Positions 1-64,000 of a stretch of 64,000 bases of DNA are shown here, piece after piece. The DNA is from Solibacillus sp. FSL H8-0523 (GTDB taxonomy: Bacteria > Bacillota > Bacilli > Bacillales_A > Planococcaceae): NCBI RefSeq assembly GCF_038051985.1, contig NZ_CP150291.1, forward strand, positions 3,906,001 to 3,970,000, given 5' to 3'. The notes beneath the pieces are model-generated. The model did not search any database. It was given only the letters and a program-made list of their open reading frames with translations, and was not told the origin of the DNA. A program made the translations under genes and the position numbers. The stretch's first letter is position 1, and each line of letters starts with the position of its first letter.

Positions 1-723
1 TAAGGAATAGTCTAGTTTAATAATTAAATAACCAATAAACATCATCGTTGCTAATAAAAAGCTGACTAACACTTGTCCTTGCACATAGCTACGTAATACC
101 TTATCAATGTCTTCTAATGTTTTCTTTACCCACGTACGCGTATCACCTGAAAATACATCATAAATTTGAGGTGCAAATTTCTCGTGATCCTTTAACATAA
201 AGATAAAGAAGAATGGCACTAAAATCAGTGTTAATGTTACGGTTACGGCACCACTTACAAAGTTCATTAAATAACGACTACTTGTAATGGCAATGTCTTG
301 GATCGAGTTCGTAATTGATGCCACGAATTCCTCCACTTGTGGTGGTAAAATATCTCGATTTTCTAAAATATAATTAAATGCTTGTTCAATTTGTGTTGCA
401 ATATACGGGGCATTTTCCACTAAATTATTTACTTGATTGGCAATTGGTTTCCCGATTAATAAAAAAATCGATGTCATAACCGCTACGAGTAACAGCACAA
501 TCGTTGCCAAACTTCCCCACCTTGGCATCCCGCGTTTTTCAAGTACGCGCTGCAAGGGCTCGGTAATATAGTAAAGTACGCCACCTAGTAATAACGGAAT
601 CATAATCGTGTTAAATATGATAATGAGTGGGTCAAAAATATGATAGATTTCTCTAAAGTATTTAATAATTAATAACGTAATTAATATGCCTATCCCAACT
701 TGAAACCACAGCTTCCTCGTCAT
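1..723 (-). CDS. AI-2E family transporter, C-terminus cut by window edge
   Basis: Open from the ATG at 723 down to base 1 with no stop, so at least 241 residues are present and the C-terminus lies outside the window. The translation has hydrophobic N-terminal helices, then 'PLLLGGVLYYITEPLQR' and a soluble stretch rich in Asn/Glu (VNNLVENAPYIATQIE), followed by more membrane segments. This is the layout of the AI-2E/YdbI-type polytopic exporter family (PF01594, recognised by eye). An AAGGAAG ribosome site lies 8-9 bases upstream of the start. Substrates of Bacillus members are mostly unknown (some are Na+/H+ antiporters), so no substrate is assigned. Confidence 0.8.
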   Translation of the reverse strand, partial: MTRKLWFQVGIGILITLLIIKYFREIYHIFDPLIIIFNTIMIPLLLGGVLYYITEPLQRVLEKRGMPRWGSLATIVLLLVAVMTSIFLLIGKPIANQVNNLVENAPYIATQIEQAFNYILENRDILPPQVEEFVASITNSIQDIAITSSRYLMNFVSGAVTVTLTLILVPFFFIFMLKDHEKFAPQIYDVFSGDTRTWVKKTLEDIDKVLRSYVQGQVLVSFLLATMMFIGYLIIKLDYSL

Positions 724-809
724 CTAGCTCACTTCCTTTTCATCTCTTCGATCTTACTAATACTCTATACCACTATGTACGCTTTAGCATGCCATAAAGT
801 GTCAATAAA

Positions 810-857
810 TACAAAAGAAAAACAGGGAATTCAGTGATTTTAACACTGAACACCCTG
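810..857 (-). terminator. Rho-independent terminator after the M3 peptidase gene
   Basis: CAGGG/CCCTG plus TTCAGTG/CACTGAA arms (823-836 and 844-857) form a long hairpin. On the minus strand it is followed by a T-rich tract (TTTTTCTTTT). It lies 8 bases beyond the stop of the peptidase gene. Confidence 0.85.
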
Positions 858-864
858 TCATCAA

Positions 865-2562
865 TTATAGGTTTTTATCGTCTACTGAATTTAAGTAGTC
901 TTCAATTGTACCAATCACAGATTCTACACAACCTGTTTCAAACGGTGACACTAAGCCCGCTTCTTCTACTAGCTTCGTGAATGCGAATGACCCGCCTAAT
1001 TGGCATAAGTGTAAATAATCTTTCCAAGCACCCTCGAAGTCTTCGCGTGAACGTTTCCAGAATTGGAACGCACAAATTTGCGCTAATGTATAATCGATAT
1101 AATAGAATGGGCTCGCGTAAATATGCGCTTGACGCTGCCATACTGCACCCGATTCTAAATAATCATGCCCGTCGTAATCACGGTGTGGTAAATACTTCGC
1201 TTCGATTTCTTTCCATGCCGCATTACGCTCAGCAGGTGTCATTTCAGGGTTTTCGTAAACAACGTGTTGGAACTCATCTACCGCTACACCATATGGCAAG
1301 AATAATAGACCGCTGCTTAAATGTGAGAATTTATACTTGTCTGTTTGCTCTTTAAAGAAAAGCTCCATCCAAGGCCATGTAAAGAACTCCATACTCATTG
1401 AGTGGATTTCGCAAGACTCATATGTTGGCCATAAGTATTCTGGAATGCCGATATTGCGACTAGAATACACTTGGAACGCATGGCCGGCTTCGTGCGTTAA
1501 TACGTCGATATCGCCTGATGTACCGTTAAAGTTTGAGAAAATATACGGTGCATCATAGTCTTCGATAAACGTACAATAACCGCCGCCCTCTTTCCCTTTT
1601 TTCGCAACTAAATCCATTAAGTCACGGTCAATCATGTAGTTGAAGAACTCGCTTGTTTCTTTTGATAGCTCATCGTACATTTTCTTGCCGTTTTCTACAA
1701 TCCACTCTGCATCGCCTTGTGGAGTAGCGTTCCCGGTTAAGAACGTTAGGCCTTCATCATAAAACTTGAACGCCTCTACCCCAATACGCTCTGCTTGGCG
1801 TTCGTATAATTTCGATGCAACCGGCACGATGAAATCACGCACTTGCTCACGGAATTTTGCGACCATCTCTGCATTGTAGTCGACACGGTTCATGTTGATA
1901 TAACCTAGCTCTACGTAGTTTTTAAAGCCTAATGTCGTTGCAATCGTATGACGTAATTTTACTAATTGATCGTAAATCGTATCGAATTGTTCTTGGTTTT
2001 CTGCAAAGAAGTTTGCACTCACCTCACGCGCTGCTTTACGTACCGCGCGATCTGTTGACTCTGCATATGGCCCTAATTGCGCAAGTGTTAACGTTTTACC
2101 GTCAAACTCAATTTGTGCAGATGCCACAAGCTTGCTGTATTCAGACGTTAATTTGTTTTCTTGCTGCATGAGCTCGATGATTTCTGGTGAAAAACCTTTA
2201 ATTTGGTTTTCAGCTAACGAGAATAGCTGCGTGCCCCATTTTTCTTCAAGCTGTGCGCGGAATGGTGATTTGATAAGCTCTGTATAGTAATTAAATACAA
2301 GCTCTTCTGCAATCGGACTCACCTCGTCGAAATGATCGCGCTCTTGTTGATAAAATTCGTCGTTAGTATCAATCGACGCACGGACATAGACGATGTTTGC
2401 CATCGTCGAAAAGGTATTGCGCAGGCTGTTTAGTTTTTCGATGACTTCACTTTGCGCTGCTACCGATTCAGCTGCTTTAAAATCCTCTAAAAGGGCAGCA
2501 AATTGTTCTTTCATTTCGTCTAAATTTGGACGTTTGTATTCAAAGTCTTTAAATGTTGACAT
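865..2562 (-). CDS. M3 family oligoendopeptidase (PepF-like)
   Basis: 565 residues. The zinc-binding HEAGH motif of peptidase family M3 begins at His357, and the third ligand glutamate probably lies in the YESCEIHSMSMEFF stretch about 27 residues later. No signal peptide is visible, so it should be cytoplasmic and degrade short peptides. Length fits the M3 subgroup that is close to but distinct from true PepF (about 600 residues). The ATG at 2562 is preceded by AGGTGAAGGT. It appears monocistronic, with its own terminator downstream and a separate chemoreceptor gene upstream. Confidence 0.9.
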   Translation of the reverse strand: MSTFKDFEYKRPNLDEMKEQFAALLEDFKAAESVAAQSEVIEKLNSLRNTFSTMANIVYVRASIDTNDEFYQQERDHFDEVSPIAEELVFNYYTELIKSPFRAQLEEKWGTQLFSLAENQIKGFSPEIIELMQQENKLTSEYSKLVASAQIEFDGKTLTLAQLGPYAESTDRAVRKAAREVSANFFAENQEQFDTIYDQLVKLRHTIATTLGFKNYVELGYINMNRVDYNAEMVAKFREQVRDFIVPVASKLYERQAERIGVEAFKFYDEGLTFLTGNATPQGDAEWIVENGKKMYDELSKETSEFFNYMIDRDLMDLVAKKGKEGGGYCTFIEDYDAPYIFSNFNGTSGDIDVLTHEAGHAFQVYSSRNIGIPEYLWPTYESCEIHSMSMEFFTWPWMELFFKEQTDKYKFSHLSSGLLFLPYGVAVDEFQHVVYENPEMTPAERNAAWKEIEAKYLPHRDYDGHDYLESGAVWQRQAHIYASPFYYIDYTLAQICAFQFWKRSREDFEGAWKDYLHLCQLGGSFAFTKLVEEAGLVSPFETGCVESVIGTIEDYLNSVDDKNL

Positions 2563-2579
2563 ACCTTCACCTCATAATT

Positions 2580-2596
2580 ATTTCGGAACCCGAAAT
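2580..2596. promoter_or_regulatory. Perfect inverted repeat just upstream of the peptidase gene
   Basis: ATTTCGG-AAC-CCGAAAT is a perfect 7-3-7 inverted repeat that starts 18 bases upstream of the M3 peptidase ATG. It could be an operator or a small 5'UTR hairpin. No regulator can be named. Confidence 0.35.
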
Positions 2597-2654
2597 TCGT
2601 ATAGTTTATTATTTATTATATTCGCACAAATTGCAAATATTATCAGAAAATTAA

Positions 2655-4394
2655 TTACAGCTTAAAACGTTTAATAGACTGTTGTAAGCCTGAAATGTCC
2701 TCTGTTAAATCACTTGCTGATATTGTGACAATGGCGATTGCTGCCTGCTGCTCATCAATAGAAGCGGTCATTTCCTGCGCCATTGCTGCATTTTTTTCAC
2801 TCACATGCGAAATGCGTTCTACAGAATCCATAATCTGTACTTTTGATACGTTCAATTCCATCACCGTTGCGGATACGTCCTCAATAGCATCACTAATTTG
2901 TTGTATCGCTTGCTCGATTTCTTTAAAGGAATGCTCTGTGTGACTGACCGATGTATTTTGATCATGAATGATTGTATAGGTTTTCTTCATTTCACCCGTT
3001 ACAATACTCGTTTCATGTTCAATACCACGTAACGTGGTTTGCACTAAATCGGTTGCTTGTGTTGTTTGGTCTGCTAATTTGCGTACCTCTTCAGCAACAA
3101 CTGCAAAGCCCTTGCCATGCTCACCTGCACGCGCTGCTTCAATCGAGGCGTTAAGGGCAAGTAAATTAGTTTGGTCCGAAATATCGTTAATCGTCCGTAC
3201 AATGCCACCAATTTCTTGTAGCTTGTGCATCAGTGATGTAAACACACCTTGCATTTGTTCAATCGACGTCATCGATTCATCCGAATGCACCTTTAACGCT
3301 TGTAAATTGTCTAACCCTTGCTTGTTCGAATGATTCATTTGTTCAGAAGACGTCAGCATTACGCTGTTTTTTTGATGTAACTGCTCGATTTCCCCTGCAA
3401 AATCAACCATAATGCGATTTGTACCTTCTGCGTCATTTGCCTGCTGCGATGACCCATCTGCCACTGCACTTACTGCATTCACAATATCATCACTATAGGC
3501 CGTTGTTTCCTCAGCCACCGCTGTTAAATTTGCGGAAGTACCTTGAATCTCAACAATGGCCGTCTCAATTTCTGATACCAGTTCTTTTAACTGTTTACAC
3601 ATTTCATTAAACCCTTCATTCAATGTGGCCACTTCATCTTTACGCGTCATTTCTGTTAACTCAATCGTTAAATCCCCTTTCGCTACCCTGCGTACTTGTA
3701 GCGCTAAACGGTGCAGCGGTGTCGCTAAATGACGTGAAAATAAAATTGTAGCAATTGTCGCTAAAAAGGTTGCGATGACTATTGTCAGTACTAATACTTT
3801 TATTAATGCCATTGCTGGAGCGTTAAAATCCTGCATGTAGCTACCTGATGTCACAATCCAATTCCAGTGAGGGTCCACTACCGAATAAATAATTTTCGGT
3901 GCTTCGATCTCCGTTCCTGGTAATGGGAAGCGGTACGCTGTAAAGCCTCCACCGGCATCAGCCTTTTCTTTTACTTCTCGAATATAATAGCTGCCTGTAC
4001 TATCTTGGCTTTCCCATAAATTATCTCCTTCACGCGTTGGATGGCCAATTAACGTTCCTTCATGATCCATTATGTAGATATAACCGTTTTCACCTAATTC
4101 ACTTGGGTTAGTAAGTGGACGTTTCCCCTCACTATCCTTTTCCCCAATTAATGTAGCAAAGACTTGCTCTTGCGCCTCCTGTAACGATAGTTCCCCTGCT
4201 TTCACTCGCTCATTCGTCAATGCAATTAATTGGAGTGACGATTCTACACTATTTTTAATAATCGTTTGCCCGAGCTCATCCATCCCACTTTTCGCTTGGA
4301 AATAGCCCGCTAGCCCAATGACTAAGCTTGGAATCAAAAATAACATAAAAGAAAACACAAACAATTTTCCGCGTATCGAACTTAACCCCTTCAT
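2655..4394 (-). CDS. Methyl-accepting chemotaxis protein with extracellular Cache domain
   Basis: 579 residues from ATG 4394, which is preceded by AAAAGAGGGAGCGA. A longer frame starts at TTG 4427 but has no good SD. Order: TM1 at about residues 9-31, an extracellular sensor of about 150 residues with Cache-like features ([30 protein letters not shown]), TM2 at about 195-220, HAMP, then the cytoplasmic signalling coiled coil. The conserved hairpin tip reads [19 protein letters not shown]. It senses a small ligand outside the cell and signals to CheA/CheW. The ligand is unknown. A second receptor gene lies directly upstream but has its own terminator. Confidence 0.92.
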
Positions 4395-4531
4395 TCGCTC
4401 CCTCTTTTCATCCTCTGTCTTCCCCAAATAATATTCTGATATATATTTTTTCTCTCTAATACGTTGATTATTCTGTCGAAATTATCGGAATTAACTATCA
4501 TTATAACTCACTCCGCAAGAAAAAAACTACA

Positions 4532-4565
4532 AAAATCACATTATCATAAGCGACAATGTGATTTT
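4532..4565 (-). terminator. Terminator between the two chemoreceptor genes
   Basis: AAAATCACATT (4532-4542) pairs with AATGTGATTTT (4555-4565). On the minus strand the stem is followed by TTTTGTAGTTTTTTTC. It lies 24 bases past the stop of the upstream chemoreceptor and separates the two transcripts. Confidence 0.8.
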
Positions 4566-4588
4566 CTGAAGAGAAGGAAAATAAGCTT

Positions 4589-6337
4589 CTAAATATTGAA
4601 TTTTTGCATTTCTGATACAACCTGTTTAGCATGCGCATCTAATTGCTGTACTACGTCTTTCAAGTCATCGACAACCAGTGTTTGCTCATCTGAAGCTTGC
4701 GCTAAATGCTGTGCTTGGTTCGATGTATCATTCACTAGACGACTCATGTCCTCTGTTGATGCTAGAATTTCTTCTGCACCTGCAGACATTTGTTCCACAA
4801 CGGCTGAGTCGTCCTGGATGCGGTTATTGACATCCAGTACAGATTGTAAAATTTGCTGTAAGCGTTGACCAATTTCATCAACTGCATGCGTCCCTTCTTT
4901 TACATCTGCTGTTGTGTTGTTCATCTCCACTAATACACGCTCTGTAATCTGTGAGAAGCTTTGGATATGTGTTGAAATTTCATCGGCTGATCCTCGTGAC
5001 ATTTCAGCAAGTTTACGAACTTCATCCGCTACTACTGCAAAACCTTTACCCGCTTCACCAGCACGTGCCGCTTCAATCGCTGCATTTAATGCTAATAAGT
5101 TCGTTTGATCTGCAATATTTGTAATGACACCAATGATTTCTTTAATCGACGTAAAGCTTTCACCCATTTCACGTACTTGCTGCGATGTGTTTTCCACAGA
5201 CTGTTCAACGCCCTGGATTTGCTTCACAACGACTTTCGCATTTTGTGTGCCATCTTCTACCATCACCGTCATATCTGATGAAATTTCAGCGATTTCATTC
5301 ATCGTATCTGCTAATTTTTGAATTCCGATGACCATTTCATTCATCGCAACATTTACTTCACCATTACTTGTTTGTTGTGATGAGCCACTTTGTGAAATGA
5401 GTGTAATGTTTTCAACCATACGATTATTTGAATCATTTACACGTGTTGTTGATGCTTCAATTTGGTCCACAACATCCCCTAAATCTTCCGTGCGCTCTTT
5501 TAATACTTTAAACGTCGTTGATAACTCACCTAATGAGTTATTAAAATTATTTGCAAACTGCGTAATTTCATTATTTGTTTTAAATTTAATTTGCTCAATG
5601 ACCGCTTTCGACTCTGCAATATCTCCCAATGCTAACTTTTCTGCCGCTGTCGTTAATGTATTCAGTGGTGCTAATGCACGTCGTACATACATATAAATGC
5701 CGACTAATGCTAGCGCGATAATCACGACAAATATTAACGTCATCAGTGGTACGATTTGCTCGGCAACATCACTTGTTAACCCACTAATATACGATGCATC
5801 AATATCAACACCAAGATAAGCAATAATTTCTCCCGATGCATTTTTCATTGGGACAATTCCTGTAACAAATTCACCGTAATCACTACTTAACACGTCTGTA
5901 GCAAAACGGCCTTTTTCCATTACTTGTGCGATATGCTCGTATTTCGTAGAACCTGATACTTCGTAAATTGTGGCTGCATTCTCTGTATCCTCTACTGGCA
6001 TCCCATCGACTAAAAACTCAATATCTCCATTTTTCTCTGGGACAAAATATGTATACGCATATAAAACACCATTATATTCACGTAGCTCATTCAGTTGCTC
6101 ACGTAATTCCCAATATAGTTCATTTTCACTTGGCTCTTTGATTAATTGCTCATACTTTGCCGTGTCGATAAACTTTACCATGTTTTCAGCAACTTCTACT
6201 GTACGTTCTTTTACAGCCGATTCGACTGAGCTTGAGGAGTTATTGACCATCATGATAATGTTTAGTACTAAAATCACAGCAAAGATAAAGCCAATAATCA
6301 TAACAATACGGCTACCTAATCTTTGCGTCTTTTTCAT
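4589..6337 (-). CDS. Methyl-accepting chemotaxis protein (second copy, different sensor)
   Basis: 582 residues. TM1 at about 11-31, an extracellular single Cache-like sensor at about 35-185 (ELREYNGVLYAYTYFVPEKN, IIAYLGVDIDASY), TM2 at about 192-214, HAMP, then the signalling domain with tip sequence [21 protein letters not shown]. The cytoplasmic half resembles the neighbour at 2655-4394, but the sensor is clearly different, so the two probably see different ligands. Neither carries an obvious C-terminal CheR/CheB-binding pentapeptide. Each gene appears to be transcribed alone. Confidence 0.92.
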   Translation of the reverse strand: MKKTQRLGSRIVMIIGFIFAVILVLNIIMMVNNSSSSVESAVKERTVEVAENMVKFIDTAKYEQLIKEPSENELYWELREQLNELREYNGVLYAYTYFVPEKNGDIEFLVDGMPVEDTENAATIYEVSGSTKYEHIAQVMEKGRFATDVLSSDYGEFVTGIVPMKNASGEIIAYLGVDIDASYISGLTSDVAEQIVPLMTLIFVVIIALALVGIYMYVRRALAPLNTLTTAAEKLALGDIAESKAVIEQIKFKTNNEITQFANNFNNSLGELSTTFKVLKERTEDLGDVVDQIEASTTRVNDSNNRMVENITLISQSGSSQQTSNGEVNVAMNEMVIGIQKLADTMNEIAEISSDMTVMVEDGTQNAKVVVKQIQGVEQSVENTSQQVREMGESFTSIKEIIGVITNIADQTNLLALNAAIEAARAGEAGKGFAVVADEVRKLAEMSRGSADEISTHIQSFSQITERVLVEMNNTTADVKEGTHAVDEIGQRLQQILQSVLDVNNRIQDDSAVVEQMSAGAEEILASTEDMSRLVNDTSNQAQHLAQASDEQTLVVDDLKDVVQQLDAHAKQVVSEMQKFNI

Positions 6338-6444
6338 CTGCTTCTCTCCTAATTATAGTAGTATAATATATATAGTTTGAATTATTCGAACACTATTTGC
6401 AATAGCTTCAGTAAAACACAATCATTTATGTCCATATTTCGAAT

Positions 6445-6482
6445 AAAAAGGCTCAAAGGAATGAATCCTTTAAGCCTTTTTT
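6445..6482. terminator. Bidirectional-type terminator after yebC-family gene
   Basis: AAAAAGGCTCAAAGGA pairs with TCCTTTAAGCCTTTTT around a 5-base loop, with A-rich and T-rich flanks. It sits immediately after the stop of the YebC-family gene on the minus strand. Confidence 0.85.
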
Positions 6483-6483
6483 A

Positions 6484-7203
6484 CTATTCGCCTAAATCAG
6501 CATTGTGGTAAACACGTTGAACATCTTCTAAATCTTCTAACGCATCAATCATTTTTTCAAATTTCACTAGATCATCACCAGCTAATGCCACTTCTGTTAG
6601 TGGTAGCATTGTTAACTCAGCTACTGTGAACTCTTCAATCCCTGCACCTTTGAATGCTTCTTGTGTTGCGTGGAATTGCTCTGGCTCTACATAGACGATG
6701 ATTGTGCCTTCTTCATCCATAATGTCACGCATATCTAAATCTGCTTCCATTAAGATTTCAAGGATTTCATCTTCTGATTTGCCTTCAATCCCGAATACGG
6801 CTGTATTTTGGAACATGTGGGCTGCTGAACCAGATACGCCCATGTTCCCACTGTTTTTACCGAATGCTGCACGAACTTCTGAAGCGGTACGGTTTACGTT
6901 GTTTGTTAAGGCATCTACGATTACCATTGTACCCGCAATCCCGAAACCTTCATAGCGTAACTCGTCGAATTGTTCATCGCCGCCGCCTTTAGCTTTATCG
7001 ATCGCTTTTTCGATAATGTGTTTTGGTACTGAATATGTTTTTGCACGTTCTAAAACAGTTTTCAGTGCACGGTTTGATTCTGGGTTTGGTTCACCAGATT
7101 TTGCTGCTACATAAATTTCACGACCAAATTTTGCATTAATACGACTAGTAGCTGCGTCTTTCCCAGCTTTTTTTTCTTTAATGTTATTCCACTTACGACC
7201 CAT
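6484..7203 (-). CDS. YebC/PmpR (TACO1) family protein, YeeN/YeeI subtype
   Basis: 239 residues from ATG 7203, the [18 protein letters not shown] start typical of the YeeN/YeeI branch. The longer frame adds 15 residues that do not look like family sequence. A purine-rich GGGAGAG ribosome site precedes it. Family hallmarks are the basic N-terminal helical domain ([18 protein letters not shown]), the central [17 protein letters not shown] segment and an acidic C-terminus. Members were described as DNA-binding regulators. More recent work on the family implicates them in helping ribosomes translate proline-rich stretches. The role here is not shown by context. Confidence 0.9.
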
Positions 7204-7245
7204 TATGTTCACTCTCTCCCATTCTCTATTAGACACCATATATAC

Positions 7246-7298
7246 CAATTACACGTAAACGTAATTGTATCTTGAGTTTTCAATAACGTTGAAAACTC
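7246..7298. promoter_or_regulatory. Two inverted repeats in the 5' region of the yebC-family gene
   Basis: CAATTAC...GTAATTG (7246-7267) and GAGTTTTCA...TGAAAACTC (7274-7298) lie 43-95 bases upstream of the YebC-family start on the minus strand. Neither is followed by a T-tract, so they do not look like terminators. They may be operators or 5'UTR structure. Confidence 0.35.
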
Positions 7299-7372
7299 AT
7301 TAAAAATATTTTTAACTTAATTATTATACCTAAACTCTAATTAAAGTGGAATTACTCTGCACAAAAAAATGT

Positions 7373-7408
7373 AAAACCTTTAGCACTTTTTAACATGCTA
7401 AAGGTTTT
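7373..7408 (-). terminator. Terminator after the zinc peptidase gene
   Basis: AAAACCTTTAGCA and TGCTAAAGGTTTT form a 13-bp stem with a 10-base loop, 6 bases beyond the stop of the minus-strand metallopeptidase gene. The minus-strand flank is T-rich. Confidence 0.85.
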
Positions 7409-7413
7409 CATTT

Positions 7414-8277
7414 CTATAGATTCGACGCTTCAATGCTAAAGGTGTCGCCACCTGTTAATGTTCCATTTGCAAAACCCTTTTTGAACCAATGCATACGTTG
7501 CTCACTTGTACCATGTGTAAAGCTTTCTGGCACGACATAGCCCTGTGCTTCCATTTGCAATGTATCATCACCAATCGCATTGGCTGCTGTTAGAGCTTCT
7601 TCAAAATCGCCCTCTTCTAAATAGCCCATGTCTTGTACATAATGTGCCCAAACACCTGAATAGTAATCAGCTTGTAACTCTAAACGTTTAACCGCCTCAT
7701 TGTATTCAGCCTGTGATACTTTACCATTCAGTGCATGCACTTGCTGAGATGCACCGAGTAACGTTTGTACGTGGTGACCTACCTCATGTGCTACCACATA
7801 GGCCATCGCAAAATCCCCTGGCGCATTGAAGCGATTTTTCAGCTCTTTATAAAAGCTTAAATCAATATACATTGTATAATCTGCTGGGCAATAAAACGGC
7901 CCTACCGCTGCACTTTGTAGCCCACAGCCTGAGCTCACGCTATCAGTAAATAACACAAGCTTTGGATTTTCATACGTCAGCCCTTCTTTTGCAAACACTT
8001 CCTGCCAAACATCCTCTGTATCTGCTAAGACGACCGATACGAATTCTGCTAACTCCTGTTCTTCGGCAGTTGGTTCATAGTTTTCGGTTGTTTGGCCATT
8101 TTGTGTGATACCCTTTGTCACTTCATTTAGTACGTCTCCTGCATCACCGCCATTTAATAATGTGAAAATAATCGCAATAATAATACCGATACCGCCAAGC
8201 CCGCCGCCAATTTTACCAGCGCTCATGCCGCGTCGATCTTCTACATTGCTACTTTTTCTTCTGCCTTTAACATCCAT
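7414..8277 (-). CDS. Neutral zinc metallopeptidase, YpfJ family
   Basis: 287 residues from ATG 8277, which has the strong site GGAGGGAAGAAAC in front; upstream in-frame residues lack such a site. A basic N-terminus with RRGM is followed by a single hydrophobic glycine-rich anchor (GIGIIIAIIFTLL). The extracellular domain carries the HEVGHHVQ zinc motif and the family pattern GPFYCPADYTMYIDLSFY (PF04228, recognised by eye). It is probably membrane-anchored with the catalytic domain outside. Substrate unknown. It is transcribed alone and divergently from the ECF sigma gene. Confidence 0.9.
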   Translation of the reverse strand: MDVKGRRKSSNVEDRRGMSAGKIGGGLGGIGIIIAIIFTLLNGGDAGDVLNEVTKGITQNGQTTENYEPTAEEQELAEFVSVVLADTEDVWQEVFAKEGLTYENPKLVLFTDSVSSGCGLQSAAVGPFYCPADYTMYIDLSFYKELKNRFNAPGDFAMAYVVAHEVGHHVQTLLGASQQVHALNGKVSQAEYNEAVKRLELQADYYSGVWAHYVQDMGYLEEGDFEEALTAANAIGDDTLQMEAQGYVVPESFTHGTSEQRMHWFKKGFANGTLTGGDTFSIEASNL

Positions 8278-8389
8278 GTTTCTTCCCTCCAAGTGAAACT
8301 TCGCTTGTTTTTCCATATAATTACCCTAAATAACACTTTCAATAACGTATCTTAAGAAATTTACCAAATGTTTAACATTTTTCATTTAT

Positions 8390-8416
8390 TAAAACGTAAA
8401 CACACGTTGCCTCGTC
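8390..8416 (+). promoter_or_regulatory. Candidate ECF-type autoregulatory promoter
   Basis: TAAAAC, 17 bases, then CGTC matches the general ECF pattern (AAC core at -35, CGTC/CGTA at -10). It lies about 35 bases upstream of the sigma-factor start, where a self-activating ECF promoter would be expected. Judged by eye only. Confidence 0.5.
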
Positions 8417-8451
8417 TAATGATCAAAACAAGTACGAAAGGAGCAAAAAAC

Positions 8452-8970
8452 ATGATACTTTCCGACGAACGCATCTTTCGTGAGGCGATGGAAGCCTATA
8501 GCGACTACCTACTGCGCATCGCCTACTTGTACGTCAAAGATTGGCAAGTTGCTGAAGACATCGTACAGGACGCCTTTTTAACATATTACATGAAGTTTGA
8601 ACAATTTGAAGAACGCGCTTCGTTAAAAACCTATCTTGTACGCATTGTCATCAATAAATGTAAAGATTACTTGAAATCGTGGCGCTATCGTAAATTAACG
8701 TTAACCAACCAATTTTTCAATAGTAAAAAAGACAAGGCGCATACAATTGAAAATGAAGAACGATTATATATTGCCGATGCCGTTTTAGCATTACCAATTC
8801 ACCTTCGAGAAGTGATTATTCATTATTATTACGAGGAACTTTCTGTGCTCGAAGTAGCGTCCTTACTAGCTGTTTCCGACAATACCATAAAAACAAGACT
8901 GCGCCGCGCGAGGCAATTATTAAAAAATCAATTATCACAAGATGAGTGGGAGGTGCTCTCGCATGAATGA
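8452..8970 (+). CDS. ECF-type RNA polymerase sigma factor
   Basis: 172 residues from ATG 8452, chosen because AAAGGAG lies 8 bases upstream; the longer open frame has no SD. Region 2 is visible near the N-terminus (LLRIAYLYVKDWQVAEDIVQDAF, with the -10 recognition segment after it). A C-terminal region 4 helix-turn-helix follows (LPIHLREVIIHYYYEELSV, SDNTIKTRLRRAR). Size and two-domain layout fit an ECF sigma factor. The gene overlaps the next one by 8 bases, which suggests translational coupling. A possible self-recognised promoter lies upstream. Confidence 0.92.
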   Translation: MILSDERIFREAMEAYSDYLLRIAYLYVKDWQVAEDIVQDAFLTYYMKFEQFEERASLKTYLVRIVINKCKDYLKSWRYRKLTLTNQFFNSKKDKAHTIENEERLYIADAVLALPIHLREVIIHYYYEELSVLEVASLLAVSDNTIKTRLRRARQLLKNQLSQDEWEVLSHE

Positions 8971-10291
8971 AGTGAAGCGTCAGTTAGATCAAAAAATGGG
9001 TCATACAAAGGCTCGGTCAGAAAAAATCCTGCAAATGGTGGAACAAAATAAAAAAACACAAAGAAAAAAATCGCCGAAGCTCTATTACGTAGCCTTTGCA
9101 ACATTTGCTGCATTACTCGCTGTGTTACTGTATATGAATCCATTTGAAACACAGGCACCGACTACATCAACGCCAACACCTAATGAGTCATCCGAGCAGA
9201 CATCACTAAACTTAAAAAACTTATTTAAACAAGATGGTGATGTCGCTTACTTTGTTGGCATGAATAATGAGTATGCAACGTTCAAGGAAACAACGACTTG
9301 GCTAAGCGACAACTATGTAAAAATCTCAGTTGATAACGGCGCCATCGAAACACGCAAATTTTACCGAATTACCGCTGACGCGATTTATTTAGTGTTTGAA
9401 GATATGCCAGAAATGCAAGGCAATAAAGTAATAACGCTTGAATATTTAGACACGTTAACACCTATTTCTACGTTGCTTGTAGCAGATATTGAAAATACCA
9501 CAACCATTAATGAAAATAACGTGACTTACCCAGCAGAACTGAATATTCCATTGAAAAAATTTAACAATGTTATTGAAATTACAAATGAAACCGAGAACGC
9601 AACAATGTCATTCTATTACGCAGAACACTTTGGCTTAATTGGTCAAATTTCAACCTTTACGGATGGTCTGCAAATTATCTCGTTGCTGACATCCATTAAC
9701 ACAGAACCAGCAATTGAATTAACGCTACCTGTTATGAATCAAGCTACACACGAAAAGGAAATACTCACATTTGAAGAGCGCATTATGTTTGACCCATTAT
9801 CGATGTATCATCCAAAATTCACAGACACAACTGCAATCTATACAACACTTCACCAATCCGAAGAACATGAACTAGGTATAATCGAAATTAATTTACCGCA
9901 ACAATTCACGAATTTAATTGTTGTACGCACAGGCGATTTAGTAAAAACGATTAGCGGTGATTTTAGGGAAATTGTCGATTGGAAACTTTCACCAGACCAA
10001 AAGCATATTGCGATTTATAGCAGTGACGGCCACGACTGGCAAAGCGAAGAATACTATCAATCTGATAACCTTGAAATCTACCATTTGGAACAATTGTTAG
10101 AAGTAAAAACTTATACAGACGAGGAATTAAACTTGCTTCATTCAACGATTCTTTCGTATCATTGGGTAGATCATGACACACTAGAATATGTAGTGCCAGA
10201 TGTTGAAGAGCCTTCCTATCCTAAATTATTTGTAGATTGGATGCACGCTGACAACCAGCCAACGAAAACATTGCAAATAAAATTTGAATAA
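8963..10291 (+). CDS. Membrane-anchored partner of the ECF sigma factor, probable anti-sigma factor
   Basis: 442 residues from ATG 8963, with GGGAGGTG ahead of it inside the sigma gene. A charged cytoplasmic N-terminus of about 37 residues is followed by one transmembrane helix (YYVAFATFAALLAVLLYM). The rest is a large extracytoplasmic domain opening with a Thr/Pro-rich linker. Strand-rich repeats such as LTEVADIEN-type and SPDQKHIAIYSSDGHDW recall beta-propeller blades. Position and 8-base overlap with the sigma gene imply an anti-sigma role, with the short N-terminus binding sigma. I recognise no classic ZAS zinc motif, so the function is inferred from context. Confidence 0.7.
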   Translation: MNEVKRQLDQKMGHTKARSEKILQMVEQNKKTQRKKSPKLYYVAFATFAALLAVLLYMNPFETQAPTTSTPTPNESSEQTSLNLKNLFKQDGDVAYFVGMNNEYATFKETTTWLSDNYVKISVDNGAIETRKFYRITADAIYLVFEDMPEMQGNKVITLEYLDTLTPISTLLVADIENTTTINENNVTYPAELNIPLKKFNNVIEITNETENATMSFYYAEHFGLIGQISTFTDGLQIISLLTSINTEPAIELTLPVMNQATHEKEILTFEERIMFDPLSMYHPKFTDTTAIYTTLHQSEEHELGIIEINLPQQFTNLIVVRTGDLVKTISGDFREIVDWKLSPDQKHIAIYSSDGHDWQSEEYYQSDNLEIYHLEQLLEVKTYTDEELNLLHSTILSYHWVDHDTLEYVVPDVEEPSYPKLFVDWMHADNQPTKTLQIKFE

Positions 10292-10296
10292 AGAAT

Positions 10297-10330
10297 GGGC
10301 GTGTCCGAAATTTCTGGACACACCCTAAGC
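10297..10330. terminator. Terminator between convergent genes
   Basis: GGGCGTGTCC and GGACACACCC form a hairpin with one C-A mismatch on the plus strand, which becomes a G-U pair on the minus strand. T-rich sequence lies on both sides. It serves the anti-sigma-like gene and the phosphatase gene. Confidence 0.7.
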
Positions 10331-10333
10331 TTT

Positions 10334-10792
10334 TTATAACTCCGCTTCAATTTTCGTTAACAATGCCTCGCAGCCCTCTACACATAAATCATACGTCTCC
10401 TGAAAATCCCCGCTATACCAAGGATCCGGAACGTCCTTTTTATGATGTGTTAAATCTAAAAAGCGAAACACCTTCGCATGCCCCTCTGCACGCAGCATCT
10501 CTATCGTATTTTGCAAATTACTGTCATCCATACATACTAAGTAATCAAATTCCGTTAAATCTGTGCTACGTAACTGGCGTGCTTTCATGCCACTTGTAGA
10601 AATACCGTATTCCTGCAATTTTGCCTTTGTCCCGCGATGTGGCGGCTCCCCGATATGATAATTGCTTGTACCGGCTGAGTCCACTTTAATTTGACTCGTC
10701 AATCCGCGCTTTTCCACTAAATCACGCATCACCGCTTCTGCCATAGGTGAACGACAAATATTGCCTAAACAAATAAATAACACACGCTTCAT
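10334..10792 (-). CDS. Low molecular weight protein-tyrosine phosphatase
   Basis: 152 residues, the usual size of the class. The active-site P-loop CLGNICRS (Cys8, Arg14, Ser15) follows the first strand, and the catalytic acid is the Asp of DPWYSGDF near residue 122. It removes phosphate from phosphotyrosine in the cytoplasm. B. subtilis homologues include YfkJ. The gene lies downstream of plsC-like sequence but is separated from it by a terminator, so it appears to be a single unit. Confidence 0.93.
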   Translation of the reverse strand: MKRVLFICLGNICRSPMAEAVMRDLVEKRGLTSQIKVDSAGTSNYHIGEPPHRGTKAKLQEYGISTSGMKARQLRSTDLTEFDYLVCMDDSNLQNTIEMLRAEGHAKVFRFLDLTHHKKDVPDPWYSGDFQETYDLCVEGCEALLTKIEAEL

Positions 10793-10829
10793 TTAGCTCA
10801 CTCCTTTAGAAAAGTTACCATTATGTACC

Positions 10830-10860
10830 AAAAAGAAGCTGCACGAAAAATCGTACAGCT
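10830..10860 (-). terminator. Terminator after plsC
   Basis: On the minus strand AGCTGTACGA pairs with TCGTGCAGCT (one G-U pair) and TCTTTTTGG follows. It lies 7 bases past the plsC stop. Confidence 0.85.
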
Positions 10861-10866
10861 CACGTT

Positions 10867-11469
10867 TTATTTTACTTCAGGATGCTTTGCACGTAACTCA
10901 TTCGTTAAGCGCACTAATTCTTCTTCTAAAAAGTGCACTGATGCTTCACGGCCCTCTTTACCAGACTCTACTGCAAATGGCTTACCGTAAATTAAATAGC
11001 CCTTTTGACGCTTAAATACGCCCTTCACATCTTTTGGCCCGATATAAGCAGCTGGTAAAATTTGTGCTTTTGATAATTGTGCAATCGTGACCGCACCCGC
11101 TTTTAACTCTGAGTTTTCAGAGCTACGCGTACCACTCGGGAATATCCCAACAATTTTGCCCTCTTTAATGAGTTGGCGTGGGATTTTAATAACACTTGGA
11201 CCTGGATTTTCACGGTCTACTGGGAAAGCATTTAGTTTCGTAATTAACCAGCCTAAGCCTTTAATATCGAATAGCTGCTTTTTGGCCATGAAATGAATTT
11301 CACGTGGCATCATCGACGTCCCTAAATTTAAAATGTCGATATAGCCGTTGTGCGTACACGCTACGACGAAGCCGCCCTCTTTTGGAACGTTTTCTACACC
11401 GTATACTTTTGCCTTCGAACCGTTGACACCTAAAATTGTTTTAACTACACCTGCAATAAATTTATACAC
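10867..11469 (-). CDS. plsC: 1-acyl-sn-glycerol-3-phosphate acyltransferase
   Basis: 200 residues. Acyltransferase motif I is the HX4D pattern THNGYIDIL and motif III is FPSGTRSSE, a version of the usual PEGTRS. Hydrophobic residues at the N-terminus suit a membrane-associated enzyme. It would transfer an acyl group to lysophosphatidic acid to make phosphatidic acid, the second step of phospholipid synthesis. It seems to be transcribed alone. A family paralogue in other lipid pathways cannot be excluded. Confidence 0.88.
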   Translation of the reverse strand: MYKFIAGVVKTILGVNGSKAKVYGVENVPKEGGFVVACTHNGYIDILNLGTSMMPREIHFMAKKQLFDIKGLGWLITKLNAFPVDRENPGPSVIKIPRQLIKEGKIVGIFPSGTRSSENSELKAGAVTIAQLSKAQILPAAYIGPKDVKGVFKRQKGYLIYGKPFAVESGKEGREASVHFLEEELVRLTNELRAKHPEVK

Positions 11470-11540
11470 GTTTTTTTCCTACCTTATCCGTTCATGATAT
11501 GTCTATTGTAAGCGATAGTGATACTTACACTCAACCGAAA

Positions 11541-12422
11541 CTATTTTGCGCTCGTTTTTGCAATTGCCTCTACTAAGTCTGGTAGCCAATCTTGTAAGTT
11601 ACTAAATGTAAAACCTAAGTTCGTTGCTTTGCCATTTTTCATGTACCAAGATGCTGGTACTGCGTATGGTGAGCGGATTTCATCTGGTCCAAGTAAAACA
11701 ATTTTGGCACGCTTATTCGTTTTTTCTTCGATTAATGCAATTAATTCTTTTAACGAAATAACCCCGTTTGCTGTTGCATTGATTGGTCCTTCTACATCCG
11801 CCGTTCCCGCCCATGCTAGAAACTTCGCCGCTTCCGTTGCTTGTATGAATGACATCTCGGCATCCGTATTCACAAACCCAATCGGTTCCTCATTCAAGAT
11901 GCGCTCCACATGAAAGTGTAGGCGACGTGTGTAGTCATCCTCACCCATCACAATTGGAAAACGAACAGCGACTACCGGGAACTCGGCATACTTGTAAAAT
12001 ATGGCCTCGGCTTGTCGTTTGCCCTCACCGTAAGTAAATTCAGGCGTATCCCCCATACGAATTTCATAAGTGTACGGATCAAAATCACCCTCTGCATGCG
12101 GGTTGCCGTTTGCTTCATACGTTGACAGTGTTGATGTAAATACTAATTTTTGAATGGAACCATTGAAAATTTCGCATAGCTGTTTTGCTTCATTTGGCGA
12201 GTAGCAAATATTATCATACACCACATCAAACTCCTTGTTTGTGAGTGCTTGTTTAAATGCATCTGTGTCTTTACGGTCTACTTTAATATGCTCGACCTGA
12301 TGACCAAAAGGATTTTCTGACATCCCGCGCGTCACAATTGTTACCTCGTGCTGTGCGGCTAGTAATTGTTCGACTAATTTTTGTCCAAAAAAGCGTGTAC
12401 CACCTAATACTAAAATTTTCAT
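11541..12422 (-). CDS. NAD-dependent epimerase/dehydratase family protein (atypical SDR)
   Basis: 293 residues from ATG 12422, 8 bases after a GGAG that lies inside the end of the upstream methyltransferase gene. The N-terminal Rossmann signature is GGTRFFGQKLVEQ. FTSTLSTYEANG followed by FTYGEGKRQAE supplies the Ser and YxxxK-type catalytic positions. These extended-SDR proteins bind NAD(P) and act on nucleotide sugars or related substrates; the substrate here is unknown. It overlaps or touches the RlmA-like gene, so the two are probably co-transcribed. Confidence 0.85.
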   Translation of the reverse strand: MKILVLGGTRFFGQKLVEQLLAAQHEVTIVTRGMSENPFGHQVEHIKVDRKDTDAFKQALTNKEFDVVYDNICYSPNEAKQLCEIFNGSIQKLVFTSTLSTYEANGNPHAEGDFDPYTYEIRMGDTPEFTYGEGKRQAEAIFYKYAEFPVVAVRFPIVMGEDDYTRRLHFHVERILNEEPIGFVNTDAEMSFIQATEAAKFLAWAGTADVEGPINATANGVISLKELIALIEEKTNKRAKIVLLGPDEIRSPYAVPASWYMKNGKATNLGFTFSNLQDWLPDLVEAIAKTSAK

Positions 12423-12427
12423 TGCCT

Positions 12428-13264
12428 TCACTCCATTCCAATTAAAATATCTAAATCAATGGTAATTTGTTGTAGCTCAATGTTTTCTTTATGCTCAATA
12501 TGCCAGCCCATTGGTGTCATTTCTAGTAGCTTTTGTACTAATGATTTTTCAAGCGGTAACGTTTGTGTTACACGTTTTACCTCTACTTGCTTAAAACTCG
12601 CCTTAAAGCGCTCAACGGTTTGCTCGTTTGAATAACTTTCCTTTTCTGAGTCCTCAAACGCTTGTACACGCAGCTCCTTTAAATAGTTTTCCTGTGGTAC
12701 GACTTTAATCAGCTTACCACCTGGTTTTAATAGACGTTTAAATTCTTCATAATTGGCTGGCGATAAAATATTTAAAATGACATCAAATGACGACTCGTTA
12801 TACGGGCTGTTCGCCAAGTCTCCTACACACCAGATTTCATCATTATAAAATTTAGCCGCTGCTAAAATACCTTCTTTTGCAATATCGACGCCGACACCAA
12901 CTGCACCATCTAACTGCTGACAAATCCGATGTAAATGGGAGCCTTCCCCACAGCCTGTATCTAAAAGTACCGGATTTTTCATGTTTATTTCCCCGGCAAT
13001 AGTTTGTTGCATTGTGTCATAAAGCCCAGATTCAATGACTGCATGGCGTGATTCGAATAATTCCTTTGAGTACATAGACTGCATCGGACGACCCAGTAAA
13101 TAAATATAGCCTTGCTTGGCAACATCAAAAGAATGGTTCGATGCACAGCTCATTTTCCCTTCATTGTTCATTGTCACTTGTTGTTTGCAAAGTGGGCATA
13201 CAAAAATTTCAATGGCTTGTTGAATTTGCTCGATGCTTTGCGCTCGTTTTGATAATAGACCCAT
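12428..13264 (-). CDS. 23S rRNA guanine-N1 methyltransferase, RlmA family
   Basis: 278 residues. The N-terminal zinc site reads FVCPLCKQQV...MSCASNHSFDVAKQGYIYLL, as in RlmA(I)/RlmA(II) enzymes. The SAM-binding motif is LLDTGCGEGSHL, and the ILSPANYEEFKRLLKPGG segment is also typical. RlmA(II) enzymes of Gram-positive bacteria methylate a guanine in helix 35 of 23S rRNA (G748) and some confer tylosin tolerance. The exact target here is not provable from sequence. First gene of a two-gene unit with the SDR. Confidence 0.85.
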   Translation of the reverse strand: MGLLSKRAQSIEQIQQAIEIFVCPLCKQQVTMNNEGKMSCASNHSFDVAKQGYIYLLGRPMQSMYSKELFESRHAVIESGLYDTMQQTIAGEINMKNPVLLDTGCGEGSHLHRICQQLDGAVGVGVDIAKEGILAAAKFYNDEIWCVGDLANSPYNESSFDVILNILSPANYEEFKRLLKPGGKLIKVVPQENYLKELRVQAFEDSEKESYSNEQTVERFKASFKQVEVKRVTQTLPLEKSLVQKLLEMTPMGWHIEHKENIELQQITIDLDILIGME

Positions 13265-13364
13265 CAGTTGAGTCCTCCTTTGTTGTTGTTCTTAGAATCG
13301 TACCATAGTTTGTAGAAATTAAAAAAAGGAAATAGCTCTCACTACTCCCTAGAAAAATACGACT

Positions 13365-14249
13365 CTATTTACCTAATTCCTTCGTTGTGACAAATTCATA
13401 GTCTTCTTGCTGTAAATATTGAAGAATAGCTTCCAATGCATCTGCGGATTGTTGATGAATATCATGCATTAAAATGATGCCGCCATCTTTTGCATTCGCC
13501 TTCACGTTCTTTAACGTTTTTACAGGATCCTTATGGTGCCAATCCATCGTATCAATATTCCATAACACTGAGTTTAGTTGAATTTCTTTGCGAACACTCG
13601 CATCAATTGCGCCATATGGTGGACGATAAGAGGCTGGATACTCTCCAGTTGCCTCAAAAATTGCATCACTTGTGCGATCAATTTCATCGTGCATTTGCGC
13701 TGGATTTAATTTCGTTAAGTTTTTATGACTCCATGAATGATTCGCGACTTCATGGCCTTGATCATGTATCATTCTCACCACATCTAGGTGCTTTACAACG
13801 TTTTGACCTAACACAAAAAATGTCGCCTTCACATCATACTTTTTTAGAATAGCTAATATTTGAACGGTACTTTTGTCATTCGGTCCATCATCAAATGTAA
13901 GGGCTATTTGCTTGCGCTCTTCTTGTGGCTGAGGCTCTGGTTCCTCTACAGGTTCCTCTTTGAACGCTTCTTTTACTAATAATTGATTAACTGCTATGTA
14001 TGTTCCACAATCATGAATAACACGTGGGAGTCCACCATTCAACAGATAAAATGGCGGGTTCCAGTTTATTTGATTCCATGTTTGTAGTGGAATTTTCTTC
14101 ACAAATTGTTCATAACCATGTTGTTCACTATACGTGGGATTTCCCGCTACATTTTCTGCATTTGCAGGTAGTGACAATTCCGACCAACGAAAAACAAGTA
14201 AACTTCCCAATCCAAATAAAATACCGAGTACTACTAATTTCCTGCTCAT
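13365..14249 (-). CDS. Polysaccharide deacetylase (NodB homology domain), exported
   Basis: 294 residues from ATG 14249 with GGAGG 8 bases upstream. An N-terminal signal anchor (KLVVLGILFGLGSLLVF) leads to a Pro/Glu-rich linker and a NodB domain with all the usual motifs: LTFDDGP (metal and base aspartates), HSWSH (metal histidines), RPPYG, a WNIDTMDW motif and LMHDIH. It probably removes acetyl groups from peptidoglycan or another N-acetylated wall glycan. It appears monocistronic. Confidence 0.9.
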   Translation of the reverse strand: MSRKLVVLGILFGLGSLLVFRWSELSLPANAENVAGNPTYSEQHGYEQFVKKIPLQTWNQINWNPPFYLLNGGLPRVIHDCGTYIAVNQLLVKEAFKEEPVEEPEPQPQEERKQIALTFDDGPNDKSTVQILAILKKYDVKATFFVLGQNVVKHLDVVRMIHDQGHEVANHSWSHKNLTKLNPAQMHDEIDRTSDAIFEATGEYPASYRPPYGAIDASVRKEIQLNSVLWNIDTMDWHHKDPVKTLKNVKANAKDGGIILMHDIHQQSADALEAILQYLQQEDYEFVTTKELGK

Positions 14250-14370
14250 CTTGCTGACCTCCACTCGTCTATTCTATTTACTTAGACGTATGAAGGATAT
14301 CAAAAAGTTGATAATTTATAAAGTGAAACTTTAATCAGCGGGGATTTTTTACTGTCTCTAAATACGGAAT

Positions 14371-14406
14371 AAATAAAAATGCTCGGTAAAGTAAAGTACC
14401 GAGCAT
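14371..14406 (-). terminator. Terminator after the SDR gene
   Basis: ATGCTCGGTA and TACCGAGCAT form a 10-bp stem with an 8-base loop. The minus-strand flank is TTTTATTT, 18 bases past the SDR stop. Confidence 0.85.
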
Positions 14407-14423
14407 CGTAAAATAGTATTTTA

Positions 14424-15182
14424 TTAGTAGGCCGTCCAACCTGCATCTGCCGTAATCACAACGCCATTTACAAAATCCGAATCTTCCGTAGCTAAAAATA
14501 AAGCGACACGCGCGATATCCTCAGGCTCCCCTGTTCGTGGATTAAAGCTAGCACCAGCCATCGCACGACCAATACCAAATTCATTTGCATTATTAAAACT
14601 TGCGCCAATATTTGTGTTGACGCCACCTGGAGCAATTGCGTTACACTTAATGCCCTTTTCTGCATATTGGAATGCGGTATTTTTCGTAAGACCGACAACG
14701 GCATGCTTCGCCGCAGTATAGGCTGCGCCAGCACGTGATCCGTAAAGACCACCAACCGATGCAATATTAATAATCGTTCCAGCACCTTTTTCTAAGAAAA
14801 TTGGCATTGCCTGACGAATCCCACGCATGACACCTTTTACATTCACATCAAAAACGCGATCCCACAGGTCATCTTTGACATCGCCCGCTGGAGAGAAATC
14901 ATCCATAATACCGGCATTATTCACTAAAATGTCTAGTGTGCCATAACTATTTTGCGCTGCTTTAATGAGCTTATGAATATCCGCCTCAATCGCTACATTT
15001 GACGCAATCGCTGTTGCCGTACCACCAAGTGCAGTAATCTTCGCTACTGTTGTACCTGCACCTTCAAGCGTTAAATCCGCTACAACGACCTTCGCACCTT
15101 CTTTTGCAAATAAAATAGCGATTGCCTTCCCCATACCTGATGCTGCCCCTGTCACAACTGCTACCTTGCCTTCTAATCTCAT
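14424..15182 (-). CDS. Short-chain dehydrogenase/reductase (SDR)
   Basis: 252 residues, classical SDR. The nucleotide-binding motif is TGAASGMGKA, with NNAG and catalytic Ser plus YTAAK (YxxxK). The ATG follows AGGAGG. It is a clear paralogue of the SDR at 43006-43770, sharing the C-terminal pattern with GVV followed by ADAGW and SAY/TAY. The second position after the first beta strand (ADL) suggests NAD(H) preference. The substrate is unknown; family names such as glucose dehydrogenase would be guesses. Transcribed alone. Confidence 0.9.
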   Translation of the reverse strand: MRLEGKVAVVTGAASGMGKAIAILFAKEGAKVVVADLTLEGAGTTVAKITALGGTATAIASNVAIEADIHKLIKAAQNSYGTLDILVNNAGIMDDFSPAGDVKDDLWDRVFDVNVKGVMRGIRQAMPIFLEKGAGTIINIASVGGLYGSRAGAAYTAAKHAVVGLTKNTAFQYAEKGIKCNAIAPGGVNTNIGASFNNANEFGIGRAMAGASFNPRTGEPEDIARVALFLATEDSDFVNGVVITADAGWTAY

Positions 15183-15298
15183 GAAAAACCTCCTAAACAG
15201 AAATTTTTACTACGCTTAGTATTTCGACAATTGCTATTCAATAACCTTTATTAAGAAAAGCGCTTCACATGCATTTGTAAGTAAAATCGAAAATAAAA

Positions 15299-15331
15299 AA
15301 GCTAAGCAGACAATAATAATCTGCTTAGCTT
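15299..15331 (-). terminator. Terminator after the NERD gene
   Basis: AAGCTAAGCAGA pairs with TCTGCTTAGCTT, and a run of T follows on the minus strand. It lies 7 bases beyond the stop. Confidence 0.9.
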
Positions 15332-15337
15332 TATGTA

Positions 15338-16003
15338 CTAAATTGATACTGGCTTATTCGCTTTTAGTGTAGCACTCTTTTTGTTCATTGAACCTTCTAA
15401 TGTAACAAATAATGTCTGGATGTCAGTTTCTGAAAGAACCTTACCTTTTAATGAGCTTCCCCATTTTTTCAGCTCGCCCACCTTCAAGACATCTACACCG
15501 TCTGACTCAATTTCAATCTTTTGAAACGAGCAACCATCCGTAAATAACACGACCGATTGAAATGCCTGTTCATCCACTTCTGGTAATTGATCTTGTAGTG
15601 CATAAATTAGACGCTTCGCTTCATGAATTGGATTTTCAAATGCTCGAGATTTTTCTTGATGTAAAAGCTCTTTCCATTCAAGATCCTGCTCACGCCCATT
15701 AATCCAACCCGATTTTTCTTTTAAATTCAACACATAAATACCGGATTCATGTAACAGTAACCCACTAATTGTTTGTAATTCACCGTTTACTGGTACTTGT
15801 ACATCGACTAACACTTTATGGCTACCATTAACTTGGTCGAAATCATTGACCATTTTATACATCGTGCGGATTTTTTTGTTTGCTACCATATCTAAATATG
15901 AATAACCCGTCAATTTATAGAAAGCAGAATTGTCATGACGGTATATATTTACCATAAAATAACCTACGATTAAAATTACTAAAATGATTAGTATGAACTT
16001 CAC
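15338..16003 (-). CDS. Membrane-anchored NERD (nuclease-related) domain protein
   Basis: 221 residues from GTG 16003, chosen because AAGGAG lies 8 bases in front; upstream ATGs lack SDs. One N-terminal transmembrane helix (FILIILVILIVGYFMV) is followed by a domain with the NERD signature: LLLHESGIYVLNLKEKSGWING, then a central WKELLHQEKSRAFENPIHEAKRL. NERD resembles an archaeal-Holliday-resolvase-type nuclease fold and is common but poorly understood in Bacillales. Function unknown. Confidence 0.75.
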   Translation of the reverse strand: MKFILIILVILIVGYFMVNIYRHDNSAFYKLTGYSYLDMVANKKIRTMYKMVNDFDQVNGSHKVLVDVQVPVNGELQTISGLLLHESGIYVLNLKEKSGWINGREQDLEWKELLHQEKSRAFENPIHEAKRLIYALQDQLPEVDEQAFQSVVLFTDGCSFQKIEIESDGVDVLKVGELKKWGSSLKGKVLSETDIQTLFVTLEGSMNKKSATLKANKPVSI

Positions 16004-16165
16004 TAGGCTCACTCCTTGCATCATGCATCATTACTCTTCATTCTAGCAAACATTATAAGCCTTTGCTATACACCTATAGACCGCTTTTACTGCTACAATC
16101 GCCCTTTAGGATTTGCAGTAAATAACAGAAAAGTACTAGAAAGCATCATTTTTCAATGCTATTTT

Positions 16166-16855
16166 CTATGGCTTTACTAGCGGAACCAGCTGCGCTAACT
16201 TTTCAATTGTATAGGTTGGTCGAATGTTCGTAACAGGCTTCTGTTGGTATGGATTTAACCAGCATGTGTCAATACCTGCTACAGCGCCACCTGTAATATC
16301 TGCGCTATATGAATCCCCAATAATCATTGCCTTTGTTGGATCAAAATTTGGAATATGATCAAATACATAGTCAAAAAATGGCTTCATTGGCTTTTGATAG
16401 CCGGTATCCTCCGACACAAATACTTGATTAAAATACGGTGCTAATCCCGTTACTTGTAAACGTTTGTTTTGCGTTTCAGATATCCCGTTTGATGTAATGT
16501 ATAACGCATGCTTCGGAGCTAGTGTCTGGATGACCTCCAATGCCCCTTCAACAAATACTTTACTCTCTGCTAAATAGCCACGGTATTCGGCATCAAGTGC
16601 TAATCCATCTGCTACGTGGCCAAAGTGTTCAAACGTCTTACCAAAGCGTGTAGCCATTAGCTCCTCACGTGTAATACGCCCCTGCTCTAACGCATGCCAA
16701 AGTCCACCATTAATTTCGTGATAGACCGCTTCCACTTCAGGCGTTAACGTGAAATTATGTGCTGCAAATAGCTTCGGTAACGCCAATTTTTCAGCGGCTT
16801 TAAAATCTAATAACGTATCGTCTAAATCAAAAAATAAAAATTGATAATCCTTCAT
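16166..16855 (-). CDS. HAD-superfamily phosphatase, YjjG/YfnB type
   Basis: 229 residues from ATG 16855, with a GGAG about 11 bases in front; the longer frame to 16891 lacks an SD. Motif I is FFDLDDTLLDF, motif II the TSNG of LYITSNGIS, motif III the Lys in YQKPMKPFF, and motif IV is MIIGDSYSADI. The cap is alpha-helical. YjjG/YfnB-type enzymes dephosphorylate nucleoside monophosphates or sugar phosphates. The specificity here is unknown. Confidence 0.88.
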   Translation of the reverse strand: MKDYQFLFFDLDDTLLDFKAAEKLALPKLFAAHNFTLTPEVEAVYHEINGGLWHALEQGRITREELMATRFGKTFEHFGHVADGLALDAEYRGYLAESKVFVEGALEVIQTLAPKHALYITSNGISETQNKRLQVTGLAPYFNQVFVSEDTGYQKPMKPFFDYVFDHIPNFDPTKAMIIGDSYSADITGGAVAGIDTCWLNPYQQKPVTNIRPTYTIEKLAQLVPLVKP

Positions 16856-16990
16856 TTTACTAAAATCTCCATTTCGTACAGTGTAATTCATTTACAATAT
16901 CACAATCGATTTAAAATGATAACTATTTACACCACTTATTCCTATCGTGTAACATGCCTATAGTGAAAGTTTAGAAAGAAGGTAACCTTT

Positions 16991-17758
16991 ATGGGTTTTG
17001 ATGTCGATCCACAGCTCATCATTATTTTAGTGGGCTTCGGATTTTTAGCGGCTTTTATTGATTCAGTCGTTGGTGGAGGTGGCCTCATTTCATTGCCAGC
17101 ACTTATGTTCAGTGGGCTTAGTCCGTCTACAGCCGTTGCAACAAATAAGCTTGCGAGTTCAATGGGCTCGTTAACGAGCACGATTACGTTTTATCGTTCA
17201 GGTAAATTAGATTTAAAATCGGTGTTAAAATATGTGCCTTTTGTTTTTATTTGTTCAATCATTGGTGCATGGATTGTCCATTTACTCGATCCGAATTTAT
17301 TAAAACCACTGATGCTTATTATGTTAGCGGTTGTTGCCGTTTATACGATTTTAAAGAAGGATTGGGGTGGCATTTCGGGTGTTAAAAAGCTCTCAAAGCC
17401 AAAATACATCCTATTTTTTATTGTTATCGCATTCATTGGCTTTTACGATGGCTTTTTAGGTCCGGGTACCGGTTCATTTTTAATTTTTGCCTTCCTCATG
17501 GTCGGCTACGACTTTTTAAAAGCAGCCGGTAACGCCAAACTACTCAATTTAACGAGTAATATTGGGGCGCTACTAATGTTCTTATATTTAGGACAGGTCA
17601 ATTTTACATACGGCATTATTATGGGCTTATCGCAAATAGTCGGGGCCGCTGTTGGCTCACGCTTTGCTTTAAAGCGTGGCAGTGGCTACGTGCGCGTGCT
17701 GTTCATTATCGTGACCTTCACACTACTCGCGAAAAATACGTATGATTACTTTTTTTAA
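16991..17758 (+). CDS. Sulfite exporter TauE/SafE (TSUP) family membrane protein
   Basis: 255 residues with 7-8 predicted membrane helices. The two-fold TSUP pattern is visible: GFLAAFIDSVVGGGGLISLPAL near the N-terminus and GFYDGFLGPGTGSFLIFAF in the second half, each with the conserved glycine/proline-rich turn. Members export sulfite, sulfoacetate or other small organosulfur anions; specificity cannot be read from sequence. AAGGTAACC precedes the ATG. A palindromic repeat element follows the stop directly. Confidence 0.88.
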   Translation: MGFDVDPQLIIILVGFGFLAAFIDSVVGGGGLISLPALMFSGLSPSTAVATNKLASSMGSLTSTITFYRSGKLDLKSVLKYVPFVFICSIIGAWIVHLLDPNLLKPLMLIMLAVVAVYTILKKDWGGISGVKKLSKPKYILFFIVIAFIGFYDGFLGPGTGSFLIFAFLMVGYDFLKAAGNAKLLNLTSNIGALLMFLYLGQVNFTYGIIMGLSQIVGAAVGSRFALKRGSGYVRVLFIIVTFTLLAKNTYDYFF

Positions 17759-17766
17759 TGAATACA

Positions 17767-17888
17767 AGCGCTAAAGCGCCCTTTAAGCCCCGACAACGGT
17801 TTACAGGCCCGACTAGAAAGTAAACGTTCTACCACTTTCGACGGTGGGACCGAAAAGCTCGAGGGGCTGGCGCTTTAGCCTGGACGTA
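17767..17888. repeat. 122-bp palindromic intergenic repeat, copy 1
   Basis: Aligns without gaps to 28519-28640 with about 97 of 122 bases identical (counted by eye). The outer arms GCTAAAGCGCC (17770-17780) and GGCGCTTTAGC (17869-17879) pair perfectly. A second stem is AGCCCC/GGGGCT, and an inner stem is GAAAGT/ACTTTC around the loop AAACGTTCTACC. It starts 9 bases after the TSUP stop. Weaker similarity to copy 2 runs about 20-25 bases further on the right. Likely a non-autonomous mobile or structured repeat family. Confidence 0.85.
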
Positions 17889-17949
17889 TAGAAAATTATG
17901 TAAAGTTACCCAGGGTGCGATAATTTATAATTTCCTTAACAAGAACAAA

Positions 17950-17978
17950 AAGCTTGCTAGTTTTGTGCTAGCAAGCTT
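17950..17978. terminator. Terminator after the DUF554 gene
   Basis: AAGCTTGCTAG and CTAGCAAGCTT form a perfect 11-bp stem with a 7-base loop. The minus-strand continuation is T-rich (TTTTTGTTCTT). It ends 4 bases from the DUF554 stop. Confidence 0.85.
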
Positions 17979-17981
17979 CTT

Positions 17982-18659
17982 TTATAGAAAACTAATAATG
18001 AAAAACCACACGACTGGTACAAATAATGCTGGTAACATATTCAGTGTTTTACTATCTTTAATTCCTAAAATCGAAAGGCCTGACGCAAAAATAAGTACAC
18101 CCCCGATAATCGACACTTCTGCCATTAAGCTATCGGTTAAAAATGGCTCTAAATACCCCGCTACTAAGTAAATACCACCTTGCCACAAAAACAGTACAAC
18201 TGCCGCAAACATTATCCCAATCCCATACGTTGCAGCTAGTGCCATTGAGGTGACAAAATCAAGCGTTGCATTTGTTAATAAATACGTATGATTATTATTT
18301 AACGCACTTTCAATCGGCCCTAAAATCGATAACGTGCCAATACAAAATAATAAGATGGCCGTTGAAAGTCCTTTACTTAAATTTGAGTTACCAAAGCGAC
18401 CAACAAGCGTATTAAATTTCCCATCTAAATCAAGTGCTGCACCTATAAAGCTACCAATAGCTAAACTCATAATAAACAGCACTGGGAATGTACTGTTCGG
18501 CATATTTTGCACGACTGCATTCACGCCTAATGCTACCGCAGCAAAGCCCATCGCATTAAATAGCGCTGTTTGATATTCCTCTTTAATTCCCTTTTTTAAC
18601 ACCGTCCCAATGAGCGTTCCTAAAATGATGAGTATGGTGTTGACGATTGTTCCAAACAT
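17982..18659 (-). CDS. DUF554 family membrane protein (YqgA-like)
   Basis: 225 residues from ATG 18659, with GGAG 9 bases upstream. The N-terminus MFGTIVNTILIILGTLIGTV and the later FCIGTLSILGPIESAL are characteristic of DUF554 (PF04474). About 6-7 transmembrane helices rich in Gly and Ala are seen. Family members are suspected transporters, but none is assigned here. It is convergent with the TSUP gene. Confidence 0.88.
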   Translation of the reverse strand: MFGTIVNTILIILGTLIGTVLKKGIKEEYQTALFNAMGFAAVALGVNAVVQNMPNSTFPVLFIMSLAIGSFIGAALDLDGKFNTLVGRFGNSNLSKGLSTAILLFCIGTLSILGPIESALNNNHTYLLTNATLDFVTSMALAATYGIGIMFAAVVLFLWQGGIYLVAGYLEPFLTDSLMAEVSIIGGVLIFASGLSILGIKDSKTLNMLPALFVPVVWFFIISFL

Positions 18660-18686
18660 ACGCACTTTCTCCTTAGATTATGTATG

Positions 18687-18710
18687 AAAAAACTCCGGAA
18701 AATTCCGGAG
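18687..18710 (-). terminator. Terminator after the DinB gene
   Basis: CTCCGG-AAAATT-CCGGAG hairpin, with TTTTTTC following on the minus strand. It lies 10 bases beyond the DinB-family stop and before the DUF554 start. Confidence 0.85.
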
Positions 18711-18719
18711 CTTCATCGA

Positions 18720-19190
18720 TTATTGCATTTCTTTTGTTGGTCCCATTACTGGTGGCACTGTTAAGCCTGATTGGCGTAGTAATACCGTCATTTGCCCAAC
18801 ATGATGTGTTTGGTGAGTAATGACCATACGCAGCAAGGCACCGCGCTTCATCATACCGCCAAATGCCGGTACTTCTTCTACTAATTCCGCCTCTGTTAGT
18901 GTGGCTGCTTCTTTTTTATAAGCTTCTATTACCTTTTCATACATTTCCGTAATTTCTGCCATCGTTTCTGGCTGCTTCATATCCGGTCCTGGTGCTGGGA
19001 TTTGTAAGCCAGCAAATTGACCAAATGCGCCTGCTACACCAACTAAATGCCAGCTTAACCAACCTAATGAATTGTGTCCTTCAACAATTGCCACATCCAT
19101 TTTATCATCTGGAATGGCTTGCATCACTTTTAATGCACCTTTTGACGCCATGGCCCACTCTTGAACGAAATCTTCTGCTACACGATACAT
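18720..19190 (-). CDS. DinB family protein
   Basis: 156 residues from ATG 19190, preceded by AAGGGGGC. DinB/YfiT-type four-helix bundle: a first metal-type histidine lies in LGWLSWHLVGVAG, and the second pair in the MVITHQTHHVGQM helix. Proteins of this fold include metal-dependent thiol S-transferases, and many are of unknown role. No damage-inducible operator was seen upstream. Transcribed alone. Confidence 0.85.
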   Translation of the reverse strand: MYRVAEDFVQEWAMASKGALKVMQAIPDDKMDVAIVEGHNSLGWLSWHLVGVAGAFGQFAGLQIPAPGPDMKQPETMAEITEMYEKVIEAYKKEAATLTEAELVEEVPAFGGMMKRGALLRMVITHQTHHVGQMTVLLRQSGLTVPPVMGPTKEMQ

Positions 19191-19290
19191 AAAATAGCCC
19201 CCTTTATTAATACCTTTATCATACAAAACTCTTGTCCATTACGCTATTTTTTGATAAGCATGAAAGCGCCAAATCGTTTTTTTAAAATTT

Positions 19291-19809
19291 TTATACGTCC
19301 CTATCCACCAAATAATCGAGTAGCAATTGCCACGTAGCTACCTTTTCATCAAATGATTTTATATTCTTTCCTGGAATCGGGCTTGTGGATGGCATTTTTT
19401 CATAAGACCGCTTCTCTAGTACCTCTAATCCTACATGCTTTTTAAAGACGTCAAAGCTTTTGCCACCATTAAATAACACAAGTTGGATTTGTGGATACGT
19501 TTCGAAAAGTGTTTCAAAATCATTCGGCACTTCATTTTTAATCGTGGCGTCTAAACTCCCTTTACGCTCACAGCTTGCGATCGAATCCCATAGTCCAATT
19601 TTTTTCGAGCGTAGTAAAGCAATTCGTTCCTCATAGTTTTCAGGAATGGCTATTTGAAAAAGCTCACCAATTATTGGCCAAAAATGATTTCGTGGATTGC
19701 CGTAGTATTGCTGTTTCTCAAGTGACTGTTTCCCAGGCATCGAGCCAACGATGAATACACGTGTTTGTTCATCAACAATTGGCGGTAAAATATTTTTTAT
19801 TGGCTGCAT
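19291..19809 (-). CDS. DNA-deoxyinosine glycosylase (UDG superfamily family 6)
   Basis: 172 residues. The motifs FIVGSMPGKQSLE, YYGNPRNHFWPIIGELF and the C-terminal MPSTSPIPG are those of the hypoxanthine-DNA glycosylase branch of the uracil-DNA glycosylase superfamily. It would excise deaminated adenine (hypoxanthine) from DNA in base excision repair. The Asn of YGNPRNHFW is the expected catalytic-loop residue. It is a single gene between DinB and the oligopeptide-binding protein. Confidence 0.88.
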   Translation of the reverse strand: MQPIKNILPPIVDEQTRVFIVGSMPGKQSLEKQQYYGNPRNHFWPIIGELFQIAIPENYEERIALLRSKKIGLWDSIASCERKGSLDATIKNEVPNDFETLFETYPQIQLVLFNGGKSFDVFKKHVGLEVLEKRSYEKMPSTSPIPGKNIKSFDEKVATWQLLLDYLVDRDV

Positions 19810-19862
19810 GCATTCACGCTCCTTCTACATACAAGTAGTATAATGAAGTGCTTGCGTCAGCA

Positions 19863-19900
19863 CAAAAAGGAACGTCCCAAAATTTCTTTTGGCACGCCCC
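19863..19900 (-). terminator. Terminator after the oligopeptide-binding protein gene
   Basis: On the minus strand GGGGCGTGCCAAAA pairs with TTTTGGGACGTTCC (two G-U pairs, one mismatch), followed by TTTTTG. Confidence 0.75.
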
Positions 19901-19924
19901 TCTTTGAAAAAGTAGTCCAATTTT

Positions 19925-21550
19925 TTACTGTTTAATCTGAACTTTTTGGATTTGGTAAATACCTGTTGCATCTACTGAGAAGCCTGTTACATTTTTCGCA
20001 TAACCTGTTAGATACGCTTGGTGATGGATAAATGCAGCGGGTGCTTCTGCATTAACGATGTCTTGTGCTTGTTTGTAAATATCTGCACGTACCGTTTCAT
20101 CTGTTTCTATACGACCTGCTTCTAATAGCTTATCTAGCTCTGCATTACTGTAACGTGTACGGTTGTTGTTCCCTATATCAGATGAATGGAATAACGGATA
20201 AAGTGCGCCGTCTGCATCTCCTGTTGAAGGAGCCCAGCCAAGCATGAACATGTCATGATCGCCTTTAGATGTTTTTTCTAAATACGCGCCCCACTCCATT
20301 ACTTCAATCGTTACTTCAACATTTACTTGTTTTAATGCTTCTTGCATAATTACCGCAATTTGTTGACGTTGCGGGTTATCATTTGTCCAAATCGTTGTTT
20401 TGAAGCCATCTTTAAAGCCTGCTTCTTCTAATAGCTTTTTCGCTTCATCTACGTTTGTCGTTTGCTTTGTAATGTCTTCTGAATAACCCCAAACCATTGG
20501 AGATAATGGGCCAAATGCTTCTACACCAAAGCCATCATACACACCATTTAAAATTGCTGAACGGTCGACAACTTTCGAAATGGCTTGACGAACTTTTGCG
20601 TTATCAAATGGCGCTTTTTCTGTGTTAAAGCCTAAATAGGAAATCGATACAGACGGTTGCTTTAATACAGAAGCAAAACCTTCTACTAGTGGTACTTCAG
20701 TTGGTTGAACTGGATCGATAATATGCGCATAGCCAGCTTCTAAATCAGCTGCACGTGTTGCACTTTCTGGTACCGTTTTAAATACTGCTGCATCGTAAGC
20801 AACTTGCTCACCCCAGTATTCGGTATTTTTCACTAAACGGATTTCTTGACCTGGTGACCACTTTTCTAACTTTAAGAAACCTGTACCAATTGGACTTTCG
20901 TTACCATAAGCACGAGCGTCACCACCCGATTCCATGCGTTTGTAATCTTCTTCAATCACAGCTGGACTCATAATATTACCGCCCGGATGTGTTAAAGCAA
21001 ACAATAATGGTCCATATGGTTTTTCTGTTTTAATTTGTACCGTATACGCATCTACCACGATCACTTCTGTAATCGGTTCGAAGTTAGTTAGACGTGGTGA
21101 GGCAATTTCTGGATCACGTAAACGATCTAAGTTAATTTTTACAGCTTCCGCATTAAAGTCTGTGCCGTCATGGAATTTTACACCTTGACGTAATTTTAAC
21201 TGTAATGTTAAATCATCAACGTATTCCCAAGACTCTGCTAGTAACGGCTCGATATCACCTGTTTCAAAGTTACGTACAACTAACGTTTCGAAAATATTAC
21301 GTTGTACGTTTGAAGATGGCACGTCATTTGAACCGTGTGGGTCTAACTCAACTGCCTCTGATAATACTTCAATGACTAGCTCGCCACCTTGTGCGTTGTC
21401 TGTCTCTGTGTTCGTATTTGTATCTGTTGCAGTCTCTGTTTCCGTACCAGAATCTGTTGTCTTATCTGTGCTTTCATCATCGTTACCACATGCAGCTAAC
21501 ACTAAAACTAGAGCAAATGTTAATAAAATCAAAATTCGATTAAACTTCAT
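19925..21550 (-). CDS. ABC transporter substrate-binding lipoprotein, family 5 (DppA/OppA type)
   Basis: 541 residues from ATG 21550, which has AGGAGG 7 bases upstream. A signal peptide ends in the lipobox LVLAAC, followed by a Thr/Asp/Glu-rich linker. The family-5 pattern is clear: GDIEPLLAESWEY, LTLQLKLRQGVKFHDGTDF and VRQAISKVVDRSAI. It would bind peptides or a similar solute outside the membrane. No permease or ATPase gene is adjacent, so its transporter partner must be elsewhere. Alternatives are glutathione, nickel-type or other solutes. Confidence 0.92.
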   Translation of the reverse strand: MKFNRILILLTFALVLVLAACGNDDESTDKTTDSGTETETATDTNTNTETDNAQGGELVIEVLSEAVELDPHGSNDVPSSNVQRNIFETLVVRNFETGDIEPLLAESWEYVDDLTLQLKLRQGVKFHDGTDFNAEAVKINLDRLRDPEIASPRLTNFEPITEVIVVDAYTVQIKTEKPYGPLLFALTHPGGNIMSPAVIEEDYKRMESGGDARAYGNESPIGTGFLKLEKWSPGQEIRLVKNTEYWGEQVAYDAAVFKTVPESATRAADLEAGYAHIIDPVQPTEVPLVEGFASVLKQPSVSISYLGFNTEKAPFDNAKVRQAISKVVDRSAILNGVYDGFGVEAFGPLSPMVWGYSEDITKQTTNVDEAKKLLEEAGFKDGFKTTIWTNDNPQRQQIAVIMQEALKQVNVEVTIEVMEWGAYLEKTSKGDHDMFMLGWAPSTGDADGALYPLFHSSDIGNNNRTRYSNAELDKLLEAGRIETDETVRADIYKQAQDIVNAEAPAAFIHHQAYLTGYAKNVTGFSVDATGIYQIQKVQIKQ

Positions 21551-21583
21551 ATCCATTCCTCCTAACATTTCATAGCTAAACTG

Positions 21584-21601
21584 AATTTTCAGTTTTTTAT
21601 A
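21584..21601. promoter_or_regulatory. Inverted repeat upstream of the oligopeptide-binding gene
   Basis: AACTGAA-TT-TTCAGTT is a perfect 7-2-7 inverted repeat about 35-50 bases upstream of the start. It could be an operator. It partly resembles a CodY box but has too many mismatches to be named one. Confidence 0.3.
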
Positions 21602-21717
21602 TCGTAACGTTACCGCATTTAAATTGCAATACTATTTTCAGATAATTTGTATTTGTTTACTAGGTTTATTTAATACTATCTAGTAAGTTATTGCATTATA
21701 TATTTCCTATACCCAAA

Positions 21718-21748
21718 AAAAGAATCACATTATACATGTGATTCTTTT
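21718..21748 (-). terminator. Terminator overlapping the end of the amidohydrolase gene
   Basis: AAAAGAATCACAT pairs with ATGTGATTCTTTT around a 5-base loop. The stop codon of the amidohydrolase lies inside the hairpin. T-rich on the minus strand. Confidence 0.85.
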
Positions 21749-23331
21749 GCAAATTGTTTTTCGTATACAATTCTTCCTGCTACAACGGTTTTAAGCGCGG
21801 TCGTTTGCAAAATTTCTTCTGCCGTACATGTTAATAAGTCCCGATTTAAAATTGTAAAATCTGCATCATAACCAGCTTTAATAAGCCCGCGCTCTGATTC
21901 CTTACAAATAGCCTGTGCACTTCCAAATGTATACATCTTGACGGCTTCAAAACGCGTCAGCTTTTGTGCTGGCGTATAACCTTCATGCGTAGCGCTCGGC
22001 TTTTTACGTTCGACCGCTGCATAAATCGTTTCAAACGGGCTGATTCCTTCAATCGGCGCATCTGTACCAGCAGCGCAAATGAAGCCCTCATCTAAAAACG
22101 TTTTCCATGCATACAGATGCCCTGTACGCTCATGCCCTAACTTATCTAATACCCACGGAAAATCAGAGGATACAAACGCTGGCTGTAAATCTAAAATGAC
22201 CGGTAGCTTTTTCATACGCGCTAATTGTTGCTCTGATACATAGCAGCAATGAATTAACCGATCGCGCTTGCCTTGTGGTACTGGGTACTTTTCTAAATAG
22301 GTAAGCACTTGTTCAACACCCGCATCCCCAATTAAATGAATCGCAACCGCTTCATTATATGTGCGCGCTAACTTTACAAGCGCTTCTACCTGCTCATTTG
22401 TATGGATAAGCATCCCTTTATTTTCTGGCTCATTGGCATACGGTTCGAGTAACGCTGCCGTTGAACCACCAAATGAACCATCTGCATAAAACTTCATGGC
22501 TCCTGGCTCAATAAACGGTGTGTCAAATAGAACATTGTCTTCTATCATCTGCTCAAATACCGAATGATGGCGCAGTAAATTCACACGGAAATGCTTACGC
22601 TGTCCCACTGTGCGGTGGTATGCCGTTAACGGATTTGTGTACGTACCGAAATAGCCCATTTCCTCTGTATGGCCACCCGTTAATCCGTAACGGTGCATAT
22701 CTTCAATGGCAAGCTCTAGGGAATGTACGAGACTCTCTATATACGCCTCGCCTTGCTGTTGAAATGTTTCTGATATCACCTGCATCGCTTGTTCGTATAA
22801 GAGCCCATTTAAATGTCCGTTACTATCACGGCCGAACTTACCGCCCGCAACATCTTTAGTGGCTTCTGACACACCAGCTCGGTCAAATGCAGCTGAATTA
22901 CAAAGGGCAACGTGGTGACAAATACGATTTAAATATACTGGGTTCGTCGTGATTGTATCTAGCTGTTCTTTCGTTGGGACGCTCCCGTCGAAAAATTGAT
23001 TTTCATTCCAGCCATCACCGATTAGCCATTGTCCGTTCTCTAGCTTACTTGTAGCCTCCTGAACGCGCTGTAAAAGCTCCTGGCCACTCGTTACAGCCGT
23101 TAAATCCAAACGTTTTAGTTTTTCCCCGTGACCAATCATATGCAAATGACTATCGACAAAACCCGGGTACATGACTGCCCCCTGTAAATCGAGTATTTCA
23201 TCTGCTAATGGCTGCAAATCTTCGAGCGTTCCTGTCGCAAGTATCTTCTCGTCTTCTACAAGTACAGCCTGAACGATTTCTCCTTCTTGTTCCATCGTAT
23301 AAATCATGCCATTTGTCCACAGTTGCTTCAT
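21730..23331 (-). CDS. Metal-dependent amidohydrolase, YtcJ-like (Amidohydrolase_3)
   Basis: 533 residues from ATG 23331, preceded by GGGGG at 8 bases. Amidohydrolase-3 hallmarks are PGFVDSHLHMIGHG (HxH metal site) near the N-terminus, GGHTEEMGYFG, AVAIHLIGDAG and the C-terminal AAGTDAPIEGISPFETIYAAV with the conserved Asp. The closest described type is YtcJ. The substrate is unknown. It starts 16 bases after the stop of a small lipoprotein gene, so the two are likely one operon. Confidence 0.9.
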   Translation of the reverse strand: MKQLWTNGMIYTMEQEGEIVQAVLVEDEKILATGTLEDLQPLADEILDLQGAVMYPGFVDSHLHMIGHGEKLKRLDLTAVTSGQELLQRVQEATSKLENGQWLIGDGWNENQFFDGSVPTKEQLDTITTNPVYLNRICHHVALCNSAAFDRAGVSEATKDVAGGKFGRDSNGHLNGLLYEQAMQVISETFQQQGEAYIESLVHSLELAIEDMHRYGLTGGHTEEMGYFGTYTNPLTAYHRTVGQRKHFRVNLLRHHSVFEQMIEDNVLFDTPFIEPGAMKFYADGSFGGSTAALLEPYANEPENKGMLIHTNEQVEALVKLARTYNEAVAIHLIGDAGVEQVLTYLEKYPVPQGKRDRLIHCCYVSEQQLARMKKLPVILDLQPAFVSSDFPWVLDKLGHERTGHLYAWKTFLDEGFICAAGTDAPIEGISPFETIYAAVERKKPSATHEGYTPAQKLTRFEAVKMYTFGSAQAICKESERGLIKAGYDADFTILNRDLLTCTAEEILQTTALKTVVAGRIVYEKQFAKESHV

Positions 23332-23347
23332 TGTAGTGTCCCCCATT

Positions 23348-23818
23348 CTACATATCAAAGTCTTGTCGTTTGTACGGCTCCCCGATGTTCATATGATCTA
23401 AAATTGATTCATATGAGCCTTTATGAATAAACGTAATTTCCTTTAACTCCGGAAAATTTTCAAAATATGATTTTGTTAGTGTTTCCACAAACATGGCTGC
23501 CCCTGCTGAGCCTTGAATCGTATACACATCATCGCCTAAATTTAAAATCAGACTCTGATTCTCCTGTTCAAATGTATAATCTAGTAGTACAACTTCATGC
23601 TCATTAACATTTTTAAAAATAAACGGCACTAAATTGGCGTCATTGCCGGTAAATTCGATTTCATAAGGCATGGTATATTCCGCATTACCATCTGCTTTAT
23701 AAAGTAAAATTGTTTCTGATTGTTGTAAGTTTCCTTGCACTGTATCCGGTGTATTTTCCTTGGTCCCACAAGCTGCTAGCATAGCGCTCATTACGAGTAC
23801 AAATAATAGCTTTTTCAT
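23348..23818 (-). CDS. Hypothetical lipoprotein
   Basis: 156 residues. MKKLLFVLVMSAMLAAC is a clean lipoprotein signal with the +1 Cys at position 17. The mature part is acidic and shows no domain I recognise. It ends EPYKRQDFDM. It lies directly upstream of the YtcJ-like gene, in the same unit, but nothing else indicates its role. Confidence 0.75.
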   Translation of the reverse strand: MKKLLFVLVMSAMLAACGTKENTPDTVQGNLQQSETILLYKADGNAEYTMPYEIEFTGNDANLVPFIFKNVNEHEVVLLDYTFEQENQSLILNLGDDVYTIQGSAGAAMFVETLTKSYFENFPELKEITFIHKGSYESILDHMNIGEPYKRQDFDM

Positions 23819-23882
23819 GCCTTCAACTCCCTATGATTATTTTAACCATTACGATAGCTAATATAGTCGTAATTTTCAAATT

Positions 23883-23916
23883 AAAACCCCCTTCCTACTA
23901 AATGAGCAAAGGGGGC
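23883..23916 (-). terminator. Terminator after the kinase-like gene
   Basis: CCCCCTT and AAGGGGG arms (23887-23893, 23909-23915). The minus strand continues GGGGGTTTTAATTTG. It is 7 bases from the stop. Confidence 0.85.
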
Positions 23917-23922
23917 AATTGA

Positions 23923-24492
23923 TTATTTAATATAGCTTCGAATTTCTTGAATAATGTCTTCTAATTCACGGTCTGTCGTTTGAATGCGAATGAATTCACT
24001 TTCTAGTGCATTAAACTCTTCCACAAAACGTTGACGTAATGCTTCATCATTTAATTGATCATCTAAGAAACCACGACCGCGCGCGTCTAAACGCATTTGG
24101 CGCTCGCCTTCTTCTACCTCCAAATAGAAAATATAGTCGGGCTTACGTATCGAATAAAGTTCAGTTTCATATTCATATTTCGCATCAACACCTTTTGCGC
24201 GGTGTGATACGACTGTATCGATGAAGTGACGAATGCAGTAAATGTTGCCATCATGCTCCGCCATTTTTTCATTAATAACTGTTGTTAACTGCACATTTGA
24301 CGCTAAGTAGTATAAATAGTGTGCTGTTGGTGATTGATGGAATAACTTTTCATCGATATCATGACGATTTGATGAAAACGGATAAGGTGGTGATTTTAAT
24401 AAGGATGAACCTAGATCCTCAAAATGTAACTGATCGCCGACTGTGCTTGTGCCACAGCCATCTAAACCTGTAATAACAACTAACTTCCCCAT
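23923..24492 (-). CDS. Thymidylate-kinase-like P-loop protein with altered Walker A
   Basis: 189 residues from ATG 24492, with AAGGAG 9 bases upstream. The fold resembles thymidylate kinase: P-loop ITGLDGCGTSTV, a DR-type segment (CIRHFIDTVVSHRAKG), KPDYIFYLEVEEGER and a lid-like RGRGFLDD. The Walker A lysine (GxxxxGK) is Thr15 here, an ACA codon in place of AAA/AAG, so classical phosphoryl transfer is doubtful. A separate housekeeping tmk is expected elsewhere. It is divergent from the bmrCD-like operon. Confidence 0.75.
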   Translation of the reverse strand: MGKLVVITGLDGCGTSTVGDQLHFEDLGSSLLKSPPYPFSSNRHDIDEKLFHQSPTAHYLYYLASNVQLTTVINEKMAEHDGNIYCIRHFIDTVVSHRAKGVDAKYEYETELYSIRKPDYIFYLEVEEGERQMRLDARGRGFLDDQLNDEALRQRFVEEFNALESEFIRIQTTDRELEDIIQEIRSYIK

Positions 24493-24633
24493 AACAGTCA
24501 TCTCCTTTTATTCATCAAAAATGTACCATATTTAGTGAATTAGGTAAACGAATCTTGGAAGACTGTTAGTTTTTTGTCACAACATTTTTCCTAGCTAACT
24601 TAATGATAGAAAATAAAATGTTTTCTAAATATA

Positions 24634-24662
24634 TTGACAACATTTATTCACTAATCTAATAT
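24634..24662 (+). promoter_or_regulatory. Sigma-A promoter of the bmrCD-like leader
   Basis: TTGACA (24634-24639), 17-base spacer, TAATAT (24657-24662). The predicted start near 24669 gives a leader of about 365 bases before the first ABC gene. Confidence 0.85.
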
Positions 24663-24707
24663 TAAGGAACACTAAATATTCTAAAACAGGAAAAGGAGGC
24701 TATGACC

Positions 24708-24803
24708 ATGATGATCCCGATTGTAAAATTACACACAAACCATACAACATCATATGAGCCTACCCTTACCCTTTGTTTTAATTGTGCATGCGTACGTAAA
24801 TAA
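24708..24803 (+). CDS. Leader peptide 1 upstream of bmrCD-like genes
   Basis: 31 codons from ATG 24708, which has AGGAGG exactly 8 bases upstream (another ATG at 24702 is too close to the SD). The peptide starts MMIPIVKLHTNHTT and ends LCFNCACVRK, with three Cys near its C-terminus. The stop codon is 2 bases before a strong intrinsic terminator, so translating or stalled ribosomes will affect folding there. The arrangement matches the known bmrB leader of B. subtilis, which controls bmrCD by ribosome-mediated attenuation. No sequence similarity to BmrB is claimed. Confidence 0.75.
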   Translation: MMIPIVKLHTNHTTSYEPTLTLCFNCACVRK

Positions 24804-24837
24804 AAGGCACAGGTATGGACGTACCTGTGCCCTTTTT
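24804..24837 (+). terminator. Attenuator-type terminator 1 in the bmrCD leader
   Basis: GGCACAGGTA (24806-24815) pairs with TACCTGTGCC (24822-24831), followed by CTTTTT. It begins right after the stop of leader ORF 1. A competing GTACGT (24792-24797) with ACGTAC (24819-24824) pairing is possible but only 6 bp. Confidence 0.85.
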
Positions 24838-24843
24838 CGTTTT

Positions 24844-24878
24844 GACACCTTTTCGAAAAATCGGATAGGTGTCTTTTT
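24844..24878 (+). terminator. Second terminator in the bmrCD leader
   Basis: GACACCT (24844-24850) pairs with AGGTGTC (24867-24873), followed by TTTTT. Its loop holds CGAAAAA (24854-24860), complementary to TTTTTCG at the tail of terminator 1 (24833-24839), so the two structures could exclude each other. Confidence 0.75.
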
Positions 24879-24937
24879 GTTTATTTAAACAAAAAACGAT
24901 GCCCATTTAGTGTAAAAAAACTTAAGGAGGGCTTTGT

Positions 24938-24994
24938 ATGACGACTTTCATGCAGCGAAAACTATTAAGACAGGATCTCTATGATGATGGGTAG
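24938..24994 (+). CDS. Leader peptide 2 upstream of bmrC-like gene
   Basis: 18 codons, MTTFMQRKLLRQDLYDDG, with AAGGAGG 7 bases before ATG 24938. This is a stronger SD than that of the following ABC gene. The stop lies inside the 12-base perfect palindrome GGGTAGCTACCC (24989-25000). The reading frame closes 40 bases before the bmrC-like start. The strong SD and placement suggest a second regulatory mini-ORF. Real expression is unproven. Confidence 0.6.
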   Translation: MTTFMQRKLLRQDLYDDG

Positions 24995-25034
24995 CTACCC
25001 TAGCGAAACAACAAAGAAAGAAGGTACACAGTAA

Positions 25035-26774
25035 ATGTTCAATGTATTTATCAAACTGAAATGGTTTTTAAAAGAGTACCGCAAACAATATACGCTAGCG
25101 ATTACATTGCTAATCCTAGCTAGCTTCATCGAAGTATTACCACCTTGGATTTTAGGTGAGGCCATCGATTTAATGACGAATGGCAATATGGACAGCACAC
25201 AGCTATTCAAATATGTAGGCTTCATCCTACTAGCAGCAGTCGGAAGCTACGTGCTTAACTTTGTTTGGCAATATCAGCTCTTTGGCGGCTCGATTGCCTT
25301 AGACCGTATTTTACGCAAAAAGCTAATGCACCAATTTTTAAATATGACGCCAACGTTTTATGAAAAAAATCGTACAGGTGACTTAATGGCCAAAGCAACA
25401 AACGACTTAAATGCCGTAACGTTAACAGCGGGCTTTGGGATTATGACGTTAATCGATTCAACCGTATTTATGGCGCTCATTATTTTAGCGATGGGCTTCT
25501 TTATCTCATGGAAGCTAACATTCTTTGCGATGTTGCCAATTCCCGTGATGGCAATCATCATTCAATATTTAGGGAAAATCGTGCACGAGCGCTACATGAC
25601 CGCGCAATCGGCCTTCGGTGAAATGAACGATAACGTCCTAGAATCTGTTGCGGGTACACGTGTCATTCGTGCCTACGTACAAGAGGCAAAGGACGAAGAG
25701 CGCTTTAGCGACATGAGCGAAAATATTTTCGCAAAAAACATGCGCGTTGCTTACATTAACGGAATGTTCATGCCAATCACAAAAATCGGAACAGGAATTT
25801 GTTATGTCATTGCGCTTGGTTACGGTGCGGTACTTGTATCAAACGGCGAGTTAACAGTAGGTCAACTTGTCTCGTTTAACGTGTATTTAGGATTAGCAAT
25901 TTGGCCAATGTTTGCCATTGGTGAGTTGATTAATGTGATGCAGCAAGGTAGTGCTTCTTTAGACCGTGTACAGGATACGCTTGAATACGAGGCAGATGTA
26001 AAAAACCCTGAACATTCTACTGCTTATACGACACCTAATTCAATCGGATTCTCGGAGTTCACATTCCAATATCCGTTATCACAAGCAAAAAACCTACAGC
26101 AAATCTCGCTGAATTTACAAAAAGGGCAAACGCTTGGGATTGTCGGAAAAACCGGTGCCGGTAAGACAACATTCATTCGCCAGCTACTACGTGAATATCC
26201 ACTTGGTGACGGACACATCGTTATTAATGATACCGATTTAGCACAGATGAACAAAGAGCAAATTCTCGACTGGATTGGCTATGTACCACAAGACCATGTC
26301 CTGTTCTCACGTACAATTCGCGAAAACATCCTGTTCGGGAAAGAAGATGCGACGAAGTCTGAAATTGATGAGGCGATTCGTTTAGCAGATTTCGAAAAAG
26401 ACTTAACGAACTTACCTCTCGGAGTAGAAACACTTGTAGGTGAAAAAGGGGTTTCCCTATCAGGCGGACAAAAGCAACGTGTATCGATTGCACGTGCATT
26501 AATTAAAGACCCAGAAGTATTAATTTTAGACGATTCGTTATCCGCGGTAGATGCGAAAACGGAATCAAAAATTATCGAAAACATTCAAACAGAGCGCGCT
26601 GGAAAAACGACGATTATTTCGACTCACCGCTTATCAGGGATTCAACATGCCGATGAAATTATTGTGCTAGACGATGGCTTGATTGTAGAACGCGGTACAC
26701 ATGAAGAGCTTCTTCAATTAGGTGGTTGGTACAAGGAACAATACGACCGCCAGCAGCTTGAGGAGGTAGAATAA
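25035..26774 (+). CDS. bmrC: Heterodimeric multidrug ABC exporter half, BmrC (YheI)-like
   Basis: 579 residues: a six-helix ABC transmembrane domain (about 1-310), then a nucleotide-binding domain with Walker A GKTGAGKTT, signature LSGGQKQR and Walker B VLILDDSLSAVD. The catalytic Glu after Walker B is Asp, the degenerate site expected of the BmrC half of BmrCD. The N-terminus (FIKLKWFLKEYRKQYTLAI) also recalls YheI. It overlaps the next gene by one base (TAATG). With that protein it should export drugs across the membrane. The leader upstream argues for antibiotic-induced expression. Confidence 0.82.
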   Translation: MFNVFIKLKWFLKEYRKQYTLAITLLILASFIEVLPPWILGEAIDLMTNGNMDSTQLFKYVGFILLAAVGSYVLNFVWQYQLFGGSIALDRILRKKLMHQFLNMTPTFYEKNRTGDLMAKATNDLNAVTLTAGFGIMTLIDSTVFMALIILAMGFFISWKLTFFAMLPIPVMAIIIQYLGKIVHERYMTAQSAFGEMNDNVLESVAGTRVIRAYVQEAKDEERFSDMSENIFAKNMRVAYINGMFMPITKIGTGICYVIALGYGAVLVSNGELTVGQLVSFNVYLGLAIWPMFAIGELINVMQQGSASLDRVQDTLEYEADVKNPEHSTAYTTPNSIGFSEFTFQYPLSQAKNLQQISLNLQKGQTLGIVGKTGAGKTTFIRQLLREYPLGDGHIVINDTDLAQMNKEQILDWIGYVPQDHVLFSRTIRENILFGKEDATKSEIDEAIRLADFEKDLTNLPLGVETLVGEKGVSLSGGQKQRVSIARALIKDPEVLILDDSLSAVDAKTESKIIENIQTERAGKTTIISTHRLSGIQHADEIIVLDDGLIVERGTHEELLQLGGWYKEQYDRQQLEEVE

Positions 26775-28513
26775 TGAGTACGTCAAAAAGACTTTATTTA
26801 TACGCAATAAAATTTAAAAAACCGATTTTAATCGGATTATTCCTATTAACACTTGGTGTTTCGACAGATATCGCAGGACCATTTATAGCGAAGTATATTA
26901 TCGACCATTACATGACTCCAGGTAGTATTGAAGTTGAGCCGATTGCAATTTTATTATCAATTTTCTTCCTACTGTCAATCTTAACGGCTGTGTTCCGCTA
27001 TGCAATGAACATTTTCTTACAGCGCGGCGCAAACCATGTCATTCAACAGCTACGTAAAGACGTATTCGGGCATATTCAAAAGCTACCCATTGAATACTTC
27101 GATAATTTACCGGCTGGAAAAGTCGTAGCCCGTGTTACAAACGATACCGAGGCGATTCGTAACCTTTACGTAACCGTTCTTTCTCAATTTGCCAACAGCT
27201 TCATTACCATTGCAGGGGTATATATCGCGTTATTTATATTGAACTGGCAGATGGCGTTAGTTGCGCTTGCTCTAATTCCAATCGTCTATATATGGATGGT
27301 ACTGTATCGCAAATATGCATCGCAGTACAACCATGTTATTCGTACAAAAATCGCCGACATTAACGCAATGATTAATGAATCCATTAACGGGATGACCATC
27401 ATTCAAGCGTTCCGTCGTGAAGAACAAATGAAAATTGAATTTGATGAAATGAATGATGAGCATTACGAGTACAATCGTAAATTATTATTCCTTGATTCTG
27501 CGACAAGTCATAACTTAGTAAACATTTTACGTTTACTTATGTTTGCCATATTCGTATGGTATTTCGGTACGCAGTCAATGACACTACCAGAAGCTGTTTC
27601 AGCAGGTACACTGTATGCGTTTGTTGATTACATCACACGCTTATTCAACCCAATCACAAACATGGTCAACCAATTCTCTCAACTAGAGCGTTCACTTGTT
27701 GCCGGTTCTCGTGTATTTGAGTTACTCGATCAAGAAGGTGAAGATGTGAGCCTTGAGCGCATCCCACGCTATAAAGGGAATGTTGTATTTGACAACGTCT
27801 CATTCGCTTATAAAAACGATGAATACGTACTAAAGAATATTAACTTTGAAGCAAAACAAGGCGAAACCATTGCCCTCGTTGGTCATACGGGCTCAGGGAA
27901 AAGCTCGATTATGAACTTACTGTTCCGCTTTTATGACCCACAAAAGGGTAGCATTATTATTGATGGGCAAGACATTACAAAATTACCGCGCCAAGCGATT
28001 CGTGAGCATATGGGTATCGTATTACAAGACCCGTATCTATTTACCGGAACGATCGCATCAAACGTGAGCTTAAACGATAAGCGCATCACGCGTGAAACGG
28101 TAGAAAAAGCGTTAGAGGCAGTTGGTGGGGAGCGCGTGTTATCGAAATTTGAAAAAGGCATTGATGAGCCAGTAATCGAAAAAGGTAGCACCCTTTCATC
28201 TGGTCAGCGTCAGCTCATTTCATTTGCCCGCGCACTCGCATTTGACCCAGCCATTTTAATTTTAGATGAAGCAACGTCGAATATTGACTCTGAAACAGAG
28301 GAAATTATTCAGCATGCGATGGACGTGTTAAAGAAGGGGCGTACTACCTTCATCATCGCACACCGTCTCTCAACAATTAAAAATGCCGATAAAATTTTAG
28401 TATTAGACCGTGGTGAAATTGTCGAAGCAGGTAACCACGATGAGCTTGTCGCCCTTGGCGGAAAGTACGAATTAATGTACCGACTTCAATCAGGCGCACT
28501 CTCTTCATTATGA
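26774..28513 (+). CDS. bmrD: Heterodimeric multidrug ABC exporter half, BmrD (YheH)-like
   Basis: 579 residues, six membrane helices (YFDNLPAGKVVARVTNDTEAIR coupling region) and a complete nucleotide-binding domain: Walker A GHTGSGKSS, signature LSSGQRQL and Walker B ILILDEATSNID with the catalytic Glu present. It therefore supplies the competent ATPase site beside the degenerate one in its partner. B. subtilis YheH is longer (about 670 residues), so this is a shorter relative. Translationally coupled to the bmrC-like gene. A palindromic repeat follows the stop by 6 bases. Confidence 0.82.
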   Translation: MSTSKRLYLYAIKFKKPILIGLFLLTLGVSTDIAGPFIAKYIIDHYMTPGSIEVEPIAILLSIFFLLSILTAVFRYAMNIFLQRGANHVIQQLRKDVFGHIQKLPIEYFDNLPAGKVVARVTNDTEAIRNLYVTVLSQFANSFITIAGVYIALFILNWQMALVALALIPIVYIWMVLYRKYASQYNHVIRTKIADINAMINESINGMTIIQAFRREEQMKIEFDEMNDEHYEYNRKLLFLDSATSHNLVNILRLLMFAIFVWYFGTQSMTLPEAVSAGTLYAFVDYITRLFNPITNMVNQFSQLERSLVAGSRVFELLDQEGEDVSLERIPRYKGNVVFDNVSFAYKNDEYVLKNINFEAKQGETIALVGHTGSGKSSIMNLLFRFYDPQKGSIIIDGQDITKLPRQAIREHMGIVLQDPYLFTGTIASNVSLNDKRITRETVEKALEAVGGERVLSKFEKGIDEPVIEKGSTLSSGQRQLISFARALAFDPAILILDEATSNIDSETEEIIQHAMDVLKKGRTTFIIAHRLSTIKNADKILVLDRGEIVEAGNHDELVALGGKYELMYRLQSGALSSL

Positions 28514-28518
28514 ACAAA

Positions 28519-28640
28519 AGCGCTAAAGAGCCCGTTCAGCCCCGACAGACTTTGGAGAGCCCGACGCAAAAGTAAACGTTCTACCACTTTTGCAGGAGGG
28601 TTCGAAACGTCCGAGGGGCTGGCGCTTTAGCCTAGACGTA
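28519..28640. repeat. 122-bp palindromic intergenic repeat, copy 2
   Basis: Same length and gapless alignment with 17767-17888. The outer arms are AGCGCTAAAG and CTTTAGCCT-type ends, with one mismatch in the outer stem. The inner stem reads GCAAAAGT/ACTTTTGC around the identical loop AAACGTTCTACC; copy 1 has GAAAGT/ACTTTC, so both strands of the stem changed together. Like copy 1 it directly follows a plus-strand gene and precedes a convergent gene. Confidence 0.85.
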
Positions 28641-28676
28641 GAAACTTTTATGCAAAATTATCCACAATAATGAACA

Positions 28677-28716
28677 AAAGCGTATGGAATCTTCAGCTTG
28701 AAGACGCCATACGCTT
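28677..28716. terminator. Terminator between convergent bmrD and MMPL genes
   Basis: AAAGCGTATGG pairs with CCATACGCTT; a secondary inner stem is TCTTCA/TGAAGA. T-rich on both flanks. It ends next to the MMPL stop at 28720. Confidence 0.8.
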
Positions 28717-28719
28717 ATT

Positions 28720-30918
28720 TTATTGGATCTTTTTATTTGGCCAATACGACCATTTACCAAACACCGTAATCAGTGCTGGTACGAGCAGTGGACGTACAAC
28801 AAATGTGTCGAGCAATACCCCTACTGCTGTAACAATACCGAATTGTACTAATAACTGAATCGGTAATGAGGCTAATACTAGGAATGTACCTGCTAAAATT
28901 AAGCCGGCTGACGTAATTACGGCACCTGTTGATGCGATACCATTACTAATGGCCTCTTTATGTGGCACACCACGTTTACGGTTTTTCCAAATATCTGAGA
29001 TCATGAAAATGTTATAGTCATTCCCTAAGGCGATAATAAATACAAAACTATAAAGCGGAATCGCACTAGACATCGCCTCATGCCCTAGACCGTAGTGGAT
29101 AATTAACCAACCTGCGCCTAATGCGGAGAAGAACGAAATAACAACAGTGATCATTAGTTGAATCGACGTAATAACCGCACGTAAATACACTAATAATACC
29201 ACGAAAATAATAATAATCATGACGGGTTGGATTAACTTTTCGTCACCAAGCTGTACAACCTTTTTGTCTAATTGTGAGCTTGTTTCGCCGCCAATCCAGA
29301 ACTCACCATTCGTTAAGTTGCTGTCAGCTAAAATCGTTTTCACGTCTGTCTTCATTTGCTCAACATCATCCATTGCAGCATTTGAATACGGATCTTTATT
29401 TAAATCAATTTCGTAGAGCTGCATCGCTTCATTCGTTTCACCTGTACGTACATCTTTTACTAAGCCAACATACGGCAGTGCTGCTAATTGCTCACTAATG
29501 TCTAGCTCTTTTCCTTGTGTATCGACAAGTAATTGAACTGGTGCTAATTCACCTGCTGTGAAGTTTTCTTCAATAATGGTGAAGCCTTCACGCGATTGCA
29601 TATCTTCTGGGAATGAAGAAATTAAATCATAATTATATTTAATGTTTGGTGCATTTAATGCTAAACCAATTAAAATCACACCCGTCACACCAATAACTAA
29701 CCAAGGTTTTGACGTAACAAATTCCCCAACCATACGCATATAACGGTGATTTTGCTTACGTGGCTTGACTGGCTTGTTTTTCTTTAGTGCATAAGCCTTG
29801 TCACCATCAACTGTACGAGGGATGAACGGCCAAAACGCGCCTCGCCCTAAAATACCTAGAACAGCTGGTAATAATGTAATCACGGCAAAGCCTGTTACAA
29901 GTACCCCGAAGCTAAACGGAACAGCAAAACGTTGGAACGCCCCGTAGTCCGCTAAACCTAATGTTGCTAGACCAATAACAACCGTTAAACCACTCATGAC
30001 AATCGCACCCGTTGATTCACGAACAGCTACTGCTAGTGCGGTAAATTTATTTTCTTCCGTTAATAAAATATCACGGTAACGTGTAATTAAGAATAAACAA
30101 TAATCTGTCCCTGCACCGAATAGCAGTACAATCATAATCGCTACTGCCTGCGCATCCTTATCAATCCAGCCATTTTCAGCCATCGCACCAAGTAATGGGC
30201 TTACGACTAAGAAGGCAATCCCCACAACTACTAAAGGAATAACCGCTAAGATTGGCGAACGGTAAATGACAAGTAAAATAACTAAAATAATAACAACTGT
30301 CGCAACCATTAATTGAACGTCAGCTGCTTTAAACAGATCTGTCGCATCAACCGAAATCCCTACAGGTCCTGAAAAACGGGCGTGTAAGCCATCCTCTTCT
30401 AAATTTGTTTCATATGGATTTTCACCGAATTGTGCCTGTGTTTTTTCTGTTAATAAATTTAAATTTTCTTTAAATACTTCTGTTGTTTCATCTGCTGAGA
30501 AAAAGACCGGTGTGACAATCGCCGCGCCATTTTCAGATAGAGAGCCCATTAACGCCTGGACCGGCATTTCGTGGAATGGCGGTATGATTTCCTGTCCTTG
30601 TAATGGATTTTCAGCTAAGTCTTTATATAATGCTTGGATATTCGTTAAATCTTGTTCCGTTAAACCTGATTCCTTATACCATGTAATCAGTAGCGGTATG
30701 CCACTATCTGAAGCAAATTGCTCTTCAATAATTTGGCCCGCCTTTACAGATGTATAAGTTTCTGGAATCTCTTCTCCAGCGTAGTTTTCTACACTGTTAA
30801 TTTGCGGGAAAATGAATGCTAGCGCGACAGCAAAAATAAGCCATAAAGCAACAACGACCCAACGCGTATTTTTCCCACCCATGATGCTTCCCCATTTTTC
30901 TAATGGATGTTTCGACAT
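28720..30918 (-). CDS. MMPL/RND-superfamily transporter (YdfJ-like)
   Basis: 732 residues from ATG 30918, with AAGGGG 8 bases upstream. Two repeats of one helix, a large extracytoplasmic domain and five helices. The conserved helix-4 motif FGAGTDYCLFLITRYRD is in the first half, and its counterpart ALGNDYNIFMISDIWKNRKRG in the second. These proton-coupled pumps export lipids or drugs across the membrane. It is divergent from a MerR/B12-type regulator, with a shared 170-base control region, so that regulator is a candidate controller. Confidence 0.9.
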   Translation of the reverse strand: MSKHPLEKWGSIMGGKNTRWVVVALWLIFAVALAFIFPQINSVENYAGEEIPETYTSVKAGQIIEEQFASDSGIPLLITWYKESGLTEQDLTNIQALYKDLAENPLQGQEIIPPFHEMPVQALMGSLSENGAAIVTPVFFSADETTEVFKENLNLLTEKTQAQFGENPYETNLEEDGLHARFSGPVGISVDATDLFKAADVQLMVATVVIILVILLVIYRSPILAVIPLVVVGIAFLVVSPLLGAMAENGWIDKDAQAVAIMIVLLFGAGTDYCLFLITRYRDILLTEENKFTALAVAVRESTGAIVMSGLTVVIGLATLGLADYGAFQRFAVPFSFGVLVTGFAVITLLPAVLGILGRGAFWPFIPRTVDGDKAYALKKNKPVKPRKQNHRYMRMVGEFVTSKPWLVIGVTGVILIGLALNAPNIKYNYDLISSFPEDMQSREGFTIIEENFTAGELAPVQLLVDTQGKELDISEQLAALPYVGLVKDVRTGETNEAMQLYEIDLNKDPYSNAAMDDVEQMKTDVKTILADSNLTNGEFWIGGETSSQLDKKVVQLGDEKLIQPVMIIIIFVVLLVYLRAVITSIQLMITVVISFFSALGAGWLIIHYGLGHEAMSSAIPLYSFVFIIALGNDYNIFMISDIWKNRKRGVPHKEAISNGIASTGAVITSAGLILAGTFLVLASLPIQLLVQFGIVTAVGVLLDTFVVRPLLVPALITVFGKWSYWPNKKIQ

Positions 30919-30972
30919 CTGTTCAACCCCTTCTTTTATGTTCAATTCGTTTATAACAATTACCTACGATGA

Positions 30973-31007
30973 ATAATACCCATTTTTAAGGTTATACAAA
31001 CATTGTA
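30973..31007 (-). promoter_or_regulatory. Candidate MMPL promoter overlapped by an inverted repeat
   Basis: On the minus strand, TTTGTA (30995-31000), 16 bases, TATTAT (30973-30978). The inverted repeat TACAA-ACA-TTGTA (30995-31007) covers the -35 element and could be the operator for the divergent MerR-type regulator. A TTGACA for the regulator itself lies at 31025-31030, but its -10 is unclear. Confidence 0.45.
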
Positions 31008-31089
31008 CACGGAAACGAAAACATTTGACAAGTGTTTTCTTTTCGGATTCAATAGAAATAATTATAATTTTTTTAAAGGAGGTGTAACT

Positions 31090-31965
31090 TTGACTGGAAA
31101 AACTTACTCCATCCAACAAATAGCGGATTTGACGGGACTTTCCAAACAACTTATCCGTAAGTGGGAAGACCGCTATCAAATTATTCAGCCAAAACGTTTA
31201 GCAAATGGCTACCGTATTTATACAGATACCGAGTTACAAACGTTAACCGCTGTGTCTGAACTGACAAATAGCGGATTAACGGTAAGCCAAGCGATTGAAC
31301 GTTATACAAAAGAACAAGCACATCATGAACAGGACCATACAACTTCTATTCGCCAAGCAATGATTCGTGCTGGCACAGTTGGCGATGAACAGCAATTGCT
31401 GCATTTGCTTGAGCATGCACACCATAAATTTGGCGTTGAAAAATTGCTCGAACAAATCATTGTTCCCTTTTTACGTGAAGTCGGTCAATTATGGTGTGAG
31501 CATGCCTGGGGTGAATATCAAGAAGCCATCAGTAGCCAAACGGTACGTGATTTTTTAGCGCATATTCGTCGCCATTACTTCGTACAAGCCAACGCTCCAC
31601 TTGTATTAGGAAGCTGTCTACCTGGAGAACGACATGAAATTCCGATGCAAATTTTGCTTATTCAGTGCATGCTGCGTGGCTATCAAACATTGATGCTAGG
31701 TCCTTCACCAGCACCAACTGCCATTCAATCGACAATCGCCTTAAAAAAACCTAAAATCGTCTTATTAACGGGCACAACAGACATTGCATTTACTGAGCAT
31801 GCTCAAGCCGTTCACATGCTCGATAAGCTAGCACAAGTTCACCAAGACATTATGTTTTACATTGGTGGTGCGGGCTCTGAAAAATATTACGAACAGTTTG
31901 GGCTACAAGCATTAAAATTATCACGTAAGATTGATGATATTTTTGCAGCTGGCGCGAATGCCTAG
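31090..31965 (+). CDS. MerR-family regulator with cobalamin-binding-like domain (CarH/LitR type)
   Basis: 291 residues from TTG 31090, which follows AAAGGAGG at 7 bases; the in-frame ATG at 31003 has no SD. Residues about 5-75 are a MerR winged helix (YSIQQIADLTGLSKQLIRKWEDRY). Residues about 95-165 resemble the helical cap of B12 domains. Trp135 and Glu145 match the W-X9-EH motif, but the His is Ala146. Residues about 168-290 form a Rossmann-like part with GERHEIP, where His182 matches the cobalt-ligand position of ExHxxG. It probably represses or activates the divergent MMPL gene. Confidence 0.8.
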   Translation: MTGKTYSIQQIADLTGLSKQLIRKWEDRYQIIQPKRLANGYRIYTDTELQTLTAVSELTNSGLTVSQAIERYTKEQAHHEQDHTTSIRQAMIRAGTVGDEQQLLHLLEHAHHKFGVEKLLEQIIVPFLREVGQLWCEHAWGEYQEAISSQTVRDFLAHIRRHYFVQANAPLVLGSCLPGERHEIPMQILLIQCMLRGYQTLMLGPSPAPTAIQSTIALKKPKIVLLTGTTDIAFTEHAQAVHMLDKLAQVHQDIMFYIGGAGSEKYYEQFGLQALKLSRKIDDIFAAGANA

Positions 31966-32012
31966 ACACTGGTATAAGGCTAAAACTTTATACTTTCTTA
32001 CCTACTAAAAAA

Positions 32013-32048
32013 TCCGCGATATGAATATTCATACCGCGGACTTTTTTT
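32013..32048. terminator. Bidirectional terminator between the MerR-type gene and ahpF
   Basis: TCCGCG/CGCGGA plus TATGAA/TTCATA arms form a long stem with T runs on both strands. It lies 48 bases past the regulator stop and touches the ahpF stop. Confidence 0.85.
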
Positions 32049-33603
32049 ATGCTTCTACTAATGGTTTTTCTGTAACGTTACGAATCATATAATCAAATGC
32101 GCCAAGTGCTGCTGTTGCACCTGAACCCATTGAAATAACGATTTGTTTGTACGCTGCATCTGTGCAATCCCCTGCAGCAAATACGCCAGGCACATTTGTA
32201 GCACCATGCTTATCTACAATAATTTCGCCGCGCTCATTCATGTTAACCGCACCTTGAAGGAATTCAGTGTTAGGTAATAATCCGATTTGGATGAACACAC
32301 CTTCTAACGTGATATGCTTCTCTTCCCCAGAAATAGCGTCCACATACGTTAAACCGTTTACTTTATCTGTACCCGTAATTTCTTGTGTAAGTGCATTTGT
32401 AAGTACCGTTACATTTTTTAAAGAACGTACGCGCTCTTGTAATACTTGATCGGCCTTTAACTCTGCGCTACGTTGAATAAGCGTCACGTGATTCACGATA
32501 CCTGCTAGATCGATTGCTGCTTCCACGCCTGAGTTACCGCCACCAATTACTGCTACGTTTTTACCTTTAAAAATCGGGCCGTCACAGTGTGGGCAATACG
32601 CAACACCCTTGTTTTTAAACTGCTCTTCACCCGGTACACCTAATTGACGGTAGCGTGCACCTGTTGAAAGAATAACGGTTTTCCCTTGTAATACCGCCCC
32701 GTTTTCAAGTGTTACTTCAACGAAATCTTTTTTCTCGATTTTCGCTGCACGCTGAGATTTCATCACATCGATGTCATATTCTAACACGTGTGCTTCAAGG
32801 CTTGATACGAATGCTGGGCCTTCTGTAGCCTTTGTGCCGATAATATTTTCGATTGATAAGGTATCATTCACCTGGCCACCGAAGCGCTCTGCTACGATTC
32901 CTGTGCGAATTCCTTTACGTGCTGAGTAGATTGCAGCCGCTGCACCCGCAGGACCACCACCGACAACAAGTACGTCGAAGGGATCCACGTTATCAAACTC
33001 CGAACCGTCTGATACTTCACCAAGCTTTGTTAAAATGTCTTCTAATTCCATGCGACCGCCACCGAAGTTTTCTCCGTTTAAGAACACCGTTGGAACCGCC
33101 ATGATGTCACGTGCTTTAATTTCGTCTTGGAACGCGCCACCTTCAACCATTGTGTTTGAAATATTCGGGTTTAACACTGCCATAATATTTAACGCTTGTA
33201 CCACGTCCGGGCAGTTGTGGCATGTTAAGCTCACATATGTTTCGAATTTCATCGGCTGTTTAATTGCTTGAATACGTTTCACTACAGCTGCATCCACTTT
33301 TGGTGCACGTCCCGAAACTTGTAATAATGCTAAAACAAGTGATGTAAATTCATGACCAAGCGGTAACCCTGCAAATAAGATACCTGATTCTTCTGCACCT
33401 ACTTTGTTAATGCTAAAGCTTGGTGTGCGTTCTAATAAGGCGTGCTGTACGGTAATGCGTGGTGACATTTTTTCTAATTCTTCTACTAGGTTTAACATGT
33501 CCTGAGACGTTTTATCGTCAGCGACACTCACTTTAATCAGTAAGTCCCCTTCAAGCATCGTTAAATACTGCTGTAATTGCGCTTTAATTTGATTATCTAA
33601 CAT
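32047..33603 (-). CDS. ahpF: Alkyl hydroperoxide reductase subunit F
   Basis: 518 residues from ATG 33603, with AGGAGGG just upstream; a 24-residue upstream extension has no SD. The N-terminal thioredoxin-like region carries CHNC (TCHNCPD). The C-terminal thioredoxin-reductase part has the FAD motif GGGPAGAAAA, NADH motif GGGNSGVEAA, redox CPHC (AYCPHCDGP) and the FAAGDCTD FAD motif. It passes electrons from NADH to AhpC. Second gene of ahpCF; a hairpin lies in the 104-base gap. Confidence 0.97.
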   Translation of the reverse strand: MLDNQIKAQLQQYLTMLEGDLLIKVSVADDKTSQDMLNLVEELEKMSPRITVQHALLERTPSFSINKVGAEESGILFAGLPLGHEFTSLVLALLQVSGRAPKVDAAVVKRIQAIKQPMKFETYVSLTCHNCPDVVQALNIMAVLNPNISNTMVEGGAFQDEIKARDIMAVPTVFLNGENFGGGRMELEDILTKLGEVSDGSEFDNVDPFDVLVVGGGPAGAAAAIYSARKGIRTGIVAERFGGQVNDTLSIENIIGTKATEGPAFVSSLEAHVLEYDIDVMKSQRAAKIEKKDFVEVTLENGAVLQGKTVILSTGARYRQLGVPGEEQFKNKGVAYCPHCDGPIFKGKNVAVIGGGNSGVEAAIDLAGIVNHVTLIQRSAELKADQVLQERVRSLKNVTVLTNALTQEITGTDKVNGLTYVDAISGEEKHITLEGVFIQIGLLPNTEFLQGAVNMNERGEIIVDKHGATNVPGVFAAGDCTDAAYKQIVISMGSGATAALGAFDYMIRNVTEKPLVEA

Positions 33604-33635
33604 AAAATCCCTCCTAATTATAACTAAAAATATAG

Positions 33636-33671
33636 CGACAAAAATCAATCCGTTAAGGTTGGTTTTTGCCG
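33636..33671 (-). other. Intercistronic hairpin between ahpC and ahpF
   Basis: On the minus strand CGGCAAAAACCAACC pairs with GGATTGATTTTTGTCG, with one mismatch and one bulged A. CTATATTTTT follows. It may be a partial terminator or an mRNA-stabilising element that makes AhpC more abundant than AhpF. Confidence 0.55.
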
Positions 33672-33707
33672 CCATGAAAGTTCTATTTAAACAACGATTG
33701 CTTGTTC

Positions 33708-34271
33708 TTAGATTTTACCTACTAAGTCTAAGCTTGGTGTTAACGTTTCGCCGCCTTCTTGCCATTTCGCTGGGCAAACTTCACCTGGATTGTTACGTAC
33801 GTATTGAGCTGCTTTAATTTTGTTAACTAAAATTGAAGCGTCACGGCCGATACCACCAGCATTGATTTCTACTGCTTGTACAATACCATCTGGATCGATG
33901 ATGAATGTACCACGTTCTGCTAAACCGTCTTCTTCGTTTAATACGTCAAACGCTTTAGAGATTGTGTGTGATGGGTCACCAATCATGATGTACTCGATTG
34001 TACCAATTACATCAGAATTGTCGTGCCATGCTTTGTGTGTGAAGTGTGTGTCAGTAGAAACTGAGTATACTTCAACGCCTAAAGATTTTAATGTAGCGTA
34101 TTCGTTTTGTAAGTCACCTAACTCAGTTGGGCAAACGAATGTGAAGTCTGCTGGGTAGAAGCACACTACAGACCATTGTCCTTTGAAATTTTCTGAAGAT
34201 ACGTCGATGAATTCACCTTTTTGGAACGCTTTTGCAGCGAATGGTGCGATTTCTTTACCGATTAAAGCCAT
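33708..34271 (-). CDS. ahpC: Alkyl hydroperoxide reductase subunit C (typical 2-Cys peroxiredoxin)
   Basis: 187 residues, standard AhpC length. The peroxidatic Cys47 lies in [14 protein letters not shown] and the resolving Cys166 in [10 protein letters not shown], with the conserved Arg and the GGIGRD motif between. It reduces H2O2 and organic hydroperoxides in the cytoplasm and is recycled by AhpF. A good SD (AGGAGGAAATATAC) precedes the ATG. Regulation by the peroxide sensor PerR is supported by a consensus PerR box downstream of its promoter. Confidence 0.98.
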
Positions 34272-34308
34272 GTATATTTCCTCCTCGAATGTATGTAAAT
34301 GATTAACA

Positions 34309-34374
34309 TTATAATTATTATAAAATAATTATTATTACGATTTAAATTATCTTACATTATCCAATTTTAGTCAA
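34309..34374 (-). promoter_or_regulatory. ahpCF promoter with consensus PerR box
   Basis: On the minus strand, TTGACT (34369-34374), 17 bases, GATAAT (34346-34351). The PerR box TTATAATTATTATAA (34309-34323) matches the B. subtilis consensus TTATAATNATTATAA at every defined position and lies about 16-30 bases after the predicted start. A partial second box (AATAATTATTATTA) adjoins it. Confidence 0.88.
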
Positions 34375-34574
34375 CCTCTGTTCGGTAATAATAAGAAGTG
34401 TTACTTTTTGTTACTCTAACTATCTGGTTTGTCACCGTCCTGCGAACATCCATCGAAATGTAATATATTTTCTCTCCTACGTTTATTTTCTCTAATTTTA
34501 AACAATCAGGTAAATTTAATTATTCTATATTTTTTTACCCAATAACATTAAAACCAATAAAAAAATTTTTTTGA

Positions 34575-34614
34575 AAATACAAAAGAGCGGGTTCGTTGTA
34601 ACCGAATCCGCTCT
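34575..34614 (-). terminator. Terminator downstream of the chemoreceptor remnant
   Basis: AGAGCGGGTTCG and CGAATCCGCTCT form a 12-bp stem (one G-U or mismatch). The minus strand continues CTCTTTTGTATTTTC. The plus-strand side has a run of C, not T. Confidence 0.7.
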
Positions 34615-34671
34615 CCCCCCCCTGTATGCCATTCTCGCTTAATATCCATAAAGGTAAATAATTGAGAAAAA

Positions 34672-35097
34672 CTAAAATAACTTTTCTAACTCACTTGTAT
34701 GATCAACTAACTTGTCGAGCAACTTATTGAGTCGGTTTACCGATACTGATACATCTTCAACCATGGATAACAACTCTTCACTGTTTGCCGCATTACTTTG
34801 AATGCTTGAATAAAGTGACGAGAAAATTTGATTTTCTTCAGTGCTTACCATTTGCAGATGTGCTACTAGTTCATCCAACTGTTCAATTTTTTGGCGTGAA
34901 AGCTCGGTCCCTTCAATTAACAAGTTAATTGAATGACGAGCATCATCCATTTCAGATTTACTTGTTTCAATCGTTGTCGTTTGCTGGTCATTGCTTTCCT
35001 TCACAAGTTGAATCTCACCTTGAAGCTCCAATAAAATATCACTAATTTTACGTGTAGCTCCTATACTTCGCTCTGCTAATTTCCGTATTTCATCATC
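34672..35097 (-). pseudogene. 3' remnant of a chemoreceptor gene
   Basis: About 141 codons that match only the C-terminal half of a methyl-accepting chemotaxis signalling domain, beginning DDEIRKLAERSIGATRKISD (compare VADEVRKLAE in the gene at 4589-6337) and ending HTSELEKLF. The sensor, membrane helices, HAMP and hairpin tip are missing. The open frame continues upstream only into a terminator hairpin and has no start with an SD. It is best read as a truncated relic left by a deletion. Confidence 0.8.
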
Positions 35098-35112
35098 TTT
35101 TGAAGACACCAA

Positions 35113-35152
35113 AAAGAGAGTGTCCGGTAAATGAATTCCGGACACTCTCTTT
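35113..35152 (-). terminator. Strong terminator after the tandem 40-codon genes
   Basis: AAAGAGAGTGTCCGG (35113-35127) pairs perfectly with CCGGACACTCTCTTT (35138-35152). TTTTTGG follows on the minus strand. Confidence 0.92.
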
Positions 35153-35164
35153 GTAGTTTGTTAA

Positions 35165-35287
35165 TTAGTTTGTAAAAGATAAGACTGCGTTTTTATATTG
35201 TGCTACTACTTTAGCAGCCTCATTTTTTGTTGTATATTCGAACATACGAATGTCATTTTTATTATTGAATACGGTTACTACCCACAT
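35165..35287 (-). CDS. Small 40-residue protein, tandem copy A
   Basis: 40 codons, ATG 35287 preceded by AAGGGAGCGAAAAAAT. The peptide begins MWVVTVFNNKNDIRMFEYTT and ends YKNAVLSFTN. It differs from the neighbouring copy at 9 of 40 positions, and most differences are in the helix-like middle. No signal peptide or membrane helix. A strong terminator lies 12 bases past the stop, so both copies end as one transcript. Function unknown; the conserved ends and SDs argue that it is a real gene. Confidence 0.8.
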   Translation of the reverse strand: MWVVTVFNNKNDIRMFEYTTKNEAAKVVAQYKNAVLSFTN

Positions 35288-35307
35288 ATTTTTTCGCTCC
35301 CTTTTAA

Positions 35308-35430
35308 TTAGTTTGTGTATGATAAAACGGCATTTTTATAGTTTGCTAATTTTACTGTTGCTTCTTTTTTTGTTGTGTATTCGAATATACGAATATCATT
35401 TTGATTGTTAAATACGGTTACTACCCACAT
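35308..35430 (-). CDS. Small 40-residue protein, tandem copy B
   Basis: 40 codons, ATG 35430 with AAGGAGAAATGAAAC upstream. It begins MWVVTVFNNQNDIRIFEYTT and ends YKNAVLSYTN, about 78% identical to copy A, which starts 20 bases downstream of its stop. A possible -10 (TATAAT on the minus strand, 35460-35465) precedes it, but the -35 is unclear. The MWVVTVF start followed by an FEY strand suggests a small beta-hairpin plus helix fold. Function unknown. Confidence 0.8.
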   Translation of the reverse strand: MWVVTVFNNQNDIRIFEYTTKKEATVKLANYKNAVLSYTN

Positions 35431-35769
35431 GTTTCATTTCTCCTTTTTTATAAAACTGTATTATAAAATCGTTCATTCCCCAATGACGTTTGCAACTTGT
35501 TATATAACAACTTCTTGAATCCTATTCTACTCCGATTTTTATAAAAAGAAAGTGAAATGTCTGGCTTTTCACAATGTGTTCATAATTAAAACGCTTACTT
35601 TGAACACTTTGTGACACCGGTATTTTCCTCGTTCTAAATCGAAAGTAGAGAAAAAAATCGCGAACGAGCAACTTCTGTTCTAGTACAGAATAAAAGCGTT
35701 TTCATCGATTTTGCTTTTCATAAACTCCATTTACGGGTATACGTACTTATGTGTAAAATTAGCTAAGAG
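35431..35769. other. AT-rich intergenic region with a 14-bp palindrome
   Basis: No gene is visible. TTGTTATATAACAA at 35497-35510 is a perfect palindrome about 70 bases upstream of the first 40-codon gene and could be an operator. TTCTGT...ACAGAA near 35670-35690 is a weaker repeat. Confidence 0.35.
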
Positions 35770-35919
35770 ATGATCGAAATGACAGAACAACAATTATTAA
35801 ATGATGGCTACCGGAAATACACTGGAGAAAAAATCGATGTGTTTTTCTCAGCAACGCTTTGCGCTTTTTCCAAAGCACAATTCGAGAAAAATCCTGATTA
35901 TCAGGATGTATTAAAATAA
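35770..35919 (+). CDS. Small ORF of 46-49 codons, possible degenerate YjdI-type Fe-S protein
   Basis: Starts at ATG 35770 or 35779 with only weak purine-rich sites ahead. The peptide contains GYRKYTGEKIDVFFSATLC followed by AFSKAQFEKNPD. The KYTGEKIDVxF stretch recalls the small divergent ferredoxin-like family of YjdI, where the Cys is followed by HSGxC. Here those positions are replaced, so cluster binding looks lost. A private terminator just downstream supports a transcribed gene. The homology is by eye and tentative. Confidence 0.5.
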   Translation: MIEMTEQQLLNDGYRKYTGEKIDVFFSATLCAFSKAQFEKNPDYQDVLK

Positions 35920-35924
35920 TTTTT

Positions 35925-35968
35925 AAAGCCTTTTGAAAAGACAAGAAAGCTTTTCAATGGGCTTTTTA
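35925..35968 (+). terminator. Terminator after the small ORF
   Basis: AAAGCC..TTGAAAAG pairs with CTTTTCAA..GGGCTTT with a 2x2 internal mismatch. TTTTTAT follows on the plus strand. Confidence 0.75.
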
Positions 35969-36051
35969 TCCTTTACCAATCAAATTTATGGAATTTTCCA
36001 AGTTATATTTATATAATGGCTAAGAAATTAGATACACATAGGAGGGTTTTT

Positions 36052-36597
36052 ATGAGCATTTATAATTATTTAGTTGAAAAGCCAAATGGTGAAATTTTAT
36101 CAATGGAAACATACCGCAACAAAATAATGCTAATTATGAATACAGCAAGTCAATGTCAATTTACATACCAATACGAAGATATGCAAAAGCTTTATGAGAA
36201 ATACCAGCAGAAAGGTTTGGAAATTTTATCGTTCCCTTGTGATCAATTTGGCAACCAAAACCCAGAAGACGGGGAAACGACAAAGACCCAATGTAAATTA
36301 CAGTACGGAGTGTCTTATCCAATTTTCGATAAAGTGGAAGTAAACGGTGTAAAAGCGCATTCCTTATTCAACTATTTAAAGCATGAAGTTGATTGTCCTG
36401 AATTTGAAAAACATTCCATGCAGCAAAAATTATTATTTAATCATATTCAAGAGAACTATCCCGATTATTTAATCGGTCGCAATATCCGCTGGAACTTTAC
36501 CAAGTTTTTAGTAGATTCAACAGGGAAAGTCATCAAACGCTTTGAACCCGATACTTCGATGCTTGATATCGAAAAGGCGATTGAAGAGCTTCTATAA
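36052..36597 (+). CDS. Glutathione peroxidase family protein (thiol peroxidase, Cys type)
   Basis: 181 residues from ATG 36052, with AGGAGGG in front. The active-site Cys35 lies in NTASQCQFTYQYEDMQ, where the usual Gly after Cys is Gln. The Gln of FPCDQFGNQNPE and the Trp of IRWNFTKFLVD complete the catalytic set. Bacterial Cys-type members mostly use thioredoxin rather than glutathione to reduce peroxides. A TATAAT at 36012-36017 may be its -10. It is slightly longer than most homologues (about 160). Confidence 0.92.
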   Translation: MSIYNYLVEKPNGEILSMETYRNKIMLIMNTASQCQFTYQYEDMQKLYEKYQQKGLEILSFPCDQFGNQNPEDGETTKTQCKLQYGVSYPIFDKVEVNGVKAHSLFNYLKHEVDCPEFEKHSMQQKLLFNHIQENYPDYLIGRNIRWNFTKFLVDSTGKVIKRFEPDTSMLDIEKAIEELL

Positions 36598-36603
36598 ACA
36601 AAT

Positions 36604-36650
36604 AAAAACAGATGAAATGACCCGTTCGTGGTCCATTTCATCTGTTTTTT
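36604..36650. terminator. Bidirectional terminator between convergent genes
   Basis: AAACAGATGAAATG..ACC and GGT..CATTTCATCTGTTT form a long stem, with A-run and T-run flanks. Confidence 0.9.
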
Positions 36651-37051
36651 TAAGCTTTACGATTTAAAAAGCCCATTGCTGTATTTGTCCATTGCTCCAC
36701 CTGTGCTTGACGCTTCGGATCATCCGCTGCTTTTTTTATTACTTTAGACGTTAGGGCCTGCGTGGAATCATTGATTTCATTTAACACGGTGCCTGTATTT
36801 TTCAACGATTGAACAACGCCCTGCACTGACTCCTTTTTATACTCGATGTCTTGCTTCATTTTATCAGCTGTTGCTGCAAGCTGAGTTGTCTGTGTTTGAA
36901 TACCATTCATTTGCTTTTGAATGCCATCTGCGTGCGCAAGTAAGACCGTCGCTGTATTTTTAAACGGGACAATGACCGCAACGATACAGACGATTAATAC
37001 AACAACCGCGATTGCGACAATAATAACAGATGCTAATAACCAACCATTCAT
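36650..37051 (-). CDS. DUF948 domain protein (YtxG-like)
   Basis: 133 residues from ATG 37051, after GGGAGGCGTTGGA. One N-terminal membrane helix (LLASVIIVAIAVVVLIVCIVAVIV) is followed by a heptad-rich coiled coil (MNGIQTQTTQLAATADKMKQDI). This is the layout of DUF948 proteins such as B. subtilis YtxG, a general-stress protein. It probably sits in the membrane with the coil in the cytoplasm. Function unknown. Confidence 0.85.
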   Translation of the reverse strand: MNGWLLASVIIVAIAVVVLIVCIVAVIVPFKNTATVLLAHADGIQKQMNGIQTQTTQLAATADKMKQDIEYKKESVQGVVQSLKNTGTVLNEINDSTQALTSKVIKKAADDPKRQAQVEQWTNTAMGFLNRKA

Positions 37052-37122
37052 TCCAACGCCTCCCACTTCGTTTTCTTTATTCTATTATATATACCCAATT
37101 TCCCACTAGTGATAAATAAGAA

Positions 37123-37160
37123 AATCCACAATCAAATATATTTAAATTTGATTGCGGATT
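37123..37160 (-). terminator. Terminator after the SLH-NlpC/P60 gene
   Basis: AATCCGCAATCAAA pairs with TTTGATTGTGGATT on the minus strand, followed by TTCTTATTT. It lies 5 bases beyond the stop. Confidence 0.85.
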
Positions 37161-37165
37161 AATTT

Positions 37166-38719
37166 TTATAAGTATCGGCGTGCGCCAGAATAGTTTCTTT
37201 TATATGCGCCTTGGTTCATGTTTTCAATTTTTACTTTTGACGCATAGTGTGGTGCATGGAGCATTTTACCCCCACCAAGATAAAGTCCTACGTGGTATAC
37301 CTTCCCTTTACCGCCATTATAAGCGAAAAATACAAGGTCGCCCGGCTGTAAATCTTTTTTCGCTACTGCCTTACCACCCTTTGCTTGGTAGAACGAATCA
37401 CGCGGAATCATAATGCCGTGTGTGCGGAATACCGCATATAAAATACCTGAGCAATCATAGCCCCAAGAAGATGTACCTGCCCATAAGTATGGTAAGTCTA
37501 AATAACGTTTGGCCTCTTTTATAATCGTTTCAGCTGTTGGTTTTGGTATATCACTATACTTTTGATACGTTTTTGCATCGCTTTTCTTTAATAATTTAAT
37601 GCCTTTATTTGGCGTTTCGACATGATAGTACGTGTCATCTGTCTTAACTACCGGTAAAATCGTTGCATAACTAATTTCTAAGAACTTCTCTTTATTGATT
37701 TCGTTTATTAATGTTGTTTTCTTTGCCGTTACGACTGCAATCGCACAATCATCATAGTTTTTCGTTGTAACAGCAACATGTGATTCTGGCACCCATCCTG
37801 GATAACCAGCCTTTAAATACGGCACATACTGATCCTTTGCTGCAATTCGAGACCATTTTCCTTTCTTTTCTATAAGCGTTACCTCATCGCCATATAATGC
37901 CTGTGTATCTGTTTTCCCAACAAGCCATTTTTTTTGCATGATCGATAAAGATGACACCCATTTTTGCATGTCTACTGGATCTTTCTTTGATGGATAATCA
38001 ATGTTACGTGTTTGATTTGATTTATTCCACATATTTGTTACCGCGACATCGACAACATAGCGCTTTTTATCCGTCTCCACAACACAGCTTTCATACACTG
38101 GCTCTTTAGGTTCTGTTAGACGTAATGTCGGCTCTAAAATACGTGCTAAGTAGGAAACAAAATCTCCACGTGCTATCTGTGCATTCGGGTTAAATTTTTC
38201 ATTTTTTGCTGGAATAAAAATTCCATTTGCAATAAATGCTTGAATCGTAGCATACGCATCGTGATTTGTCTTAATATCTATATAACCTAATTTCGATTGA
38301 CCAGTTAATTGATACACTTGTTCTAACGTTTTCACCGCTTGAACACGTGTTACTATTGCATCGGGATTAAAATTGCCTTCAAAGCCCGACATAATACGAG
38401 CTTCGGTAATCGCAGCAATAACCGGCATTCTTTCATCATCTTGTGCTATGTCTGCATATGTAGGGATTGCACTTACTTCTAGATCTAACTGTAATGTACG
38501 CACTAAAAATTCAGCCATTTCATAACGTGTTAAGGCTTCATTTACTCGGAATGCTTCGTTCGGTGTTATTGTAATCCCACCGTAATCACTAAGAACCACC
38601 AGCTCTTGTTCTAATTTTGAACCGTCTCCCACATCGATAAATACCTTCGCTTGCCCACTCGTATGAAAACTAAAAAATACTAAAAGCATAACTACAATTT
38701 GAACAATTCTCTTTGTCAT
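37166..38719 (-). CDS. SLH-domain NlpC/P60 cell-wall endopeptidase
   Basis: 517 residues from ATG 38719, with AGGAG upstream. A signal peptide (VVMLLVFFSFHTSGQA) precedes three S-layer homology repeats at about 25-180 (e.g. LTRYEMAEFLVRTL, VTRVQAVKTLEQVY). An SH3-like stretch follows (GWVPESHVAV), then an NlpC/P60 domain with Cys in YDCSG, His in HVGLYLG and a third polar residue in MLHAPH. It resembles YkfC-type gamma-D-glutamyl-diamino acid endopeptidases tethered to secondary wall polymer by SLH. It probably remodels peptidoglycan or recycles muropeptides. Confidence 0.9.
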   Translation of the reverse strand: MTKRIVQIVVMLLVFFSFHTSGQAKVFIDVGDGSKLEQELVVLSDYGGITITPNEAFRVNEALTRYEMAEFLVRTLQLDLEVSAIPTYADIAQDDERMPVIAAITEARIMSGFEGNFNPDAIVTRVQAVKTLEQVYQLTGQSKLGYIDIKTNHDAYATIQAFIANGIFIPAKNEKFNPNAQIARGDFVSYLARILEPTLRLTEPKEPVYESCVVETDKKRYVVDVAVTNMWNKSNQTRNIDYPSKKDPVDMQKWVSSLSIMQKKWLVGKTDTQALYGDEVTLIEKKGKWSRIAAKDQYVPYLKAGYPGWVPESHVAVTTKNYDDCAIAVVTAKKTTLINEINKEKFLEISYATILPVVKTDDTYYHVETPNKGIKLLKKSDAKTYQKYSDIPKPTAETIIKEAKRYLDLPYLWAGTSSWGYDCSGILYAVFRTHGIMIPRDSFYQAKGGKAVAKKDLQPGDLVFFAYNGGKGKVYHVGLYLGGGKMLHAPHYASKVKIENMNQGAYKRNYSGARRYL

Positions 38720-38833
38720 TATTCTTTTCACTCCTATTCATTTCTCTAAAATATTATTCTAACAAATATTTCCTCCCATATCTCATATAATCGAATATTA
38801 TTCAGAATAAAATATTTTTTCGAAAAATATATA

Positions 38834-38862
38834 TTGACAATCAGTTTACTGGGATTTAATAT
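38834..38862 (+). promoter_or_regulatory. Sigma-A promoter of the S-box met operon
   Basis: TTGACA (38834-38839), 17-base spacer, TAATAT (38857-38862). About 30 bases upstream of the riboswitch. Confidence 0.88.
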
Positions 38863-38892
38863 TAGGTTCACAGCAAGCAACCAATTAAATAT

Positions 38893-38992
38893 TTCTTATC
38901 AAGAGAGACTGAGGGACAGGCCCTGAGACGTCTCGGCAACAGCTTATTAGCCTCGTGCCAAATCCTGCAAGTAATGACTTGAGAGATAAGAA
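38893..38992 (+). ncRNA. SAM-I (S-box) riboswitch
   Basis: TTCTTATCAAGAGAG opens the aptamer and GAGAGATAAGAA closes P1. Between them lie the SAM-I hallmarks CTGAGGGACAGGCCC, then CGGCAAC and CCTCGTGCCAAATCCTGC. SAM binding should favour the downstream terminator and switch off the methionine uptake operon. Confidence 0.95.
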
Positions 38993-39008
38993 CAAAAGTA
39001 GACTTTTC

Positions 39009-39048
39009 AAACTTTCGTATCTTATTTTTAAGATGCGAAAGTTTTTTT
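39009..39048 (+). terminator. Riboswitch expression-platform terminator
   Basis: AAACTTTCGTATCTT pairs with AAGATGCGAAAGTTT (one G-U), followed by TTTTT. It lies between the S-box aptamer and metN. Confidence 0.9.
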
Positions 39049-39092
39049 TATGAAAAATTTCGCATTGTATTCTAATAAAGGTGGGCGTTAAA

Positions 39093-40118
39093 ATGATTGA
39101 ATTTTCGAATATATCAAAGTCATTTAAAATAAAAGATCGTGAAGTTCATGCGGTTCGCGATGTGAACTTAACCATTGAACAAGGTGACATTTTTGGGATT
39201 ATCGGCTTCAGTGGTGCTGGCAAAAGTACGCTACTGCGCTTAGTCAACTTACTTGAAAAGCCTTCTACAGGTACTGTCAAAATACAAGGAACTGATTTAG
39301 CATCGCTAGCTCCAAAAGATTTACGCCAATTACGTCGCCGCATCGGTATGATTTTTCAAAATTTCAACTTGATGACATCACGAACAGTCGCTGGCAATAT
39401 TGCCTATCCACTTAAACTGGCTGGTACACCAAAAGCTGAAATCGAGCGACGTACAACAGAGCTTTTAAAGTTCGTGGGGCTATCTGAAAAAGCAAAAGAC
39501 TACCCCGAACAATTATCTGGTGGGCAAAAACAACGTGTCGGAATTGCCCGTGCACTTGCAACGAATCCAGATATTCTCATCTGCGATGAAGCAACATCCG
39601 CACTGGATCCAGAAACGACAGCTGATATTTTAAAACTGTTAAAACGAGTAAATGAAGAATTCGGCATTACGATTTTACTCATCACCCATGAAATGCATGT
39701 TATTCAGACGATTTGTAATCGTGTCGCAGTCATGGAACAAGGGCAAGTGATTGAACAAGGAGATGTGTACGAAGTGTTTACACAACCACAGCACACAACA
39801 ACGCAGCGTTTTATTCAATCGGTGCACCAAGATGTTCCTTCACCACAGATCTTACAAGAGTGGCAACGTTCTGGTGGGCAGCATTTATACCGCGTATTAT
39901 TTAAAGGGTCGCTCACACATAACCCGCTACTCTCTGAAATTACGCAAAAGCATCACGTACCATTTAACATCATTTATGGTTCCGTACGAGAGCTACAACA
40001 AAAATTATTTGGTAACTTGCTCATTTCATTCCAGGGTGAGGACGAACAAATAAAGAAAGTCATCGAAGAGCTTTCACAGCAAGTTGACGTAGAGGAGGTG
40101 CTATTAAATGAAGGTTGA
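39093..40118 (+). CDS. metN: Methionine ABC transporter ATP-binding protein
   Basis: 341 residues from ATG 39093, with AAGGTGG 8 bases upstream. Walker A GFSGAGKS (Lys44), signature LSGGQKQR, Walker B ILICDEATSALDP and the switch His of ITHEMH are intact. A C-terminal NIL/ACT-like domain (from about residue 270: LTHNPLLSEITQKHHVPFN) provides methionine trans-inhibition in MetN proteins. It energises import through MetP with MetQ. First gene of the S-box operon; overlaps metP by 11 bases. Confidence 0.97.
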   Translation: MIEFSNISKSFKIKDREVHAVRDVNLTIEQGDIFGIIGFSGAGKSTLLRLVNLLEKPSTGTVKIQGTDLASLAPKDLRQLRRRIGMIFQNFNLMTSRTVAGNIAYPLKLAGTPKAEIERRTTELLKFVGLSEKAKDYPEQLSGGQKQRVGIARALATNPDILICDEATSALDPETTADILKLLKRVNEEFGITILLITHEMHVIQTICNRVAVMEQGQVIEQGDVYEVFTQPQHTTTQRFIQSVHQDVPSPQILQEWQRSGGQHLYRVLFKGSLTHNPLLSEITQKHHVPFNIIYGSVRELQQKLFGNLLISFQGEDEQIKKVIEELSQQVDVEEVLLNEG

Positions 40119-40770
40119 TTGGAGTACATTTTGGCCAAGAATTATTGAAGCAACTGGCGAAACACTTTATATGGTTATTTTGACGCTTGGTTTTGGTTCA
40201 ATTCTTGGTATTTCCATAGGAATACTTTTATTCGTAACACGTGAAAATAATATTTTAGAAAGCAAGTTAACATTTAACGTACTTAATATTTTAATCAACA
40301 TTGTACGCCCCATTCCGTTTTTAATTTTCTTAGTAGCAATTTCGCCGCTAACACGAATTGTTATGGGAACAACAATCGGTACAAGCGCAGCCGTATTCCC
40401 AATGACAATTGCCGCAGCATTCGGCATTGCACGTATTGTAGAAACAAACTTAATCAGTATCGACCCGGGTGTTATTGAAGCGGCAAAAGCAATGGGTGCG
40501 AGCCCACTGCAAATTATCTTTACCGTGTTAATTCCAGAAGCATTAGGACCACTTATTTTAGGGTTAACCTTTGTAACAATTAGTTTAATCGATTTCTCAG
40601 CGATTGCAGGTACAGTTGGTGGCGGTGGTTTAGGTCATATTGCCATTACTTATGGTTATCAACGATTTGATGGCTCTGTCATGGTTGTCACCGTCGTCAT
40701 TTTAATCGCATTAGTACAACTCGCACAATGGCTCGGCAATACATTAGCAAAAAAAATCTTAAGACGATAG
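40108..40770 (+). CDS. metP: Methionine ABC transporter permease (MetP/MetI)
   Basis: 220 residues, 5 membrane helices. The EAA loop that docks on MetN reads EAAKAMGASPLQIIFTVLIPEALGPL, and the early helix with PIPFLIFLVAISPLTR is typical of MetI/MetP. It starts inside the end of metN after GAGGTG, so the two are translationally coupled. It is named metP in B. subtilis and metI in E. coli. Confidence 0.96.
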   Translation: MKVDWSTFWPRIIEATGETLYMVILTLGFGSILGISIGILLFVTRENNILESKLTFNVLNILINIVRPIPFLIFLVAISPLTRIVMGTTIGTSAAVFPMTIAAAFGIARIVETNLISIDPGVIEAAKAMGASPLQIIFTVLIPEALGPLILGLTFVTISLIDFSAIAGTVGGGGLGHIAITYGYQRFDGSVMVVTVVILIALVQLAQWLGNTLAKKILRR

Positions 40771-40783
40771 GAGAACTATACTT

Positions 40784-41635
40784 ATGAAAAAAATCTTATT
40801 AACAGCCCTAACAGCATTATCAGCTTTCACATTAGCAGCATGTGGTGATGACAAAGAAGTCGTAAAAATCGGGGTAAACGGTGCAGATGGTGCACAGTGG
40901 CCAATTTTAGAAGAAAAACTTGAAAAAGAAGGCATCGATATTGAATTAATCGAGTTTGCCGATTATACACTACCAAACAACGCATTAGCACAAGGTGAAG
41001 TAGACTTAAACGCATTCCAGCACATTTCATTCTTAGCAAGCTATGTCAATGAAAGTGGAAACGAGCTTATTCCACTTGGCTCTACAGTATTCGCGCCTCT
41101 TGGCTTATACTCAGAAAAAATTAAAGACGTAGGCGAAATTAAAGAAGGCGATAAAATTGCGATTCCTGATGATCCATCTAACCAAGCACGTGCACTACGC
41201 TTACTTGAATCAGCTGGCTTCATTGAATTAGCCGATGATTTCGGATTATTCGGTGATCCAACAAAAATTACGGCAAACAAATTAAACTTAGACATTATCC
41301 CAATGACAGCACAGCAAACACCACACGTACTACCAGATGTAGTTGCAGCAATTATTAACAACGGGATTGCCGGTCAAGCAGGTTTAAATCCAGGTGAGGA
41401 CCCAATTTATCGTGAAGTTGCGGAAGATGAAAATGCCTACCCATATGTCAACATTATCGCTGCACGTGCAGAAGATAAAGACAACGAAGTGTACAAAAAA
41501 ATTATTGAACTTTACCATACAGAAGAAATTGAAAAAGCCATTCAAGAAGATACAAACGGTGGTCAATTTATGACAATCTTAACAGATGAAGAATTAGAAA
41601 AATCATTCGAAGATTTAAAAGTAATATCTAAATAA
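40784..41635 (+). CDS. metQ: Methionine-binding lipoprotein
   Basis: 283 residues. Lipoprotein signal with lipobox LAAC (+1 Cys at about 20), then the NlpA/MetQ family pattern: IGVNGADGAQWPILEEKL, DYTLPNNALAQGEVDLNAFQH, IAIPDDPSNQARALRLLE. It captures methionine outside the membrane for MetNP. AGGAGAACTATACTT precedes the ATG 13 bases after metP. Confidence 0.97.
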   Translation: MKKILLTALTALSAFTLAACGDDKEVVKIGVNGADGAQWPILEEKLEKEGIDIELIEFADYTLPNNALAQGEVDLNAFQHISFLASYVNESGNELIPLGSTVFAPLGLYSEKIKDVGEIKEGDKIAIPDDPSNQARALRLLESAGFIELADDFGLFGDPTKITANKLNLDIIPMTAQQTPHVLPDVVAAIINNGIAGQAGLNPGEDPIYREVAEDENAYPYVNIIAARAEDKDNEVYKKIIELYHTEEIEKAIQEDTNGGQFMTILTDEELEKSFEDLKVISK

Positions 41636-41649
41636 AGGGAGGAATTACC

Positions 41650-42852
41650 ATGACAGTAACAATTGAAAACGAAACAATCATTCATTCAGTACAACAACAG
41701 AGCGAGAAATACATCACGACGAGTAAGGCCATTCACGCCAAACCAGAAATCGGAAATGAAGAAGTATTTGCAAGCGCACAGCTTGTTGCTTTACTACAAG
41801 AAGCGGATTTTGACGTTCAAACGGCTGTTGCTGGTCATGAAACTTCTTTCTACGCACAAAAAGACAGCGGCAAACCGGGACCAACTATTGCTTATTTAGC
41901 AGAATATGATGCGCTTCCTGGTTTAGGCCATGCATGTGGACATAACATTATCGGCGTTACAAGTGTTGCAGCAGCAATCGCTTTAGCTGAGACAATCGAT
42001 ACAACGGGTGGTAAAGTCGTTGTACTTGGTACACCAGCTGAAGAAGGTGGTCCGAATGGTAGTGCGAAAGGTAGCTTTGTACGTCATGGCTATTTAAAAG
42101 ATGTAGATTTAGCCTTTATGCTACATCCATCTGGTAAAACAGGTGTTACAAACGAATCACTTGCTGTTGATCCACTTGATTTTCACTTCTACGGTAAAGC
42201 AGCGCATGCCTCTGCTTCACCTGAAAAAGGTATTAATGCACTAGATGCAGTCATTCAACTATTTAACGGAATTAACGCACTTCGTCAGCACGTATCATCC
42301 GATGTTCGAATTCACGGCATTATTACACATGGTGGTGATGCACCAAACATCGTGCCAGAATATGCATCAGCACGTTTCTACATCCGTGCAACTTCTTGGC
42401 CAAAAACAGAGGAAATATCAAACAAAATTCGTAAAATTGCAGAAGGTGCCGCGCTTACAACAGGGGCAACTGTAAAAATTGAACGCTTCCAAAACGAAGT
42501 AAAAGATCTTGTTGTGAACGAAGTAACCGACCGCATTTTAGCTGAAAAATTAAACGCACTTGGTGAAGATGTTCACCCTCGTGGGCATCGTTCTCCAGGC
42601 TCAACAGATGCTGGAAACATTAGCTATGAAGTTCCTACTTCTCACGGTTATATTAAAATTGGTCCGAACGATTTAATTGGTCATACAAACGAATTCCGTG
42701 AAGCTTCAAACTCTGAACAAGGTTATAAAGCACTCATTACTGGTGCCATTGCACTTGCGCAAACAGGTCATACATTTTTACAAAATCCTGCACTGATTGA
42801 CGAAGCAAAAGTCGCACATCAGCAACAATTAGCACTTAAAAAGAACGACTAA
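41650..42852 (+). CDS. M20 family amidohydrolase in the SAM-riboswitch operon
   Basis: 400 residues, M20D type. Metal ligands are seen in LAEYDALPGLGHACGHN, TPAEEGGPNGSAKG and the C-terminal GHTNEF, and the dimerisation domain in the middle has AAHASASPEKGINALDA. Closest described types are AbgB-like and N-acyl amino acid hydrolases. It lies 14 bases after metQ with its own SD and shares the S-box control. It may release methionine or a related amino acid from an N-acylated or peptide form taken up by MetNPQ; that is an inference from context. Confidence 0.88.
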   Translation: MTVTIENETIIHSVQQQSEKYITTSKAIHAKPEIGNEEVFASAQLVALLQEADFDVQTAVAGHETSFYAQKDSGKPGPTIAYLAEYDALPGLGHACGHNIIGVTSVAAAIALAETIDTTGGKVVVLGTPAEEGGPNGSAKGSFVRHGYLKDVDLAFMLHPSGKTGVTNESLAVDPLDFHFYGKAAHASASPEKGINALDAVIQLFNGINALRQHVSSDVRIHGIITHGGDAPNIVPEYASARFYIRATSWPKTEEISNKIRKIAEGAALTTGATVKIERFQNEVKDLVVNEVTDRILAEKLNALGEDVHPRGHRSPGSTDAGNISYEVPTSHGYIKIGPNDLIGHTNEFREASNSEQGYKALITGAIALAQTGHTFLQNPALIDEAKVAHQQQLALKKND

Positions 42853-42856
42853 AATG

Positions 42857-42890
42857 AAGCCCCAACTCTTTGCGAGCAGGGGCTTTTTTT
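42857..42890 (+). terminator. Terminator of the met operon
   Basis: AAGCCCC and GGGGCTT arms with a T7 tail, 5 bases after the M20 stop. Confidence 0.9.
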
Positions 42891-42960
42891 ACAAATTTAA
42901 ATTTTTCCACGTGAAACATTTTTCGACAACATATACCACGATATTTTTTGTGGCTTATGC

Positions 42961-42996
42961 AAAAAGGAGCCTCCGAAATAAATCGGAAACTCCTTT
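42961..42996 (-). terminator. Terminator after the second SDR gene
   Basis: On the minus strand AAAGGAGTTTCCGA pairs with TCGGAGGCTCCTTT, with U-G pairs in the middle. TTTTTGC follows. It lies 10 bases past the stop. Confidence 0.85.
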
Positions 42997-43005
42997 GAGT
43001 ATTTA

Positions 43006-43770
43006 TTAGTAAGCGCTCCAGCCAGCATCCGCTGCTAAAACAACACCGTTAATATATGATGATTCCTCGCTCGCTAAAAATAGTGCGATGTTTGCAATTT
43101 CTTCTGGCTGTGCAACGCGGTGCATAATGTCTTTCACGCCACGAGTCGCTTGACCTAACCCAAACATATCATAGCCTTCCATTGATTGCGTCATGCCTGT
43201 ATCAACCTGCGCTGGTGCGATAGCATTACAACGAATACCTTGTGGGCCGTAATGAGAGCCAACGTTTTTCGTCATACCAGCGACTGCGTGTTTTGCAGCT
43301 GTATATGTTAACCCTGCACGTCCACCTTGTAAGCCCGAAATCGATGCTAGGTTAACGATGACACCACTTTTTTGCTCTTGGAAGTATGGTAACACTTTAC
43401 GCATACCACGCATAACGCCACCTACGTTAATGTCAAATACACGGTTCCAAATGGCATCATCTACATTGTGAGCCGCTTGCATGTTATCTAATACACCAGC
43501 ACAGTTTACCAAAATATCTACTCGGCCAAAGTGTGCAACGGTTTCATCTACCATACGATTGATATCTTCTTCTACAGCTACATTTACTTTTACACCAAAT
43601 GCTTGTTTACCGTCTGCTTTAAATGCCTCTACTGTTGCATTTAATCCTTCTTCATTGAAGTCGGCGATGACAATTTTAGCACCTTCTTCGGCATATTTTG
43701 TTGCGATTGCTTTGCCGATACCACTTGCGGCACCTGTGATGATTGCGACTCTATTGTCTAAACGTCCCAT
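43006..43770 (-). CDS. Short-chain dehydrogenase/reductase (SDR), paralogue of the 14.4-kb gene
   Basis: 254 residues with TGAASGIGKA, the NCAG form of the NNAG motif, and Ser (LASISG) plus YTAAK catalytic residues. Strong resemblance to the SDR at 14424-15182 across the whole length, including the GVMRGMRK/GVMRGIRQ segment and the ADAGW ending. The two probably arose by duplication and may act on related alcohols or ketones. The ADF after the second strand favours NAD(H). AGGGAGGCGTTTCTAGT precedes the ATG. Confidence 0.9.
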   Translation of the reverse strand: MGRLDNRVAIITGAASGIGKAIATKYAEEGAKIVIADFNEEGLNATVEAFKADGKQAFGVKVNVAVEEDINRMVDETVAHFGRVDILVNCAGVLDNMQAAHNVDDAIWNRVFDINVGGVMRGMRKVLPYFQEQKSGVIVNLASISGLQGGRAGLTYTAAKHAVAGMTKNVGSHYGPQGIRCNAIAPAQVDTGMTQSMEGYDMFGLGQATRGVKDIMHRVAQPEEIANIALFLASEESSYINGVVLAADAGWSAY

Positions 43771-43840
43771 ACTAGAAACGCCTCCCTTTATAAGATAGTT
43801 TAATTGTAAACGACCCTTGGAATGTCGTCAAAACATCCCT

Positions 43841-44212
43841 CTATTTACGCCAAAATGTTGTACAATTCGCTTTATCAATGATGTTAAATTCAATGAGGCG
43901 ACCTAATAATTCATAGTTCATTTCCGCATTCCATGGAAAACGAATTAACCCCTTCGTATAGCTTAACCCAGCTTGTTCTATTTCATCCTCAAAATGTTGC
44001 ATCGTCACTTCTTCTGGTGCGAATGCTAAATGCTTTTTAGCTACACTAAAGCCTGCGATGAACGTATCATGGTCGGTAAACATTGGCTGATTCCATTTTA
44101 TTTCTTTCTTGAGTTGTGGAAAGCGTTCCGCTACCCAGTTTAGTACCCGCTCTGTACGTTCACGTGCTTCCGGATTGTCAATTGTTTCGATAAACTGTTC
44201 AAATGTTTCCAT
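43841..44212 (-). CDS. Frataxin-like iron chaperone, DUF1801 (YdhG/Fra-like)
   Basis: 123 residues from ATG 44212, with GGAGG 7 bases upstream. The pattern ERTERVLNWVAERFPQLKKEIKWNQPMFTDHDTF followed by GFSVAKKHLAFAPE is that of DUF1801 proteins, including B. subtilis YdhG (Fra), reported to act as an iron chaperone for Fe-S and heme synthesis. It is a single gene. Assignment to the Fra group is by eye and other DUF1801 roles remain possible. Confidence 0.78.
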   Translation of the reverse strand: METFEQFIETIDNPEARERTERVLNWVAERFPQLKKEIKWNQPMFTDHDTFIAGFSVAKKHLAFAPEEVTMQHFEDEIEQAGLSYTKGLIRFPWNAEMNYELLGRLIEFNIIDKANCTTFWRK

Positions 44213-44251
44213 GTCATCGCCTCCATTTTTATGACTAGCATAACGTGAAAA

Positions 44252-44280
44252 CCCCATTTTGAATATACTTCAAAATGGGG
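44252..44280 (-). terminator. Terminator of a lost gene
   Basis: CCCCATTTTGAA pairs perfectly with TTCAAAATGGGG, and TTTTCACG follows on the minus strand. It lies just after the stop of a 25-codon remnant. Confidence 0.85.
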
Positions 44281-44286
44281 TGCTTA

Positions 44287-44364
44287 TTATTTAAACCGGA
44301 TTAAATACATTGGGCGCTCTGGTCCTTCACTCGTTACAACCAACGTCCCTTCCTCTGTAAAAGC
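44287..44364 (-). pseudogene. Orphan 3' gene fragment of 25 codons
   Basis: An open stretch without a start codon, directly after an in-frame TAG, encodes a protein-like tail ending GPERPMYLIRFK and stops 7 bases before a perfect terminator. The rest of the gene is absent. The parent family is not recognised. This could also be chance coding in a 5'UTR. Confidence 0.4.
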
Positions 44365-44376
44365 CTAGCATAATTG

Positions 44377-44733
44377 CTAAGCTTTCATATGAATCAATTC
44401 AATTGCTTTATTGCTTTTTTTCAAGTGATCTAATACGTCGTTTAGTTTTGTTAGCTCATCTTTTTCGACCATAAATGCATTTTCATCGTGCTGTGCAACG
44501 TATGTGCTACTTAAATATTCTTCGTTTTCTTTTGTAATTAATCGCACATAGCCAAATGTCATGCCCGCCTCTTTATATTCCACACGTAAAATATCACGAT
44601 AATTGATCGTTTTCGTACGCGGCTTTGCTCGTTGAATAAACCAAATTTTTTCACCTGCATAATCGATTGTCATTTCTGTTTTATCCAGGTGCACTTTATA
44701 GCCACCAAACAATCTAAAGCTAAATGTATTCAT
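44377..44733 (-). CDS. Hypothetical protein with PH-like features
   Basis: 118 residues, soluble. The strand-rich N-terminal part (FSFRLFGGYKVHLDKTEMTI, then NYRDILRVEYKEAG and FGYVRLITKENEEY) is like bacterial PH domains or DUF4429 proteins. It ends in a helix (LNDVLDHLKKSNKAIELIH). I cannot give a function. It has no clear operon partner. Confidence 0.65.
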   Translation of the reverse strand: MNTFSFRLFGGYKVHLDKTEMTIDYAGEKIWFIQRAKPRTKTINYRDILRVEYKEAGMTFGYVRLITKENEEYLSSTYVAQHDENAFMVEKDELTKLNDVLDHLKKSNKAIELIHMKA

Positions 44734-44854
44734 TATAATTACTCCATTCCCAACATCATTCCCTTTATTATACGAAGTTTACGTGGGAAATTCTAATTTC
44801 TGCAATGCTTTTAGCAGGATTTTAATAAGTACTTACCAATCGCTAGGAGAAAAT

Positions 44855-45514
44855 CTACCACATCTTCCTATCCGTTACATTCGAAAAACGAATCGCTGTA
44901 TGCATCAAGGTCACGATTAATATTAATTCAAATAAGTTCGTAATGGCGTCACTACCAACATCGATTGTAACCGCGCTGCCGATTGTCATAATAATTACCC
45001 CCACAAGCATCCACCACCATTTACGCTTCCACGCTAAGAAAATAGCGGTAACGAGTAACGCTAAAACAACAATTAAAATCATCGGCGGTGGTCCTGAGAT
45101 AGCCTCTACCGAACTATAGCTCGCGACACCGTAGGATTCCTGCACACCCAGTGTTAAATCCTTTAGCTCTACCATAAATTCAATAACCCATGCTGCGACC
45201 ATCAGAACAATAAACGCAGCACCTACCCACGTTTTTTTAGCAAAACCAATGTTTGCTTCACGCAAAACAAAATACGAAAATAAGATTAATGTTGGTGTAA
45301 AAACCCCGTGTAGCCAAAAGCGAGCAGCACTTAACGTCTCCAATAACTCGCCTTCTCCGATAACATGTCCAAGAGCTAAAATCCCGTTATCATAAATGAG
45401 CGCGAGCACGACTAAAAATAGTACCGCCGAAGCCGTCTTTTTGTGTTTAACAATCCCCCAAATAAATACCGCCAAATAGGCAATTGCAAACAACCCAAAA
45501 ATATATGGATCCAT
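44855..45514 (-). CDS. Hypothetical polytopic membrane protein
   Basis: 219 residues with about six hydrophobic helices. Conserved-looking features are LALGHVIGEGELLETLSAARFWLHGVFTP, with His residues inside helices, and a late THMHTAIRFSN-type ending (LMHTAIRF). No family is recognised with confidence. Helix-embedded His and Glu could bind a cofactor or metal. Its start ATG faces the divergent FAD oxidoreductase gene about 125 bases away. Confidence 0.65.
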   Translation of the reverse strand: MDPYIFGLFAIAYLAVFIWGIVKHKKTASAVLFLVVLALIYDNGILALGHVIGEGELLETLSAARFWLHGVFTPTLILFSYFVLREANIGFAKKTWVGAAFIVLMVAAWVIEFMVELKDLTLGVQESYGVASYSSVEAISGPPPMILIVVLALLVTAIFLAWKRKWWWMLVGVIIMTIGSAVTIDVGSDAITNLFELILIVTLMHTAIRFSNVTDRKMW

Positions 45515-45640
45515 TTTAATCCCCCCATTTTTCCTTTTTCTTTCTATCCCTTACCCGCTTTCATTCATAATCAAAATTTACCCGATTAACTATTCACAAA
45601 AACGGGAAATGTTTACCAACATAACAAAGGGGGATTTTTT

Positions 45641-46852
45641 ATGGACTTACACAACGGACTGCTCTATTGGCCTACGACGCTTGTAAAACCAACTCATACG
45701 AACCTACACATAAAAGCCCACTATGATGTAATCATCATCGGCGCTGGTATGAGTGGATTGCTGACAGCAAAAGCGCTCGTTGATGAAGGACTCAACGTCG
45801 CGATTTTAGAGCGAAACGAAATCGCCTCAGGCAGCACTTCTGCCAATACAGGGTTACTGCAATATTCCAATGACATTATGCTACACGAATTAGCGAAGCA
45901 GATTGGCGAACAAGATGCGGTACGATTTTATAAACTATGCTACGAGGCACTTGATCAATTAGAAGCAATTTCACTGAGTTTACCGGACAACGCTAATTTT
46001 ATTCGTCGTCCAAGCATTTGCTTTGCTAGTAAAAAAGGGGATGTCAAAATGCTTGAGAAGGAATTTGAAATGCTCAATCAGCATGGTTTCCCGGTAGAAT
46101 TTTGGAACGACATTATCGTAAGAAATCGGTTGCCGTTTCAAGCACCTGCTGCCTTGTACACGATGAATGATGCAGAAATTAACCCCTTTAAGTTTGTCGT
46201 CTATTTAGCAGAGCAGTTAAAAACGCGAGGTGTTCACATTTTTGAAAACACATTTGGGAATATTATTGAGGATGAAAGTACACATATTACGATTAAAACG
46301 ATGCACGGGGACTTCAATACCTCTCGCATTGTTTACACAACAGGCTATAATCGACTGCCTCATGGTAGCTTGACAGGTGCAGATATTAATCGTTCCTATG
46401 CCATTGTGACCGAGCAAAATCCGCGCTTTGAAGGCTGGTATGAACAAGCCCTCATTTGGGAAACCGCACGCCCGTATTTGTATTTGCGGAGAACTTCTGA
46501 CAACCGCGTCATTATTGGCCGACTGGATGAAAAAAAAGCGAAGCCTACAAAAGGACAAGAAAAAATTGAGGCAATGGCAGAGAAATTACTCGATGAATTG
46601 CATAGGCTGTTCCCAAGCGAAGCATTCCAAGCACCTTACAAATACAGTGCATCATTCGGTGAATCACTTGATAACTTGCCTTTCATCGGACAGCATCCCG
46701 ATGAAAAAAATCATTATTATTTACTAGGCTTTGGAGGGAATGGGACGGTTTATAGTTTACTTGGTGCTAGTATTTTAGCCGATTTAATCATGGGCCGGAA
46801 AAATGACGATGCCCGACTTGTCACACTTGACCGGAAATATGGATTAACATGA
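45641..46852 (+). CDS. FAD-dependent oxidoreductase (DAO family)
   Basis: 403 residues. The N-terminus ends in the FAD Rossmann motif VIIIGAGMSGLLTAKAL, the conserved GSTSANTGLLQYSND segment follows, and the C-terminal part has GFGGNGTVYSLLGAS. DAO proteins oxidise amines or amino acids. The short N-terminal part with YWPTT is like gamma-glutamylputrescine oxidase relatives, but the substrate is unknown. AAAGGGGGATTTTTT precedes the ATG. Monocistronic. Confidence 0.88.
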   Translation: MDLHNGLLYWPTTLVKPTHTNLHIKAHYDVIIIGAGMSGLLTAKALVDEGLNVAILERNEIASGSTSANTGLLQYSNDIMLHELAKQIGEQDAVRFYKLCYEALDQLEAISLSLPDNANFIRRPSICFASKKGDVKMLEKEFEMLNQHGFPVEFWNDIIVRNRLPFQAPAALYTMNDAEINPFKFVVYLAEQLKTRGVHIFENTFGNIIEDESTHITIKTMHGDFNTSRIVYTTGYNRLPHGSLTGADINRSYAIVTEQNPRFEGWYEQALIWETARPYLYLRRTSDNRVIIGRLDEKKAKPTKGQEKIEAMAEKLLDELHRLFPSEAFQAPYKYSASFGESLDNLPFIGQHPDEKNHYYLLGFGGNGTVYSLLGASILADLIMGRKNDDARLVTLDRKYGLT

Positions 46853-46853
46853 T

Positions 46854-46890
46854 AAAACGGATGTGTGAGCAAACCCACACATCCGTTTTT
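46854..46890. terminator. Bidirectional terminator between convergent genes
   Basis: AAAACGGATGTGTG pairs with CACACATCCGTTTT, with T and A runs on the flanks. It overlaps the stop of the DUF1648 gene. Confidence 0.9.
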
Positions 46891-47347
46891 ACGCTGTTTT
46901 TAATTTATTATTTTTCACGAGATACCACACAATCGTGACGGTCATCATCAAGGCAAAAATCACAAACTCCCAAACCCCTAAGTTAATAGCATAGCCAATC
47001 GCTGTGAATACTTCTTTTAACGTTAACAGCGACATAAATAATAGCACTTCATTGCGAATCATATACATCAGCACCACGCTATTTTTGAGCTGCTCTTTAT
47101 TTAGCGGCTCACCACCATTGGGCATATTTATAAACTCCGGGAATTTCTCTACCTGTCCCAATAACAACCAAAGCCCAAAACCTAGTAGTGGTATAAAGAA
47201 AATGAACCACTTATTCGCCCAAGCATCGGCCTCTCCCATGATGTTGTAGTGACTCGGTACTTCACTTGGTAAGTTCGGGAACTGAATGGCAGTAAAGACA
47301 ATTGTGAAAAGAAATACTGCGAGTGTGAATTTGTTAAATAGTTTCAT
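46889..47347 (-). CDS. DUF1648 membrane protein
   Basis: 152 residues with four membrane helices. The N-terminal helix followed by LPSEVPSHYNIMGEADAWANKW is the DUF1648 signature found in SdpI-like and other small membrane proteins. The gene lies 16 bases from the stop-facing end of the M23 gene upstream, so it may be co-transcribed with it. Function unknown. Confidence 0.82.
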   Translation of the reverse strand: MKLFNKFTLAVFLFTIVFTAIQFPNLPSEVPSHYNIMGEADAWANKWFIFFIPLLGFGLWLLLGQVEKFPEFINMPNGGEPLNKEQLKNSVVLMYMIRNEVLLFMSLLTLKEVFTAIGYAINLGVWEFVIFALMMTVTIVWYLVKNNKLKTA

Positions 47348-47363
47348 ATGTAGGCCGGCTCCT

Positions 47364-48344
47364 CTACTTTAAAAATTGCCAAACTGCACGTGGAATTAAC
47401 GTTAACATTTCCACAAATGTAACGTAGAAATCGACTTTATCCGTCTTTTCTTCAAATGATTTTTTCGGTTTTGGCTTCGTTTCGCTCGTCACTGTGTCTC
47501 CTTGCAGTGGCTCTCCGTTATCATCGAATCGAATTCGTAGTGACTTACATTGCGTGAGACTTGGTGCATCCATCACTTGAAAATGTAAATGTGGCTCTGA
47601 GGAATTACCAGAATTCCCGCAGCACCCTATGATGTCTCCTGTTTTCACAGGCTGTCCAACACATACTGTAATCGAATTCGGAATTAAATGGGCAAGTAAG
47701 CTATATTCCTTGTTTGCATGCTCTATGATGACATAGTTACCCGCGGGATTTTGTTCATCCATTTGACTAGGGATATTATCAATAATCGTGTCTACTACTT
47801 CGATTACTTTGCCATCTAGTGGTGCAACAATTTCTTCGTTGTAAGCAAAATAGTTCTCATTGTGCTCGGGTGCATGAAGATACGTACAGCCATCTTGAAC
47901 TTTTACAAAATCATACGCAAAACACTGCGATTCGTAAGCGTAATGATAGTTAATCAGCTCATTCGTGCCTCCCCAAAACACAAACCATTCCCCTTTAAAT
48001 GGGTAATAATAGCTATTTTTCGTATAACGCTGATTAGCCTTTTTATCCGTTGTAAATGGTGTTAAAAATAAGCTTTCGATTTCGTTTGCCTTATTGAATG
48101 CAACAACAATTGCTTTCGTTTTTTTAGGATCTAACCAAATCTTTTGTCTCGCATGAGGCATATTGGCATCGTACTCTAACTGAAATTGTGCTACCCCCTC
48201 GACAAATGGAATCGCTAATTCAATAAACTGCTCATAGGTAACATAGTGTTGAAATTCAGCAGTCGTCGCTTGATAGACTTCCTCAAATTGCTGTGCTAAA
48301 AATAACTGTCCAATTTTGTCCTGTAAATTCGCCGCACGTTCCAT
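47364..48344 (-). CDS. M23 family metallopeptidase
   Basis: 326 residues. The C-terminal half is an LytM/M23 domain: AYDF near residue 145 supplies part of the metal site, then GKVIEVVDT, YVIIEHANKEYSLLAHL, GDIIGCCGNSGNSSEPHLHFQV with the catalytic HxH. The N-terminal half (DUF3887-like helices, QLFLAQQFEEVYQATT) is separate. No signal peptide is visible, which is unusual for a wall hydrolase. GGAGGGGTTAC precedes the ATG. It may act in the cytoplasm or be exported by another route. Confidence 0.85.
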   Translation of the reverse strand: MERAANLQDKIGQLFLAQQFEEVYQATTAEFQHYVTYEQFIELAIPFVEGVAQFQLEYDANMPHARQKIWLDPKKTKAIVVAFNKANEIESLFLTPFTTDKKANQRYTKNSYYYPFKGEWFVFWGGTNELINYHYAYESQCFAYDFVKVQDGCTYLHAPEHNENYFAYNEEIVAPLDGKVIEVVDTIIDNIPSQMDEQNPAGNYVIIEHANKEYSLLAHLIPNSITVCVGQPVKTGDIIGCCGNSGNSSEPHLHFQVMDAPSLTQCKSLRIRFDDNGEPLQGDTVTSETKPKPKKSFEEKTDKVDFYVTFVEMLTLIPRAVWQFLK

Positions 48345-48429
48345 GTAACCCCTCCGAATACAAAGAATTTTCTAACTAATTTACGTGTAAAGCTTGAAAA
48401 AGTTTCACCTAACCACTATTCAATTTGAA

Positions 48430-48466
48430 ATAAAGAAAAATCCGCGCTCCCAAACTGACGCGGATT
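48430..48466 (-). terminator. Terminator of the NUDIX-DUF2441 unit
   Basis: AATCCGCG and CGCGGATT stem, with TTTTTCTTTATTTC following on the minus strand. Confidence 0.88.
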
Positions 48467-48479
48467 ACTTTTAACAACA

Positions 48480-48869
48480 TTAAATTAGGTAGCTTTTTAA
48501 AGCCGTTACCACTTCATGTGGGATTACTGTTTTACCGTCTAGTTCACTTATTGGTAACCAAAGTGGCAAATATGTACCTCCATTAGATTCTAGAAATTCC
48601 TCCGCCTGCCCCGTTCCAAACTGTCCACCAATAATTTTTGCGAAAAAATAATATTGTGTACCATTGAATGGCACGGTCGTTAATAGCTCGCCAACCTCCA
48701 CCTCAACACCCAGTTCCTCGAATGCCTCACGCTTGGCACATTGTTCAATCGTCTCCCCAATCTCCTGCTTGCCACCGGGAAATACATAATACACACGTCC
48801 TTTCTTTTCACGCCTAATACATGCGACCTTGCCTTGTTCTATCAGTACAACCGCGCCACGATCTGTCAC
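48480..48869 (-). CDS. NUDIX hydrolase
   Basis: 129 residues from GTG 48869, with GAGGTG about 9 bases ahead. The Nudix box reads GGKQEIGETIEQCAKREAFEELGVE, complete for GX5EX7REUXEEXGU. It would hydrolyse a nucleoside diphosphate derivative, substrate unknown. It starts 15 bases after the stop of the DUF2441 gene, so the genes from 49719 down to here form one operon. Confidence 0.88.
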   Translation of the reverse strand: MTDRGAVVLIEQGKVACIRREKKGRVYYVFPGGKQEIGETIEQCAKREAFEELGVEVEVGELLTTVPFNGTQYYFFAKIIGGQFGTGQAEEFLESNGGTYLPLWLPISELDGKTVIPHEVVTALKSYLI

Positions 48870-48884
48870 TCGCTACTTCACCTC

Positions 48885-49475
48885 TTATTCAAATTCTTCG
48901 ATGATTTCTACCACCTCTATTGTACCGTCTACTAGCATTTCTGCTAAATCAGCATTATCGTGATTTAGCCAATAGTTGCGTGCCTGCTCTATTTTCTTTG
49001 CGAAAGATGTTCCGTCTTCTTTTGGCAATTGTTCACCGTCACCTTCAAAATAGTTGCCATCCACTCTTAATTTAACAATTTGCAGGATTTTGCGATTGTA
49101 GGATTCAAATAGCTTCTTCCATTTCAATAAATCTTCATAGCTTTTCGTTACATATAAACAGGCTAATCGCGAGGGATAATGTGGAAATTCTTGTAGTCGC
49201 ACCATTTCTACAATCATCTCTCGGATGCCGCGCACACTACTTCCCATGTAGCTTAATACTACCTCTGCATCTTCCTTTGATAGTTGTAAGCCCGTTTCAG
49301 AATGGCCATTCCGTAAAATCTGAAACGCATCTTCACCTTGTATATTGCGCTGCTCCTTTTCAAAAAAGAAGCGGTACAATGTATTTTTTTCATGTTGACC
49401 AAAATAAAGAATTTGACCAAGCTGCATTTTATTACGTGTTACCAAGTGATATACATATTGTTCCTGATCATTCAT
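48885..49475 (-). CDS. DUF2441 family protein
   Basis: 196 residues, soluble. The N-terminus ([20 protein letters not shown]) and the later [23 protein letters not shown] pattern match DUF2441, a family of unknown role in Bacillales. Middle gene of a three-gene unit with a small ORF upstream and a NUDIX hydrolase downstream. Function unknown. Confidence 0.8.
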
Positions 49476-49485
49476 AGCCGTACCT

Positions 49486-49719
49486 CTACTTCCATTTCAA
49501 TTCATATTCATGTAAATACAGACCTTCATAGCGCACCGTAAATCTATTTTGAAGCAGTTCCATCGGTGGCTGATAGAGCGAAAATGTAAAATCAGAATTC
49601 GGACCGTCCCCTGTTTGTCCGATTTGTAATAACTGATTATTTACGGTCCTTGCCTCAAATTCATTAAATCTAGAAGTCCTTGTAATCGAACCGCCCGGAT
49701 GAAAAAGACCGTTATACAA
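49486..49719 (-). CDS. Small hypothetical protein, possibly frameshifted at its 5' end
   Basis: 77 codons from TTG 49719, with GAGGG 7 bases upstream. The peptide has [21 protein letters not shown] and ends [11 protein letters not shown] better placed ATG (minus strand, near 49745, after AAGGAGTGTGTAA) opens a frame that closes after 10 codons. A single-base loss in the T5 run at about 49720-49725 would join it to this ORF. The true start is therefore uncertain. It ends 10 bases before the DUF2441 start. Confidence 0.55.
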
Positions 49720-49813
49720 AAATTCGCCCTCTACGTCGACTCATTTACACACTCCTTTTTATCAGAAGCAAACAATAAATTCCCATTTATTTATATTTTA
49801 CTCAATTTTCTGA

Positions 49814-49835
49814 TAAAATGATACTAACCTATAAT
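49814..49835 (+). promoter_or_regulatory. Candidate -10 elements for the GNAT leader transcript
   Basis: TATAAT at 49830-49835, but it would place the transcript start inside the leader SD. An upstream extended element, TGA followed by TAAAAT (49811-49819), would leave the SD intact. No convincing -35 for either. Confidence 0.4.
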
Positions 49836-49851
49836 GAAAGGATTGATATCT

Positions 49852-49884
49852 ATGAATTACACAGTAAAGGTGATTGAAAAGTAG
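49852..49884 (+). CDS. 10-codon leader peptide of the GNAT gene
   Basis: ATG 49852 opens MNYTVKVIEK and stops at TAG 49882. AAAGGA lies about 9 bases upstream. The last codons (49872-49881) form the first arm of a hairpin system whose third arm carries the SD of the acetyltransferase. Size and place match leader peptides of inducible erm and cat genes. Expression is unproven. Confidence 0.65.
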   Translation: MNYTVKVIEK

Positions 49885-49932
49885 ACACGGAGCTCTTTTC
49901 AATCCTTCAGACAAAATTACATTGAAAAGAGG
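49872..49932 (+). promoter_or_regulatory. Translational attenuator with alternative hairpins
   Basis: Segment A GATTGAAAAG (49872-49881) pairs with segment B CTTTTCAATC (49895-49904). Segment B as CTCTTTTCAAT (49893-49903) pairs equally with segment C ATTGAAAAGAG (49921-49931), which contains the SD (AGAGG) of the GNAT gene. A and C share ATTGAAAAG, so A:B and B:C exclude each other. A ribosome on the leader ORF would decide which forms. Confidence 0.75.
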
Positions 49933-49942
49933 AACAACATTT

Positions 49943-50482
49943 ATGTATCAAGATCAAGAATTAACGATTCGCCCTATTTTAGAAAACGATTTGGAACGTT
50001 TGTGGGAGCTTATTTATAAAGATGAACAGCCAGAGTGGAAGAAATGGGACGCCCCGTATTATCCACACAAGGCTATGCCGTATGATCAGTTTATCAAGTC
50101 GAATCAAGATTGGATTGGCGACGATAGCTATTGGGTCATTGAAGTAGATGGTATTGTACGCGGCATCGTTTCATATTATTGGGAGCATGAGCCTTCTAAA
50201 TGGCTTGAAATGGGCATCGTCCTTCATGAAGCTGGCTCTTGGGGCAACGGAATTGGAACGCGTGCACTTAAATTATGGATCAATCATTTATTTAATACGA
50301 TGCCACTTGTACGCGTCGGTTTCACAACATGGTCAGGCAATGAGCGTATGATTCGTGTCGGAGAAAAGCTCGGCATGCAAATGGAGGCCCGTCTTCGTAA
50401 AGTACGTTTATATGAAGGGCAGTATTACGACTCGATTCGGATGGGCATGTTACGCGAAGAATGGGAAGCGTTTAATCACTAA
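49943..50482 (+). CDS. GNAT acetyltransferase under leader-peptide control
   Basis: 179 residues from ATG 49943, SD AGAGGA in the attenuator. RimJ/RimL-like GNAT: LTIRPILENDLERLWELI, WVIEVDGIVRGIVSYYWEHEPSK, the acetyl-CoA motif near GSWGNGIGTRALKLWI, then VGFTTWSGNERMIRVGEKLGM. The target could be a ribosomal protein, an amino sugar or an antibiotic. The erm/cat-like leader is what makes a drug-related role worth testing. It precedes an M20D hydrolase gene by 18 bases. Confidence 0.88.
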   Translation: MYQDQELTIRPILENDLERLWELIYKDEQPEWKKWDAPYYPHKAMPYDQFIKSNQDWIGDDSYWVIEVDGIVRGIVSYYWEHEPSKWLEMGIVLHEAGSWGNGIGTRALKLWINHLFNTMPLVRVGFTTWSGNERMIRVGEKLGMQMEARLRKVRLYEGQYYDSIRMGMLREEWEAFNH

Positions 50483-50500
50483 CTTTTAGGAGTGGATGAA

Positions 50501-51673
50501 ATGAGCATTGCACACAAGCTACAAGCAAATTTTGATGAAATGGTGCAAATCCGTAGACATTTACACATGTATCCAGAGCTATCATTTAAAGAGGTAAATA
50601 CACCGAAGCTCATTGCTGATAAGCTACGTTCATTCGGCATTGATGTGAAGGAAAACGTTGGAGGTAATGGCGTTGTCGGCTATTTAAAAGGGACATTGGA
50701 TGGACCTACGATTGCTTTACGCGCAGATTTTGATGCCCTACCGATTCAAGATGAAAAGGATGTTAGCTACAAATCAAAAATTGACGGTGTCAGTCATGCT
50801 TGTGGACATGATATCCATACGGCCGCGCTACTTGGTGTCGCAAAAGCACTAAGTGAAGCGCGTGACGAACTTCATGGCAATGTTGTATTCATCCATCAAT
50901 TCGCGGAGGAAGTCGTTCCAGGTGGTGCAAAGGCTATGGTCGAAGCCGGTTGTTTAGATGGTGTAGATTATGTTTACGGGGCGCATGTTTCGTCGTGGTC
51001 TGAACTTGGGACGGTTCTTTTTTGCGAAGGCTATGCGATGGCTGCTGCGGATTTTTTTGAGCTCACGATTCAAGGGAAAGGCGGACACGGTGCATCACCT
51101 CACGAAACGATTGACCCGATTGTCGCGGCCGCGCAATTCGTCTTTGGTGTGCAGCCGATCGTCAGCCGTAACACAGACCCAATCGAATCTGCTGTTATTA
51201 CAGTTGGTAAAATCGAGAGCGGTACAGTCGGCAATGTCATTCCAGATAAAGCCTATTTAACGGGAACCGTACGTACGTTTAATCCCGATATACGAAATCT
51301 CGTCGAACATAAGCTCAACAACTTATGTAGAGCCATTGAAATTCAGTATGATGCCAAATTAGATTTCATCTACACACGTGGCTATGATGCGGTGTATAAC
51401 CACCCTGCTGAAACAGCCGCCTTGCGTGAAGCGGTATCCATTAATTTACCTGAACTACAAGTTGTAAACGTACCACCGCGCATGGGGGCTGAGGATTTTA
51501 CGTATTATTTACAAGAGAAGCCGGGTACATTTTTCTTCGTTGGTGGTGGCAACGAATCCATTAATGCAGTCTATCCACATCACCACCCGAAGTTTGATAT
51601 CGATGAACAGTCGATGATTAATACCGGTACTGTTTTTATCCAAGCGTTGAAATTGCATGGGGTACTTCAATAA
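50501..51673 (+). CDS. M20D family amidohydrolase (YxeP-like)
   Basis: 390 residues from ATG 50501, with AGGAG 8 bases ahead. Family motifs: LRADFDALPIQDE, SHACGHDIHTAALLG, HQFAEEVVPGGAKAMVEAG, the dimer-domain GKGGHGASPHETIDP and the late MGAEDFTYYLQEKPGTFFFVGGG. It hydrolyses an N-acyl amino acid or a similar amide; related enzymes include N-acetyl-diaminopimelate and S-conjugate deacylases. It may share a transcript with the GNAT gene upstream. Confidence 0.9.
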   Translation: MSIAHKLQANFDEMVQIRRHLHMYPELSFKEVNTPKLIADKLRSFGIDVKENVGGNGVVGYLKGTLDGPTIALRADFDALPIQDEKDVSYKSKIDGVSHACGHDIHTAALLGVAKALSEARDELHGNVVFIHQFAEEVVPGGAKAMVEAGCLDGVDYVYGAHVSSWSELGTVLFCEGYAMAAADFFELTIQGKGGHGASPHETIDPIVAAAQFVFGVQPIVSRNTDPIESAVITVGKIESGTVGNVIPDKAYLTGTVRTFNPDIRNLVEHKLNNLCRAIEIQYDAKLDFIYTRGYDAVYNHPAETAALREAVSINLPELQVVNVPPRMGAEDFTYYLQEKPGTFFFVGGGNESINAVYPHHHPKFDIDEQSMINTGTVFIQALKLHGVLQ

Positions 51674-51679
51674 CCCGTT

Positions 51680-51706
51680 AAGAGTCTTAGTTTAACTAAG
51701 ATTCTT
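51680..51706. terminator. Terminator shared by convergent genes
   Basis: AAGAGTCTTAG pairs with CTAAGATTCTT (one mismatch), with T6 on the plus strand. The stop of the minus-strand DUF4440 gene lies inside it. Confidence 0.8.
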
Positions 51707-52069
51707 TTTTAATGCCTCTTCAAGTGACAATGGTGTAATTGTCCCTTGATGGAAGTACAGCTGCCAGCGTCCATCGATTAGCTTCCAAATCGAGCTGCGA
51801 TATGTATTACGATTTCTCGTCGTATCCACAATAAAATACGTCGTAAGCACAACGCCCTCGGCTAATGGATAGAGCTCAAAGTTATGCAAAGACATTTCCG
51901 ACAACACCACACCTGTTTCTAAACATTCTTTTTTATCATATATATATCCTGAGCTACCAATTTCAAAAAATTCATCGGCTAACACTGCATCTAATTTTTC
52001 AGCACTCTCTCGCACATCAGGCTTAATATGACTTTCCTCTAACTTTTTGATATGGTGCTTCAAATCCAT
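51692..52069 (-). CDS. DUF4440 / SnoaL-like (NTF2 fold) protein
   Basis: 125 residues. The helix at the start (HHIKKLEESHIKPDVRESAEKLDAVLADEFFEIGSSG) followed by strands VVLTTYFIVDTTRNRNTYRSSIWKLIDGRWQLYFHQGT is the NTF2-like DUF4440 pattern. Small proteins of this type are isomerase-like or regulatory; no specific function. It is convergent with the M20D gene, and they share a terminator. Confidence 0.8.
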   Translation of the reverse strand: MDLKHHIKKLEESHIKPDVRESAEKLDAVLADEFFEIGSSGYIYDKKECLETGVVLSEMSLHNFELYPLAEGVVLTTYFIVDTTRNRNTYRSSIWKLIDGRWQLYFHQGTITPLSLEEALKKNLS

Positions 52070-52177
52070 AAAATGACCCCCTTTAAAAGATTTATCCCGA
52101 TTTTACTTGTTAATCTTTGTAAAGACAACTAAAATTTATAATATTCGAATAATTAATTTGAAATGGAGGTGGCAAAT

Positions 52178-52738
52178 TTGAAAAAAGAAAAAAATGAACT
52201 TGTTGAATGGTTAAAAGTTATTGTGTTAACGGCTGTATTTGTTATTGGGATTCGTTCGTTTATTTTTTCCCCCATTACGGTAGATGGTGCCTCGATGATG
52301 CCTACATATGAAAATGGTGATCGCGTCATTGTCAATAAAATCGGAAAGACCATTTCGGATTTAGATCGTTTTGATATTATCGTTTTTAAAGCACCTGATG
52401 AACGAAATTTCATAAAGCGTATTATTGGTTTACCAGGTGATCATATCGCTTATAAAAATGACGAACTGTATGTAAATGGTGAGAAATTGGAGGAGCCTTA
52501 TTTAGCAAAGTTTAAATCTGAATTAAATGGCTTTGGCGATTTAACGTATGACTTCACATTAGAGCAACTGACAGATGCTGCAAAAATCCCTGAAGATTAT
52601 TATTTAGTTTTAGGTGATAACCGCCGCAAAAGCAGTGATAGCCGTGACCCACGTGTCGGATTAGTTGCTAAAGATCAGATTCTCGGTAAAGCGCATATTC
52701 GCATTTATCCGTTTACTGACATAGGCTTAGTAAATTAA
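52178..52738 (+). CDS. lepB: Type I signal peptidase
   Basis: 186 residues from TTG 52178, 8 bases after GGAGG; the frame also begins at ATG 52163 inside the SD. One N-terminal membrane helix is followed by the catalytic Ser39 (DGASMMPT) and Lys80 (RNFIKRIIGLPGD), with the GDNRRKSSDSRDPR box later. It cleaves signal peptides of exported proteins at the outer face of the membrane (Sip type). Size fits Bacillus SipS/T/U/V. It leads a small run of plus-strand genes. Confidence 0.95.
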   Translation: MKKEKNELVEWLKVIVLTAVFVIGIRSFIFSPITVDGASMMPTYENGDRVIVNKIGKTISDLDRFDIIVFKAPDERNFIKRIIGLPGDHIAYKNDELYVNGEKLEEPYLAKFKSELNGFGDLTYDFTLEQLTDAAKIPEDYYLVLGDNRRKSSDSRDPRVGLVAKDQILGKAHIRIYPFTDIGLVN

Positions 52739-52755
52739 ATTTGGAGGTGACAACA

Positions 52756-53298
52756 ATGAACTTTCCTATACTAGAAACCGAACGTCTCGTATTACGTAAA
52801 TTAAAAATTGAAGATGCCGACGAAATGTATATCTACGCATCAAACGATGACGTAACAAAATATGTGCTATGGGATTCGCATACATCGCCTGAACAAACGA
52901 AGCGGTTTTTACAGTTTATGATTGATAAATATGAGCAAGAAAATTATGCATGGGCTGTTACATTAAAGGACTCTGATGAATTTATCGGCACGATTGATTA
53001 TGTCATGCTCGACAAAAAAGAACGTATTGGCGAAATCGGTTATGCGTTATCACATCTTTACTGGGGCAAGGGCTATATGAGTGAAGCCGCAAAGGCGATA
53101 CTTCATTACGGCTTTACAGAACTCCACTTAGAACGCATTCAAGCTCGTTGTTTCACTGAAAATATTGGCTCTGAGCGCGTCATGCAAAAGGCTGGCATGG
53201 TATATGAAGGAACAATGCGTAAGGCAAAACTTTCTAAAGGCACTTATTATGATTTAAAAATGTATTCGATGATCCGAGAAGAAGCGGACCTTTCGTAA
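52756..53298 (+). CDS. GNAT family acetyltransferase (RimJ/RimL type)
   Basis: 180 residues from ATG 52756, with GGAGGTGACAACA upstream. LETERLVLRKLKIEDADEMY begins the family, with the acetyl-CoA loop in YWGKGYMSEAAKAIL and the ending RIQARCFTENIGSERVMQKAGM. It acetylates an amine, target unknown. It starts 17 bases past the signal peptidase stop and is followed 13 bases later by a NUDIX gene, so the three are likely one operon. Confidence 0.9.
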   Translation: MNFPILETERLVLRKLKIEDADEMYIYASNDDVTKYVLWDSHTSPEQTKRFLQFMIDKYEQENYAWAVTLKDSDEFIGTIDYVMLDKKERIGEIGYALSHLYWGKGYMSEAAKAILHYGFTELHLERIQARCFTENIGSERVMQKAGMVYEGTMRKAKLSKGTYYDLKMYSMIREEADLS

Positions 53299-53311
53299 AG
53301 GAGGCACTTTC

Positions 53312-53776
53312 ATGACACAAGATTTAACAATTTCCTTAACTGACGGAAAGCTGAATATTCGTGTTGCTATTTGGATTGAACACGAAGAAAACATACTCGT
53401 CAGCGAATTTCCAAACAATCTTATTACCTTACCTGGTGGACGCGTAAAATTTGATGAATCGAGTAATGATGCCGCTATTCGTGAGCTATACGAGGAAACA
53501 GGCGAAAATCTAGAAAATATGCAGCTATTCGCGATCATTGAAAATTTCTTTACACTAGAAACTACCTGTCATGAAATCTTATACGTTTACCGAGGCACCA
53601 TTCCGTATAAAGAAACGTATGTCGGCATTGATTATGACGACCAGAAATTGTACTGGTTACCGAAAACAGAAATCCACCAATTAAAACCCCAAGCGCTTGC
53701 GCAACTTATACATAAGGATGATGTAGGCGTTGTGCATATTGTGAACCGGGATTTAAATAAGAGGTATCGCTTGTAA
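53312..53776 (+). CDS. NUDIX hydrolase
   Basis: 154 residues, AAAGGAGGCACTTTC in front of the ATG. The Nudix box is GGRVKFDESSNDAAIRELYEETGEN, complete. N-terminal strands (VAIWIEHEENILVSEF) and WLPKTEIHQLKPQAL fit the 8-oxo-dGTP/ADP-ribose-type fold, substrate unknown. The last codons lie in a terminator hairpin, marking the operon end. Confidence 0.9.
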   Translation: MTQDLTISLTDGKLNIRVAIWIEHEENILVSEFPNNLITLPGGRVKFDESSNDAAIRELYEETGENLENMQLFAIIENFFTLETTCHEILYVYRGTIPYKETYVGIDYDDQKLYWLPKTEIHQLKPQALAQLIHKDDVGVVHIVNRDLNKRYRL

Positions 53777-53794
53777 GCATACCTCTTATTTTTT
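53758..53794 (+). terminator. Terminator overlapping the NUDIX stop
   Basis: TAAGAGGTAT (53758-53767) pairs with ATACCTCTTA (53779-53788), then TTTTTT. Confidence 0.85.
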
Positions 53795-54362
53795 ATATAG
53801 GTAAATGCGTGATTTCATTAAAGCTTTTAATGGCCCATACATTCTTTTCATAAATAATTTCCGATAAACAAGCATTCGCTAGCTTCGTTTTACCCGAACC
53901 AATTTCATCGTTAGAGAGCACCGCTAAAATACAATTAATGACCCCTCCATGTGCGACTAAAATAATTTTTTTCTCACTTCGCTGTTCTCTAATTTGTTTT
54001 AATCCCTTTATTACACGCTCTCTTAAAGCCTCTTTCGTTTCTTGATTCGGGTAATTACGGTTAGGGAATTTTTCTATACGCTTTTCGTAGCTCATACCCT
54101 CTGCCTGTCCGTAATTGCGTTCAATAAATAATGGCGCTTCGATAATTGGTAATGCATTGTTTTGCGCAATGATTTGCGCCGTTTGCTTTGCACGTTTCAA
54201 GGGACTTGTCAGCACGATTTCGTAACCACTTCCCTTTAAAAATTGCGCGCATTGTTCTGCCTGCTTTAAGCCGTTCTCATTTAATTCAATATCCGTATGT
54301 CCTTGCAACTTTCCTGCTTTATTCCAGTCCGTTTCACCATGTCTTACTAAACATATTTCCAT
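53793..54362 (-). CDS. Histidine phosphatase family protein (phosphoglycerate-mutase-like)
   Basis: 189 residues from ATG 54362, with AAGGAG 9 bases upstream. The catalytic LVRHGETDWN motif lies at the N-terminus, then LTSPLKRAKQTA, and the second His in LVAHGGVINC. Members dephosphorylate small phosphates such as alpha-ribazole phosphate or nucleotides. The substrate is unknown. It follows the TPR gene by 22 bases on the same strand, so the two may be co-transcribed. Confidence 0.9.
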   Translation of the reverse strand: MEICLVRHGETDWNKAGKLQGHTDIELNENGLKQAEQCAQFLKGSGYEIVLTSPLKRAKQTAQIIAQNNALPIIEAPLFIERNYGQAEGMSYEKRIEKFPNRNYPNQETKEALRERVIKGLKQIREQRSEKKIILVAHGGVINCILAVLSNDEIGSGKTKLANACLSEIIYEKNVWAIKSFNEITHLPI

Positions 54363-54384
54363 TTTCAGGAACTCCTTTTTCAAA

Positions 54385-54876
54385 TTATCTCCATGTTTCA
54401 TCTAACTTGTCCGCATAAAATTCAATCGCCCGCTTATACGTTAAAATCGCATCGTCCCTTGTCGTGCTTGTAATGCATTTTAACAGTAGCTCCATTGCTT
54501 CACTATGCTGCCGTAAATTATGGAGTGTCATGGCATAAAACACTTTTAATGACTCATCTTCGGGAAACTGATGGATAGCCTTTTCAAAAATATTCTTTGA
54601 TTTCTCGTACTCTCCGAGCGCGCGGTATGTACTACCTAATCCTAAATACGCACCGTGTAAATCGTCTTTTTGTAAATCTCCTTGAATCGCGATTTCATAA
54701 TACGGAACAGCCTGTGTTTCTTCCCCTAGACAATCACAACTCCATGCGCATTGATAGTTTATATAAGCATCATTGGGATATTCATTGGCTAATGCCACAA
54801 GTAATTTATTTGATTCCTTTAATTTATTTTCTTTTCGATATTGTATTGCTTGATTTAGTGTTTCTGTAGCTGACAT
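54385..54876 (-). CDS. Tetratricopeptide repeat protein
   Basis: 163 residues, all helical. At least three TPR units are visible (NLLVALANEYPNDAYINYQCAW-like, GAYLGLGSTYRALGEYEKSKNIFEKAI, SLKVFYAMTLHNLRQHSEAMELLLK). TPRs mediate protein contacts; no catalytic domain. AGGAGG precedes the ATG. Likely first gene of a pair with the histidine phosphatase. Confidence 0.85.
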   Translation of the reverse strand: MSATETLNQAIQYRKENKLKESNKLLVALANEYPNDAYINYQCAWSCDCLGEETQAVPYYEIAIQGDLQKDDLHGAYLGLGSTYRALGEYEKSKNIFEKAIHQFPEDESLKVFYAMTLHNLRQHSEAMELLLKCITSTTRDDAILTYKRAIEFYADKLDETWR

Positions 54877-54887
54877 AGAAATACCTC

Positions 54888-55163
54888 CTACTTATAAATC
54901 ATTTCGTATTGAATAAGTACACTATCCATCCCTAAATAGTGCTCAGTTCCATTTCTACTTACTTCTTAAATCCCAATGCGCTTAAAATCCGTCGCCTTAT
55001 TCGTCACACAATGCATCCACCACTCGTTCAGCTCCTGTTCATCACGATTTGTTTCCCAACCGTTTGCTAAACAAAAAGTATCGTCCTTACTCCATATTAA
55101 AACCGCTGTAAAATCGGCCATTGTTATTGGACGAAGCTGTATCAATTGCTTATTAGTCACCAT
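54888..55163 (-). pseudogene. Broken GNAT acetyltransferase gene
   Basis: The N-terminal 65 codons read as a GNAT start (IQLRPITMADFTAVLIWSKDDTFCLANGW and so on) and end in a TAA at 54966. The same frame continues for 25 codons with a C-terminal-like tail (GTEHYLGMDSVLIQYEM). The acetyl-CoA binding middle, about 80-90 residues, is missing. A deletion and an in-frame stop have inactivated it. Confidence 0.75.
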
Positions 55164-55333
55164 TACTAGCTCCTTTATCGAATTATTTTCATTGCGGAAT
55201 TGTTTTTTCTTATGTGGATTTCCTTGAAAAAGGTTATACTTTCCTATCCACTAAAAAATAATGAGAATAAATTTATACTCGCTTCGTTGTACTCTATGAA
55301 AAAGCTTTTTCACTAAATTAAGGAGCCTAGCCT

Positions 55334-55897
55334 ATGAAAAGTTCACCGAATAATTTTATCGATCGATTAAAAAAACAAAAGGAAGATGCCCTTGATTATA
55401 TTATCGATACTTACATGCCACTTGTAAAAGCCATCGCGCATAAAATTTTGCATACCCAGTCCAAGCAAGATATAGACGAATGCATCAATGATGTGTTTTT
55501 AAGCGTTTGGCAAAATGCCGTGCAATTTCAAGGGAACACAGAGGACTTTAAAAAATGGATTGGCATGATTACGAAATATAAAGCAATCGACCGCTACCGA
55601 CAATATGAAAAACGTGCCGCTCGTGAGCAATCCGATGCAGTATTACCACAGCAGCAAACAAGCTACACGACCGAACATAAAATACTCGAGCGTGAACAAA
55701 AAAACGAGCTGCTGTTTGCACTCAGTCAATTAGCTGAGCTTGATCGCCATATTTTTATTATGAAATATTATTTAGAGCTAACAAATAACGAAATTGCCGA
55801 TACGCTCGGACTAACAAAGGCCGCTGTAGATAATCGCTTATACCGAGGGAAAAAGGAACTCGCACAACATGACAGTTTAAAGGAGCGCTTTATATGA
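55334..55897 (+). CDS. Sigma-70 family (ECF-like) RNA polymerase sigma factor
   Basis: 187 residues, AAGGAG about 8 bases before the ATG. Region 2 is IIDTYMPLVKAIAHKILHTQSKQDIDECINDVFLSVWQN. After a variable linker, region 4 is LAELDRHIFIMKYYLELTNNEIADTLGLTKAAVDNRLYRGKKEL. It is the first of two overlapping genes; the second is a DUF4179 protein. This pair resembles Bacillus sigma/anti-sigma cassettes. The regulon is unknown. Confidence 0.92.
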   Translation: MKSSPNNFIDRLKKQKEDALDYIIDTYMPLVKAIAHKILHTQSKQDIDECINDVFLSVWQNAVQFQGNTEDFKKWIGMITKYKAIDRYRQYEKRAAREQSDAVLPQQQTSYTTEHKILEREQKNELLFALSQLAELDRHIFIMKYYLELTNNEIADTLGLTKAAVDNRLYRGKKELAQHDSLKERFI

Positions 55898-56919
55898 GTA
55901 TGAAAGAATGGATGGAGCTCGACATCGATCACTTAGAAATAGAACCTGTAACAGAACTTGAAAAACAACGTGTGAAACAACACATACTTAAAAAACGTAA
56001 AAAAACGCCACTTTGGAAGTCAATTGGCGTGGCAGCTGTACTACTTATTAGTGCTACTACTGTGACAACATTTGCCTTCCCATCTGTCGCCGCTCAAATT
56101 CCGTTTATGAATAATGTCATGAGCTACTTTAATGACGATTACGGACAATATACAAATTTCGAACTGTTCTCCGATGATTTAAGCCTTGTCGACTCGGACA
56201 ATGGCGTTTCGATTTTAATCGATCATGCTGTGTATGATGGCACGAATATTATTGTTTCTTATGCTTTGGAAACAGAAAAAGACTTAGGAAAATCCATTGG
56301 CGTTAGTGGGGGCAATTGGTTTGATGTTAAAGATGCCATTGCGATAAGAGGTAGTGATTATATTATTCAAATCGATGATACACACTATGTCGGTGTCGCT
56401 GAATTCACACCTACCTTTAAAACCGGCATAAACCCTGAAACAATTGAAGTATCTTTTAAGCCAAAAGCTTTTTATAATTACGAAACTCTTCTGGAAGTGA
56501 AGGGAGATTGGTCATTTAACTTCTCGCTCAATCGTGTAGATGGCACTGTTGTTACAGTAAATGAAACCGTAAAAAATGAGCAAGTAAGTCTGACATTAAA
56601 TTCAATCGAGTTTACGGATGTCTCTACCGTTTTAGCCTATACACAATTTGCAAGTGAGGACTTACGCAAAGAGTGGCTATCTGTTACACCTACCCTTACA
56701 GTAAAGGACGATTTAGGCAACATTTACGTAGATGGTTTAGGTGGTGGTGGTTCAACTTCTGACGACTTTATAACATTTACCGGTACAACTTACTTTGGCG
56801 CAATTAAAGATGGTGCAACAAAGTTATTTATTGAGCCAACAGCCATTGCTAGCTTAGAAAATGGACGTGGGCATGAAAAAATTCAGCTTGATTCAATTGT
56901 GATTGAACTAACAAAATAA
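55894..56919 (+). CDS. DUF4179 membrane protein, probable anti-sigma partner
   Basis: 341 residues from ATG 55894, which overlaps the sigma stop (ATGA) and has AAGGAG 8 bases in front inside the sigma gene. A short cytoplasmic part (about 1-45) is followed by one membrane helix (VAAVLLISATTVTTFAF). The rest is an extracytoplasmic DUF4179 domain. In such pairs the short N-terminus is thought to bind the sigma factor. Unlike the 9-kb pair, this one belongs to a named domain family. Confidence 0.85.
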   Translation: MSMKEWMELDIDHLEIEPVTELEKQRVKQHILKKRKKTPLWKSIGVAAVLLISATTVTTFAFPSVAAQIPFMNNVMSYFNDDYGQYTNFELFSDDLSLVDSDNGVSILIDHAVYDGTNIIVSYALETEKDLGKSIGVSGGNWFDVKDAIAIRGSDYIIQIDDTHYVGVAEFTPTFKTGINPETIEVSFKPKAFYNYETLLEVKGDWSFNFSLNRVDGTVVTVNETVKNEQVSLTLNSIEFTDVSTVLAYTQFASEDLRKEWLSVTPTLTVKDDLGNIYVDGLGGGGSTSDDFITFTGTTYFGAIKDGATKLFIEPTAIASLENGRGHEKIQLDSIVIELTK

Positions 56920-56927
56920 CTGTACGT

Positions 56928-56959
56928 CAACGTTGCAAACTTCTTGTAGCGTTGTTTTT
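56928..56959 (+). terminator. Terminator after the sigma/DUF4179 pair
   Basis: CAACGTTGCAA pairs with TTGTAGCGTTG (two G-U pairs) around ACTTC, then TTTTT. Confidence 0.8.
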
Positions 56960-57054
56960 ATTGCTTCCTCCCCTTGATTTCCGAAAAAGAAGGATTTCAG
57001 ACAAACTTTATTGAAATACTAAAAATGCGTTTTCACATCGAGAGGAGTTTTTAC

Positions 57055-57528
57055 GTGAGTATTATCGAACAACGCCTACACGAATTAGGCTTACAGCTAC
57101 CTGAAGCAACACCTCCACTTTATCACTATGTTCCTGTAACCATTCATCAAAATGTCGCTTACATTAGCGGACAAGTACCGCGCATTAATGGACAGATTCC
57201 GTTCCCTGGTAAAGTCGGACAAGACGTTACAATCGAGCAGGCCGCGGAACTCGCGGAATACTGTGTACTTAAAGCGCTTAGCTGTTTAAAAGCACAGATA
57301 GGTTCCTTAGACCAAGTTGAACAAATTTTAAAATTAACAGGCTATGTTCAAGTAGTACCAAACTTTTACGAGCCATCGAAAGTGCTAGATGCCGCTTCTG
57401 CTTTACTTGAGAAGATCTTTGGTGAAAAAGGACGTCACGCGCGGACTGCGGTTGGCGTAGCCACTCTACCAAGTAACACGCCAGTTGAAATTGATTTTAT
57501 CATTGCGCTTAAAGGAGAGAACCGATGA
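57055..57528 (+). CDS. RidA family enamine/imine deaminase (YjgF-type)
   Basis: 157 residues from GTG 57055, with GAGGAG 7 bases ahead; longer in-frame starts lack an SD. Family features include YITIxxNVAYISGQVPR-type segment (here VTIHQNVAYISGQVPR), the central GQDVTIEQAAELAEYCVLKAL, and the ending RTAVGVATLPSNTPVEIDFI. RidA proteins hydrolyse the reactive 2-aminoacrylate and 2-aminocrotonate made by PLP dehydratases. It overlaps the dehydratase gene by 4 bases (ATGA), so detoxifier and source are made together. Confidence 0.9.
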   Translation: MSIIEQRLHELGLQLPEATPPLYHYVPVTIHQNVAYISGQVPRINGQIPFPGKVGQDVTIEQAAELAEYCVLKALSCLKAQIGSLDQVEQILKLTGYVQVVPNFYEPSKVLDAASALLEKIFGEKGRHARTAVGVATLPSNTPVEIDFIIALKGENR

Positions 57529-58493
57529 TTACATTAAAGGATATTCAAGAAGCACGAACGCGCATACAACAGGTTGTCTATGAAACGCCTATTCTTCAAT
57601 CGGAGCAGCTGTCGAAATTGTGCGGCAATCAGCTCTTTTTAAAAGCGGAGCACCTGCAAAAAACAGGTTCCTTTAAAATACGTGGAGCAAGTAATATGGG
57701 TATTCATGCAATTGAAAACGGTGCCGAGTACGTCACAACAGCTTCATCAGGTAATCACGGTCAGGCCGTTGCCTACGTGGCAAATCGATATGGTATCCCT
57801 TCAACGATTGTTGTACCCGAAAATGCGAGTCAGTGCAAAATTAATGCCATCACTGGCTATAGTGGGCTCGTTGAAAAATGTGGTACCACATCTGGTGAGC
57901 GTTTGCCAAGAGCGCAGCAAATCGCCACTGAGCAAAACGGTGTCTATATTCCCCCTTACGATGACCCGCTTATTATGGCCGGTCAAGGGACAGTCGGTCT
58001 TGAAATTTTACAGCAGCTCTCAAATATTGATGCCATAGTTGTACCAATTGGCGGTGGTGGGTTGATTTCAGGTATTTTAACAGCCGTCAAAGAAACAAAT
58101 CCAGCCATTCAAATTATTGGCGTTGAACCTGAACTTGCGAATGACACCTATTTATCACTACAAAACAAAAAAATCACGGCAATTCCCGCAACAAACACGA
58201 TAGCAGATGGCCTCCGCACAAACCAACCAGGCGATTTAACATTCCCGGTTTTATCAAAATATTTAGATGACCTCGTACTCGTCAGTGAAGAGGAAATCCG
58301 CATGGCCTTTAGCATTGTACTCGAACGCACCAAACAGCTAATCGAACCATCCAGCGCTACAACCATTGCAGCTGCGCTTTATGGGAAGCTCAATCTACAA
58401 GGAAAGAACATCGTCACACTGATTTCTGGTGGCAATGTAGATATTGAACACGTAGATAAGCTCATTGTAGATACAACTACATTTGTTCAATAA
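57525..58493 (+). CDS. Threonine/serine dehydratase (PLP)
   Basis: 322 residues, the catabolic size without a C-terminal ACT domain. The PLP lysine lies in KTGSFKIRGASN, the Gly-rich phosphate loop is VPIGGGGLISG, and SSGNHGQA supports the substrate. It deaminates threonine (to 2-oxobutyrate) or serine through the enamine that RidA clears. Allosteric isoleucine control is not expected without the ACT part. It overlaps the RidA-family gene upstream. Confidence 0.92.
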   Translation: MITLKDIQEARTRIQQVVYETPILQSEQLSKLCGNQLFLKAEHLQKTGSFKIRGASNMGIHAIENGAEYVTTASSGNHGQAVAYVANRYGIPSTIVVPENASQCKINAITGYSGLVEKCGTTSGERLPRAQQIATEQNGVYIPPYDDPLIMAGQGTVGLEILQQLSNIDAIVVPIGGGGLISGILTAVKETNPAIQIIGVEPELANDTYLSLQNKKITAIPATNTIADGLRTNQPGDLTFPVLSKYLDDLVLVSEEEIRMAFSIVLERTKQLIEPSSATTIAAALYGKLNLQGKNIVTLISGGNVDIEHVDKLIVDTTTFVQ

Positions 58494-58509
58494 ATAATGA
58501 AGCGAAAAT

Positions 58510-58535
58510 GCCACTAACAACATTTAGTTAGTGGC
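58510..58535. terminator. Terminator between convergent genes
   Basis: GCCACTAAC pairs with GTTAGTGGC. The stop of the HAD gene at 58524 lies in its loop region. Confidence 0.8.
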
Positions 58536-59198
58536 GCCTTCTTTAAAGGTTTCGAGTACGGGTAATAGTTCGAGTAAATCCTCAATCACCGCATCTGCTA
58601 GTACATCATGCCATCCAGCATCCTTTTTCCAAACACCTTTCATCCCCACATACCTCGCTGCTTTTACATCGTTTTCAGGATGGTCCCCAACAAAAATACT
58701 TGCACAAGGCGCTACTTGCAACTGCTCTAACGCCTTTAAGAAAATCCGCTCATCCGGCTTTTTCAGCCCCTCCCACTCCGATACTAAAATAACATCAAAA
58801 AACGATTCGATTTGTAATGCCCTTATATTGTCCATTTGAAATTGACCAAAACCATTTGTAATCATGCCTAACTTATAACCCGCCCGCTTTAAAGTTGCTA
58901 GCATTTCAACTAAATTTGGAAATGCTACACAGCTATATTTAAAATGCTGCACATAATCTTCTAATAGCTGCTCAGACGTGATTGTTGTCAGCGCAAATTC
59001 TTGAACAAGTTGTGCATATACCTTGTCCTTCCAAACATAACCTCGCTGATCGAGTTCGGTAAAGCGTCGGGTATATTGTTGCTTTGAGATGTGCCCCACA
59101 TAGTTATGTAAACGCTCATATTGCTTTTCCACAAAAACGCTTACCGACGCATCTCGGTTTAATAACGTCCCATCTAAATCAAATAGTATCGCTTTCAT
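58524..59198 (-). CDS. HAD-superfamily hydrolase
   Basis: 224 residues. Motif I FDLDGTLLNRD at the N-terminus, motif II ITNGFGQ, the Lys of LKKPDERIF, and motif IV FVGDHPENDVKAA. Helical cap. It is a phosphatase of unknown substrate. Its ATG directly follows the stop (TAG) of the upstream GNAT gene; GAGGTG lies 6 bases ahead within the end of that gene. Confidence 0.88.
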   Translation of the reverse strand: MKAILFDLDGTLLNRDASVSVFVEKQYERLHNYVGHISKQQYTRRFTELDQRGYVWKDKVYAQLVQEFALTTITSEQLLEDYVQHFKYSCVAFPNLVEMLATLKRAGYKLGMITNGFGQFQMDNIRALQIESFFDVILVSEWEGLKKPDERIFLKALEQLQVAPCASIFVGDHPENDVKAARYVGMKGVWKKDAGWHDVLADAVIEDLLELLPVLETFKEGATN

Positions 59199-59669
59199 CT
59201 AATTCACCTCTTTATCCATCGTCACTGTCTCCACCATAAAACCAAGCGGGCTCGGCGTAAATTCCTCTTTTGCAATATGAAATCCAAGATTTTTATAGAG
59301 GCGAATATTATCCTCTTCAGATTTACGAACCTTACAGCGTACAGTTCGCATTTGCTCTTTTTTGGCGAACTGTTCCACAAACTTTACAAGCAAACGCGCA
59401 ATGCCCTGCTTCTGAAATTCAGGTAGCACCGCTAACCTTGAAAAATAAACATGATCTTTATTAGATGTCACTTTTACAACCCCTACTAGCTGCGCATCCC
59501 TTTCCGCGCCAAACATCAACACACCATCCAAAAGCTCCTGTTCAATTGTTACTTTTGATTCCACTAAGGCACTCGACGGCATTTGCTCTTGTTCATAACG
59601 TTTAAACGCTGCATGAATCACCTCCAATATTTGCTGTGAATCGCTCACCCTTCTAATTATATTAAGCAT
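59199..59669 (-). CDS. GNAT family acetyltransferase
   Basis: 156 residues, AAGGAGG 7 bases before the ATG. GNAT motif A is RLAVLPEFQKQGIARLLVKFVEQFAKK, followed by LYKNLGFHIAKEEF. The N-terminus is variable. Forms a tight unit with the HAD gene. The target is unknown. Confidence 0.88.
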   Translation of the reverse strand: MLNIIRRVSDSQQILEVIHAAFKRYEQEQMPSSALVESKVTIEQELLDGVLMFGAERDAQLVGVVKVTSNKDHVYFSRLAVLPEFQKQGIARLLVKFVEQFAKKEQMRTVRCKVRKSEEDNIRLYKNLGFHIAKEEFTPSPLGFMVETVTMDKEVN

Positions 59670-59796
59670 TTCAGGACCTCCTTCATTTGTATAAAAATAA
59701 CATATTATATATTAAAATACAAAATAAGATTATCCTTTTTTTAATTTCATTACTCGTCTATGCGCCGTTTTTAGCTATCTTTCTTTATATCACCCA

Positions 59797-60612
59797 TCAA
59801 TCCTCACGTACCGTTATTTCTCCCCCATCTGAATGAAATTCTATATCGCCTTTCCGCGTCGTAAAAATATGAGCATTTACTGCTTCTAATGCCGCCACAG
59901 TTTCATCATGTTCAGGATTTTTATCAGAACTCGTAATGAGTGCATACATAGGCCTCACCGCTTCAATAAGCGCGGTCGTTTGCTCATTAAACCGGCCATG
60001 GTGTGGTACCTTTAAAAACGTGTGTGGCATGCGAATCGCCGTATCCATTAAAAGCTCCGCAATCCGCGGCGCTTCTATATCACCTGCAAACAAAAAACCA
60101 GTATCCCCGTGTCGTAAACTAATGACTAAAGAATGATCATTATCCCCCTCCATCGTTTGCATCGTTGGATACATCTCCCCCTTTACCTCTCCAACCGTAA
60201 GCTCACTTATTCCCGTAATTTTTTCAAGTACTAATTGCTTATTATCAATCGCCTGTAAAAATTCACGCGTTTGTTTACTATCACTTTCATAGTTCGGCAC
60301 ATACACATGTTCAATATCTAACGCATTTACAAGAGAATCCGCACCACCAACATGGTCCTTATCGTAATGTGTAATAACTAATGCCTTTAGCTTGTTAATA
60401 TTGTTCGACTGCAAATGGCGCAAAATCTTTTCTCCGTCATCTTCTTCCCCTGTATCAATCAATACATACTCGCCTTGATGGGAAATTAGTAAGCTATCCG
60501 CCTTACCTACTTTAAAGGCATGTACAATAAAATCATCTGAGACAATCATCGCCTGCCCGCTACATGCGGTTAATGGCAATAGCATAAAAAGATACATTAA
60601 TTTTTTTATCAT
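59797..60612 (-). CDS. ComEC-C-like metallo-beta-lactamase-fold lipoprotein
   Basis: 271 residues. A signal with lipobox LTAC (+1 Cys at about 17) leads to a metallo-beta-lactamase fold. FKVGKADSLLISHQGEYVLIDTG is like the start of the ComEC C-terminal domain, the metal motif is THYDKDHVGG, and KVPHHGRFNE and TSSDKNPEHDE follow. Members anchored outside may hydrolyse nucleic acid or phosphodiesters; none is assigned. Monocistronic. A lipoprotein form without the ComEC channel is the notable point. Confidence 0.82.
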   Translation of the reverse strand: MIKKLMYLFMLLPLTACSGQAMIVSDDFIVHAFKVGKADSLLISHQGEYVLIDTGEEDDGEKILRHLQSNNINKLKALVITHYDKDHVGGADSLVNALDIEHVYVPNYESDSKQTREFLQAIDNKQLVLEKITGISELTVGEVKGEMYPTMQTMEGDNDHSLVISLRHGDTGFLFAGDIEAPRIAELLMDTAIRMPHTFLKVPHHGRFNEQTTALIEAVRPMYALITSSDKNPEHDETVAALEAVNAHIFTTRKGDIEFHSDGGEITVRED

Positions 60613-60667
60613 CTATTAGCCCCTTCTATAACTCATTTGACATTACCTTAAAATGGAGAGCCGTCAA

Positions 60668-61729
60668 TTATTCCACCAATATTAATTTATATAGGTGATC
60701 ATCTGTTGTACTTTGCTGTCCACGCCCGTCTGTATTATTCGTTATAAAGTACAACGTATCCTCTTCAATCCATACATCACGAATTCGGCCTACATCATTC
60801 ACGACTTCACGTACTTTACTTGTTTTCAAATCAAACGCCAATAGTGCGGTACCTCTTAGTGCTGCCACATAAAGCATGTCTTGATCATAAGCCACTCCAG
60901 ACGGCGCCCACGTATGATCCTTCCCCGATGTAAATAACGGTGTCAACAGCCCATCTTGCTTTTCCGCTCCTTCAATATCCGGCCAGCCATAATTTTCACC
61001 TGGCTTTATTTCATTCACTTCATCATTTGCACTTTGCCCATGCTCGGTTGCGTACATTACTCCCTCTGGCGTCCAAGCCAGTCCTTGCGGGTTTCTGTGC
61101 CCATAACTATAAATCATGGAGTTTTTAAATGGATTATCCTCTGGAATGGAGCCATCTAAATTCACGCGCAAAATCTTTCCAGCAAGTGAATCCTTATTTT
61201 GCGCCAGCTCTGGATTCGATGCATCTCCCGTTGTTATATATAGCTTATGATCCGGCCCAATTTTTAAGCGCCCTCCGTGATGATAGGTCCCACTCGGAAT
61301 TTCATCGATTAACAGCAGTCGCTCATGCCACACCTCTTCAACTAGCTGCAACAACACAACACGGTTCAACAACTTACCATCTTTATTATATGTGTAATAG
61401 GCAAACGCTTGATTCGTATCAGCAAAATTCGGTGCTAATACAAAACCTAGTAGCCCTGCTTCTGCAGCGTCAGATAGTTGTTGCTCAAATAACACATCCT
61501 GACGCGACAATTCCCCATTTTGAACACGTACAATCTCTCCTGCACGCTCTGTTATATAAAAAACGTCCTCGTGCTTGTTAATTGCCCATGGAGCCTGTAA
61601 ATGATCTACAATGACTTCTAGTTGCCGTCCATCCATCTCCTGTATCTGTTCTTCACCCGTATCCTTATCATCGATTCCACAGCTACCTAATAACAGTACA
61701 ATGCATATACTACCTATCAACTTCTTCAA
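60668..61729 (-). CDS. PQQ-type sugar (aldose/sorbosone) dehydrogenase lipoprotein
   Basis: 353 residues from TTG 61729, with AGGAGG 8 bases ahead. A lipoprotein signal (LLLGSC) is followed by the six-bladed propeller of the glucose/sorbosone dehydrogenase family (PF07995): LQAPWAINKHEDVFYITERAGEI, then GTYHHGGRLKIGPDHKLYITTGD, SYGHRNPQGLAWTP and EHGQSANDEVNEI. Such enzymes oxidise aldoses with PQQ outside the cell. No PQQ synthesis genes are near, and Bacillales often lack them, so the cofactor and activity are uncertain. Confidence 0.88.
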   Translation of the reverse strand: MKKLIGSICIVLLLGSCGIDDKDTGEEQIQEMDGRQLEVIVDHLQAPWAINKHEDVFYITERAGEIVRVQNGELSRQDVLFEQQLSDAAEAGLLGFVLAPNFADTNQAFAYYTYNKDGKLLNRVVLLQLVEEVWHERLLLIDEIPSGTYHHGGRLKIGPDHKLYITTGDASNPELAQNKDSLAGKILRVNLDGSIPEDNPFKNSMIYSYGHRNPQGLAWTPEGVMYATEHGQSANDEVNEIKPGENYGWPDIEGAEKQDGLLTPLFTSGKDHTWAPSGVAYDQDMLYVAALRGTALLAFDLKTSKVREVVNDVGRIRDVWIEEDTLYFITNNTDGRGQQSTTDDHLYKLILVE

Positions 61730-61782
61730 CCCAATCACCTCCTGTAGTGCTCATTTTACAGAAAATTATGTAATCAATAACA

Positions 61783-61828
61783 ATAAAAAGCCTTTCCCTA
61801 TGTAACCAAGCGCGTTGCATAGGGAAAG
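61783..61828 (-). terminator. Terminator on the minus strand beyond a gene remnant
   Basis: CTTTCCCTATG (61792-61802) pairs with CATAGGGAAAG (61818-61828). The minus strand continues GGCTTTTTATTG. It sits just after the stop of the remnant at 61832. Confidence 0.82.
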
Positions 61829-61831
61829 ACC

Positions 61832-61905
61832 TTAAAAACCACCTTTTTTCATATCCTCAACTGTTGTATCCTTATCGGTAAACTGAACAACTAATGGCAA
61901 AACAT
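61832..61905 (-). pseudogene. Possible 3' gene remnant
   Basis: About 25 codons without a start encode a plausible protein end (DVLPLVVQFTDKDTTVED then KKGGF) and stop 4 bases before a strong terminator. The upstream part is replaced by a GNAT remnant on the other strand. Family not recognised; may be chance. Confidence 0.35.
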
Positions 61906-61910
61906 CCGTT

Positions 61911-62232
61911 GCAATAGGCGTACACAGCCTTAGTCGCGGAAAAGGCACCGGTATTTGAGTATGTGATACACTGGGCGAAACAACAGCAGCTACATCGCTT
62001 AGAATTAACGGTTATCGAACACAATCATCAAGCAATTCATCTTTATAGAAAAATGGGCTTTAAAGAAGAAGGCATCAAAAGAGATTCTTTGTGGATTGAT
62101 GGACAATTTGTAAATAATTTATATGAGCTTGCTCCTTTAACAAAAAAGAACCAAAGACACCCCCCGAATGGGCGACTTTGGTTCTACCATTTTTACCGAC
62201 AATTATTCTTAGCAAAAGAAAAAAGCGCATAG
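61911..62232 (+). pseudogene. Truncated and frameshifted GNAT acetyltransferase
   Basis: The first frame reads VHSLSRGKGTGI, the acetyl-CoA loop of a GNAT, and then hits TGA near 61956. A second frame continues the same protein (FEYVIHWAKQQQLHRLELTV, then NHQAIHLYRKMGFKEEG and VNNLYEL). The N-terminal half is gone, and a small deletion at the loop shifted the frame. Residues after about 62137 read through a terminator and are not family sequence. Confidence 0.75.
62147..62185 (-). terminator. Second terminator downstream of the tRNA cluster
   Basis: AGAACCAAAG pairs with CTTTGGTTCT, with an inner GC-rich pairing. The minus strand continues TTTTTTG. It may back up the first tRNA terminator. 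Confidence 0.8.
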
Positions 62233-62246
62233 CCTCTGCTATACGC
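62210..62246 (-). terminator. Terminator of the tRNA operon
   Basis: On the minus strand GCGTATAG pairs with CTATGCGC (one G-U) around CAGAGG, followed by TTTTTTCTTTT. It lies 8 bases after the last tRNA (Glu). Confidence 0.9.
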
Positions 62247-62253
62247 CTGTGAA

Positions 62254-62325
62254 TGACCCGTACGAGAATCGAACTCGTGTTACCGCCGTGAAAGGGCGGT
62301 GTCTTAACCGCTTGACCAACGGGCC
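62254..62325 (-). tRNA. tRNA-Glu (TTC)
   Basis: 72-base cloverleaf. Anticodon loop CTTTCAC between CCGCC and GGCGG. Acceptor GGCCCGT/ACGGGTC. The 3' CCA is not encoded. Last gene of the cluster. Confidence 0.96.
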
Positions 62326-62326
62326 A

Positions 62327-62402
62327 TGGCTCCGAAGGCAGGACTCGAACCTGCGACCTGCCGGTTAACAGCCGGATGCTCTACCAACTGAGCTACTTCG
62401 GA
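62327..62402 (-). tRNA. tRNA-Asn (GTT)
   Basis: Anticodon loop CTGTTAA. Acceptor TCCGAAG/CTTCGGA, CCA encoded. The anticodon stem has a T-C mismatch at its outer pair. Confidence 0.95.
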
Positions 62403-62411
62403 ACAATTATA

Positions 62412-62488
<77 letters not shown>

Positions 62489-62498
62489 CAAATAAAAC

Positions 62499-62572
62499 TG
62501 GAGCGGGTGATCGGAATCGAACCGACAACATCAGCTTGGAAGGCTGAGGTTTTACCACTAAACTACACCCGC
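62499..62572 (-). tRNA. tRNA-Gly (TCC)
   Basis: Anticodon loop CTTCCAA. Acceptor GCGGGTG/CACCCGC with discriminator T, CCA encoded. One of two glycine tRNAs here. Confidence 0.96.
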
Positions 62573-62575
62573 AAA

Positions 62576-62651
62576 TGGTGGGTTTGGACGGAATCGAACC
62601 GCCGACACTTAGAGCTTCAATCTAATGCTCTACCAACTGAGCTACAAACCC
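62576..62651 (-). tRNA. tRNA-Phe (GAA)
   Basis: Anticodon loop TTGAAGC between TTAGA and TCTAA. CCA encoded. Confidence 0.96.
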
Positions 62652-62659
62652 ACAAAAAA

Positions 62660-62735
62660 TGGCGGTCCCGACCGGGATCGAACCGGCGATCTCCTGCGTG
62701 ACAGGCAGGCATGTTAACCGCTACACCACGGGACC
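62660..62735 (-). tRNA. tRNA-Asp (GTC)
   Basis: Anticodon loop CTGTCAC between CCTGC and GCAGG. Discriminator G, CCA encoded. Confidence 0.96.
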
Positions 62736-62738
62736 ATT

Positions 62739-62813
<75 letters not shown>

Positions 62814-62843
62814 ACAATACTATTAAAACTTATGAAATTAAAA

Positions 62844-62936
62844 TGGAGGAGGTAGAGGGATTCGAACCCCCGCGCGGTGTTACCCGCCTGTCGGTTTTCA
62901 AGACCGATCCCTTCAGCCGAACTTGGGTATACCTCC
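62844..62936 (-). tRNA. tRNA-Ser (TGA)
   Basis: 93 bases with the long variable arm of class II tRNAs. Anticodon loop CTTGAAA. CCA encoded. Confidence 0.96.
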
Positions 62937-62946
62937 GAAATAAAGA

Positions 62947-63020
62947 TGGCTGCCGAGGGAGTCGAACCCACGACCTTTCGGGTATGAACCGAATGCTCTA
63001 GCCAGCTGAGCTAGGCAGCC
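62947..63020 (-). tRNA. Elongator tRNA-Met (CAT)
   Basis: Anticodon loop TTCATAC between TTCGG and CCGAA, as in elongator Met tRNA. CCA not encoded. An isoleucine-2 (lysidine) identity is less likely. Confidence 0.92.
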
Positions 63021-63040
63021 ATATAAAGTTATGAAAAAAT

Positions 63041-63116
63041 TGGTGGAGCCTAGCGGGATCGAACCGCTGACCTCCTGCGTGCAAGGCAGGCGCTCTCCCA
63101 GCTGAGCTAAGGCCCC
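63041..63116 (-). tRNA. tRNA-Ala (TGC)
   Basis: Anticodon loop CTTGCAC. The acceptor has the G3-U70 identity pair. CCA encoded. Confidence 0.97.
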
Positions 63117-63122
63117 ATAAAA

Positions 63123-63199
63123 TGGTCGGAATGACAGGATTCGAACCTACGACCCCTTGGTCCCAAACCAAGTGCTCTACCAAGCTGAGCTACATTCCG
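63123..63199 (-). tRNA. tRNA-Pro (TGG)
   Basis: Anticodon loop TTTGGGA between CTTGG and CCAAG. CCA encoded. Confidence 0.96.
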
Positions 63200-63218
63200 A
63201 ATTTGTCAAAACATATAT

Positions 63219-63295
63219 TGGTGCGCTCGACAGGACTTGAACCTACAACCTTCTGATTCGTAGTCAGATGCTCTATCCAATTGAGCTACGAGCGC
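63219..63295 (-). tRNA. tRNA-Arg (ACG)
   Basis: Anticodon loop CTACGAA (A34 to be converted to inosine). CCA encoded. Confidence 0.96.
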
Positions 63296-63302
63296 GTAAA
63301 AA

Positions 63303-63391
63303 TGGTGCCGAGGGCCGGAATCGAACCGGCACGGTGATCACTCACCGCAGGATTTTAAGTCCTGTGCGTCTGCCAGTTCCGCCACCCCGGC
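63303..63391 (-). tRNA. tRNA-Leu (TAA)
   Basis: 89 bases with a long variable arm. Anticodon loop CTTAAAA. CCA encoded. Confidence 0.96.
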
Positions 63392-63399
63392 ATATTTGA

Positions 63400-63471
63400 A
63401 GCGGAAGACGAGGTTCGAACTCGCGACCCCCACCTTGGCAAGGTGGTGTTCTACCACTGAACTACTTCCGC
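63400..63471 (-). tRNA. tRNA-Gly (GCC)
   Basis: Anticodon loop TTGCCAA between CCACC and GGTGG. CCA not encoded. Confidence 0.96.
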
Positions 63472-63522
63472 AAAAATGCAAGATATTTTTATACTGACAA
63501 GTTATGTAATTTTATAAAAAAC

Positions 63523-63598
63523 TGGTGAGCCATGAAGGACTCGAACCTTCGACCCTCTGATTAAAAGTCAGATGCTCTACCAACTGAGCTAATGGCTC
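63523..63598 (-). tRNA. tRNA-Lys (TTT)
   Basis: Anticodon loop CTTTTAA. CCA encoded. Confidence 0.96.
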
Positions 63599-63613
63599 TT
63601 TATTAAAAGAGAA

Positions 63614-63688
63614 TGGCTGGGGAACCTGGATTCGAACCAGGGCATGACGGAATCAAAATCCGTTGCCTTACCGCTTGGCTATACCCCA
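63614..63688 (-). tRNA. tRNA-Gln (TTG)
   Basis: Anticodon loop TTTTGAT between ACGGA and TCCGT. CCA encoded. Confidence 0.96.
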
Positions 63689-63713
63689 ACAATAAGTTAT
63701 TTATTAAAATAAA

Positions 63714-63790
63714 TGGGGCGACTGATGGGAATTGAACCCACGAATGCCGGAATCACAATCCGGTGCGTTAACCACTTCGCCACAACCGCC
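63714..63790 (-). tRNA. tRNA-His (GTG)
   Basis: Anticodon loop TTGTGAT. An extra 5' G pairs with the C discriminator, the histidine identity element. CCA encoded. Confidence 0.96.
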
Positions 63791-63817
63791 ATTATAATTA
63801 TTGTATTTATTTGAAAT

Positions 63818-63891
63818 TGGCAGGGGCAGTAGGAATTGAACCCACACTGACGGTTTTGGAGACCGTAGTTCTACCTTTAAACTATGCCCCT
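63818..63891 (-). tRNA. tRNA-Trp (CCA)
   Basis: Anticodon loop CTCCAAA. Discriminator G, 3' CCA encoded. Confidence 0.96.
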
Positions 63892-63900
63892 ATAAATAAA

Positions 63901-63984
63901 TGGTGGAGGGGGACGGATTCGAACCGCCGAACCCTAAGGAGCGGATTTACAGTCCGCCGCGTTTAGCCACTTCGCTACCCCTCC
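63901..63984 (-). tRNA. tRNA-Tyr (GTA)
   Basis: 84 bases with a long variable arm. Anticodon loop CTGTAAA. CCA encoded. First tRNA visible; the cluster probably continues beyond the window. Confidence 0.96.
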
Positions 63985-64000
63985 GACATAAAATACTTAT

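Follow-up and report, generated by a model that had tools for sequence, protein, structure and literature searches.

The gene of a GNAT-family N-acetyltransferase from the soil bacterium Solibacillus sp. FSL H8-0523 is preceded by a conserved two-state RNA leader, and we are highly confident that this leader is real and most likely controls the gene at the level of translation initiation. Three segments of the leader, A, B, and C, are predicted to form two helices, A:B and B:C. Judged from the sequences, the helices are mutually exclusive, approximately equally stable by calculation, and conserved, and helix B:C covers the Shine-Dalgarno (SD) sequence of the GNAT gene. Modeling of ribosome positions suggests that translation of the leader represses the GNAT gene, and that ribosome arrest at the leader start codon releases it; we give this polarity roughly even chances of being correct. 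The initial annotation described the element as a translational attenuator of the erm/cat type, a label that is right for the anatomy of the leader and probably wrong for its polarity. The arrangement suggests that the bacteria use the switch to notice disturbed protein synthesis and turn the enzyme on.

Organization of the leader and the GNAT gene

The window analyzed here is a stretch of 64,000 nucleotides from a genome of 4.14 Mb, and all features of the GNAT locus are on its forward strand. The leader open reading frame (ORF), identified together with homologous leaders, encodes the peptide MNYTVKVIEK in ten codons and ends with a UAG stop (ATG AAT TAC ACA GTA AAG GTG ATT GAA AAG TAG; positions 49852–49884). 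It has its own SD sequence, GAAAGGATTGAT (49836–49847), recognized from its pairing energy with the anti-SD sequence; the median energy of the duplex over 53 loci goes down to −8.9 kcal/mol in 10-nucleotide windows. A promoter scan identified the hexamers TTTATA and TAAAAT, separated by 18 nucleotides and with TG before the second hexamer (49790–49819), but one such site was found compared with a mean of 3.3 in shuffled sequences, which makes it weak support by itself. An extended −10 element like that of the window was also seen by eye 5′ of the leader in other Solibacillus loci.

An internal SD-like sequence, AAGGUGAUU (49867–49875), was located within the leader ORF from the anti-SD energies of the 53 loci, and six bases (AUUGAA) separate its GGUG from the last sense codon. 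Segments A, B, and C were assigned from pairing and alignment. Segment A (GATTGAAAAG; GAUUGAAAAG) occupies positions 49872–49881, and the ten-codon leader ending in this segment is as initially annotated. Segment B (CUCUUUUCAAUC, 49893–49904) is the partner of A or C. Segment C (AUUGAAAAGAGG, 49921–49932) includes the GNAT SD sequence AAAAGAGG, and the GNAT start codon is at 49943. The GNAT gene (49943–50482) encodes 179 residues that match the Pfam family Acetyltransf_3.

The gene located 18 bases 3′ of the GNAT gene (50501–51673, forward strand) encodes a putative M20-type amidohydrolase, a label given from reading its sequence, and is perhaps cotranscribed with the GNAT gene. A relative of the amidohydrolase is present in 14 of 110 fetched loci, corresponding to 11 genomes, all of the genus of the window. 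Elsewhere, the window holds a SAM riboswitch (38893–38992, forward strand) and a dense cluster of 19 tRNA genes (62254–63984, reverse strand).

Two competing helices share segment B

The initial annotation had stated that segments A and C share a 9-mer and that B can pair with either of them. This is correct: ATTGAAAAG is common to A and C, helix A:B consists of ten perfect pairs, with CTTTTCAATC within 49893–49904 as its B-side strand, and helix B:C of 11 perfect pairs, with ATTGAAAAGAG within 49921–49932 as its C-side strand. In the 112-nucleotide locus, a word of nine nucleotides, and none longer, has a perfect reverse complement both before and after it. Among 3000 dinucleotide shuffles of these 112 nucleotides none reached nine, one reached eight, and five reached seven. 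When the 64-kb window was scanned for words of at least eight nucleotides arranged in this way within 112 nucleotides, three places were found, and the GNAT locus alone extends to nine. The overall folding energy of the region is ordinary (z = −0.46), and a plain minimum-energy test would therefore have overlooked the switch.

The two helices are evenly balanced. Folded as isolated hairpins, A:B and B:C have median energies of −10.2 and −9.9 kcal/mol, respectively, and the median difference between them is −0.1 (interquartile range −2.3 to +1.35; 51 of 53 loci, with L073 and L049 left out). The hairpins of the window have energies of −10.2 and −10.1 kcal/mol, respectively.

The pairing of both helices has been kept in other loci. 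In an alignment of 50 of the 53 loci, from which L007, L049, and L073 were left out, 98.0% of the 500 cells of helix A:B are paired, compared with 37–69% in slid controls, and the corresponding values for the 550 cells of helix B:C are 91.1% and 42–67%. Covariation, which the initial annotation had proposed to check, is weak in helix A:B. In B:C there are ten cells with double-sided changes, affecting three pairs, whereas shuffled alignments contain 2.6 ± 1.4; seven of the ten cells carry one U-A to C-G change, by eye in Oceanobacillus rows, and probably represent a single event. In A:B there is one double change, and its score was equaled in 132 of 500 shuffles. The variation of A:B is mainly from A to G in segment A, giving G-U pairs; in the four A-U pairs formed by the AAAA of this segment, 23 cells became G-U and five are unpaired, the pattern that a B constrained by two partners should give. 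A segment bound to two partners can scarcely covary. The case for A:B, made from sequence comparison, is one of kept pairing more than of covariation.

Conservation and distribution of the element

The protein search for the GNAT covered 121 genomes, including that of the window, and found it at E ≤ 1e-40 in 51 of them. A scan of named genomes provided a further 80 loci, the best of 485, and the 110 loci compared (30 + 80) come from partly overlapping sets of genomes. The leader end was found in 53 distinct regions among the 110 loci. In 52 of these regions segments B and C are also recognizable, so that the three segments are conserved in relatives, as the initial annotation needed them to be; region L073 has the leader end without B. 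The leader precedes orthologous GNAT genes in Solibacillus, Lysinibacillus, Psychrobacillus, Oceanobacillus, and other genera. Because the leaders were first found using a regular expression that demanded most of the motif, the number 53 under-counts divergent leaders, and the invariance at the motif bases is inflated. Leaders L089, L152, L042, and L044 were added by a covariance-model search, and L153 was met when matches from the family and class searches were opened.

The covariance model was built from 50 loci. When 100 loci were submitted to it, 58 matched at E ≤ 0.1, two of them in front of a methyltransferase gene. Across the bacterial family the model matched 51 places in 46 of 151 genomes. 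Across the class it matched five of 398 genomes: that of the window, three of the same family, and G157, whose match was rejected on inspection as not being the leader element. The searches of family and class genomes used stricter filters, which lose weak matches. We opened 20 of the matches, 19 from the family and one from the class. Thirteen run straight into a GNAT gene, L150 reaches it after an insertion as seen in L049, and L144, L145, and L151 precede something else. The copies in L146, L147, and L148 are located before apparently deleted or truncated GNAT genes, the remnant being recognized from its first 15 residues in L147 and by eye in L146 and L148.

Within the genus of the window, the element is present in 14 of the 16 genomes searched. 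In the remaining two, the GNAT is represented by just a 70% relative (G003) or not at all at that threshold (G013). In a tree of 89 GNATs, in which 53 rows were labeled as having the element, counting the B-less forms of Saccharibacillus and L073, the distribution of the element needs at least ten changes, compared with 28.2 in shuffles. The clustering in the tree together with the distribution among genomes indicates that the element is old, clustered, and sometimes lost.

Several loci depart from the common arrangement. In Oceanobacillus oncorhynchi (L079), the leader stop is replaced by CAG, and the ORF passes B and stops just before C. In Solibacillus merdavium (L006/L034), inspection by eye shows a degraded leader SD and a leader cut short by an in-frame TAG, with all three segments still intact. 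The second GNAT copy of the genome of the window (L002), 68% identical to the first, retains the C-like sequence TTTGAAAAGAGG; neither a leader nor a segment B was seen by eye over the stretch that was read. The leaders of Saccharibacillus (L042, L044, L047) end in EVIxx and a stop located about 20–24 nucleotides 5′ of the GNAT start, contain a nine-base complement of the anti-SD sequence (GAGGUGAUC), and are not followed by segment B. The retention of a leader without B in Saccharibacillus indicates that B is not always needed.

Conserved end of the leader

A leader was called in 52 of the 53 loci, L006 being the one without a call. The leader has exactly ten codons in 41 of the 52, and in all 41 segment A is at offset 20; in six leaders, A begins 26 bases after the A of the AUG. 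The N-terminus of the leader peptide varies freely, and conservation is confined to the last four residues, VIEK, whose codons are near invariant, although part of them was demanded by the search pattern. The conserved end coincides with segment A, but the first two bases of its GUG do not pair with B.

These bases belong to GGUGAU, a strong match to the 3′ end of 16S rRNA with a median energy of −10.7 kcal/mol per 15-mer over 53 loci. All 53 loci reach −6 or lower and 38 reach −8 or lower, whereas among 9010 in-frame 15-mers taken from the GNAT genes 0.3% go as low as −10.7. In Saccharibacillus the energy is −15.8 to −16.4. In 51 of 52 leaders, the internal SD binds more strongly than synonymous recodings do on average, in a control that leaves A unfixed. 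It stands out less when the bases of each leader are shuffled: an equally strong site arose in a median of 7% of the shuffles, and in 5% or less for 19 of 51 leaders. The base preceding GUG is G in 37 of 53 loci. Gln codons in this position are CAG in 12 cases and CAA in none, while the GNAT genes at these loci use 38% CAG; Lys codons are AAG in 16 cases and AAA in ten, with 27% AAG in the GNAT genes, and these counts come from loci that share ancestry and are not phylogenetically independent. SD-like complementarity is retained in the Val-to-Gly variants L089 (−9.2) and L153 (−8.6), and was lost in L152 (−3.1), which is without an in-frame leader start.

Judged from these comparisons, a function at the RNA level, combining segment A with the internal SD-like GGUGAU, may account better for the conservation of this end than an arrest peptide would. 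The stop codons of the leaders are TAA in 28, TAG in 23, and TGA in one of the 53 loci, with CAG in the remaining one; UAG is thus over-represented and UGA nearly absent when compared with the GNAT genes at the same loci (TAA 39, TGA 8, TAG 6).

Position of the ribosome and the polarity of the switch

To model translation of the leader, a footprint extending from 14 bases before to 15 bases after the first P-site base was imposed on 48 loci, including the window (L073, L049, L054, and L064 were dropped from the 52 called leaders). The median probability of the B:C helix, P(B:C), is 0.63 without a ribosome, 0.44 with the AUG in the P site, 0.59 at codon 2, 0.87–0.95 at codons 3, 4, 5, and 7, and 0.78 with the stop in the A site. 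The median probability of A:B is 0.17 without a ribosome, 0.34 at the AUG, 0.29 at codon 2, and 0 in all other states. P(B:C) is higher at codon 5 than at the AUG in 44 of 48 loci, and higher at the stop than at the AUG in 35 of 48. Since B:C is likelier when the ribosome has passed codon 2, arrest in the body of the leader should hide the SD of the GNAT gene. The gain from a start-bound ribosome is modest, with P(B:C) falling from 0.63 to 0.44 and P(A:B) no higher than 0.34. In the window alone, P(B:C) is 0.33 without a ribosome, 0.68 at the start, 0.83–0.97 at codons 2–7, and 0.25 at the stop; the start-bound and stop states thus run opposite to the trend of the 48 loci, whereas the leader body agrees with it. 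An earlier model of SD openness (n = 51) gave medians of 0.26 without a ribosome, 0.32 at the start, 0.16 at codon 3, 0.15 at codon 5, and 0.23 at the stop, which differ little by ribosome position, and the pair-specific model is clearer.

We infer from this model that translation of the leader keeps the GNAT gene off. A ribosome located anywhere from codon 3 to the stop would cover A, and B would then be free to trap C. The internal GGUGAU, spaced like an SD for the last sense codon, may hold a ribosome over A. When a ribosome is arrested at the leader AUG, or none is loaded, A would remain free, A:B would form first during transcription, and C would be exposed; the start-arrested ribosome would also exclude other ribosomes from A. 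The distance between the leader stop and B, which ranges from 7 to 15 nucleotides over 51 loci, speaks against this reading, as does the Saccharibacillus leader without B. An initiating 30S subunit of Bacillus subtilis on the vmlR upstream ORF (uORF) is reported to give a toeprint 16 bases downstream of the A of the AUG (PMC9226507). The ten-codon length of the leader places A four to five bases past the edge of such an initiating ribosome. If the polarity is as modeled, the attenuator would sense a ribosome at the start codon by geometry alone, with no arrest peptide.

Comparison with known attenuators

In erm and cat attenuators, a ribosome arrested inside the leader breaks the repressing helix. 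The element described here resembles them in having a leader ORF, mutually exclusive helices, and a sequestered SD, and these parts of the initial erm/cat assignment stand and extend across genera. The polarity does not: a ribosome arrested in the leader body would here promote the SD-hiding helix (P(B:C) 0.87–0.95 at codons 3, 4, 5, and 7 versus 0.63 without a ribosome in the model of 48 loci). Furthermore, unlike in erm/cat systems, conservation of the peptide does not extend past an end for which RNA function may account, and the downstream gene is not a known resistance gene. In trp and his attenuators, segments 2:3 compete with 3:4, and once the leader has been translated to its end the ribosome occupies segment 2, so that the repressing hairpin forms. 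The logic of choosing between segments is similar, but the output here is access to the SD rather than a terminator, and there is no run of regulatory codons; a repeated conserved residue is absent from the homologous leaders.

The nearest experimental system found is toiL, which precedes topAI-yjhQ-yjhP of Escherichia coli, with a short uORF and a structure that hides the downstream SD; arrest of ribosomes at the toiL start codon by tetracycline or retapamulin is reported to release the gene (PMC12121999). The operon is annotated as encoding a putative acetyltransferase and a putative methyltransferase. Both systems combine a short uORF with an SD-hiding structure, and toiL ends in V-I-x-R-stop, the leader in V-I-x-K-stop. 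However, the toiL uORF itself pairs with the SD, and arrest anywhere in it is said to cause release (PMC12121999), whereas here segment B, in the middle, pairs with either the leader end or the SD. The host of toiL belongs to a different phylum, and the GNATs are not recognizably related beyond their fold (best match 19.6 bits); homology to YjhQ was rejected, as the match covers 16 residues with an E-value of 0.023.

Release by drug-stalled initiating ribosomes, which refold the leader and free the SD, is also reported for the vmlR uORF (MIN) of B. subtilis (PMC9226507) and the cplR uORF (MRI) of Clostridioides difficile (PMC10201436), with drugs such as lincomycin or retapamulin causing the stall (PMC9226507, PMC10201436). 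The GNAT leader shares with vmlR, cplR, and toiL a short uORF with a strong SD located before an SD-hiding structure. In the ribosome model, the start-bound state tends toward an open SD over the 48 loci, but the reverse holds for the sequence of the window. It differs from vmlR and cplR, which add a transcription terminator and control ABC-F proteins; no such terminator was found in 49480–50520. Destruction of the start codon or SD of the vmlR uORF is reported to abolish expression (PMC9226507), and an empty leader therefore need not mean induction. Searches of the open PMC literature, from which subscription papers are mostly absent, yielded no title or abstract describing an attenuator for this GNAT.

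The GNAT enzyme and its possible inducers

The GNAT is of the RimJ/RimL-like type. Its best NCBIfam match, spermidine N1-acetyltransferase, scores 36 bits where 218 are required. All NCBIfam models fall short of their cut-offs on the GNAT, and the AAC(6′) and L7/L12 acetyltransferase models, far under theirs, score lower still. PADLOC gave no match at the GNAT. In a profile comparison with solved structures, spermidine acetyltransferases scored 54 bits and the "probable acetyltransferase" 1nsl, which we take to be YdaF, scored 52. Lower matches were TTHA1799 (37.7 bits) and two aminoglycoside acetyltransferases (37.5 and 34.7 bits). No homologue was found at E ≤ 1e-10 in 50,697 phage records; at 1e-20, 21 of 72,556 plasmid records match the GNAT, 20 of them with less than 60% identity.

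The polarity suggested by the model makes drugs or stresses that arrest ribosomes at the start codon the likely inducers, namely pleuromutilins, lincosamides, streptogramin A, tetracycline, and other initiation-stage inhibitors. The enzyme would probably either inactivate a compound of this kind or help the cell to adapt to it. In a more specific version, which we consider doubtful, the strong internal SD of the leader parks ribosomes or free 30S subunits on A and so keeps the gene off, and only a ribosome frozen at the AUG empties the site, inducing a GNAT that detoxifies an initiation-stage inhibitor. A leader RNA that has been retained in dozens of species indicates what kind of signal its enzyme responds to, the property that is hardest to guess for a GNAT. 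If correct, the modeled polarity would also point to environmental Bacillales having an unrecognized inducible response to initiation-stage inhibitors, which could be a form of resistance.

Alternative explanations

Drug-dependent arrest of the nascent peptide at the leader end, as in erm/cat or msrD leaders, could open the GNAT SD instead, for example when a macrolide arrests the ribosome at the stop with Val at N-3 and Ile at N-2. The residues N-3 and N-2 before the stop have been discussed for ToiL and MsrDL (PMC12121999), and MsrDL (MYLIFM) is reported to have Leu-Ile at these positions (PMC10314930). The ending V-I-x-K/R-stop is common to the leader and ToiL (MLENVIIR, read from the K-12 sequence), and V and I persist in the Saccharibacillus leaders, where E and K do not. 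Where stop and B are 8 nucleotides apart, as in the window, the first bases of B would come into contact with a stop-arrested ribosome; P(B:C) for this state is 0.25 in the window. However, spacings of 11–15 nucleotides exceed the terminating footprint as set, and over 48 loci the stop-bound ribosome raises the median P(B:C) to 0.78. The GUGAU is needed by the internal SD too, with which the pairing kept by both Val-to-Gly variants agrees, and the freedom of the N-terminal codons argues against an arrest peptide. We therefore regard peptide arrest as decidedly unlikely. Readthrough of the leader stop or extension of the leader, caused for example by aminoglycosides, would send ribosomes into B and free C, and the GNAT would then be AAC-like. 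Masking B opens the SD best of all (median openness 0.66 versus 0.26, n = 51), UAG is over-represented among the leader stops, and the ORF of O. oncorhynchi, lacking a stop, continues beyond B. Nevertheless, a second stop is not conserved, as the next in-frame stop is located 0 to 105 nucleotides further, and the AAC models are far under their cut-offs on the GNAT, which makes readthrough most improbable.

Another possibility, a minor one, is that the leader senses the capacity for translation rather than drugs: when ribosomes or initiation are scarce, the leader would be empty, A:B would form, and the cell would make the GNAT, whose substrates may be ribosomal proteins or polyamines. The logic of the RNA needs no inhibitor, the closest solved relatives by profile are the spermidine acetyltransferases and 1nsl, and a ribosomal-protein-alanine acetyltransferase was also matched. 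On the other hand, the patchy distribution of the GNAT (51 of 121 genomes) looks accessory, and free 30S subunits could fill the internal SD even on an untranslated leader. The preferred reading remains release by a ribosome arrested at the start codon. Other types of element were rejected. A transcription attenuator is contradicted by the finding of 0 terminator-like sites in 49480–50520, and a known riboswitch by the lack of an Rfam match at the gathering score in the region, where the best chance match has an E-value of 0.96. The rejected riboswitches include the GNAT-linked variant of the guanidine-IV RNA, which is described as a pseudoknotted terminator RNA (PMC9788692), and a reading frame continuous from the leader to the GNAT was rejected because the lengths of the open frames vary.

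Methyltransferase leaders in the same family

Elsewhere in this bacterial family, genes for a class I SAM methyltransferase (209 residues in L145/L164) likewise come after short leader ORFs that have hairpins. If these leaders work likewise, the switch with a parking site would be a shared design. The match of the covariance model at a methyltransferase gene has an E-value of 0.0047 per genome, which is not significant alone with 151 genomes searched, and the shuffle fractions for an internal SD in eight methyltransferase leaders, 0.003 to 0.46, are suggestive only. Loci of this kind are L164 and L165 (for both, the oriented upstream 100 nucleotides), L169, L171, L195, L197, and L200. The leaders in genomes G066 and G051 read MKFNKEVQEK or MKFSKEVQEK before the stop and have A-, B-, and C-like segments of their own. 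In L171, and by eye in the type of L195, L197, and L200, the leader end, the next segment, and the SD region appear to be three alternative segments. A second type of methyltransferase leader ends in AWRIY or TWRIY followed by TL, QL, or SI (L166, L176, L177, L179, L180, L182, L183, L191, and L199), and its stop codon runs into the SD of the methyltransferase gene (UAGGAGG).
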